From Chloroflexota bacterium (GTDB lineage: Bacteria > Chloroflexota > Anaerolineae > B4-G1): 39,750 nt of DNA. The stretch covers positions 1 through 39,750 of the forward strand of contig DSDT01000368.1 in assembly GCA_011048615.1 (NCBI GenBank), written 5' to 3'. A model generated the notes under the pieces. The model searched no databases. It was not told the origin of the DNA and saw only the letters and a list, made by a program, of their open reading frames with translations. The translations under genes and the position numbers were made by a program. This document shows, piece by piece, positions 1-39,750 of the stretch; the first letter of the stretch is position 1; every line of letters starts with the position of its first letter.

Positions 1-339
1 CAGCAAGGCAATCTGGAGGAAGCGGCCCACTGTTACGAAGAGGCCCTCGTCATCAGTCCCAAGAACTCGCAGGTGTGGCGGGCGCTGGGGGATACCTACA
101 TCGCGGCTCAAGAGTGGGCGGATGCCATCCGCGCGTTGACGCACACCTTGGAGTTGAAGCCGAATGTGAGTGACGCCTGGAACGTCCATCAAGTGATCGC
201 GCGGCTGTATAGTCAGATCGGTGATGCAGAGCAAGCGCTGTTCCACGCTCAAAGGGCTCTCGGGTTGGCGCCCGAAAACCAGCAAGAGATGCTTCAGGAC
301 TTGGTCGTCCAGATCGAGAGTCTGCGGGAGACGCCTTAG
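1..339 (+). CDS. TPR-repeat protein, C-terminal part (5' end outside window)
   Basis: Frame 1 is open from base 1 (QQGNLEEAAHCYEEALVISPKNSQVWRALGDTYIAAQEWADAIRAL...), TPR-like helical repeat pattern; stop at 337-339. Confidence 0.8.
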   Translation, partial: QQGNLEEAAHCYEEALVISPKNSQVWRALGDTYIAAQEWADAIRALTHTLELKPNVSDAWNVHQVIARLYSQIGDAEQALFHAQRALGLAPENQQEMLQDLVVQIESLRETP

Positions 340-342
340 GAT

Positions 343-1374
343 ATGACGACGTATTTGCTCATCTTTTCTGGCGCGCTGGTGCTGGCGATCGGCGCCACCC
401 CGGTGGCGCGCTGGCTGGCCCCCCGTGTGGGCGTGATGGATCAGCCCGAAGCCCGTAAAATCCACCTTCGCCCGGTCCCTCGGATGGGAGGGGTGGCGAT
501 TTACCTGACCGTCATCGCCGCCGCCGTCATCCTGGGTCGGACCTACAATTTCGTCCAGTTCGGGAGCATCTTGGTGGGCGCTACAGGGGTCTCCTTCATG
601 GGATTGATAGATGACCGCTGGGGGCTGCGTCCACTGGTCAAGCTGCTTGGCCAGACCCTCGCCGGGCTGCTGCTCTATGCCAGCGGCGTTTACGTCGGTG
701 TTTTCCGTCATCCCGTTCTTAACCTGGTCGTCACGGTATTGTGGGTCGGCTATATCACCAATGCCGTGAATTTCCTGGATAATATGGATGGTCTTGCTGG
801 CGGCGTGGCAGCCATTGCTGCCCTTTTTTTTGCCCTGATGTGTTCTTTCAGTGGACAGTACCTGGTAGGCTCACTCTCGGTGGCGGTGCTGGGGGCGTGT
901 CTGGGATTCTTGTTCTACAACTTGAATCCGGCCAACATCTTTATGGGGGATTCCGGTGCATTGTTCCTCGGCTTTACCCTGGCGGCCGTAGGTATCAAGC
1001 TCCGTTTCCCGGATAACGTCGATTTTGTCACCTGGATGGTGCCGGTGCTGGTGTTGGGCCTGCCCATCTTTGATACCACGCTGGTCATCATCTCTCGCTT
1101 GAAGCGGCGTCTCAATCCCGCCACGACGCCAGGTAAGGACCACATCTCCCACCGCCTGGTGGCGGCGGGAATGACGAAGCGGGAGGCCGTCCTATCGCTC
1201 TACGTCGTCGCCTTTCTCCTGGGCCTGGTGGCCATTTTCGTCACTCAGGCCTCTTTCGTGGAGGGGTACGTCGTCGGTGGGGCCGTCGCTCTGGTCGGCG
1301 TCTACGCGCTGTGGCGGGTGGAACGCCCCCCATTTTTCAATTCCTCATGCTCGAACGTATCACGTGACGAGTAA
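343..1374 (+). CDS. MraY/WecA-family undecaprenyl-phosphate sugar-1-phosphate transferase
   Basis: Polytopic protein with NAVNFLDNMDGLAGG and NPANIFMGDSGALFLGF motifs typical of the family. Confidence 0.9.
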   Translation: MTTYLLIFSGALVLAIGATPVARWLAPRVGVMDQPEARKIHLRPVPRMGGVAIYLTVIAAAVILGRTYNFVQFGSILVGATGVSFMGLIDDRWGLRPLVKLLGQTLAGLLLYASGVYVGVFRHPVLNLVVTVLWVGYITNAVNFLDNMDGLAGGVAAIAALFFALMCSFSGQYLVGSLSVAVLGACLGFLFYNLNPANIFMGDSGALFLGFTLAAVGIKLRFPDNVDFVTWMVPVLVLGLPIFDTTLVIISRLKRRLNPATTPGKDHISHRLVAAGMTKREAVLSLYVVAFLLGLVAIFVTQASFVEGYVVGGAVALVGVYALWRVERPPFFNSSCSNVSRDE

Positions 1375-1401
1375 TATCCAGATCGAAAGCGAGGCGTATC
1401 T

Positions 1402-2262
1402 ATGAAAGGCGTCATCACCATCGCGGGTTACGGCACGCGCTTCTTGCCGGCTTCCAAGGCGATCCCCAAGGAGATGTTCCCCATCGCCGGAATACCCTTG
1501 ATCCAGTACCACGTCGAAAGCCTGGTCGCGGCCGACATCACCGAGATCATTGTCGTCGTGCGCGCCGGCAGCGAGACGGTCCAACATCACTTTGCCCCGG
1601 TCGTGGACCTGGAGGAGCACCTGAAAAAGACGGGCAAACTGGAACTGTTGGAAGACGTGCGGCGTATCTCTGACATGGCTAACCTGATCTTTGTGCGGCA
1701 GCCCGAATCCCTCCCCTATGGAAACGGGGCCCCGGCTCTGGCTGCTCGTCCCTGGCTGACTCCCGGCGAGCCGTTCTACTACATGTTTGGCGATGACATC
1801 ATCATCGGTGACGTGCCGGTGCCCCGGCAGATGCGTGACGCCTTCGACCGTTACCAGCCGGCGGCTGTCCTCGCTACCCAGTCGGTTCCCGACGACGAGA
1901 CGCACCTGTACGGATGCATCGAGCTAAAGCCCGGTTCGGGGAACGAGATGGCCCGCATCATCGAAAAGCCCGCTCCTGGCACGGCGCCCTCTAACTGGGT
2001 GCAGATCGGCCATTTCGTCTTTACGTCCGAGTTGTTCGACGTGTTGACCGGATCGGAGACGGGGAAGGGGGGCGAGTTGTGGTTGACCGATGCGGTAGAT
2101 CGGTTGGCAGCCCGTTCTTCCGTCATCGTGCAGCCGATTGAGGGGGAGTGGATGGCGGCCGGGGATCCGCTTCGTCAGCTGAAGGCGAACATCGCCATGG
2201 CCCTGCGCCGCGACGATATGCGGGATGGTCTGAAGGATTATTTGCGCTCGTTGGAGTGGTAA
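1402..2262 (+). CDS. galU: UTP--glucose-1-phosphate uridylyltransferase
   Basis: GTRFLPASKAIPKEMFPI N-terminus, KPAPGTAPSNW..., GELWLTDAVDRL; GalU-like throughout. Confidence 0.88.
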   Translation: MKGVITIAGYGTRFLPASKAIPKEMFPIAGIPLIQYHVESLVAADITEIIVVVRAGSETVQHHFAPVVDLEEHLKKTGKLELLEDVRRISDMANLIFVRQPESLPYGNGAPALAARPWLTPGEPFYYMFGDDIIIGDVPVPRQMRDAFDRYQPAAVLATQSVPDDETHLYGCIELKPGSGNEMARIIEKPAPGTAPSNWVQIGHFVFTSELFDVLTGSETGKGGELWLTDAVDRLAARSSVIVQPIEGEWMAAGDPLRQLKANIAMALRRDDMRDGLKDYLRSLEW

Positions 2263-2267
2263 ATGAT

Positions 2268-3269
2268 ATGACGGTCCTGTTCGGCGTTTTTCTCGTCCTC
2301 GTCATCGGTATCCTGCCGATGACCGTTTACGCGCTTTTCCTGTGGTGGTTCGACCGTTACGAGAAAGAGCCGCTCGGCCTGCTGATCGCCGCCTTTCTGT
2401 GGGGGGCGGTTCCGGCCATCATTTTTTCCCTCGGCGTTGAACTTCTCCTGGACGTACCCATTTCCCAACTCGTTGATCCGATGGCGGCGGGACTCATCGG
2501 CTCGGCTGTCGTCGCTCCCATCGCCGAAGAGATTTTCAAGGGCGGAGCTTTGCTTCTGCTGCTGCTCTTTTTTCGCCACGAGCTAGACAGTCCTCTCGAT
2601 GGCATTATCTACGGCGGGTTGGTCGGATTCGGCTTTGCCGCCGTGGAGAACGTGTTCTATTTTGGCAGCACGTTCGCGGAATCCGGCCTGGGCGACGTCG
2701 CGTTGCTGGCGGTATTCCGAGCCTTTCTCTTTGGCCTCAACCACGCCCTGTTCACCGGCCTGACGGGGTTGGGGATGGCGCTGGCGCGGACCTCGCCCCA
2801 TTGGGGGCTGAAAATCGTCGCGCCTGTCGTCGGTTTGGCAGCGGGGATGAGCGCTCACGCGGTCCACAACGGCGGCGTGACGCTGGGCGCCGAGTGGTGC
2901 TGGCCCTGCGCGTTGGCCCTGGCCTCCGATTGGGGGGGCGTGCTGATTCTGCTGGTCGTCATCTCGTGGGCCACAGTGCGGGAACGGCAGTGGATCGCCG
3001 AGTTTCTGATCGACGAGGTAGAGCAGGGCACGCTGAGTCGGAGGGATTACGAGGTGGTGAGCTCCTACCTCGAGCGCGTGCGGGTGCGGGTCGAGACGTT
3101 GTTCAGAGGTGATTTGACGGGTTGGTGGAATCTGGGGCGCTACTTTCGGCTGACGACCAAGCTGGCCTTTGCAAAACATCGCTTGACCCAGTTCCCGGCT
3201 GAGGCGGACACACAGACTCGCATCCTCCAACTGCGGCAGCAGGTGCAAGAGTTGGGGCGCCGGTTGTAG
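2268..3269 (+). CDS. PrsW-family intramembrane metalloprotease
   Basis: ATG at 2268 just after the galU stop; WWFDRYEKEPLGLL, APIAEEIFKG, FGFAAVENVFYF and NHALFTGLTG motifs. Confidence 0.85.
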   Translation: MTVLFGVFLVLVIGILPMTVYALFLWWFDRYEKEPLGLLIAAFLWGAVPAIIFSLGVELLLDVPISQLVDPMAAGLIGSAVVAPIAEEIFKGGALLLLLLFFRHELDSPLDGIIYGGLVGFGFAAVENVFYFGSTFAESGLGDVALLAVFRAFLFGLNHALFTGLTGLGMALARTSPHWGLKIVAPVVGLAAGMSAHAVHNGGVTLGAEWCWPCALALASDWGGVLILLVVISWATVRERQWIAEFLIDEVEQGTLSRRDYEVVSSYLERVRVRVETLFRGDLTGWWNLGRYFRLTTKLAFAKHRLTQFPAEADTQTRILQLRQQVQELGRRL

Positions 3270-3274
3270 GGGGT

Positions 3275-3305
3275 AAAAACGGGCCGACGATCTGTATCGT
3301 CGGCC
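3275..3305 (-). terminator. Rho-independent terminator downstream of tRNA-Sec
   Basis: Perfect 10-bp hairpin GGCCGACGAT-ctgt-ATCGTCGGCC (3282-3305), followed on the minus strand by CG then TTTTT. Confidence 0.75.
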
Positions 3306-3317
3306 TCGTGATGATGT

Positions 3318-3416
3318 TGGCGGGAGTGGATGGGAGTCGAACCCACCGCGGCTCGCTCTGCGCGACCCGCCACCGGTTTTGAAGACCGGGGAAGCCACCG
3401 GGCCCCAACCACTCCC
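3318..3416 (-). tRNA. selC: tRNA-Sec (anticodon UCA)
   Basis: Reverse complement GGGAGTGGTTGGGGCCCGGTGGCTTCCCCGGTCTTCAAAACCGGTGGCGGGTCGCGCAGAGCGAGCCGCGGTGGGTTCGACTCCCATCCACTCCCGCCA. 8-bp acceptor stem GGGAGTGG/CCACTCCC, 5-bp T stem, CTTCAAA anticodon loop, long variable arm, encoded CCA. Confidence 0.95.
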
Positions 3417-3472
3417 CAGCAGCCGTAAGGATAACGCGGTTCGCGCAATTAGTCAAGTCTGGGCTGGGAGCT

Positions 3473-3940
3473 ATGTCGCTGTTGGTTGATGGGCACAATC
3501 TCGTGGGCAAACTGCCCAACTTGCACCTGGATGACCCCGACGACGAGGCCAAGCTGGTGCTCCGCCTGCGGTCCTACGCCGCTCGCACCGGCAGTCGGAT
3601 CACCGTGGTGTTCGACCGTGGAATGCCCGGAGGACGGTCGTGGAGTCTCTCGGGAGGAGGCGTGGACGCTATCTTTGCCCCCACCGGGCGAACTGCTGAC
3701 AGCGTGCTGTGTGAGCGCATTCGCCGCGCCCGGGACCCGCGCCGTTTGACGGTCGTCAGTTCCGACCACGAGGTCATCGAAGCGGCGCAGAGACGTGGCG
3801 CACGGGTGATGCGGTCGGAGGTGTTCGCGGAGCAGCTAGAGCCGCCGGTGGCGCCCCCGCCAGCGGTCGAGGAGGAACGGGAGGTGCAGCTCTCGACCGC
3901 AGAGATCGAAGAGTGGCTCGAGCTTTTCGGCGAGGGGTAG
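3473..3940 (+). CDS. NYN-domain (YacP-like) putative RNase
   Basis: MSLLVDGHNLVGKLP..., VVFDRGMPGG, TADSVLCERI, LTVVSSDHEV: NYN/PIN-like acidic motifs. Confidence 0.82.
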   Translation: MSLLVDGHNLVGKLPNLHLDDPDDEAKLVLRLRSYAARTGSRITVVFDRGMPGGRSWSLSGGGVDAIFAPTGRTADSVLCERIRRARDPRRLTVVSSDHEVIEAAQRRGARVMRSEVFAEQLEPPVAPPPAVEEEREVQLSTAEIEEWLELFGEG

Positions 3941-3959
3941 CGCGTTTATCCCTATGCAT

Positions 3960-4889
3960 TTATGGCGCGGGTGCCTCTCGCCACAGCCGGCAGAACGTGC
4001 ATAATCCCGGCGCGCTGGTCAGTTGGCCGCAGTTGGCACAAGGATGCAGCTCCACTTCCTCGGCCAGCTCGCGGAACAGCCCTTCCTTCCGCGCCCGCAG
4101 AAGGCCCAGATAGAACTGCATCTTGGTTCCGGGCGCTTCTTCCTCCATCTGGTTGAGGATGCCCTTGTGGCGGATGCTGGTCGCGCCCACGGCATAGGGG
4201 CACTCGTCGTAGATATAGTCAATGCCGGTGATGAGGGCGTAGGCGGCCGTCTCCCGCTCGTAGAAGCGGCAAAACGGCTTGACCTTGCGGGCCAGACCCT
4301 CACCCGAGGCCGGCAGCACCGGGGCCTGACGGGCGATGTATCCCGTTTGCCAGTGGAGCACGTTACCAAAGAGCACGGCTGCCTCGTCGTCCAGGTTGTG
4401 ACCGGTGGCGAGCACATCGTAGCCGCCGTCGCGGGTGATGCGGTTCATGGCGTGCCGTTTGATCAGGCCGCAGACCGAGCAGGGCTTGCCACGTCCGCGA
4501 CGGGTCCGCCGCGCCGCCTCTGGCAACGTCTCCCCATACTCGGCTTTGATGTCCACTATCGTGAAATGGGCGTTGGCCCGCGCGGCCGCAAACTGCTCGA
4601 CTTTGGCGCGCGAAGCGGCTGAATAGCCGACGCCGTCGTCAATGCCCAGATCAATGTACAGCCCATCGGCCCGATAGCCTAGTTGCAGCAGCACGTCCCA
4701 CAGAGCGAGGCTGTCTTTACCGCCAGAGACCGCCACCAGCACCCGGTCATCGGGAGTGAACATGTGATATTTTTCGATAGCGCGTGCGGTCTGCGCGACG
4801 AACCATTCCGGGTAGTGGACTTGGCAGAGCGCCAGCTTGTGTTGGCGCATGTTAAAGACGGCCGGCCGGCCGCACTTGCGACATTTCAT
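3960..4889 (-). CDS. ttuA: TtuA/Ncs6-like PP-loop tRNA 2-thiolation enzyme with N- and C-terminal zinc fingers
   Basis: SGGKDS PP-loop; CRKCG at N-terminus; PCSVCG and DECPYA cysteines; C-terminal CANC...CTFC; ATGHNLDDEA. Confidence 0.88.
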   Translation of the reverse strand: MKCRKCGRPAVFNMRQHKLALCQVHYPEWFVAQTARAIEKYHMFTPDDRVLVAVSGGKDSLALWDVLLQLGYRADGLYIDLGIDDGVGYSAASRAKVEQFAAARANAHFTIVDIKAEYGETLPEAARRTRRGRGKPCSVCGLIKRHAMNRITRDGGYDVLATGHNLDDEAAVLFGNVLHWQTGYIARQAPVLPASGEGLARKVKPFCRFYERETAAYALITGIDYIYDECPYAVGATSIRHKGILNQMEEEAPGTKMQFYLGLLRARKEGLFRELAEEVELHPCANCGQLTSAPGLCTFCRLWREAPAP

Positions 4890-4891
4890 CC

Positions 4892-5080
4892 CTATCCGCC
4901 CGAAATCACGGCGACGAGCTTGATCTCGTCGTTCTCATCCAGCAGTGTGTCCTCGGTCAGGAGCTTGCCGTCGCGCACGGCGAGCACCGTCTGCGGTAAC
5001 AGTCCCACCTCTTTGATGGCGTCCCGCACCCGCCAGCGCCCTTCCAATTCCCATTCCTGGTCGCGATAGGTGATTTTCAT
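4892..5080 (-). CDS. ttuB: Ubiquitin-like MoaD/ThiS-fold sulfur carrier, TtuB-like
   Basis: 62 aa, MKITYRDQEWELEGRWRVRDAIKEV...DENDEIKLVAVISGG with C-terminal GG; two bases upstream of the TtuA-like gene. Confidence 0.82.
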   Translation of the reverse strand: MKITYRDQEWELEGRWRVRDAIKEVGLLPQTVLAVRDGKLLTEDTLLDENDEIKLVAVISGG

Positions 5081-5102
5081 ACCAGTTTCTCAGGACACGG
5101 TG

Positions 5103-5399
5103 TTAGCACACGGGGCTTTCTGCTTCGGACGTTTGTGACATAAACCGGTCAACTTGTTGGCGTAGCCAAACATTGACTGGCGTTTGTGTGCTGACCCTGC
5201 GTTTCCGCGCCACTTGGGATAGATCTGCCATCAACTCTGGCTCGATTGTCACTGTCGTCCTCCGCGCCGATGGGTCAAAAACCATTTCGACTTTGTAGGT
5301 CTGATCATCATAGTCCGCAAGACTGTGACTGTCCCAAAAGTCGGCCATCTCTTCCAATCTACGCGAACCGGAAATGCTACTCACTCTATCTTTTGGCAT
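5103..5399 (-). CDS. CopG/BrnA-like antitoxin
   Basis: LEEMADFWDSHSLADY and VTIEPELMADLSQVARKRRVSTQTPVNVWLRQQVDRFM resemble CopG-type antitoxins; overlaps the end of the BrnT-like ORF. Confidence 0.65.
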   Translation of the reverse strand: MPKDRVSSISGSRRLEEMADFWDSHSLADYDDQTYKVEMVFDPSARRTTVTIEPELMADLSQVARKRRVSTQTPVNVWLRQQVDRFMSQTSEAESPVC

Positions 5400-5607
5400 A
5401 CAACCGTTGCTCCTTGCGATTCATATCTCGCCCGCTGATCATCAAGGCTTCGTGTGGACTCTTCAGAACGAAAAACACGATCAACCAGCGTCCTGTCATT
5501 GTCTGTCCATAGGCAGCATACAGATCCTCACCTTCCCGATGTCCTTTTTCCACAAATCGGATATGCGGCTGCTCGAACAAGATCTCGTCAATTTCCTCAA
5601 TGAGCAC
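5386..5607 (-). CDS. BrnT/RelE-fold-like toxin, start uncertain
   Basis: HREGEDLYAAYGQTMTGRWLIVFFVLK...ALMISGRDMNRKEQRLYAKR resembles the BrnT C-terminal half. The frame stays open a little upstream (RPEIEDKLFYKHN) to an in-frame TGA without ATG. Confidence 0.6.
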   Translation of the reverse strand: MLIEEIDEILFEQPHIRFVEKGHREGEDLYAAYGQTMTGRWLIVFFVLKSPHEALMISGRDMNRKEQRLYAKR

Positions 5608-5780
5608 GTTGTGTTTATAAAACAGCTTATCTTCAATTTCAGGTCGTCAAAGATGTGCTAGATTCTCCTCTCGATTCCTGGGTTGACATTTTGGCGGGAG
5701 CGTACTAACCTAGATTGGCATAGCCGGCTGATTATTGATAGATGGATTGTACACCAAAGTCGGCAGTAGACAAGTGCACC

Positions 5781-5813
5781 GGTGGGCGAGAAGAGTGTTT
5801 CTTCTCGCCCACC
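5781..5813 (-). terminator. Strong hairpin 3' of trpB2 (possible terminator, no clear U-tract)
   Basis: Perfect 14-bp stem GGTGGGCGAGAAGA-gtgtt-TCTTCTCGCCCACC, 25 nt past the trpB2 stop. Confidence 0.5.
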
Positions 5814-5837
5814 GATGGCTTGCGAGCGGATCACCCG

Positions 5838-7208
5838 TTATCCGTTCGGGATTTGGGGCAGTTCTACCAACGCCTGCTCAATCTTTTCTTGTTCAAGTTC
5901 ATAATCCGGCAGATCCTGGCGATGGAAGGCGTCGTAGGCTGCCAGATCCAATAGACCGTGGCCGCTGGCGTTGAAGAGAATGACCTTGGACTCGCCCGAC
6001 TCTTTGCAGGCCATCGCCTCGTCGTAGGCAGCCTGGATGGCGTGGGCCGTCTCCGGGGCCACGATAAAGCCCTCGGCCCGGGCAAAGCTCTCGGCGGCCT
6101 GGAGGATGATGTTCTGGTGGTAGGCCCGCGCCTCCGCCTGTCCCTGGTCCAACAGCGCGCAGATGCTGGGCGCCATGCCATGGTAGCGCAGTCCGCCCGC
6201 GTGAACGGGAGCGGGGATGAACCCGTGGCCCACGGTGTGCATCTTGGCGACGGGGCCGGTCTTGGCCGTGTCGCCCCAATCGTAGGCGTAGGTGCCCCGC
6301 GTCATGCTGGGGCAGGCGGTGGACTCGACAAAGATGGCGCGCAAGTTCGGTTGACTGCCGTTCAGCTTATCCTGCATAAAGGGAAAGATCAGGCCGGCAG
6401 CGTTGCTCCCGCCGCCCGCGCAGCCGATGACGATGTCGGGATAGTCGCCCGCCATCTCCATCTGTTTCTTGGCCTCCAACCCGATCACCGTCTGGTGCAG
6501 CAGCACAAAGTTGACCACGCTGCCCAGCGAATACTTGAATCCCTCGTGGGTCATCGCGTACTCCAGCGCCTCGCTGATGGCGATCCCCAGACTGCCTGTG
6601 GTCTCGGGGTCCTTTTCCAGGATCGCCCGCCCGGCGTTCGTCTCCGAGCTGGGACTGGGGACGACGCTGCCCCCCCAGGTCTCCATCATCACGCGGCGGT
6701 AGGGCTTTTGGTGGTAGCTGATGGTCACCATAAAGACCTTGCATTTCAATCCGAACAGATTGGCGGCAAAGCACAGGGCGCTGCCCCACTGCCCGGCGCC
6801 GGTCTCGGTGGCAAAGCCCTCCAGCTTTTCCTCCTTGGCATAGTAGGCCTGCGCGATGGCGGTGTTCGGCTTGTGGCTGCCGGGCGGGCTGACGCCCTCC
6901 CACTTGTAATAGATCCTGGCGGGGGTGTCCAGCGCCTTTTCCCACCGGGCGGCGCGGTATAGGGGGGCCGGTCGCCACATCTTGAGCACATCCTGCACCT
7001 CGTCCGGGATTTCGATGAATCGCTCTTTGCTGAACTCTTGTTTGATCAGCTCCATCGGAAAGACGGGCGGTGGCATGGGCGGGTCATCCATCACTTCCAG
7101 CGTCGCCGGATGCAAGTAAAACGGCGGCGGTTTCTTCATATCCGCCAGGATGTTGTACCAATAGGTGGGCATACCGTTTTCTTCTAGGACGTATTTGTAC
7201 TGGGTCAT
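5838..7208 (-). CDS. trpB2: TrpB2-type tryptophan synthase beta chain (PLP-dependent)
   Basis: EGVSPPGSHKPNTAIAQAYYAK, ETGAGQWGSALCFAAN, GCAGGGSNAAGL, NASGHGLLD motifs; N-terminal extension typical of TrpB2. Confidence 0.93.
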   Translation of the reverse strand: MTQYKYVLEENGMPTYWYNILADMKKPPPFYLHPATLEVMDDPPMPPPVFPMELIKQEFSKERFIEIPDEVQDVLKMWRPAPLYRAARWEKALDTPARIYYKWEGVSPPGSHKPNTAIAQAYYAKEEKLEGFATETGAGQWGSALCFAANLFGLKCKVFMVTISYHQKPYRRVMMETWGGSVVPSPSSETNAGRAILEKDPETTGSLGIAISEALEYAMTHEGFKYSLGSVVNFVLLHQTVIGLEAKKQMEMAGDYPDIVIGCAGGGSNAAGLIFPFMQDKLNGSQPNLRAIFVESTACPSMTRGTYAYDWGDTAKTGPVAKMHTVGHGFIPAPVHAGGLRYHGMAPSICALLDQGQAEARAYHQNIILQAAESFARAEGFIVAPETAHAIQAAYDEAMACKESGESKVILFNASGHGLLDLAAYDAFHRQDLPDYELEQEKIEQALVELPQIPNG

Positions 7209-7345
7209 TTTCGTTTTCTCCTTGAATGATGTGAATTTATTTCGAGGTTGCTATTACCAGATGGCAATATCCCTCTTTTATCTGCCTGTCTTCTGTTCTG
7301 CCTGGCTTCTTTCGATAACCTCCCTCCTTTTCTCAGGTCAGAGAC

Positions 7346-8062
7346 TCAGCTTTGTAGAAAGGCGCTCCGATCTGTCAAAAATTGTCTGTAAATCCTGTAA
7401 TGTGTGGTCTCCTCGTACCTCACTTCCTCGATGTGGGATGAGTCAAAGCTAAAGATCTGCGCTCCTGGACATGCCAACAAGATCGGAGAGTGGGTGGCGA
7501 TGATGAACTGGGCGTGTCCTTGCGCCTCCAACTGCTGCAATAGCTGCAGGAACTTGACCTGACTCGCAGGCGAGAGCGCAGCCTCGGGTTCGTCCAAAAT
7601 GTAGAGCCCTTTGACGTGGTACCGGCCGCTGAAATAGCTCAGGATGCCCTCGCCGTGCGACAACGTATTGAGGAGTTGGCCCCCGTGGTATTTCAGCCGC
7701 CCCGGATCGCAGAGCGCGACGTCGTCGAGAAAATCTGCCAGGTCGTAGAACGTCTCGGCCCTGAATAAGGACCCCGCCACGTGCCCATTGCTCCACGTCA
7801 CGGTGATATAGTCTTTCAAGCGATCTTCGTAGGGGTTGTGGTGGGCCACGTGCCGCTTGGGCTTGTCCCAGATGTGGATGCCGCACTTTCTGGTGATGGC
7901 TTCCAGCAGGGTTGATTTCCCCGATCCATTCTCACCGACGAAAAATACAACGCGCTTTCTGAACACCAACTCCGATGGCTCGCCAAGGATGGGGATGTTG
8001 AACGGATAACAGCGCTGGGTGGGATAGGTTTCGCTGTTGACTCTGACTTTTGTCAAGTACAT
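7346..8062 (-). CDS. AAA/ABC-type ATPase (RecF/SMC-like fold)
   Basis: Walker A GENGSGKST, signature LSHGEG, Walker B LYILDEPEAALS, H-loop ATHSP. Confidence 0.85.
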   Translation of the reverse strand: MYLTKVRVNSETYPTQRCYPFNIPILGEPSELVFRKRVVFFVGENGSGKSTLLEAITRKCGIHIWDKPKRHVAHHNPYEDRLKDYITVTWSNGHVAGSLFRAETFYDLADFLDDVALCDPGRLKYHGGQLLNTLSHGEGILSYFSGRYHVKGLYILDEPEAALSPASQVKFLQLLQQLEAQGHAQFIIATHSPILLACPGAQIFSFDSSHIEEVRYEETTHYRIYRQFLTDRSAFLQS

Positions 8063-8074
8063 CTCACGCCTCCA

Positions 8075-9127
8075 TCAGCAGTAGACCAGGCCCGGCGAGT
8101 ACGCGTTCTGCGCAGGCAGGCTAAAGTGGGTTTCTACCCTCATCAGGCCCATCGCTTTCCGCACCAGACGCATCGTCTCCTCCGCCTCGCGGCGCATACG
8201 CCGATTGCCGCTGTACAGGATTTCCTCGATCAATCCAGGCTGCGCTTCGTAGTGGGCGCGGCGCTCGCGCACGGGTTCGAGGAATGCGTTGATGGCGTGG
8301 GCCAACTTTTTCTTGACTTGCACGTCTCCCACCTTTCCCCGCCGGTATCGCGCTTTCAAGTCCTCCACCTCCGCACTGTCGGGATTGAAAGCGTCGTGGT
8401 AGATAAAGACCGGGTTGTCCTCGACCTGACCGGGAATGTCGGCGCGCACCCGCTGGGGGTCCGTGTACATGCCGCGCACCTTGCGCTCGACCGTCGCGGC
8501 ATCGTCGGTGAGATAGATGACGTTATCCAGCGATTTGCTGGCCTTGGCCTGCCCATCAGTGCCCACGAGCACATCGCCGATCAGCCCCTGGGGTTCGGGA
8601 AAGACCTGCCCATAGAGGCGGTTGAATCGCCGGGCAGCCTCGCGCGCGACTTCTACGTGGGCCTCGTTATCCTTGGCGACCGGCACCAGGTGTGCGCGGG
8701 GCAGCAGGATGTCGGCAGCCTGGAGCACGGGGTATCCCAACAGGCCAAAGGGCAACGTCTCCAGCCGGGCGTCGCGCGCCATCTCCTTGATGCTGGGGAC
8801 GCGCTCCAAGCGGGGCACGCTGATCAGCATCTCCAGGATCAGGTTGAGCTCGTAGGTGCCCGGAATGGCCGACTGGATAAAGATAGTGCTCTTGTCCGGA
8901 TCAATACCGAGCGACAGATAATCGAGCACGATCTGACGGGCGTTGTGGTGCGTTTCGAGAAGGTGCTCTTTCTCTGGCCTGGTGGTGAGCACGTGCAAAT
9001 CGGCGATGATGAAGAAGCATTCATATTCATCCTGTAATCGTACGCGGTTGGCCAGAGTCCCTACGTAATGGCCCAGGTGGAGTCTGCCTGTGGGCCGATC
9101 TCCGGTGAGAATACGTTTCTTTGCCAT
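8075..9127 (-). CDS. trpS: Tryptophanyl-tRNA synthetase
   Basis: MAKKRILTGDRPTGRLHLGHYVGTL (HIGH-like), KASKSLDN (KMSKS-like), YPVLQAADIL. Start at 9127, downstream of a T-box. Confidence 0.92.
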   Translation of the reverse strand: MAKKRILTGDRPTGRLHLGHYVGTLANRVRLQDEYECFFIIADLHVLTTRPEKEHLLETHHNARQIVLDYLSLGIDPDKSTIFIQSAIPGTYELNLILEMLISVPRLERVPSIKEMARDARLETLPFGLLGYPVLQAADILLPRAHLVPVAKDNEAHVEVAREAARRFNRLYGQVFPEPQGLIGDVLVGTDGQAKASKSLDNVIYLTDDAATVERKVRGMYTDPQRVRADIPGQVEDNPVFIYHDAFNPDSAEVEDLKARYRRGKVGDVQVKKKLAHAINAFLEPVRERRAHYEAQPGLIEEILYSGNRRMRREAEETMRLVRKAMGLMRVETHFSLPAQNAYSPGLVYC

Positions 9128-9157
9128 GCTAATACCTCCCTCGTTCAGAATCAAAAC

Positions 9158-9520
9158 TGGAACACAAAACGCCCGTCCCTCTTCAGGGACGGGCGTCATA
9201 ACTCGACACTCGCGGTGCCACCCTGGTTAGGCGGCCTTTTGCATCGCTGAAACAAAAACGCGCCGATGACGGCGCGTCGCGCGTGATAGGCCAGCCTCAC
9301 TCGTTCGCGGGTACGGTCCTCTGAACATGCCAGGGACGATACCCTCAGCCTTGATAACGGTGGCGTCTCCGGCCCGGACTACCTCGGATGGCTCAATCCA
9401 TCCGCTTCGGCGGGCGACTCCTGGGCCCATTCAACACTGGCGCTGGTATCGGACTTTCAGCTTGTGCCCGACTCTCTGAACCCCGTTTCAGTGCCTACTC
9501 TTCCCATTCACAGTCGTTCA
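9158..9520 (-). promoter_or_regulatory. T-box leader, Trp specifier (boundaries approximate)
   Basis: Minus-strand CCAGGGTGGCACCGCG (9211-9226) matches the T-box core; AGAGAG in the Stem I region; candidate specifier TGG (9427-9429) in GAATGGGCCCAGGAG; terminator hairpin follows; located upstream of trpS. Confidence 0.9.
9163..9196 (-). terminator. T-box regulated intrinsic terminator
   Basis: ACGCCCGTCCCTGAAGAGGGACGGGCGT followed by TTTGTG on the minus strand. Confidence 0.85.
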
Positions 9521-9574
9521 GTATTTGGTCGTGCATCTAGTTTACCACATAGCGGCTGGGGCGTCAAGTTCACA

Positions 9575-9901
9575 TCACTCGATGTGTGGTAGCAGTTCCT
9601 CTACCATAGCCTCTTTGGGCCGAAAGCCCACAAAGCGCTTTATTTCCACGCCACCTTTGAATAGGATCAATGTGGGAATCCCCCGGATACCCAACTGAGT
9701 GGGTGTGTTAGGGCTGACGTCCACATCCATCTTGGCCACTTTGACGAGGTGCTCGTATTCGTCGGCGATCTCTATCACCACGGGTGCGATCATCCGACAG
9801 GGACCGCACCACTCGGCCCAAAAATCCACCAGGACTGGCTTCGTAGCTTGGAGTACCTCAGCCTCGAATGTGTCGTCGGTTACTTCGAATGGTTGTGCCA
9901 T
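9575..9901 (-). CDS. trxA: Thioredoxin
   Basis: VLVDFWAEWCGPCRMIAP, GIRGIPTLILFKGG. Confidence 0.96.
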   Translation of the reverse strand: MAQPFEVTDDTFEAEVLQATKPVLVDFWAEWCGPCRMIAPVVIEIADEYEHLVKVAKMDVDVSPNTPTQLGIRGIPTLILFKGGVEIKRFVGFRPKEAMVEELLPHIE

Positions 9902-10030
9902 GCTGTCCTCCTGAGTGTGGCGTACATTATCCTACTAAAGGATGCTTTTGTCAAGTAGTCGCCCAAATTCAGCCGATGGGGTTCTATTCCTGACGACAAG
10001 TCAAAGGATATGACACAAGCTGTCAACAGA

Positions 10031-10066
10031 AAAACCGCGCGGCCTGCGGAGAAGCCGCGCGGTTTT
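10031..10066 (-). terminator. Intrinsic terminator downstream of RRM protein gene
   Basis: AAAACCGCGCGGCTTCTCCGCAGGCCGCGCGGTTTTT hairpin with T-run on the minus strand, 20 nt after the RRM stop. Confidence 0.85.
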
Positions 10067-10086
10067 ACATCTTGTTCAGAGTTGAG

Positions 10087-10380
10087 CTACCAGCGGCGGC
10101 GCCGTTCGCCCCCTCGATCTCCCCCGTCTTCTCGCTTCGGGCGCGCCTCTGCAACCTTGAGAGCTCGCCCGTCTACTTCCTGCCCGTTGAGTTGATTGAT
10201 CGCTGCCAGAGCTGCGTTCTGATCCGCCATCTCGACGAATGCAAAGCCCTTGGAGCGACCTGTCATACGATCTGTAATCAGGTTCACAGACAGGACTTGG
10301 CCGATTTCTCCAAAGAGTTCAGACAGGATGGCATCGGTGGTTGAGTAACTCAAGTTGCCCACGTATAGTTTCTTTGCCAT
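10087..10380 (-). CDS. RRM-domain RNA-binding protein
   Basis: KLYVGNLSYSTTD (RNP2) and KGFAFVEM (RNP1), Arg/Gly-rich tail. Confidence 0.95.
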   Translation of the reverse strand: MAKKLYVGNLSYSTTDAILSELFGEIGQVLSVNLITDRMTGRSKGFAFVEMADQNAALAAINQLNGQEVDGRALKVAEARPKREDGGDRGGERRRRW

Positions 10381-10387
10381 TGCCTGA

Positions 10388-10600
10388 CTACAGGGCCCTC
10401 ACCTGGACGGCCTGCAATCCCTTGGGTCCCTGCTCGACGGCGAACTCGACGTGCTGATTCTCGCGCAGTGAGCGGAAATCGCCTTGACCCTCGATGGCCG
10501 AGAAGTGGACGAACACGTCATCTCCGGTCTCGCGAGAGATAAAGCCATATCCTTTGGCGTCGCTGAACCATTTTACGGTTCCGGTTTCTTTTTCAGTCAC
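10388..10600 (-). CDS. Cold-shock protein (CspA family)
   Basis: [30 protein letters not shown]. Confidence 0.96.
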
Positions 10601-10749
10601 TTTCCTTTACTCCTTGATTTGGTAACTTTTCAAAGTGGGGGCGGAGGGGGTGTGGGCGCGAAGCGTCCGTACAACTACCACCTTGCCTGCCTATTGATAA
10701 GATACTTGATTTGTTTATTTTTGTGGGCGAAGCAGCGTGGGCAGAACAG

Positions 10750-10786
10750 AAAGACTGCCCAGTCTCCGCAAGTCTGGGCAGTCTTT
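10750..10786. other. 13-bp perfect inverted repeat upstream of cspA
   Basis: AAAGACTGCCCAG-tctccgcaagt-CTGGGCAGTCTTT. Confidence 0.75.
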
Positions 10787-10883
10787 GAAATTACAGCCAA
10801 AACCTACTTCATCCTACGCAAATATTATACCACACTTGTGCAAAATAGCAAGGGCTGATAACTCGCTTTCCTTTACTCTGTGA

Positions 10884-10913
10884 TTGTGCTAGAATTCGTC
10901 AATCTGATATAAT
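10884..10913 (+). promoter_or_regulatory. Sigma70-like promoter for the subtilase gene
   Basis: TTGTGC, 18-nt spacer, TATAAT. Confidence 0.6.
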
Positions 10914-11050
10914 CTTGAGGCACTGCCACCGTATTTGTTTGCCGCGTCTTGCTCAGAGCGGATTTGCACCCTGCTTTTTGGCCCGTTTTACACGGATAGA
11001 GTTGCCGGATTTGCCGTCCGGCAGGAGCAGGCGAGTAGCTACATTTTTGG

Positions 11051-13000
11051 GTGAATGAAAGGATGAATGAGGGTCGTTTCGGTATAGGGCTGGCATTGAG
11101 CGGGATCGCTTTGCTCTTGACAGGGTTGACGGTATCCGCCCGGTCTGCTCCCCAGGCTGTCTTGGCGACTCCTCCGGCTGGTGTGGCGTCCCAGGTGTGG
11201 GACGCCGTTGCCGATGGCGGCGTGACCGACTTTTTGGTGGTGCTGGCAGAGCAGGCCGACCTCAGCGCGGCGGTAAGTCAACCCTCCCGGGAGGCCCGTC
11301 TGCGCTGCGTCTACGACGCGCTGCGGGATGTGGCTGTGCGTGCTCAGGCTCCTCTGCGCGTCGAGTTGGACGAGAGCGGTGTGGATTACCGCGCGTTCTA
11401 CATCGTCAACATGCTGGCGGTGCGTGGCGACCGCGACCTCGTCACGCGCATAGCCGCTCGCCCGGAGGTAGCGCGTATCGCTGCTAACCCCCGCGCTCGC
11501 CAGGTGTGGCCGCAGCCCCAGGTGGACGGCGTTCGTTCACTGGCTTCTCAGGGGGTCGAGTGGGGCGTGGCCCGCGTCCGCGCCCCCGACGTCTGGGCAC
11601 TGGGCTACATTGGCCAGGGGGTCGTCGTGGCCGGGCAGGATACCGGGTACGACTGGGACCACCCGGCGCTGATCCGCCAGTACCGCGGCTACAGCGGCGA
11701 TGGCGTCGCCGCGACCCACGATTACCACTGGCACGATGCGATTCACACCAGCGGGGGCGTCTGCGGCGCGGATTCCGCCATCCCCTGCGACGACAACAGC
11801 CACGGCACCCACACGATGGGCACCATGGTCGGCGACGACGGCGCGGGAAATCAGATCGGCGTCGCGCCCGGCGCCCGCTGGATCGGCTGCCGGAACATGG
11901 ACGAAGGGGTCGGCACGCCGGCGGCCTATGCCGAGTGTTTCGAGTTCTTTCTGGCCCCCTACCCCATCCGCGGAGACCCGTTCACTGATGGAGTCCCCGC
12001 ATTGGCGCCCCACGTCGTCAACAACTCGTGGACCTGCCCCCCCTCGGAGGGATGCGACTGGGCCACGCTGCAAGCGGTGGTGGAGAACACACGGGCCGGG
12101 GGCATCTTGGTCGTCGCGGCGGCGGGCAACAGCGGCCCCTCGTGCAGCACGGTGCGTGACCCACCTGCCATCTATGACGCGGTTTTCACCGCGGGGGCGA
12201 CTGACTTGGCCGATCTCGCCACCTCGTTCAGCAGCCGGGGACCCGTGATGGTGGATGGCTCTGGACGACCCAAGCCGGACGTGGCAGCCCCAGGGTTCGC
12301 GATCTGGTCAAGCCTTCCCGGCGGGTGGTACGGCTACAAGCAGGGTACCTCGATGGCTGCCCCCCACGTGGTGGGCGCGGTGGCGCTGCTGTATTCCGCA
12401 GCGCCCGATCTCGTCGGCGACGTGGAGGCCGCGGAATGGTTCATCACCCATACCGCCCGGCCACACACGACAACCCAGACCTGTGGCGGCGACGTACCGA
12501 ACCACGTCTACGGGTGGGGCATCGTGGACGCGCTGGCGGCGGTGCGAGCGGCCCTCCCCCCGTTGGAGGTCGTCAAGACGGCCTCCTCCGAAACGGTCCA
12601 GCCCGGGGTGGCGCTGACCTACACGCTGCGCGTCGCCAACACCGGCGCTCTCACACTCACCGCCATCGTGCTCACGGACGTGACGCCGCTGGGCACGACC
12701 TTTGCCCGGGCCGATGGTGGATGGGCGGCTCCGACCACCGGCACGGTGGACCTGGGATGGACCGTCGTCACCTGGACGGTGGACAGCCTGTCCAGCGGGG
12801 GAAGATTGACGGCCACGCTGGCGGTCACCGTCGGAGAGCTCGGGCCTGGGACGCGGGTGGTCAACGACGCCTACCAGGTGCGGGCCGCCGAGCTGCTCTC
12901 CCCTGTCATCGGAACGCCGGTGGAGGTGTGGGTGCCCTGGCAAGTGACGCTGCCTTTGGTGCTGAGAGGGTGGGGAGTGGAACACGAGGAGGTGCGGTGA
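11051..13000 (+). CDS. Secreted S8 subtilisin-like serine protease with C-terminal DUF11-type domain (start could be 11063)
   Basis: Signal peptide; GQDTGYDWDHPAL, NSHGTHTMGTMVG, GTSMAAPHVVGAVALL catalytic motifs; VVKTASSETVQPGVALTYTLRVANTGALTLTAIVLTDVTP DUF11. Confidence 0.92.
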   Translation: MNERMNEGRFGIGLALSGIALLLTGLTVSARSAPQAVLATPPAGVASQVWDAVADGGVTDFLVVLAEQADLSAAVSQPSREARLRCVYDALRDVAVRAQAPLRVELDESGVDYRAFYIVNMLAVRGDRDLVTRIAARPEVARIAANPRARQVWPQPQVDGVRSLASQGVEWGVARVRAPDVWALGYIGQGVVVAGQDTGYDWDHPALIRQYRGYSGDGVAATHDYHWHDAIHTSGGVCGADSAIPCDDNSHGTHTMGTMVGDDGAGNQIGVAPGARWIGCRNMDEGVGTPAAYAECFEFFLAPYPIRGDPFTDGVPALAPHVVNNSWTCPPSEGCDWATLQAVVENTRAGGILVVAAAGNSGPSCSTVRDPPAIYDAVFTAGATDLADLATSFSSRGPVMVDGSGRPKPDVAAPGFAIWSSLPGGWYGYKQGTSMAAPHVVGAVALLYSAAPDLVGDVEAAEWFITHTARPHTTTQTCGGDVPNHVYGWGIVDALAAVRAALPPLEVVKTASSETVQPGVALTYTLRVANTGALTLTAIVLTDVTPLGTTFARADGGWAAPTTGTVDLGWTVVTWTVDSLSSGGRLTATLAVTVGELGPGTRVVNDAYQVRAAELLSPVIGTPVEVWVPWQVTLPLVLRGWGVEHEEVR

Positions 13001-13719
13001 CCAGCCTGGAAAGCCTGCGCTTGAGAGTCCGATCGTTGCTTCATTTTTCGACTCCGGCCGATGCCCTGTTCGTCTATTACGCCTTCTATCACGACCCCCG
13101 GCGCACCACCCTGTATGTTCACGAGGGGCCGGCAGGCCGAGTGGATGGGTTCGTCGCCGTCTGCCAGACTGGTCAGCACTTGTTTCGGCCCACCGTCGTG
13201 CTGCGCACGCCCAGCGTCGAGGCGGCCGACGATCTGCTGCGCCAGGCCCTCGCGCCGGGTCGCCCCTACTATATCATCACGACGCCGGACCTGCGCGAGG
13301 CGGTGGACCGTGTGATGAGGATCGAGCGTCCCGAGATCAATCACATCTATCGGCTCGATCTGTTTAGTCTGCCGGCTTCCATCAACGTGTTGGTCGTGGC
13401 GGAGCAGGGGCTGGGGGGCTTGCCCCGGTTTATCATCCGTTCCCACGGGGAAATAGCCGCTGAATCGGGGACGAACTGGTATTCGCCCCATTTCGCCGAG
13501 GTGTTTGTCCGCACCGCTCCGGCCGTCCAGGGGCGTGGATGGGGCAAGGCGGTGCTGACGACTTGCACGCGCTGGGTCGTCCGCTCGGGCCGTCAACCGC
13601 TCTACATTGTCAACGATCAGAACGAGCGCAGTGTGGTGTTGGCCAAGTCAGTTGGGTACACGGACACCGGGGCACGCGAGTTTGCCGGCGAGGGAATCTG
13701 CTGCTCAGATCAAAGTTGA
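12997..13719 (+). CDS. GNAT-family N-acetyltransferase
   Basis: GTG start overlapping the subtilase stop (GTGA); EVFVRTAPAVQGRGWGKAVLTTCTRWVVRSGRQPLYIVNDQNERSVVLAKSVGYTDTG. Confidence 0.8.
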   Translation: MTSLESLRLRVRSLLHFSTPADALFVYYAFYHDPRRTTLYVHEGPAGRVDGFVAVCQTGQHLFRPTVVLRTPSVEAADDLLRQALAPGRPYYIITTPDLREAVDRVMRIERPEINHIYRLDLFSLPASINVLVVAEQGLGGLPRFIIRSHGEIAAESGTNWYSPHFAEVFVRTAPAVQGRGWGKAVLTTCTRWVVRSGRQPLYIVNDQNERSVVLAKSVGYTDTGAREFAGEGICCSDQS

Positions 13720-13739
13720 GTGTATCGCAAGGAGGGGAG

Positions 13740-15389
13740 ATGGAGGTCGAGTTGATTGGTATCACCCGCTATGTGCGCGGGGATGGTACGCCGGAAGAGT
13801 TGCTGGAGCACGCGGGGCGGGTCTGTTACCGCAGTGAGAGCCGGGGCGACGCTGGCAAGTTTCTGAGAGCCCGGGTGCGCGAGGGGCACGAGAGTCTGAT
13901 CGAGCACGCGTCGGCGACCTTTGAGATCGGTGGCATTTCGCGGGCCTGTTCGCACCAACTCGTGCGCCACCGCCTGGCGAGCTATTGCATAGATGGGGAT
14001 GCGGTGACAGAGCTAACCAATAAGGATCGCTCTATCAAATGCCGGACAGTGAAGGAATTGTTTGATATGAAAAGACACTGGCATTCCAAGAGTAGACTAT
14101 GGCTTGTCAAGTTGAATTGTCTTGATGAGGAAACAGGGTATATCACGCAAAGCAGAGTGAGAGATGTTGTTTATTGTGGCAGAAAGGAATGCCTAGAGTT
14201 TGAGATGGAGAGTGGTCATTGCCTGCGTGCCACTAGGGATCATTTATTTCTGACCAGGCAAGGTTGGAGGCGATTAGAGGATATATTGCAAGAGGAGCTC
14301 GAGATAGCAGTCAACGGGATTCCATTGCCAGACAGAGAGTGGTTGCGCGAAGAATATCTGACAAATAATCGCACGAGAACCGATATTGCGCGCGAGCTCG
14401 GCGTCTCTGATGCGTGGCTGGGAAAAGTCATTCGGAGCCTGGGTCTCCAGAAACCAAAGAGGCAATATCCTAATCGTCGTCCAGGTGGTGGTAGAACGGG
14501 TATGCACACCGCAAAAGGTCTCACACGCTTGACCGAGTCCAAGAGCGGCGCCCGCAATCCGCAATGGAAAGGTGGCGTAACTCGCAGGTCTGTTGCGCTA
14601 CGAGGTCAAATATCGGACACTTTACGCAGAGAAATCTACGAACGGGATGACTTTACTTGTAGGCTTTGCGGTAAGCGTGGAGGGAGGTTAACGTTACACC
14701 ACATCGTTCCAGTCTGGCAAGATGAGGACCTCGTTGCGGACAGCCAGAATTTGGTAACTCTCTGCACCGCATGTCATCACAAGGTGAACGGGCACGAGCA
14801 TGAATATGCGGACCATTTCGGTAGCCTCGAACCTGTACAGCCTCAACCCAGAACAGCTAGACACATCAGCCGAACTATGGCTACTTTCCGACCAATCACC
14901 ACGTGCAAATCTATTGGGGAGATTGATACCTACGACATCGTGATGGAAGGGCCGCACCACAACTTTGTCGCTAACAGCATCGTGACACATAATAGTCAGG
15001 AAAGCCAACGATACGTGGACATGTCCGACCCAGAATGGGTGCTGCCCCCCGCCATCGCAGAGAACCCGCAGGCGCGAGCGATCTGGGAGCGGTTCTCGGA
15101 CGATGTCCAGGCCATCTACCGGGCGCTGCGAGAGCTGGGGATACGGAAAGAGGACGCCCGCTTTGCGCTCCCCAACGCCGCCGCCACGCGCATCATCGTC
15201 ACGATGAATTTTCGGGAGCTGCTGCACGTGTTCAGACTGCGCATCTCGCGGGAGGCCCAGTGGGAAATTCGGGAGGTGTGCCTGCGCATGCTGGAATTGA
15301 TGCTCCCCATCGCGCCCCACGTCTTTGGCGATGTGCGGGAGGAGCTGGGGGGCGCGTATCCAGAATTCTTTGCCATGGAGGGTGTGTGA
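13740..15389 (+). CDS. thyX: FAD-dependent thymidylate synthase ThyX interrupted by an intein
   Basis: ATG at 13740. Exteins join as ...HQLVRHRLASY/SQESQRYVDMSDPEWVLPP..., restoring RHRX7S. About 213 aa without the intein. Confidence 0.95.
   Translation: MEVELIGITRYVRGDGTPEELLEHAGRVCYRSESRGDAGKFLRARVREGHESLIEHASATFEIGGISRACSHQLVRHRLASYCIDGDAVTELTNKDRSIKCRTVKELFDMKRHWHSKSRLWLVKLNCLDEETGYITQSRVRDVVYCGRKECLEFEMESGHCLRATRDHLFLTRQGWRRLEDILQEELEIAVNGIPLPDREWLREEYLTNNRTRTDIARELGVSDAWLGKVIRSLGLQKPKRQYPNRRPGGGRTGMHTAKGLTRLTESKSGARNPQWKGGVTRRSVALRGQISDTLRREIYERDDFTCRLCGKRGGRLTLHHIVPVWQDEDLVADSQNLVTLCTACHHKVNGHEHEYADHFGSLEPVQPQPRTARHISRTMATFRPITTCKSIGEIDTYDIVMEGPHHNFVANSIVTHNSQESQRYVDMSDPEWVLPPAIAENPQARAIWERFSDDVQAIYRALRELGIRKEDARFALPNAAATRIIVTMNFRELLHVFRLRISREAQWEIREVCLRMLELMLPIAPHVFGDVREELGGAYPEFFAMEGV
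13986..14993 (+). other. Intein (336 aa) with HNH homing endonuclease in ThyX
   Basis: Begins CIDGDAVTEL, block-B-like GHCLRATRDHLFLT, HNH CRLCGKRGGRLTLHHIVPVW...NLVTLCTACHHKVNGHE, block F IGEIDTYDIVMEGPHHNFVANSIVTHN, +1 Ser. Confidence 0.95.
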
Positions 15390-16666
15390 TGCGCGTCAAA
15401 ATGGCGTATGGACGGGAGGGGCTGTGGGTCGACCTGCCCGACCAGAACGTGACGGTGGTCGAGCCGCGCTTTGTGGAGGGGCTGCCGGACGAACGGGCCG
15501 CCATCGTCCAGGCGCTGCGCCAGCCGATGGGCAGTCCACCGCTGCGCGAGTTGGCGCGGGCGGACGACACGGTGGTGATCGTGTTCAGCGACCTGACCCG
15601 CCCCACGCCCAACGACCGGCTCCTGCCCCCCCTGCTGGCCGAGTTGGAACAGGCCGGGGTGGACCGGGAGCGGATCACGCTCCTCAACGCGCTGGGGATG
15701 CACCGGGCCAACACGGAGGAGGAGCTGCGCGGCATGCTGGGGGACGAGATCGTGGACGGCTACCACATCGTGCAGCACGATTGCTCCGACCCGGACGGAC
15801 TGGTCAGCCTGGGGCGGACGCGCTTTGGGCACGAGGTTCTGGTCAGCCGGGTCTATGCCGAGGCGACGGTCAAGATTCTGACCGGATTCATCGAGCCGCA
15901 CTTTTTTGCCGGGTTCAGCGGGGGGCCCAAGGCGGTTCTGCCCGGCGTGGCGGGGACGCGCTCGATCCTGGAGAACCACGGCGCGGCCATGCTCGACCAT
16001 CCCGGCGCCGCCTGGGGGGTTACCGACGGGAATCCGGTCTGGGAGGAGATGCTGGAAGCGGCGCTCCTGACCGCGCCGACCTTTTTGCTCAACCTGACGC
16101 TGAACCGGGAGCGGGCCATCACCGGGGTATACGCCGGCGATCTGCGGGCGGCCCATCGCGCAGGGAGCGACGCCGTCCGCCAGACCGCTATGATCGCGGT
16201 AGACGCGCCTTTCGACATCGTCATCACCACCAACTCGGGGTACCCCCTCGACCTGAACCTCTACCAGGCGGTCAAGGGGATGTCGGCGGCGGCGCAAGTG
16301 GTGCGGGAGGGGGGAAGCATCATCGTCGCGGCCGAGTGTTGGGACGGCATCCCGGACCACGGCGAGTACAAGAACATCCTGCACATGGCGGACAGTCCGG
16401 CGGAGCTGTTGGAGGTTCTGCGCCAGCCGGGCTTTTTGATGGTGGATCAGTGGGAGGCCCAGTTACAGGCCCAGATTCAATGCCGGGCCGACGTGTACGT
16501 CAAGAGCAGCTATCTCTCCGACAAAGAGATCCGCGCTGCGCTGCTGCGTCCCTGTCACGAGATCGAGGAGACGCTGGCAGAACTGTTGGCCCGCTACGGG
16601 CCTGACGCCTGCGTCTGCGTCTTACCAGAAGGGCCGCAGACGATCCCCTACGTGGCCGGGTCGTGA
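15389..16666 (+). CDS. larA: LarA-family (DUF2088) nickel-dependent lactate racemase-like protein
   Basis: TGATG overlap with thyX; DDTVVIVFSDLTRPTPNDRLLPPLL, GFIEPHFFAGFSGGPKAVLPGVAG. Confidence 0.88.
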   Translation: MRVKMAYGREGLWVDLPDQNVTVVEPRFVEGLPDERAAIVQALRQPMGSPPLRELARADDTVVIVFSDLTRPTPNDRLLPPLLAELEQAGVDRERITLLNALGMHRANTEEELRGMLGDEIVDGYHIVQHDCSDPDGLVSLGRTRFGHEVLVSRVYAEATVKILTGFIEPHFFAGFSGGPKAVLPGVAGTRSILENHGAAMLDHPGAAWGVTDGNPVWEEMLEAALLTAPTFLLNLTLNRERAITGVYAGDLRAAHRAGSDAVRQTAMIAVDAPFDIVITTNSGYPLDLNLYQAVKGMSAAAQVVREGGSIIVAAECWDGIPDHGEYKNILHMADSPAELLEVLRQPGFLMVDQWEAQLQAQIQCRADVYVKSSYLSDKEIRAALLRPCHEIEETLAELLARYGPDACVCVLPEGPQTIPYVAGS

Positions 16667-16701
16667 CCGTTCAGGCGCTCAAGCGCCCACTGCGGATGTA
16701 G

Positions 16702-18750
16702 CTAGCCGCTGCCCTGCTCTGGTTTGAGGTAGCGGTCGAACCAACGCAGGATGTGATTCAGCCGGACGATGCGCCGGTCGGTCCGTCCACCGCGCGAGAG
16801 GCCGTGGGGCTCGTCGGGGAAGCGGACCATTTCCGTCTCCACGCCCAATCGCTTGAGCGCGACGAACATCTGCTCCCCCTGCTCGATGGCACAGCGCATA
16901 TCCTGCTCGCTGTGGATGACGAGGGTAGGGGTTTTGACGCGTCCGATGTACTTGAGGGGGGACTGCCGCCAATAGTTCTCGACGTTCTCCCAGGGCGGCT
17001 GGTCTCCGAACTCGGATTGGATGTCCCAGTTGAAATCGCTAGAGCCGTACATGCTGATCAGGTTGCTGACGCAGCGTTGGGTGACGGCGGCCCTGAACCG
17101 GTCGGTGTGGCCGATGATCCAGTTGGTCATGTAGCCGCCGTAACTGCCCCCGGTGACGCCCATGCGGTCGGGATCCACGTAGGGCAGCGCCTGGACGAGG
17201 TCCGCCCAGGCCATCAAATCCTCGTAATCGGCCGTGCCCCAGTTGTTCACGATGGATTTGGCGTGATCCTCCCCATACCCCAGCCCGCCCCGGGGGTTAC
17301 AAAAGTGGACCACATAGCCGTGGGCAGCCAGCGCGTAGAACTCGTGCATAAAATAGTTGCCGTACTGTACCCGGGGGCCGCCGTGAATTTCGAGGATGGA
17401 GGGATATTGTCTCGTGGGGTCAAAGCCGGGAGGCTTGATGATCCAGCCTTGCAGGTCGTTGCCGGCGCTGCCCTCGAACCACGCCTCCTCGATCTGGCCC
17501 AGGTCCCGCGCCTGCAGGAGGGAGGAGTTAACCTGCGTCAGTTGGCGGGGAGCGCCGACGGTCCCACCCGACACCTCTCGCACCCAGACCTGTCCTGGAT
17601 CGGTCATATCGGCGTGAAAGTAGGCCAGCCGGGTCTGCTCGCGGTCGAAATTGAACGCTCCCACAACCCCCTCCTCGCCCACCATCCTCTCCAGGCCCGT
17701 TTCGGGGTTTGCCCATTCCACTGCCTGGAGAGTGGTGTTGCCGTGGTGCGTGACCTGGAAGTAGAGCCGGTCGCTATCCTTCGACCAGGCAGGAGGGAGC
17801 AGAGGCAGGTGGCCGGGCAGGTCGTTGATCGTCCCGCTTGCCACGCTCACGTCGAAGGATGCGGTCAGGTTTCTGGCCTCTCCTGTGCCCTGGGCCGGGA
17901 CGATCCAGACGCGGGTGTTCTTCCACCACTGCCCGCGCCCCTCGTGGCCCAGGTAGGCGATCCACGCGCCATCTGGCGAGAACGAGGGCTTGGCTTTGGG
18001 TCCCAGGGGGGTCTCGATCCTGCGCACTTCTCCCCCAGCGGCCGGGATGACGAACAGGTCCATCGCGTCCGGGTCGAGGTCTGGGTCCGGGCTATGGTTG
18101 GAGCAAAAGGCGATCTCTTTGCCATCCGGTGACCAGGTCGGTTCGATCTCGTCGTAGACGTCGCCGCTGGTTAATTGCTGAGCCTGGCCACTTTGGGCAT
18201 CAATCGTCCAGAGGTGCCACCGCTCCTGCGGCAGGTATCCGCCGCCATCCAATTTGAAAAAAACGCGCGTGATGTGGCGCGCGACGACGCCTAGCTCTTT
18301 CTGATGCTCGTCCTGCTCTCGCTCGATAGCCTCCTGGTCCTTCTGGCGGAACTGGCAGACGAGCTGCTGTCCATCGGGGGACCAGGCAAAGGTATCGAAC
18401 TCGCCTTTCATATCGGTGAGAGGATGGGCCTCCCCTCCACCCAGGGGGATGAGATAGATTTGGGGCTGGTCCACGTCCCCTCGGTTGGAGAGAAAGGCGA
18501 TCTGGCTGCCATCGGGCGACCAGCGGGGGTGACTGTCCACCTGGTCGCCGTGGGTGAACTGGCGAGGCTGTCCCCCAGCTGTGGGAACGATCCACAGGTT
18601 GGTGTACTTTTTTTCGTTCTCTTCGTCCACGCGCTGGACGCAAAAGACGACCTGTTCCCCATCTGGCGAGAGCTGGCAATCGGTGATCAGGCGTAGGTTG
18701 TACAGGTCCTGGGCGCTGATGGGCGGTTTCTTCTTTCCTGGGTCAGACAT
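16702..18750 (-). CDS. S9-family peptidase (prolyl oligopeptidase / acylaminoacyl peptidase type)
   Basis: WD40-like beta-propeller repeats (WSPDG...), GVTGGSYGGYMTNWIIGHTDRF catalytic Ser motif, C-terminal His (PDEPHGLSRGG). Confidence 0.93.
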   Translation of the reverse strand: MSDPGKKKPPISAQDLYNLRLITDCQLSPDGEQVVFCVQRVDEENEKKYTNLWIVPTAGGQPRQFTHGDQVDSHPRWSPDGSQIAFLSNRGDVDQPQIYLIPLGGGEAHPLTDMKGEFDTFAWSPDGQQLVCQFRQKDQEAIEREQDEHQKELGVVARHITRVFFKLDGGGYLPQERWHLWTIDAQSGQAQQLTSGDVYDEIEPTWSPDGKEIAFCSNHSPDPDLDPDAMDLFVIPAAGGEVRRIETPLGPKAKPSFSPDGAWIAYLGHEGRGQWWKNTRVWIVPAQGTGEARNLTASFDVSVASGTINDLPGHLPLLPPAWSKDSDRLYFQVTHHGNTTLQAVEWANPETGLERMVGEEGVVGAFNFDREQTRLAYFHADMTDPGQVWVREVSGGTVGAPRQLTQVNSSLLQARDLGQIEEAWFEGSAGNDLQGWIIKPPGFDPTRQYPSILEIHGGPRVQYGNYFMHEFYALAAHGYVVHFCNPRGGLGYGEDHAKSIVNNWGTADYEDLMAWADLVQALPYVDPDRMGVTGGSYGGYMTNWIIGHTDRFRAAVTQRCVSNLISMYGSSDFNWDIQSEFGDQPPWENVENYWRQSPLKYIGRVKTPTLVIHSEQDMRCAIEQGEQMFVALKRLGVETEMVRFPDEPHGLSRGGRTDRRIVRLNHILRWFDRYLKPEQGSG

Positions 18751-18824
18751 GGCACCTCCTTCTCGTTACGTGCATGGGTATCGAGGACAGATTGCCAACC
18801 CGTCCTACGAATTGCTACCAAACC

Positions 18825-21800
18825 CTAGTTTCCTCCTCGCCGGGGCACCGCCCGGATGCGCACCGGGTCGCTCTTGGTCCTGTTGCCGGCTTCATCCACC
18901 GCGATGACGTGGAAGGTATGTTCTCCGACGGCTCCCAGCGGCCAGTTGACGTTGAAGGGGGCGACGGTGCGCACGGCGAAAGGCTCCGCCTGGTTGTCCA
19001 CATAGAATTCGACCCGCGCGATGGAATAGTCCTCCACCACGGCGTTGACGTTGACCCATTCGTCGTATCCAACCTCGTATGCTCCTCCCTCTATCGGATG
19101 GTTTATAGTGACGGTGGGCGAGATGTTGTCCACTGTCACCTGGATGGTCGCCTCGCGGAGCTGCATCGCGTGGTCCACCACCTGGAGGCGCAGCGAGTAC
19201 AGGCCGTCCAGCCCAGAGGTGTCCCAGAACTCGAGGATGTTATAGTCCACCTGGTTGCCGTGGTCAGGGCCGATCTGGAACCACTCGCTGGGGTACAGGC
19301 CCGGACCGAACACCACGCGATAAAAGTTGAAATCCCCGCCCCGGGCGTTGCCGCTGATGGGCACGGTGCCCTGGATGTAGGCGTAGGGGGTGGGGCTGAT
19401 GATGGCTACCTCGGCGTCGCTGCGCGAGGGGCCGTAGGTGGTGTCGTACTCGATGGGCGGGGTAGCCGGACGGCTGTCCTCCGGCAGGCTGGCGAGCCAA
19501 TCGGCCGCTTCGGGCGGGTAGACCTGGTAGATTCGCTCTTCGCACAGTTCTGGAGGCGTCTGGACGGTGCACAGCCGTCCGGTTTCGCGGTTGACCAGGT
19601 AGGCCTGGTGAATGTCACAGTGCTCGGTCGGCTCGGTGCCGGGGATGAAAATTTCGTTGACGGTGGGGCAGTGAGGCGTGGGCAGTTTGCCAGAGATGGC
19701 GCAAACCGCTCGATCAACCAGGCCGTCCGGCCGCGCGAAGGGCACGATCTCTTCGTCTTGCAACGCGTATTCCATCACGGCGTGCCAGATGGGAGCGGCG
19801 CCGCGCAGACCGGGCAGGTTTTTCATCTCGCTGTTGTCGGAATTGCCCACCCACACACCGGCGGCCAGTTGGGGAGTATAGCCGACGGTCCAGGCGTCCC
19901 AAAAGTTGTTGGTGGTGCCGGTCTTGGCAGCGGCGGGCCGGTCGTTGGCCAGTTCCAGCGCATTGTTCATGCCCATCCCGGCCCACCGGGCCTGGCGGTC
20001 CGAGAGGATCGAGTTCATCAGATAGGCCAATTGAGGTGAGAGGATGTCCCGGCTGTCGGGCTGCTCGTACCGGTATAGGACCTGCCCGTTTCGGTCGTAA
20101 ACCGCCAGAATGGTCACAGGATTGAGTTCACGGTACCCGGCGCGGCGTTCACTCTCCGGGATGGGGGCGCCGTACATCCGGCCGCCGTTGGCAAAGACAC
20201 TAAAGGCGTACACCATATCGAACAGATGCACCTCGCCGCCGCCCAATGTCAGGCTCAGGCCGTAATAGTCCAGCCCCCGGTTGAGGGTGCTGATCCCCAT
20301 ACGGTGGGCGGTGCGGATCACGTTATCCACGCCGGCCAGTTCCAGGGCCGCCACGGCGGGAATGTTATAAGAACGGGCCAGCGCCAGTCGCATGCGCTGT
20401 GGACCGTGGTACTTGCGGTCGTAATTTTCCGGCACGTAGGGCGCGCCGGATGCCTGCTGGAAGGCGGTGCGCACGTCCAGGAACATGTGGGCCGCGTTGC
20501 TGCCTTGGGCCAACAGGGTGAGATAGGTGAAGGGCTTGAACAAGGAGCCGGGCTGCCGGCCCTGTCCATCCACCGCTACATTGAATTGGCCGTCAATGGT
20601 CTCGTCCCAGTAATCCAGGCTGCCCATCATGGCCAGAACCTCGCCAGTGCCGGGGCGGATGACAACGACAGAGGCATTGCTGACCTCGTGGTCGCGGCCC
20701 ACGTCATAGTCGCGCAGGGGGGGCAGGAATTGGGCGGCCGTACATCCGCTGTCTATGGCCTCCTGGATCACCGCTATCTCATCCTCGCCGGAGAGGCGGC
20801 GGACCTGAGCGCGAGCCACGCATTGGGTCTGCTCGTGCAGGTCCAGGTCCAGGGTGGTATAGACCTGCAATCCGCCCCGATACACCAGTTCGGGGCCGAA
20901 CATGTCCTCTAACTGCTTGCGGACATAGATGGAGAAATGGGGCGCCTCGATACCGAATCGTTCGGTGAACTTGGCCAGGTTCCACGGCTCGTATTTGGCG
21001 GCCACCGCCTCCTCGCGGGTGATGCATCCTTGGCGCACCATCGCATCCAGCACGATGCCCTGGCGTTTGCGGGCTTCCTCCGGGTTGTCGAAGGGGTTCA
21101 TGCGGGGGAATTGAGGGACAGGCGCCAGAGTTGCCGCTTCCGAGAGGGTCAAATCGTTGGCGCTCTTGCCAAAGTAGACTCGAGCGGCAGCCTCGATGCC
21201 ATAGGCCAGGTTACCGTAGGGATTGGTATTGAGGTACCACTCCATGATTTGCTCCTTGGAGTAGTTTTGCGTGATGCGATAGGCCAACAGTACCTCGGTG
21301 ACCTTGCGCTCGTAATCCTTCCATTCGGGACCTTCGGCGCTGACGTACCGCCGTTCTGGCTCGATGACAATGTTCTTGATGAGCTGCTGGGTGATGGAAG
21401 AGCCACCCTGAATCTGCTGATCCTGGACATTCGACCAGAAGGCGCGGGCGATGCCGCGCGAGTCGAAACCGGGATTGGTCCAAAAGGTCTTGTCCTCGCT
21501 GGCGATGGTGGCGCAGATGAGCGAGTCGGGGATTTGTTCCAGCGATACCCAGGTGCGATCCCCGCCAAAGGGATCAATCACCTCGTAAATCAGCGTCTCG
21601 CCGGTCCGGTCGTAAATTTTGGTGGTCTCGAAACTCTTCTCAGCCGCCTCAATCTGTTCCGGCTCGGGCAGATCGCGGGTAAAATAGGCGTATGTGCCCA
21701 GGGTGGTTCCCACGCCGCTGGCGATAACTCCCACGATGGCAAACACCACGATCAGCAGCAGAACACCAAGGATACGAATGGCCTGTCGTACGCCGCTGGT

Positions 21801-21866
21801 TTTTTCGGCCCGGCGGCGCTGGCGGCGCTGTAGAGCGATGTGTCGGACGATATGAACTGGTGTCAT
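18825..21866 (-). CDS. Class A penicillin-binding protein (PBP1A) with C-terminal Ig-like (Big_17-like) region
   Basis: ATIASEDKTFWTNPGFDSRGIARAFWSN, GGSSITQQLIKN, RQPGSLFKPFTYL, AKTGTTNNFWDAW; C-terminus PTVTINHPIEGGAYEV...RVEFYVDN...FHVIAVDEAGN. Confidence 0.94.
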   Translation of the reverse strand: MTPVHIVRHIALQRRQRRRAEKTSGVRQAIRILGVLLLIVVFAIVGVIASGVGTTLGTYAYFTRDLPEPEQIEAAEKSFETTKIYDRTGETLIYEVIDPFGGDRTWVSLEQIPDSLICATIASEDKTFWTNPGFDSRGIARAFWSNVQDQQIQGGSSITQQLIKNIVIEPERRYVSAEGPEWKDYERKVTEVLLAYRITQNYSKEQIMEWYLNTNPYGNLAYGIEAAARVYFGKSANDLTLSEAATLAPVPQFPRMNPFDNPEEARKRQGIVLDAMVRQGCITREEAVAAKYEPWNLAKFTERFGIEAPHFSIYVRKQLEDMFGPELVYRGGLQVYTTLDLDLHEQTQCVARAQVRRLSGEDEIAVIQEAIDSGCTAAQFLPPLRDYDVGRDHEVSNASVVVIRPGTGEVLAMMGSLDYWDETIDGQFNVAVDGQGRQPGSLFKPFTYLTLLAQGSNAAHMFLDVRTAFQQASGAPYVPENYDRKYHGPQRMRLALARSYNIPAVAALELAGVDNVIRTAHRMGISTLNRGLDYYGLSLTLGGGEVHLFDMVYAFSVFANGGRMYGAPIPESERRAGYRELNPVTILAVYDRNGQVLYRYEQPDSRDILSPQLAYLMNSILSDRQARWAGMGMNNALELANDRPAAAKTGTTNNFWDAWTVGYTPQLAAGVWVGNSDNSEMKNLPGLRGAAPIWHAVMEYALQDEEIVPFARPDGLVDRAVCAISGKLPTPHCPTVNEIFIPGTEPTEHCDIHQAYLVNRETGRLCTVQTPPELCEERIYQVYPPEAADWLASLPEDSRPATPPIEYDTTYGPSRSDAEVAIISPTPYAYIQGTVPISGNARGGDFNFYRVVFGPGLYPSEWFQIGPDHGNQVDYNILEFWDTSGLDGLYSLRLQVVDHAMQLREATIQVTVDNISPTVTINHPIEGGAYEVGYDEWVNVNAVVEDYSIARVEFYVDNQAEPFAVRTVAPFNVNWPLGAVGEHTFHVIAVDEAGNRTKSDPVRIRAVPRRGGN

Positions 21867-21946
21867 ATTCGTACTCCTGTCGAACGGATTTTATGCCCGA
21901 ATCGTACCAGAAATAGGGCAGATTGACAAGTTGCAGGGGAGCCAGG

Positions 21947-21975
21947 TTGACGGTCGTGGTGAGCTATGTTATACT
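21947..21975 (+). promoter_or_regulatory. Sigma70-like promoter upstream of sua5-cysC
   Basis: TTGACG, 17-nt spacer, TATACT. Confidence 0.7.
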
Positions 21976-22162
21976 CTCGCCATCGGCTGTTAGCCTGATC
22001 TTGGACCGAATTCTGGACACAGATCAACGTGGAAAAACACGGGTAAAATCAGATTCGTTCCATCTGTGCCCTGTCATACGGTTTCCATTGGCGACCCCGC
22101 GTGTGCGGCGGTCGCGTGTCTTGTCTGGACCGGTTATCGGAGCCCGGCTTCGAGGAGTAAAT

Positions 22163-22810
22163 GTGAAGGCTCAAGTGATTCACGCGGCGAATAAGAACGC
22201 GGTGCAGCGCGCTAGCGAGGTCTTGAAGAGTGGTGGGCTGGTCGCTTTCCCGACCGATACAGTCTATGGGCTGGCTGTGTTGCCCTGGCGAGCTGACGCC
22301 GTGGCTCGTTTATACGAGGCCAAACAGCGCCCGGCCAGGAAGCCGATCCCGCTGTTGTTATCCGGGCCTGGCTATCTCGACCGGGTCGCGCGGGTGCCGG
22401 CCAAGTGTGAGCCTCAAGTCCAGCGATTGGCGGCCCGGTTTTGGCCTGGTGGGCTGACCTTGGTGTTTCCCAAGTCCGAATTGGTTCCAGACTCGATTAG
22501 TCAGGGCCCGACTGTGGCCGTGCGTGTGCCCGATCTGGTACTGGCCCGGGACCTGATTGATGCTGTGGGAGGTGTATTGGCGGTCACCAGCGCCAACCTG
22601 TCGGGCCAGCCGAGCCCTATCAACGTCCGAGAGGTCGAGGCGCAACTGGGGGATCGCATAGATTTGATTCTCGATGGGGGCCCCTCGCGTGTGGGCATTC
22701 CATCCACGATTCTGGACTGCACCGCTTCCCCGCCCAGGCTCTTGCGGCATGGTGCTATTTCTGCGCAGGCTCTGCAGGCGGCGATCGGGGCCATTCAAAT
22801 TCCAAATTAA
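22163..22810 (+). CDS. L-threonylcarbamoyladenylate synthase (Sua5/YrdC/YwlC)
   Basis: GTG start after GAGGAG; GGLVAFPTDTVYGL, KPIPLL, VAVRVPDLVLARDLI, VTSANLSGQPSP, PSTILDCTASPPRLLRHG. Confidence 0.92.
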   Translation: MKAQVIHAANKNAVQRASEVLKSGGLVAFPTDTVYGLAVLPWRADAVARLYEAKQRPARKPIPLLLSGPGYLDRVARVPAKCEPQVQRLAARFWPGGLTLVFPKSELVPDSISQGPTVAVRVPDLVLARDLIDAVGGVLAVTSANLSGQPSPINVREVEAQLGDRIDLILDGGPSRVGIPSTILDCTASPPRLLRHGAISAQALQAAIGAIQIPN

Positions 22811-22826
22811 AAGGAGCAATTTGTCA

Positions 22827-23369
22827 ATGAGTGAGCAACGCGGATTTACATTGTGGTTCACCGGATTGTCGGGAGCGGGCAAGACCGCTCTGGCGAAATT
22901 GGTCGAGCAGGAACTGCGCGCCCGCCATCTCAGGGTGGAACGGTTGGATGGTGATATCGTGCGCCAGAGTTTGACCCGCGACTTGGGGTTCAGCAAAGAG
23001 GACCGGGACGCCAATATCGAGCGGGTGACGTTTGTGGCTAAACTGCTGACCCGCAACGGCGTGGCGGTGCTGTGTTCATTCATCTCCCCCTATCGCGCCC
23101 GGCGGGCGAAATCACGCCAGGAGATTGGCGAATTCATCGAGGTGTTCGTCGAATGCCCGGTGGAAGAGTGCGCGCGGCGGGACGTAAAGGGACTGTACGA
23201 GAAAGCCTTTGCCGGCGAGATCCCCAACTTTACGGGCGTTTCGGACCCTTACGAGGAGCCGGATAACGCCGAGATTGTGATCCACACGGCGGAGGAGACG
23301 CCGGAGGAGAGCCTGGACAGGGTGATCGCCTATCTAGAGGAGCAGGGGTACATTCCATCTAAAACATGA
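22827..23369 (+). CDS. cysC: Adenylyl-sulfate kinase
   Basis: LWFTGLSGAGKTALAKLVEQEL, RLDGDIVRQSLTRDLGFSKEDRDANIERV, VKGLYEKAFAGEIPNFTGVSDPYEEP. Confidence 0.93.
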   Translation: MSEQRGFTLWFTGLSGAGKTALAKLVEQELRARHLRVERLDGDIVRQSLTRDLGFSKEDRDANIERVTFVAKLLTRNGVAVLCSFISPYRARRAKSRQEIGEFIEVFVECPVEECARRDVKGLYEKAFAGEIPNFTGVSDPYEEPDNAEIVIHTAEETPEESLDRVIAYLEEQGYIPSKT

Positions 23370-23379
23370 AAGGTGAGAA

Positions 23380-25791
23380 GTGGTCGCCCCGGTGAGCGAT
23401 CGGCCGCTGACCGGCACGGGTTGGGCGGAGCGTCTGTTCCCGGCTCTCGTTTTCGCCGTCGTGTTCGCCCTGTACGGGCTGACGGCCGCTCCTGGTGTGC
23501 TGTTCGGCGATCCGTCCGAATACCAATTCGTTCCGGCGGTGCTGGGCATCGCCCATCCGCCGGGATATGCTTTCTACATCCTGCTGGCCAAGCTGTGGCA
23601 GATCCTCGTACCGGTGGGGACCGTGGCCTGGCGCGCCAATCTCCTGTCGGCGGCGGTGGGGGCCGGAGCGGTGACGGGGGTCTACCTGATCGTCCGGGAG
23701 CTGGTCGCGGCGTCTTCCGTCTCCCGTATTGTACCTCGCGGCTTGCGCCTTTGGGCCCCCCTCTTTGCCGCTCTCTCCCTCGCCACGGCGACCGATGTTT
23801 GGCAGCACGGCATCCACGCCAACGCCCACATCGTCAGCGCGGCGCTGGTCGTCGTGCATCTGTGGCTCCTGATCCGCTGGTGGCGCACCGGACGCGATCG
23901 TTGGCTGGGACTGTTCGGCGTGGCCGTGGGGTTGTCCGTGACCCATCATCCCATCACGTTGATGGGCCTTCCGGCCTACGGACTGTTCATTCTGGCGGTC
24001 CGTCCCCGCCTCTTGTGCCAGGGCCGGGTGCTGCTGATGCTGGCGGGATGTGCGCTGCTGGGATTGGCGCCGCTGCTCTACTACCCCTGGCGCAGTCCCT
24101 CCGTCCCGTTCGGCCCTACCGATATGCGCACCTGGGAGGGGTTCTGGGGCCACGTCACGGCCCAGGGACTGCGGATTAACCTGTTCCACTTTGGCTTGGC
24201 CGACCAGCTCGACCGGGCGCTGGTCTTTTGGTCCCTGCTGCGGCTCCAGTTCGCCCTGCCGGTGATCGCCCTGCTCGTCGTCGGTCTGCTCTGGCTCGTC
24301 CAGCGGCTTCCCAAGCCGGCCCTGCTGCTGGGATCATTTCTCGCCTGTCATTTGCTCTTTACCCTCAACACCGTTCAGGATGTGATGGCGTATCTGCTCA
24401 TTCCCTTCGCGGCCCTCTCCATTGCTGCCGGTGTGGGGGTGCTAGCCCCCGCCCCCCTCTGGGATTCGGTTAGCAAGGCGGGACGCGGGATGGGATGGGC
24501 GGCGCGTGTGCTCTTTGTCTTCCTCGTGCTCCTCTGGCCGTTCGTGCAGGCGGTGACCAACCTGCAGCGCGGCATATCTCTGCGCGACTTTACCGCGGCC
24601 GAGAACTGGGTCACGGCGGTCCATCGGCGGTTCGCTGGGACCGGAGAGGGGGCAGCGCTCCTGGCGGCCTGGGAGTACCTGACACCTCTGTGGGTCCACG
24701 CCTACACCCAGGATGGAGCGTTGGACGAGGAGGACGTGGCGTTGGTCTATGTCTCCACGGCCATCCCGTGGGCCGAGGCGGTCTGGAGACAGCTCGAGCA
24801 GGGGCGGGAGGCGGTCTACGTGCCGGATTATCGGCCGGCGCTGCGGGAGGCTGGCTTTCGACTGCTGCCGGAGAGGGTCCTCTACCGCGTGGTCGTCCCG
24901 CCGGCGGCCGATGCGGCTCCCGAGTATCCCCTGGACGTCTGGGCCGACGACCGGGTCCGCATTCTGGGCTACGACCTACCGTCCCAGGCCGTCCGAGTGG
25001 GCGAACCGCTGACGTTGATCCTGTATCAGAGCGTGACAGAGCCGCTGGCGGGAATCTGGATGCCATATGCCCGGCTGGGTTCGACGGAGGCGCGCTGGAC
25101 GACGGACAGTCGGCTGCTCACCACGGAGTGGCTGCCGGGCGAGATCGTGGCGGAGCGGTACGAGCTGCCAGTGCCCTTCACGCTGCCACCGGGGGAATAC
25201 GCCCTGCATCTGGGGTATGCAGACCTGAGCGGCGGGCGGGCCGAGCTGCTCCTCTCGACGGGGAGGAGCACGGTCGAACTGGAGACGATCAAGGTGCTGC
25301 CCAATTCCCAATGCCCGGCGGAGCGCGTCTTGGAGGGGGCGGTGGCTAATCTAGGTAACCAGGTCGCGCTGCTGGATGCTCGAGCGCGGAGTGGGTGGCG
25401 CGGTCGAGAGGCCGGGTGGGAGGAACCGCTGGCCGTCCGGGCGGGCCGTCCGCTTCACCTGACCCTGACCTGGCACGCCCTGACCACCCCGCGCGACAGC
25501 TACACGGTCTTTATTCACCTGATAGACGGCGCTGGTCGCCCTGTCTTGGGTCACGACTATACGCCCTTGGGGGGTGCCTGCCCTACGTATCTGTGGTTTC
25601 CCAAGTGGCTGCCGGGCCAGTCTTTCATTGATCCCTACCGCTTGGTCGTCCCGGCAGACCTGTCGCCCGGTGATTACTGGCTGGAGGTAGGGCTGTATGG
25701 GATGACTTCCCTTCGGCGGCTTCCTGTGGTAGACTTGACGGGCCACTTGGCGGGAGATCGAGTGATTCTGGGGCCGGTGCGGGTGGAGTAG
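23380..25791 (+). CDS. DUF2723-type polytopic membrane protein (glycosyltransferase-like)
   Basis: TAAPGVLFGDPSEYQFVPAVLGIAHPPGYAFYILLAKLWQ and many transmembrane segments; soluble C-terminal beta-rich region. Confidence 0.82.
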   Translation: MVAPVSDRPLTGTGWAERLFPALVFAVVFALYGLTAAPGVLFGDPSEYQFVPAVLGIAHPPGYAFYILLAKLWQILVPVGTVAWRANLLSAAVGAGAVTGVYLIVRELVAASSVSRIVPRGLRLWAPLFAALSLATATDVWQHGIHANAHIVSAALVVVHLWLLIRWWRTGRDRWLGLFGVAVGLSVTHHPITLMGLPAYGLFILAVRPRLLCQGRVLLMLAGCALLGLAPLLYYPWRSPSVPFGPTDMRTWEGFWGHVTAQGLRINLFHFGLADQLDRALVFWSLLRLQFALPVIALLVVGLLWLVQRLPKPALLLGSFLACHLLFTLNTVQDVMAYLLIPFAALSIAAGVGVLAPAPLWDSVSKAGRGMGWAARVLFVFLVLLWPFVQAVTNLQRGISLRDFTAAENWVTAVHRRFAGTGEGAALLAAWEYLTPLWVHAYTQDGALDEEDVALVYVSTAIPWAEAVWRQLEQGREAVYVPDYRPALREAGFRLLPERVLYRVVVPPAADAAPEYPLDVWADDRVRILGYDLPSQAVRVGEPLTLILYQSVTEPLAGIWMPYARLGSTEARWTTDSRLLTTEWLPGEIVAERYELPVPFTLPPGEYALHLGYADLSGGRAELLLSTGRSTVELETIKVLPNSQCPAERVLEGAVANLGNQVALLDARARSGWRGREAGWEEPLAVRAGRPLHLTLTWHALTTPRDSYTVFIHLIDGAGRPVLGHDYTPLGGACPTYLWFPKWLPGQSFIDPYRLVVPADLSPGDYWLEVGLYGMTSLRRLPVVDLTGHLAGDRVILGPVRVE

Positions 25792-25801
25792 GAGGTGGAG
25801 A

Positions 25802-26341
25802 ATGGATGTAGCGGTGTTGATCTGGGTAGTAGCGCTGACCATTCTGGTGGTCGTCGGCGTGGTGTGGCTGTTGGACCTGCAGGCGCAACTGCGCAAGCTG
25901 CGCGCTCACTATGAAAGCCTGTTTACCGGAGAAGGGAAGGAGGACGCCAACACGGCGGTCGCTCTGGCGAACCTGTCCGCACGCCTGGGGGAGACGACGG
26001 CGCGCACCGAGCGGCTGGTCGCTCGCATCGAGGAGGTGGACGCGGCTCTGGCCCACACAGTGCAGGGGATTGGGCTGGTGCGCTTTCGGGCCTTTCAGGA
26101 TACGGGGGGGGATCAAAGCTTTGCCCTGGCGCTGGCGGACGGTGAGGGGAACGGGGTCGTCGTCTCGGCCCTCTATGGGCGGGGGGCGACTCGTGTCTAC
26201 GCCAAGCCTGTCCAGGGCTGGCTCTCCCCCAAGCCATTGGGCGAGGAGGAAGAGCAGGCCCTGGTCGAAGCTCGACAGGCCGTCTTGGGGGGAGGTCAAG
26301 CGATGGGACAGCGAGAGGATCAGGATGCCGGTCAGGATTGA
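25802..26341 (+). CDS. DUF4446-family single-TM protein
   Basis: N-terminal TM helix, coiled-coil, then GLVRFRAFQDTGGDQSFALALADGEGNGVVVSALYGR typical of the family. Confidence 0.82.
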   Translation: MDVAVLIWVVALTILVVVGVVWLLDLQAQLRKLRAHYESLFTGEGKEDANTAVALANLSARLGETTARTERLVARIEEVDAALAHTVQGIGLVRFRAFQDTGGDQSFALALADGEGNGVVVSALYGRGATRVYAKPVQGWLSPKPLGEEEEQALVEARQAVLGGGQAMGQREDQDAGQD

Positions 26342-26366
26342 CAAAAACTTGGCGCTGATGTATTAT
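26338..26366 (+). promoter_or_regulatory. Sigma70-like promoter for bactofilin gene
   Basis: TTGACA, 17-nt spacer, TATTAT. Confidence 0.65.
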
Positions 26367-26426
26367 CGGATGAACACTTCGACGCGACCGACCCGGGTCG
26401 CTAGTATAGCATAAGGAGGTGTATCT

Positions 26427-26963
26427 GTGTTTGGAAAGAAGGAAAAGCCAGCTCCGGCTTCCAAGATTCCTTTGCCGGTCTCGGCTCCTGCCACCAAGAT
26501 CGAGACGGTCATCGGTCCCAATGCGCACTTTCGAGGGGATGTGCAGACGGATGGGGGGATGCGCATTGACGGTATCTTTGAGGGAAACATAGACGTGACC
26601 GGCAATTTGGTGATTGGGGAGGCAGCCAAGGTCATTGCCGAAATCACGGCGAACAATATTTCTATCTCTGGCGCCGTCAAGGGGAATATCGCGGCCAATC
26701 GGGTAGAGATATTGGAGACGGGTCGGGTGTGGGGCGATCTGGTCATCAATTCGTTGCTGCTCAACGAGGGGGCTTATCTGCGCGGGCAGACCACGATGCA
26801 CGGGGACATTGAGCCGCCCTTGATTGAGCCTCCCAAGACCAAGGCCTCTCCCCAGCCTGCCAGGCCGCAGCCGAATAGAGTATCCTCCCCAGCGGATGAT
26901 GCCCCGGCCAGCGCCGCCATTGTGGACATGGAGCCCAAGGAAGCCTTGAAAGAGGCTGAGTGA
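26427..26963 (+). CDS. Bactofilin (polymer-forming cytoskeletal protein)
   Basis: GTG start after AAGGAGG; VIGPNAHFRGDVQTDGGMRIDGIFEGNIDVTGNLVIGEAAKVIAEITANNISISGAVKGNI. Confidence 0.93.
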   Translation: MFGKKEKPAPASKIPLPVSAPATKIETVIGPNAHFRGDVQTDGGMRIDGIFEGNIDVTGNLVIGEAAKVIAEITANNISISGAVKGNIAANRVEILETGRVWGDLVINSLLLNEGAYLRGQTTMHGDIEPPLIEPPKTKASPQPARPQPNRVSSPADDAPASAAIVDMEPKEALKEAE

Positions 26964-26981
26964 TCCTCATCGTGTGTAGGC

Positions 26982-27016
26982 AACAGCCCCACCACCCGGT
27001 GGGGCTGTTATTTTTC
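26982..27016 (+). terminator. Rho-independent terminator after bactofilin
   Basis: AACAGCCCCACCacccGGTGGGGCTGTT followed by ATTTTTC. Confidence 0.9.
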
Positions 27017-27048
27017 TCCCCTTGGACGGGAGCGACTTCGTCGCGGGT

Positions 27049-27798
27049 TCAGATGACAGGCCAGGGAATCTGGCGGCGGGTGGGATCGGGGGTGGGAAAG
27101 GTCGCGCTCGTCGTCAGGGCCGCGCGGCGGATCTCCAGAGCGTCAATCTCTGGCTCTGATAGCAGAGCGCGCAGTGATTGACGCAGCATGCCCTGCTCGG
27201 TCAATTCCTCTCCCACAGCGCACAGGTCGGCCAGATAGGGGGCCGGGATCGCCTGCCCGGCAAAGTCCCAGATGACGGTGCGCAGTTTAGGCTCGGAGTG
27301 AAAGGTCAGGGCGTTGTCAATCGCCCAGATGCGATCCCACGGGTCCAGGAGCAAGTGACCGCCCTTACGATCGGCGTTGTTGGTCAGAATGTCGAACAGG
27401 GCTACCGGGAGCAGATCAGACCGCCGTTCGTCGCGCAGGGTAAAGTAGTGGGCGTGAGGGTCGGCGGCGATGTACAGTTGGAGCGCCCCCAGGCCGTAAG
27501 GCCCGTCCCGGAGGGTGGTGGGAGGGATGCGGGGCCATCCCAGGGCCTGGCTGACCAGGTGGGCGGCCACTTCTCTCAGACAGAGGGTGCCAAAGTCGAA
27601 ATCCCACAGGGGCCGCTCGCCCTGGCGAGGCTTGTAGATGGCCAGGGTCTCGATCTCGGGGTCCCGTACCCGGGCCAGGAAAATGGCGTTGGAGCTTTCG
27701 AGAATCTGTCCGACCAGTTCCAGATCACCCTGGGAGAGCAGGTGGAGCGCCCGCTCGGCTGAAATGGTGACGGAGGATGCGAGATTCCTATTCTCCAT
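27049..27798 (-). CDS. SCO1664-family protein (PI3/4-kinase/HipA-like fold)
   Basis: FDILTNNADRKGGHLLLDPWDRIWAIDNALTFH kinase-like catalytic motifs; start MENRN at 27798. Confidence 0.85.
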   Translation of the reverse strand: MENRNLASSVTISAERALHLLSQGDLELVGQILESSNAIFLARVRDPEIETLAIYKPRQGERPLWDFDFGTLCLREVAAHLVSQALGWPRIPPTTLRDGPYGLGALQLYIAADPHAHYFTLRDERRSDLLPVALFDILTNNADRKGGHLLLDPWDRIWAIDNALTFHSEPKLRTVIWDFAGQAIPAPYLADLCAVGEELTEQGMLRQSLRALLSEPEIDALEIRRAALTTSATFPTPDPTRRQIPWPVI

Positions 27799-28315
27799 TT
27801 GTCTCATAGAGCCGTTTACGTCCATTGTCGCGGATGCAGACGTGTTCCTCATCCGGTTCGATCGGCTCCTGGCACAGCGGACAGGTGGGACGTCCGGAGG
27901 CAACGGCGATGGAGGCCTGGTGGGCCAGAGCGGCCATCTGGACCCGGTTAGCCCAGATATGCACGGTGGTGCTGGGCTGCTGTTCCTCCGGGGTCAGTTC
28001 CTCGATCAGGATCACGATCATGTCCGCGTCCTTGTCGTAACCCAACCCCAGCTGGCCTGCTCGAAAGAGGGGGTCTACGGGATGGACGAGGGGGGTGATG
28101 GGCAACGGCGAGTGGCTCTCGATGCCTCCCAAGTGCTCCAGCATTCCCTGGATGGCGATGGACAGTGCGGCGGCGTGTTCCTTCTCGATGACCATGGTGA
28201 TGAGCAGGTCGTCCTGGGCAGCCTGCAGGTAAAAGGTGCGCTTGCCGGGTGGGCCGATGGTGTCTATGGCGACGAAATCGGCGCGGCTCAATTCGATCAA
28301 TTCGGGCAAGCTCAT
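27788..28315 (-). CDS. DUF3090-family protein with C-terminal zinc ribbon
   Basis: FVAIDTIGPPGKRTFYLQA, CPLCQEPIEPDEEHVCIRDNGRK. Confidence 0.85.
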   Translation of the reverse strand: MSLPELIELSRADFVAIDTIGPPGKRTFYLQAAQDDLLITMVIEKEHAAALSIAIQGMLEHLGGIESHSPLPITPLVHPVDPLFRAGQLGLGYDKDADMIVILIEELTPEEQQPSTTVHIWANRVQMAALAHQASIAVASGRPTCPLCQEPIEPDEEHVCIRDNGRKRLYETNGE

Positions 28316-28938
28316 TTTTCTTCTCCTCCCACGACAGCGACCAGGTGACCGGTGTCGTTCAGACACAGCAGACGGGGCATCGCGTCGCTCAGAGCCAACA
28401 TCGTCAGCGAGGCCGGGCTGATGACCAACCGCTGAAACAAGTCGAGGTGGAGACCGACGTAGTGGGCGACGGCGGCCTTGATGAGGTCGGCGTGAGAGAC
28501 GATGGCGATGGTCTGCTTGGGATGTTGGGTGTGCAGACGTTCTAGTTCCGCCACGACGCGAGTTTGCATCTCGTATATCCCCTCACCGCCGGGAAAGCGG
28601 GCCCGGCTGGGGGTGACCTGCACGGTGCGCCACAGCCGTCGGCGGCGCAGCCGCTCCAACGACTGCCCGGTCCAGCGTCCATAGCGGACCTCGCCCAGTT
28701 CCTGCCGCGTGACGACCGGCAGGTGATGGGGGGCGGCGACGATCTCGGCCGTCTCCAGTGTGCGTTCCAGGGGACTGGCATAGACCGCGGCGATCTCGAC
28801 TGAGGACAGGCGCTCGGCTAGGGCCAGGGCTTGGGCCTGACCGATCTGATTGAGGTGGATGCCGGGCGTCCATCCGGCCAGGAGGTGCTCCTTTTGGGTG
28901 TCGTTGACGCCGTGGCGAATCAGCAGCAGGTGTGTCAC
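28312..28938 (-). CDS. Histidine phosphatase (phosphoglycerate mutase-like, MSMEG_4193 type)
   Basis: THLLLIRHGVNDTQ, YASPLERTLETA, IAIVSHADLIKAAVAHYVG. GTG start. Confidence 0.87.
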   Translation of the reverse strand: MTHLLLIRHGVNDTQKEHLLAGWTPGIHLNQIGQAQALALAERLSSVEIAAVYASPLERTLETAEIVAAPHHLPVVTRQELGEVRYGRWTGQSLERLRRRRLWRTVQVTPSRARFPGGEGIYEMQTRVVAELERLHTQHPKQTIAIVSHADLIKAAVAHYVGLHLDLFQRLVISPASLTMLALSDAMPRLLCLNDTGHLVAVVGGEEK

Positions 28939-31406
28939 GTCTCGTCCTCCGATTCCTCCCCGGATGATTGGGAGAATTGGCGCTGTCTTTTGGCCAGTTC
29001 GATCAGCCGGTTCTCGACCTGCCGGTTGATGGTGCCGGCGGGAAAGTTGCCCTTGGCGTCTCGCTCTCCGGCCGGGAGACCGGTCAGCAGCATGATAGCC
29101 TGGTCCACCGTTTGCACGGGGTAGATGTGAAATTGACCCGCCGCCACCGCGTCCACGACGTCCTGGCGCAGCATGAGGTGCTGCACGTTGGAGGTGGGGA
29201 TGATGACTCCCTGCTCCCCGGTCAGCCCGCGGTGGTGGCAGACGTCGAAAAAGCCCTCGATCTTTTCGTTGACACCGCCGATCGGTTGGGCCTGGCCGTT
29301 TTGGTTGACAGAGCCGGTGATGGCGAGGGATTGTTTGATCTCGACATGGGCCAGCGCTGAGAGCAGCGCGCACAGCTCGGCCATCGAGGCGCTGTCCCCT
29401 TCCACTTCACCATAAGATTGCTCGAACACCAGGCTGGCCGAGAGGGAGAGGGGATAGTCAGGGGCGTAGCGGCCGCTGAGAAAGCTCGAGAGAATCAGCA
29501 CGCCCTTGGAGTGAATGGGGCCGCCCAGTTCGACCTCGCGCTCGATGTCCACCACCTTGCCCTCGCCCAGGCGGACGCGGGCAGTGATGCGGTTGGGCTG
29601 GCCGAACGTGAAATTGCCCAGCTTGATGACCGACAGGCCATTGACCTGTCCCACGCACGTCGACTGGGTGTCAATCAGAATCGTGCCGCGTTGGATGCTT
29701 TCGTACACTCGCTCCCGCACCCGGTCGGCGCGGTGAACCTGCTCATCGATGGCGTGCTGCACGTCGGCGGCGGTCACGACGCCGTTGCCGGACACGGCGG
29801 CCCAATAGTCGGCCTCGCGCAGCAGGTCGGCGATGCTCAGCATGTGGGCGGAGAGTTTCTTCGAGTCACAGGCGATGCGGGCGCTGTGGTCAATGATGCG
29901 GGCGACGGCCTCTCGGTCGAAGGGGCGCAGGTCCTCCAGGCGCGCTTTGGTCGCGATCAACCGGGCGTACAGGAGGTTGTTCTCCGGCGTCCGGTCCATC
30001 TCTTTGTTAAAGTCCACTGCCACTTTGAACAACTCGCCAAAGTCTGGGTCCAATTCGTAGAGCATATAGTACAGCAACCGCTCGCCCACCAGGATCACCT
30101 TGACGTCCAGCGGGATCGGCTCCGGTTCCAGCGAGACGGTGCTGACCAGGCTGAGGGCCTGTCCCAGCGGTTCGATGCGTATCTCGCGGGCGCGGAGGGC
30201 CCGTTTGAGGCCGTCCCAGGCGTAGGGTTGGAGCAGCACCTGCCGGGCATCCATGATCAGATAGCCGCCGTTGGTGCGATGCAAGGCGCCGGGCTTGATG
30301 AGGTTGAAATCGGTGATGAGAGCGCCCATCTGGGCGATGTGTTCGATCCGCCCGATGAGGTTGTTATAGGTGGGGTACTCTTCGAACACCACGGGAGCGC
30401 CCCGCGAGTCGCTGTGATCCACCAGCAGGTTGACCTGGTAGCGGCGCAGCAGCGGGGGTCCGCTGAGGGGGCGGGGCAGCGGCACAGGCATGGCCCGGTG
30501 CGGCTCCTCGGATCGTCCCAGTTCGCGGAACTCGTCTACGTTGCCGACAATGTCCTGCTGCACTGTGTCCAGGTACTCGACCACGGGAGACAGTTCGGCA
30601 TACTTTTGTCGCAGCTCGTCAATGCGATGACCAACGGCGAACATGGCCACCTGGCGGTCCAGTTCCTTTACTCGTTCCCGCGCCTCTCGCTCCCACTGGC
30701 GCATATGGTGCAGTATCTCTTGAAGCTGTTCTTGCACCTTGGGAATGTCCTCTTCAAACCGGTGGCGCTCCTCCTCCGGCAACTCTTGGAATTTGTCTGG
30801 GCCGACGACTTCGCCGTCGTGCATAGGAGCGAAGAACAGCCCCGATGTGGTGTGGATCAGGGCGATGTCGCGCTCGCGGGCCTGTTTCTGAATGGTAGAA
30901 AAGGCCTCGCCCTGCTTTTTCTTGAACGCTTCCTCGGCCTCTTGCCGCTGGGTGCGATACTCGTCGCTCTCGAAGGCGGCCGGAATGGCGACGATCAGCT
31001 CATCAATCAATTGCTCCACGTCCTGGCGCAGTTCGACTCCCCGGCCGGCCGGAAGGCGCAGGGCGTGGGGTTTGTGGGGTTGTTTGAAATTGTTGACATA
31101 GCACCAATCGGAGGGAATCGGTTCGTCGCTGGCCTGTTGGTTGAGGAATTGGGTGATGGTGGTGCGCTTCCCGGTGCCGCTGGGACCCAGGGCAAAGAGG
31201 TTGTACCCCTCGCGCCGAATGCGGATGCCGAACAGGATGGCATCCACTGCCCGTTCCTGCCCGACGATCTCTCTCAGGCTGAGGTCCGTCAGGTCGTCCG
31301 TCGTCTCGAAATCGAACATGGAGGGGTCGCATTGCTGGCGCAGTTGGGGCGCGGGCAGTGGTGACATGACGGCTGTTGATGGCGGCGTCGTTTTTGAATT
31401 TTGCAT
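28935..31406 (-). CDS. Lon-like ATP-dependent protease (LonB/AAA_32 type)
   Basis: ALGPSGTGKRTTI Walker A, GDSASMAELCALLSALAHVEIKQSLAITGSVNQNGQAQPIGGVNEKIEGFFDVC Ser-Lys protease domain. Confidence 0.92.
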   Translation of the reverse strand: MQNSKTTPPSTAVMSPLPAPQLRQQCDPSMFDFETTDDLTDLSLREIVGQERAVDAILFGIRIRREGYNLFALGPSGTGKRTTITQFLNQQASDEPIPSDWCYVNNFKQPHKPHALRLPAGRGVELRQDVEQLIDELIVAIPAAFESDEYRTQRQEAEEAFKKKQGEAFSTIQKQARERDIALIHTTSGLFFAPMHDGEVVGPDKFQELPEEERHRFEEDIPKVQEQLQEILHHMRQWEREARERVKELDRQVAMFAVGHRIDELRQKYAELSPVVEYLDTVQQDIVGNVDEFRELGRSEEPHRAMPVPLPRPLSGPPLLRRYQVNLLVDHSDSRGAPVVFEEYPTYNNLIGRIEHIAQMGALITDFNLIKPGALHRTNGGYLIMDARQVLLQPYAWDGLKRALRAREIRIEPLGQALSLVSTVSLEPEPIPLDVKVILVGERLLYYMLYELDPDFGELFKVAVDFNKEMDRTPENNLLYARLIATKARLEDLRPFDREAVARIIDHSARIACDSKKLSAHMLSIADLLREADYWAAVSGNGVVTAADVQHAIDEQVHRADRVRERVYESIQRGTILIDTQSTCVGQVNGLSVIKLGNFTFGQPNRITARVRLGEGKVVDIEREVELGGPIHSKGVLILSSFLSGRYAPDYPLSLSASLVFEQSYGEVEGDSASMAELCALLSALAHVEIKQSLAITGSVNQNGQAQPIGGVNEKIEGFFDVCHHRGLTGEQGVIIPTSNVQHLMLRQDVVDAVAAGQFHIYPVQTVDQAIMLLTGLPAGERDAKGNFPAGTINRQVENRLIELAKRQRQFSQSSGEESEDET

Positions 31407-31417
31407 GGGCGGGCTCC

Positions 31418-31849
31418 CTAATCTGTGGCCTTTAACCCCGGTTCGTACGCGGTGATGGCGGCGCGCCACCGCTCGGGGATGGGGACGGCTCGTTGGGCTG
31501 TGTAATCGTAGCACACCTGTACGGAGCGGGCCAGGGCGGCCAGCCGACCATCCCCTCCCTCCATGCGGTACTCGAAGATAAAGCTCGAATTGCGCAGTTC
31601 GCTCACTCGCACCTGAATCGTCGTCTGCTCCCCCAGTTTGAGGGGCGACTTGAACTGGCAGGTCGCTTCGGCCAGAATCATGCCGATCTCGGACGGATCG
31701 GCAGTGACCAGGTCCAGCCTGTGCAAGTAGTGGATGCGGGATTGTTCCAGGTAGGTAAAGTAGACGGCATTGTTGACATGTCCCATCGGGTCCAGGTCGC
31801 GCCAGCGAATCTGGAGCTGCGTCGAAAAGCGAAATAGGTCTTGGGTCAT
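31418..31849 (-). CDS. Acyl-CoA thioesterase (YbgC/4HBT family)
   Basis: TQLQIRWRDLDPMGHVNNAVYFTYLEQSR hot-dog fold motif. Confidence 0.92.
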   Translation of the reverse strand: MTQDLFRFSTQLQIRWRDLDPMGHVNNAVYFTYLEQSRIHYLHRLDLVTADPSEIGMILAEATCQFKSPLKLGEQTTIQVRVSELRNSSFIFEYRMEGGDGRLAALARSVQVCYDYTAQRAVPIPERWRAAITAYEPGLKATD

Positions 31850-31906
31850 TGTTTACCTCAAAAAATGCGTGTCCAACGGGAGGGACGGATTCCCCCTCCT
31901 TCGTGC

Positions 31907-32398
31907 CTAAACAAGTTCGATGAACTGGACCTTGTTCGTCTCCAGGTCGAGGATGCAGAAGGAGCGGGATTGTTTGCGTGTGCCTCCCAGAGCGCCTGGG
32001 TTGATCACGCGGGTGTGGCCTACCATTTGGTCGCGGCGTTGGTGGGTGTGGCCGTGAAAGACGTAGGCATACTGTCCGGACGTGATGAGATTTCCCAGCA
32101 CCTCGTTGTTGTCCCCATGAATCATAGCTGTGGCATAACCGTCCACCACAGGCCGATGTAGCCAGGCCAGGCGTCCCGGCCCTACCAGTTCCTCGGCGGT
32201 TTGAGCCAGACCGATGTGGCGGTCCATATTTCCTTGGGCGATCCACAGGTCGAAATCTGTCAACAAGTGGATGATGCCAGGCTGACACACGTCACCACAG
32301 TGAAAAACCCGGCTCACGTGCTGGTCCTTGAGCTTGGCCAATGCTCGCGCAAGATTTCCCACGTTGTCGTGGGTATCCGATATGATGCCGATTTTCAT
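31907..32398 (-). CDS. YfcE/MJ0936-type metallophosphoesterase
   Basis: MKIGIISDTHDNVGNL, FHCGDVCQPG, IAQGNMDRH, MIHGDNNEV, FHGHTHQRR, NPGALG. Confidence 0.93.
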   Translation of the reverse strand: MKIGIISDTHDNVGNLARALAKLKDQHVSRVFHCGDVCQPGIIHLLTDFDLWIAQGNMDRHIGLAQTAEELVGPGRLAWLHRPVVDGYATAMIHGDNNEVLGNLITSGQYAYVFHGHTHQRRDQMVGHTRVINPGALGGTRKQSRSFCILDLETNKVQFIELV

Positions 32399-32461
32399 CC
32401 CCGCCCTCCGTAGTAGATGATAGCAGAAAGCGGCGTATTGTGCAAACTGTTGTAGGGGTGA

Positions 32462-32601
32462 CTTGTCGTTCAGCAATTCCCGTTATGGAGTTCGTAGTAG
32501 CGACTTTAATCGCTGTTTGCGCAATAGAAGCGACTAAAGTCGCCACTACGAACGTCAAATGTGTGACGGCGATGCTAAAACGGGAATTGCTGCTTGTCGT
32601 T
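32462..32601. mobile_element. MITE (122 bp, 32471-32592) with flanking 9-bp target-site duplication
   Basis: TIRs CAGCAATTCCCGTT (32471-32484) / AACGGGAATTGCTG (32579-32592) perfect over 14 bp; inner arms 32490-32514 and 32529-32553 (23/25 match); direct repeat CTTGTCGTT at 32462-32470 and 32593-32601. Confidence 0.92.
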
Positions 32602-32627
32602 TGCGCAAAGCGGGGTATAGTTATGCT

Positions 32628-33743
32628 ATGACAACCCCATGGAATTCCGAGTTCCGCGTTCTTTTTGTGGAGCGGTTGTTGGCCTGGTTTGCCGCCCACG
32701 CTCGCCCGCTTCCCTGGCGGCAGGACCGCACCCCGTACCGGGTGTGGGTGGCGGAGGTGATGTTGCAGCAGACCCAGGTCAGGACGGTAGTGCCGTACTA
32801 TGAGCGGTTTCTGGCCCGCTTCCCCACGGTGCAGGCGGTGGCGGACGCGCCGTTGGAGCAGGTGTTAAAAACGTGGGAGGGATTGGGGTACTATGCCCGC
32901 GCCCGTCATCTGTACGCTGCGGCCCGGCAGATAGTGGACCGGTGCGATGGCCAGATTCCCGGCACGTTCGACGAACTGCTGGCCCTGCCGGGGGTGGGAC
33001 GGTACACCGCCGGCGCGGTAGCCTCTATCGCTTTTGGGCAGGACGTGCCGGCCGTGGACGGGAACGGGCGGCGGGTGCTGTGCCGCGTCTTGGATGTGCG
33101 GGATGATGTGCCCCGCTCGGCGACGCAGCGAAAACTGGAGGGTTTGACCCGGGACTTGTTGCCATCGGGGCGAGCAGGAGTATTCAACGAGGCGTTGATG
33201 GAACTGGGAGCCACGGTCTGTACGCCGCGGGCTCCCGATTGTGCCCACTGTCCGCTGCAGACACTGTGTCAGGCTCACGCGGAAGGCACCCCGGAGGCGC
33301 TGCCGGTGCGCCCGTTGCGCCGTCGCCCCCCTCACTATGACGTGACCGCGGCCGTCACGCTGCAGGCCGATGGGCGAGTGCTGGTCGCGCAGCGCATGCC
33401 CGATGACCTGCTGGGGGGGCTGTGGGAGTTTCCCGGCGGCAAACAGGAGGACGGCGAGACGCTGACCGAGTGCCTGGTTCGAGAGATGCAGGAAGAGATG
33501 GGTGTTCACGTGGAGGTGGGGGAGTCGGTGGCCGTCGTCGAGCACGCCTACACTCACTTTCGCATCACGCTGCACGCCTTTTGCTGCCGGTTGGTGGATG
33601 GCGAACCGTGTTGCCTGGAGTGCGCCGATTTTCGCTGGGTGACGTTGGGAGAATTGGACGAGCTGCCTATGTCGGTAGTCAACCGGAAGGTGGTCCAAGC
33701 GGTACAGGAGTTGGGTTGTGCTGGCCTGTTCGGTCGGCTATAA
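32628..33743 (+). CDS. mutY: A/G-specific adenine glycosylase with C-terminal NUDIX domain
   Basis: MLQQTQV, GLGYYARARHL, LPGVGRYTAGAVASIAFG, CTPRAPDCAHCPLQTLC FeS motif, GLWEFPGGKQEDGET...REMQEEMG NUDIX. Confidence 0.95.
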   Translation: MTTPWNSEFRVLFVERLLAWFAAHARPLPWRQDRTPYRVWVAEVMLQQTQVRTVVPYYERFLARFPTVQAVADAPLEQVLKTWEGLGYYARARHLYAAARQIVDRCDGQIPGTFDELLALPGVGRYTAGAVASIAFGQDVPAVDGNGRRVLCRVLDVRDDVPRSATQRKLEGLTRDLLPSGRAGVFNEALMELGATVCTPRAPDCAHCPLQTLCQAHAEGTPEALPVRPLRRRPPHYDVTAAVTLQADGRVLVAQRMPDDLLGGLWEFPGGKQEDGETLTECLVREMQEEMGVHVEVGESVAVVEHAYTHFRITLHAFCCRLVDGEPCCLECADFRWVTLGELDELPMSVVNRKVVQAVQELGCAGLFGRL

Positions 33744-33744
33744 T
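33716..33744 (+). promoter_or_regulatory. Sigma70-like promoter for ppk2
   Basis: TTGTGC, 17-nt spacer, TATAAT, then AGGAGG before the ATG at 33768. Confidence 0.6.
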
Positions 33745-33767
33745 ATTTGCAGAGAGGAGGAATAGAG

Positions 33768-34571
33768 ATGGAACGGTATCGCGTGAAACCAAAAAGTTCA
33801 ATTGACCCGAGTCAGTGGGATCCCAACGACAGGAGCGCGTTCGACGGCGGCAAAAAGAAGGGGCGGAAGGCGCTGCTGGCGCTCAACGAGCGGTTGGAGA
33901 TGCTGCAAGAGCTGCTCTATGCGGAGAATCGGCACAAGGTGCTGGTCGTGCTGCAGGCGATGGACACCGGCGGCAAGGATGGCACGATTCGGCACGTCTT
34001 TGAGGGGGTCAATCCCCAGGGAGTGCGGGTGGCAAATTTCAAGGTCCCCACGCCAAAAGAGTTGGCTCACGACTATTTGTGGCGCGTCCATCAACAGACG
34101 CCGGCCCAGGGTGAGATCGTGATTTTCAATCGCAGTCACTATGAAGACGTGCTGGTGGTGCGGGTGCACGAGTTGGTGACGGCGGAGAGGTGGGGCCGGC
34201 GGTACGATCACATCAACCAGTTTGAGCGCATGTTGGTGGATGAGGGCACGACGATTCTCAAGTTCTTTCTCCACATTGACCTGGACGAGCAGAAGGAGCG
34301 GCTGCAAGCCCGGTTGGACGAGCCGCACAAGCGCTGGAAATTCAATCGGGGGGATTTGAAAGAGCGCCAACTCTGGCCGGCCTACATGGAGGCCTACGAG
34401 GATGTGCTCAGCAAGACCAGCACGGCCTATGCCCCCTGGTACATCGTGCCGGCCAACCGCAAGTGGTACCGTAACCTGGTGGTGGCAACTGTCCTGGTGG
34501 AGACGCTGGAAGGGCTTGGTATGAGCTATCCAGAGTCGGAGGAGAACCTGGACGACGTAGAGATCGAGTGA
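33768..34571 (+). CDS. ppk2: PPK2-family polyphosphate:nucleotide phosphotransferase
   Basis: VVLQAMDTGGKDGTIRHVFEGVNPQGVRVANFKVPT, EIVIFNRSHYEDVLVVRVHELV, YAPWYIVPANRKWYRN. Confidence 0.94.
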   Translation: MERYRVKPKSSIDPSQWDPNDRSAFDGGKKKGRKALLALNERLEMLQELLYAENRHKVLVVLQAMDTGGKDGTIRHVFEGVNPQGVRVANFKVPTPKELAHDYLWRVHQQTPAQGEIVIFNRSHYEDVLVVRVHELVTAERWGRRYDHINQFERMLVDEGTTILKFFLHIDLDEQKERLQARLDEPHKRWKFNRGDLKERQLWPAYMEAYEDVLSKTSTAYAPWYIVPANRKWYRNLVVATVLVETLEGLGMSYPESEENLDDVEIE

Positions 34572-36079
34572 CAAACTCGTGGGGCGAGCAGGTGTTGCGA
34601 GAAAAGATTCTCGGCCTTGGGTATAGAGCTGTCCGACCGCACAGTGGCGTCACGTTCGTCACGCTGATCGTCGTGGCGCTGTTGTTGAGCGGAGCGTTCT
34701 GGATGGGGAGCGCTGTTTCTGCGGAGGGCGCCCTGCCGGTTGCCAGTTGGGGGACAGGGGTGGCGGGGGATGGCGTCGAGTTCGAGCGCGTCTCGCCGGA
34801 ACAGGGGTTGTCTCAAAGCTCGGTCCACTGCATCCTGCAAGATCAGCAGGGGTTTATGTGGTTTGGCACCTCGGACGGGTTGAACAAGTACGACGGGTAC
34901 AGCTTTACGGTCTACAAGTATGATCCGGAGGATCGTTACAGTCTGAGTGATAACATGGTGCGGGCTATTTACGAGGACCGGGAGGGGGTGCTCTGGGTCG
35001 GGACTCGGGATGGCGGACTCGACAGGTTCGAGCGCGAGACGGGCCGTTTCATTCGTTACCAGTACAACGCCAACGAGCCGACTACCCTGGGCAGCAATTA
35101 CGTGTTTTCGATCCACGAGGATCATTGGGGAACGCTCTGGATAGGGACAAACGGTGGGGGTCTCAACCGGTTCGATCCGGAGACGGAGCGATTTACCCGG
35201 CATCAACATCGTATCAGCGATGCCGCCAGTTTGACCAGTGATCGGGTTCTCTCTGTCTACGAGGACCGCGCGGGGGTACTGTGGGTGGGGACGAACAACG
35301 GGCTGGATCGGTTTGATCGGGAGACGGAAACGTTCGTCCATTTTCAGAACGATCCGGACGATCCGCACAGTTTGAGCAGCAAGATTGTGCTGGCTATCTA
35401 TGAGGGTCGGGCGGGGGAACTGTGGATTGGGACGGGCGGCGGCGGCCTCAATCGCTTGGATCGGGAGACGATGGCGTTGCTCACGTTTGCCCGGGGAGAA
35501 GGAGTCGCGGGACAGGTCATGGTCGCCGGCGAAGCGGCCATCGTGGAGGATGTGCTCGCAGACCCCCATCAGAAGAGGGAACGCCCGGGCGCACATCAGG
35601 TTGTCCTGGCGGAGGGCATTTGCTCCTTTATGCATCTTCCCATCAAGGTGGATGACGATGTGTTCGGTGTCTTTAACGTGAATTTTGTCACGCCGCACGC
35701 CTTTGGGGCGGGCGAGATTCGATTGTTCACCGCCCTGGCTCAACGGGCAGCCCTGGCGATCCAGAACGCCCAGGTGTACGAGCGGGCGCAAGAGCTGGCG
35801 GTGATGGAGGAGCGCAACCGTTTGGCGCGGGACCTGCACGATGCCGTCACCCAGACCCTCTTTTCGGCCAGTTTGATTGCCCAAGCCCTGCCCGTGATCT
35901 GGGACAATGACCGGGAAGAGGGGCATCAGTTGTTGACGGAAATGCAGCGCTTGAGCCGGGGAGCGCTGGCAGAGATGCGAACCTTGTTGTTGGAGCTGCG
36001 ACCGACGGCGTTGGAGGAGATGAGGAGGCAGTGTCTCGTAGAGCACTGCCTCCTTGCATTCCCGAACCACGTCGTCTAG
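34568..36079 (+). pseudogene. Truncated/chimeric sensor histidine kinase: signal peptide, ~5 Reg_prop repeats, partial GAF, HisKA_3; ATPase domain absent
   Basis: SSVHCILQDQQGFMWFGTSDGLNKYDGYSFTVY...; DDDVFGVFNVNFVTPHAFGAGEIRLFTALAQRAALAIQNAQVYERA; ERNRLARDLHDAVTQTLFSASLIAQ; ends after LLLELRPTALEEM with no HATPase_c. Confidence 0.75.
36023..36054. other. Perfect 11-bp inverted repeat at the end of the truncated kinase ORF
   Basis: AGGAGGCAGTG-tctcgtagag-CACTGCCTCCT. Confidence 0.8.
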
Positions 36080-36138
36080 ACAATCCGCATGGACGATGGA
36101 CGGCTTCCCATAGCCGCTAAATCCGAAAGCAGAATCGG

Positions 36139-36687
36139 CTATCTGGCCTCTCTTCGAATGCGCTCGCCCTCGGCAAAGCCCACGGCCAGGGCCTTCAAAT
36201 TCAAGTCCGCCGTACCCTTGGGGGCCCGGTCCCGAACTGCGGCCTCCATCGCTTCTCGCGATACGATACCGGTCAGCGCGGTCAGCATGCCCAATCCCAC
36301 CACGTTAGCGACGATCTCTCGCCCCGTCGCTTGGCGGGCCAGGCTGGTCAACGGTGCCCGCACGGCCCGCGTCGTCGGGGCGCGGGAAACGTGATCCTGG
36401 TCCAGAATCAGCAGGCCGCCCTCGCGTATCTGGCCGCCATATCGGTCGCATGCCTCCTGGCTCATACAGAGGATGATGTCGGACTGGAGCACTTTGGGAT
36501 AGTGGATATCCCCATCGGAGATGACCACTTCGGCCCGGCTGGCTCCGCCTCGGGCTTCTGGGCCATACGATTGGGTCTGCACGACGTTCTTGCCGTCTCG
36601 AATCGCCGCATCGGCCAGCAGGATGCCGGCCAGGATAGCTCCCTGTCCACCGGTGCCGGCCAGTCGGACTTCATATCGCCTCGCCAT
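36139..36687 (-). CDS. korC: 2-oxoacid:ferredoxin oxidoreductase gamma subunit
   Basis: VRLAGTGGQGAILAGILLADAAI, QSYGPEARGGASRAEVVISD. Confidence 0.9.
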   Translation of the reverse strand: MARRYEVRLAGTGGQGAILAGILLADAAIRDGKNVVQTQSYGPEARGGASRAEVVISDGDIHYPKVLQSDIILCMSQEACDRYGGQIREGGLLILDQDHVSRAPTTRAVRAPLTSLARQATGREIVANVVGLGMLTALTGIVSREAMEAAVRDRAPKGTADLNLKALAVGFAEGERIRREAR

Positions 36688-37553
36688 CAGGCCACCTCCG
36701 CTTCTGCCCGTTCAATGATGTGGTCGTAGAGCTGCGTGTATTCGGGGACGGCTCGATCCACGAACACGCCGCGCACGATCAACCCCTGTTTCTCCTCTTC
36801 ACTCATCCCGTCGGCCTGTCGGCGCGTGACACTCTGTTCCTTGAGACGGCGCATCATATCGGGGGCCGTGCCCCAACGGTTGATGCGGCCCAGGGTGGTG
36901 TGGCAGTAGCTCACGGCCTCGACCACCGTAAACCCCTCCTTTTCGATGGCCTGAGCGATGTACTTTTCCAATTCCCGCACGTGGTAGACGGTGCTGCGGG
37001 CGACAAAGGCCGCTCCCGACACCGCTGCCAGTTCGGCGATGGGAAAGGGCTGCTCGATGTGTCCGTAGGGAGCCGTCGAGGCGATAGCATCAGTGGGGGT
37101 GGTGGGTGAGTATTGACCGCCCGTCATCCCGTAGGTGGTGTTGTTGACCACGATGGTGGTCAGCCCAATGTTCCGCCGCGCGGCGTGGATAAAGTGGTTG
37201 CCGCCGATGGCCAGGGCATCGCCATCTCCCATGACGACGATTATCTTCATCTCTGGGCGCACCATTTTCAGCCCAGTGGCAAAGGCCAACGCCCGGCCGT
37301 GAGTGGTGTGCATGGTGTTGAAATCCACATAGACCGGCATACGCCCGGTGCACCCAATGCCCGAGATCATGGCGATGTCGTTCTTGTCCAGTTGCAGATC
37401 ATCTATGGCCCGGATGATGCTGCCCATCACGATGCCGATCCCGCACCCTGCGCACCAGACGTTGGGGAACTTTTTACTGTGACGCAGATAGCGCTCGTGC
37501 ACCCGCGACTCGCGCGGGGTCTTGACCTTGTTGAAGGGTTGTTTCGTCGTCAT
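36687..37553 (-). CDS. korB: 2-oxoacid:ferredoxin oxidoreductase beta subunit (TPP-binding)
   Basis: NVWCAGCGIGIVMGS, VVMGDGDALAIGGNHFIHAARRN, NNTTYGMTGGQYSPTTP. Confidence 0.93.
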   Translation of the reverse strand: MTTKQPFNKVKTPRESRVHERYLRHSKKFPNVWCAGCGIGIVMGSIIRAIDDLQLDKNDIAMISGIGCTGRMPVYVDFNTMHTTHGRALAFATGLKMVRPEMKIIVVMGDGDALAIGGNHFIHAARRNIGLTTIVVNNTTYGMTGGQYSPTTPTDAIASTAPYGHIEQPFPIAELAAVSGAAFVARSTVYHVRELEKYIAQAIEKEGFTVVEAVSYCHTTLGRINRWGTAPDMMRRLKEQSVTRRQADGMSEEEKQGLIVRGVFVDRAVPEYTQLYDHIIERAEAEVA

Positions 37554-38689
37554 TAGGCCCACTCCTCGATAGCGGCTAAAATCTGAGCCGGCTGAATCAT
37601 CTCCCCATCGGCCCGATTGACCCGCCGGACTTTGTGTCGTCCGATGACCCGCTCCACCTCCAGGGCGATCTGGCCCATGTTCATCTCTGGCACCACGACT
37701 CGATGCAGTCGGGCGGCGGCGTGTTCCACCACCTCCTCTGGGAACGGCCACAACGTCTTGAGGGCCAGGAACCCGACCTCGCGCCCCCGCTTCCGCGCTT
37801 TCTCCACCGCGTAACGGGCCGAGCGGGCTGTCGCCCCGTAGGCGATGATCAGGGTCTCGGCGTTTTCGATGCCGTCGGCATCGTACAGCAGAATCTCGGA
37901 CAGACTGCGTTCGATCTTGCGAAAGATCCGGTCCAGCCAGGGCTGCACTTCATCTGACCGGTTGGTGGGGTAGCCTCGTTCGTCGTGGTGCAGGCCGGTG
38001 ATGTGGTAGCGATACCCCGTGCCAAAAGGCATCAGCGGCGGCACGTCGGCGGGAAAATTCTCATAGGGCTTGTACCACTCGGGTGGGACCGTCGTGCTGG
38101 GGCGTTCCACCAATTCGATTTCCTCGGGCGAGGGGAGAGTGACCCGCTCCCGCATGTGGCCGATCACCTCGTCCAACAGGAGGATCACCGGTGTGCGGTA
38201 CAGTTCGGCAAAGTTGAATGCCTGAACCGTCAGGTCAAAGGTCTCCCGGACGGACGAGGGGCAGAGGGCGATGATAGGGTGGTCGCCGTGGGCGCCCCAG
38301 CGGGCCGCCATCACGTCTCCCTGTGAGGGGCTGGTGGGGCGACCGGTGGAGGGTCCCAGTCGCTGCACGTCCACGATGACACATGGGATCTCGGTCATCG
38401 CAGCATAGCCAATGTTCTCCTGCATCAAGCTCAGGCCAGGGCCAGAAGTGGCGGTCATCGCCTTGGCGCCGCCCACTGCCGCGCCAATGACGGCCGCAAT
38501 GGAGGCGATTTCGTCCTCCATCTGGATGAATCTGCCGCCCACCTGGGGCAGTCGCCGGGCCAGCACCTCGGCGATCTCGGTGGCCGGGGTGATGGGGTAA
38601 CCGGCGAAAAAGTAACAGCCGGCAGCGATGGCGCCCTCAGCACAGGCGGCGTCGCCTTGCATCAACCGAGCGCTCGGTTCGGTAGTCAT
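37553..38689 (-). CDS. korA: 2-oxoacid:ferredoxin oxidoreductase alpha subunit
   Basis: GDAACAEGAIAAGCYFFAGYPITPATEIAE, MTATSGPGLSLMQENIGYAAMTEIP, GPSTGRPTSPSQGD. Confidence 0.94.
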   Translation of the reverse strand: MTTEPSARLMQGDAACAEGAIAAGCYFFAGYPITPATEIAEVLARRLPQVGGRFIQMEDEIASIAAVIGAAVGGAKAMTATSGPGLSLMQENIGYAAMTEIPCVIVDVQRLGPSTGRPTSPSQGDVMAARWGAHGDHPIIALCPSSVRETFDLTVQAFNFAELYRTPVILLLDEVIGHMRERVTLPSPEEIELVERPSTTVPPEWYKPYENFPADVPPLMPFGTGYRYHITGLHHDERGYPTNRSDEVQPWLDRIFRKIERSLSEILLYDADGIENAETLIIAYGATARSARYAVEKARKRGREVGFLALKTLWPFPEEVVEHAAARLHRVVVPEMNMGQIALEVERVIGRHKVRRVNRADGEMIQPAQILAAIEEWA

Positions 38690-38976
38690 GCGATTTCCTC
38701 CTCTGGAGATGGCTCGATATCCGTCACAAAGATGGCAAAGTCTGGACAGTGCAATTCACACCATCGGCAGGCAGTGCACTTTTCCGGATGGGCGATGATG
38801 ACTCGCCCATCTGATCCTTGCTCGAGGACGCCTACCGGGCAGAACTCGAGGCACAGGCCGCAGCCTTTGCACCAGTTGGGGAAGATGGTCACTTGGCCGC
38901 GGGGCAGCCGTCGTTGGGCTTGTGGCTCTTTCTCCTGCCCGGTCTGATCGGTAGTCGTTTCATTCGTTTCATTCAT
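38686..38976 (-). CDS. korD: 4Fe-4S ferredoxin-type subunit of the KorDABC complex
   Basis: WCKGCGLCLEFCPVGVL and KCTACRWCELHCPDFAI. Confidence 0.92.
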   Translation of the reverse strand: MNETNETTTDQTGQEKEPQAQRRLPRGQVTIFPNWCKGCGLCLEFCPVGVLEQGSDGRVIIAHPEKCTACRWCELHCPDFAIFVTDIEPSPEEEIA

Positions 38977-39093
38977 TGGTCATCCGGCTCCTGTTGAGAA
39001 TCCATAGTGCGGCCATTATCGCACAAAACGGGGCTTTGGGCCAGTGCCAGAACACGGCTCCTTTTGAGCATTTTTTGTGTTCAGATTGAGGGT

Positions 39094-39573
39094 CTACTGC
39101 GTTGGAACGATTTGTTGGACCCACTGGGCCGCGCGCTCAAGCTCGCCATCCCGCAGTGGGCCTTCTGTCCCTTCCACAAAGAACCCGGCCGGCGGCATGG
39201 CCCGCGTCCCGCCTTTTTTGACCAGCCGGGCGGCCATCGGCTCGGCGGCGTAGCCAAAGAATCCGACGAAAAAGTTCAGGACACGCGAGTTGACCTCTTT
39301 GACGTCCATACGGGTGTCGAAGGCGGCCACCTTGACATCGCTCAGGCTTTTGGATGGGAGACTTGACAGCCATTTCTTGACTGCTGGCGTGGGGCTGAAT
39401 GCCCGCGTCGGTGAACCGACGACGAGGGCGTCCAGTTGGCTCAGGTGCTCCGGCCGGACATCTCCTACCCGGAGGGTTTGGACCTCCGCCTGATGGAACA
39501 ACGCCTGGCCCATAGCCTGGGCCACCTGCTCCGTGTTGCCGAAAAAGGAATCGTAGACGATCAATACGTTCAT
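39094..39573 (-). CDS. Flavodoxin-domain protein
   Basis: MNVLIVYDSFFGNTEQVAQAMGQAL, DALVVGSPTRAFSPTPAVKKWLSSL. Confidence 0.9.
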   Translation of the reverse strand: MNVLIVYDSFFGNTEQVAQAMGQALFHQAEVQTLRVGDVRPEHLSQLDALVVGSPTRAFSPTPAVKKWLSSLPSKSLSDVKVAAFDTRMDVKEVNSRVLNFFVGFFGYAAEPMAARLVKKGGTRAMPPAGFFVEGTEGPLRDGELERAAQWVQQIVPTQ

Positions 39574-39602
39574 CGAGATACACCTCCCTGTATAAAATGG
39601 CT

Positions 39603-39750
39603 CTACGCAGATTTGTGGGGTAGGGCAGTTTCTATACCTGCCCGGCGGGTAAGAAACTGCCCGGCGGGTAAGAAACCCGCCCTACAGGTATATTTTCGCC
39701 TTCGTCACCTGCTACGCAGATTTGTGGGGTAGGGCAGGTTTCTATACCTG
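39603..39750. repeat. Palindromic/direct repeat cluster continuing past the window end
   Basis: CTACGCAGATTTGTGGGGTAGGGCAG(G)TTTCTATACCTG at 39603-39640 and 39712-39750; 19-bp perfect tandem TGCCCGGCGGGTAAGAAAC at 39639-39657 and 39658-39676; inverted GGGCAGTTTCT/AGAAACTGCCC (39623-39633, 39652-39662). Confidence 0.88.

Follow-up and report, generated by a model that had tools for sequence, protein, structure and literature searches.

A multicopy Chloroflexota MITE with a REPIN-like pair of GTAG-tagged REPs at its core

An inserted element between a metallophosphoesterase gene and mutY

The DNA analysed here (the window) is a 39,750-nucleotide stretch of the Chloroflexota MAG G000, an assembly of 3.94 Mb in 425 contigs that is 92% complete. 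Between a metallophosphoesterase gene and the divergently oriented mutY gene of the window lies a 122-bp insertion that contains no ORF, and the coordinates of its parts and neighbours are listed in Table 1. The insertion is bounded by TIRs that pair at 14 of 14 positions and flanked by perfect 9-bp TSDs, and inside the TIRs two longer arms (32490-32514 and 32529-32553) pair at 23 of 25 positions. An earlier note on this DNA had described just such an intact MITE, with perfect TIRs and TSDs, no ORF and outer and inner inverted repeats nested in one another; all of these features were recovered, and the element proved to be multicopy. Elsewhere in the window (3322-3416, minus strand) a selenocysteine tRNA was detected (RF01852, 74.2 bits).

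Table 1. Positions in the window of the MITE, its parts and the neighbouring genes
Feature	Position	Strand	Remark
Metallophosphoesterase gene, PF12850	31907..32398	-	neighbour, divergent from mutY
TSD, left copy, 9 bp, CTTGTCGTT	32462..32470	.	9-bp TSDs perfect in 58/85 copies
MITE, 122 bp, non-autonomous, CAGCAATTCCCGTT family, reading CAGCAATTCCCGTT ... AACGGGAATTGCTG	32471..32592	.	40 own-genome places; class-wide copies
Left TIR, CAGCAATTCCCGTT	32471..32484	+	same as right end of autonomous IS L173
GTAG-tagged REP 1, GTAG-TA-GCGACT-TT-AATCGC	32494..32513	+	one stem change private to this copy; AGTCGC in the others
Inter-REP loop with TTGCGCAA	32515..32528	.	unconserved among diverged copies (alignment)
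GTAG-tagged REP 2, GTAG-TG-GCGACT-TT-AGTCGC	32530..32549	-	head to head with REP 1; REPIN-like dimer
Right TIR, CAGCAATTCCCGTT	32579..32592	-	
TSD, right copy, CTTGTCGTT	32593..32601	.	includes mutY -35-like hexamer TTGTCG
Predicted mutY promoter, TTGTCG-N16-TATAGT	32594..32621	+	TTGnnn-N16-TATAGT counterparts in two other genera
mutY, HhH-GPD + NUDIX_4	32628..33743	+	first ATG downstream of insertion at 32628

The MITE sits within the predicted mutY promoter, a consensus match and not a mapped promoter, where the target-site duplication has doubled the -35 box. Counterparts of this promoter were read by eye in G001 (TTGCCT-N16-TATAGT) and G003 (TTGATC-N16-TATAGT). Since the TSD covers the -35 hexamer, the duplication leaves one correctly spaced copy beside mutY; the insertion would thus have split the intergene at the -35 region and at the same time restored the hexamer, and mutY promoter function was probably kept. 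When the two flanks are joined, they can be aligned without a break to the syntenic locus of G001, a member of another genus of this family that has no MITE there (1079 bp, 61.5%). A counterpart of the empty site foreseen in the earlier note was thus found at the level of genera.

The whole MITE was found at 40 places in G000, with identities ranging from 100% to about 75%. As 23 of these places are contig ends, and two contig ends may represent a single insertion, we estimate 29-40 insertions; the family accounts for many assembly breaks in this MAG. When the 14-mer of the TIR was searched with at most one mismatch, 65 matches were obtained in G000 versus 0 for a reversed control pattern; with 40 places occupied besides, the element is not a product of chance. 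Among 85 non-redundant copies from several genomes, the 9-bp TSD is perfect in 58, has one mismatch in seven and two mismatches in two, and shows 5-9 in the remainder. The TIR, as CAGCAATTCCCGTTWT, is present in 19 of the 397 genomes of the class, spread over 17 genera (the reversed-pattern control was nearly zero), and homologous 122-bp copies, with the same REP pair (described below) and likewise with TSDs, were found outside the GTDB family of G000 (in G071, G191, G160 and the record PHCA). Named records that bear the TIR pair are all from Chloroflexota, mostly Thermoflexia bacterium G79. The further copies that the earlier note had anticipated in this genome and its relatives are therefore abundant, and its view that the insertion is comparatively recent agrees with the perfect TSDs and near-identical copies, which indicate recent movement. 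Overall, the element is short, non-coding, bounded by TIRs, dispersed in many copies with a TSD of constant length, and has an IS with matching ends, as is characteristic of a MITE. In these respects it resembles the bacterial MITEs Nezha and Chunjie, likewise described in a review as short, TIR-bounded, multicopy, non-coding and thought to be moved in trans; these have other TIRs and hosts, and the review's passages on them do not mention a REP pair as cargo (PMC10969869).

Several variants were observed alongside the standard copies. Two loci of G160 (L161 and L191) hold longer, nested forms (270 and 276 bp) with extra palindromic inserts inside or beside the REP pair, and both keep 9-bp TSDs, one with a mismatch. 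At L113:33-491 (G006:C90) a MITE-derived end seemingly forms the C-terminus of a neighbouring ORF (ending ...EQQFPLWVKSQVVAAISQSRRVLYAG). Lone TIR matches in G000 and G006 were considered as ends of longer IS and set aside as MITE relics, truncations or chance.

A pair of GTAG-tagged REPs inside a stable hairpin

The inverted repeats that the earlier note had reported in the core are indeed there; overlooked was that they consist of two GTAG-tagged REPs, GTAG-TA/TG-GCGACT-TT-AGTCGC, arranged head to head. Each has the GTAG tag followed by 2 nt, a 6-bp stem and a TT loop, and the 119- and 116-bp size variants of the MITE arise where AGT has been lost from one or both of the REP stems. GTAG-tagged REPs are known as head-to-head short stem-loops with TY-type loops, and GTAG repeats have previously been reported in Chloroflexi (PMC3733652, PMC3116915). 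With its tag, short stem, 2-nt loop and head-to-head dimer, the MITE core has the same format as the GTAG REPs (PMC3733652) and REPINs (PMC3116915) described there, and, judged by motif and structure, we regard it as a REPIN-like GTAG-REP dimer. Whereas GTAG REPs and REPINs usually stand free or beside a RAYT, the dimer here lies within DDE-type MITE shells with 9-bp TSDs; an analogous association is that of the GTAG-15 dimers of A. variabilis, which lie within long palindromes (PMC3733652).

The head-to-head REP pair raises the possibility that the mobile unit is a REPIN or BIME moved by a RAYT (a Y1 tyrosine transposase) and that the outer 14-bp repeats are incidental, and G000 does contain a RAYT-like gene, downstream of which lies an inverted GTAG pair. 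However, the REPs that flank this gene differ from those of the MITE, being of the GTAGCCGGGG and GTAGCCCGGC types, and since it is the one Y1 transposase found in G000, no cognate RAYT flanked by the MITE-type REP was found in that genome. Moreover, nearly all of the 74 matches to the MITE-type REP in G000 lie within MITE copies (outside them, clear matches were seen on contigs C73 and C166 and weaker ones on C54 and C300), and the copies start and stop at the 14-bp TIRs, with 9-bp TSDs. To our knowledge, REPIN transposition does not predict 9-bp TSDs; the TSDs thus disfavour movement of the unit by a RAYT, which we consider highly improbable. The RAYT-like gene itself (L292:2262-2901, G000:C405) encodes a protein of 176 aa with a PF01797 domain and forms a REPtron-like unit with its REPs.

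The MITE folds as RNA at -60.6 (plus strand) and -64.8 kcal/mol (minus strand), with z scores of -9.3 and -11.9, respectively, and 0 of 200 shuffles was as stable. As the earlier note had pointed out, and as the fold confirms, both mismatches of the inner arms become G-U pairs in a minus-strand transcript. The stability of the fold on both strands, these G-U pairs and the location between two divergent genes could be taken to mean that the long nested hairpin has been retained for a function, as an RNA or a terminator, and would be a domesticated regulatory element whose mobility is historical. Against this, covariation in the long arms of ten diverse copies did not exceed that of shuffles, and of the two G-U changes, A39 is seen in no aligned copy other than that of the window. 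For these two reasons selection on the long hairpin, raised as a possibility in the earlier note, is unsupported. Furthermore, the perfect TSDs and near-identical copies speak of recent movement, and Rfam has no family at the position of the MITE. A functional role of this kind is therefore very unlikely. The TTGCGCAA loop is found only in the youngest G000 copies, and the loops of diverged copies are unrelated to it. Covariation was confined to the REP stem, which shows a compensatory A-U/G-C change and scored higher than 498 of 500 shuffles; coming from ten related sequences, this is modest evidence.

An autonomous IS with the same ends

Following the TIR outward led to a complete autonomous IS in the same class (L173:1619-3436 in G324:C266). 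This IS is 1818 bp long, ends in CAGCAATTCCCGGT and CAGCAATTCCCGTT (TIRs pairing at 13 of 14 positions; the TIR can be written CAGCAATTCCCG(G/T)T) and is flanked by the TSD AATGTTACC, perfect at 9 of 9 positions. It encodes an apparently intact DDE-type transposase of 433 aa (PF01609, E 3.9e-7), and pieces of related transposases adjoin the same TIR in four further genomes. NCBIfam gave a weak match to IS1634, below the cut-off, and comparison of the transposase with solved structures gave no meaningful match.

Homologs of this transposase are found on plasmids, annotated 'ISNCY family' in Nostoc, Gloeothece and Acaryochloris and 'hypothetical protein' in Legionella, Saccharobesus and Aureispira; the one on a Legionella israelensis plasmid is 50% identical. 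In tblastn searches, the ISNCY-annotated or unannotated cyanobacterial genes matched at 31-34% identity over 86-95%. Clear CAGCAATT ends were identified for three of the six plasmid homologs examined, namely in Saccharobesus (an IS of 1662 bp with the 9-bp TSD TAAATAAAG), Acaryochloris (1432 bp, with the 9-bp TSD CTTCTTTGA) and Nostoc punctiforme (1641 bp, with a 10-bp duplication), and around the transposases of Legionella, Aureispira and Gloeothece the end pair was sought and none was found. In an alignment of seven transposases, D124, D214 and E332 are invariant and would be compatible with a DDE triad. The CAGCAATT-ended 'ISNCY family' elements on the Nostoc punctiforme and Acaryochloris marina plasmids thus share with the present group a homologous DDE transposase, the start of the TIR and a TSD of 9-10 bp; they are autonomous and 1.4-1.8 kb long, whereas the MITE in the window has no transposase.

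A tblastn search with a relative's transposase detected no transposase of the CAGCAATT group in the 92%-complete own MAG. The earlier note had called for a transposase with matching TIRs, and one exists in the same class, within a complete IS of the same TIR and TSD length, none having been found in this MAG. Among other candidate partners, the three PF01609 transposases of G000 were rejected, their flanks being without the matching TIR, and so was the ISAs1 family, NF033564 being absent from G000 and G006.

Exchange of shells and REP pairs

MITEs usually originate from an IS by internal deletion, and since the TIRs of this MITE match an IS, it could be a simple deletion derivative of one such IS to which the REP pair originally belonged. 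However, the MITE and the L173-type IS have little in common beyond the TIR of about 14 bp, and no REP pair was noticed in the IS ends that were inspected. In addition, cores with no relation to one another, at least three in three genera, are found within these TIRs: in a sister genus of the same family (G006) the TIR shell and 9-bp TSD surround another GTAG REP pair, GTAGCCGCGATTT..AAATCGC, whose position with respect to the ends is not the same, a third core is present in G002, and a fourth occurs in G000 itself (contig C123). Conversely, the same REP type is held by a second, unrelated MITE shell of 151 bp, whose TIR reads CTGGA(G/C)TCTGGCG (also given as CTGGAGTCTGGCG) and whose TSDs are mostly 7 bp (e.g. 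ATTGATG and TATCAAT). This 151-bp family was found at loci L297-L301, L066, L075, L303, L304 and L308-L310 in G054, G004 and G006, host genomes that include other families. A simple deletion origin is therefore unlikely.

The combinations of at least two unrelated shells (with 9-bp and 7-bp TSDs) and at least two REP types, in differing genera, point to exchange of REP pairs between shells and genera, and REPINs thus appear, from these sequences, to recur as MITE cargo. To the broader proposal, that the DDE-type MITE shells of Chloroflexota repeatedly acquire REPINs, so that an unrelated DDE transposase and not the REPs' own RAYT can spread a REP family, we give even weight for and against.

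We conclude that the window very probably contains a recent insertion of a multicopy MITE, consisting of a shell with 14-bp TIRs, served by a DDE transposase in trans, and a REPIN as its cargo. The DDE transposase of the IS group with CAGCAATT ends and 9-bp TSDs would recognise the CAGCAATTCCCGTT TIR shell in trans, and the head-to-head GTAG REP pair would hitch-hike as cargo with each transposition, as passenger DNA amplified by the MITE. With no transposase of the group detected in the own MAG, we infer its source at this locus from the L173 group, a member of which would have acted in this lineage.

The closest precedents are the GTAG-15 dimers mentioned above and QMITE2 of Coxiella burnetii, a MITE of about 150-190 bp with TIRs, 7-11-nt direct repeats and an internal GTAG REP (PMC5896051). 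As far as its description goes, QMITE2 shares with the present MITE the TIRs, the direct repeats and the internal GTAG REP; it belongs to another host phylum, and that description names no transposase source (PMC5896051). Unlike for QMITE2 as so described, a parent IS was found here and REP pairs appear to be exchanged among shells and genera. What the present case adds is the identification of the parent group, together with the recognition that a REP pair is the cargo and that it recurs in more than one shell. In practical terms, the CAGCAATTCCCGTT TIR together with the TSD length provides a simple handle for finding autonomous IS in relatives. A MITE that is moved by a DDE transposase and carries a REP pair would offer a second, testable route by which REPs may spread, and may persist in genomes that have no matching RAYT.
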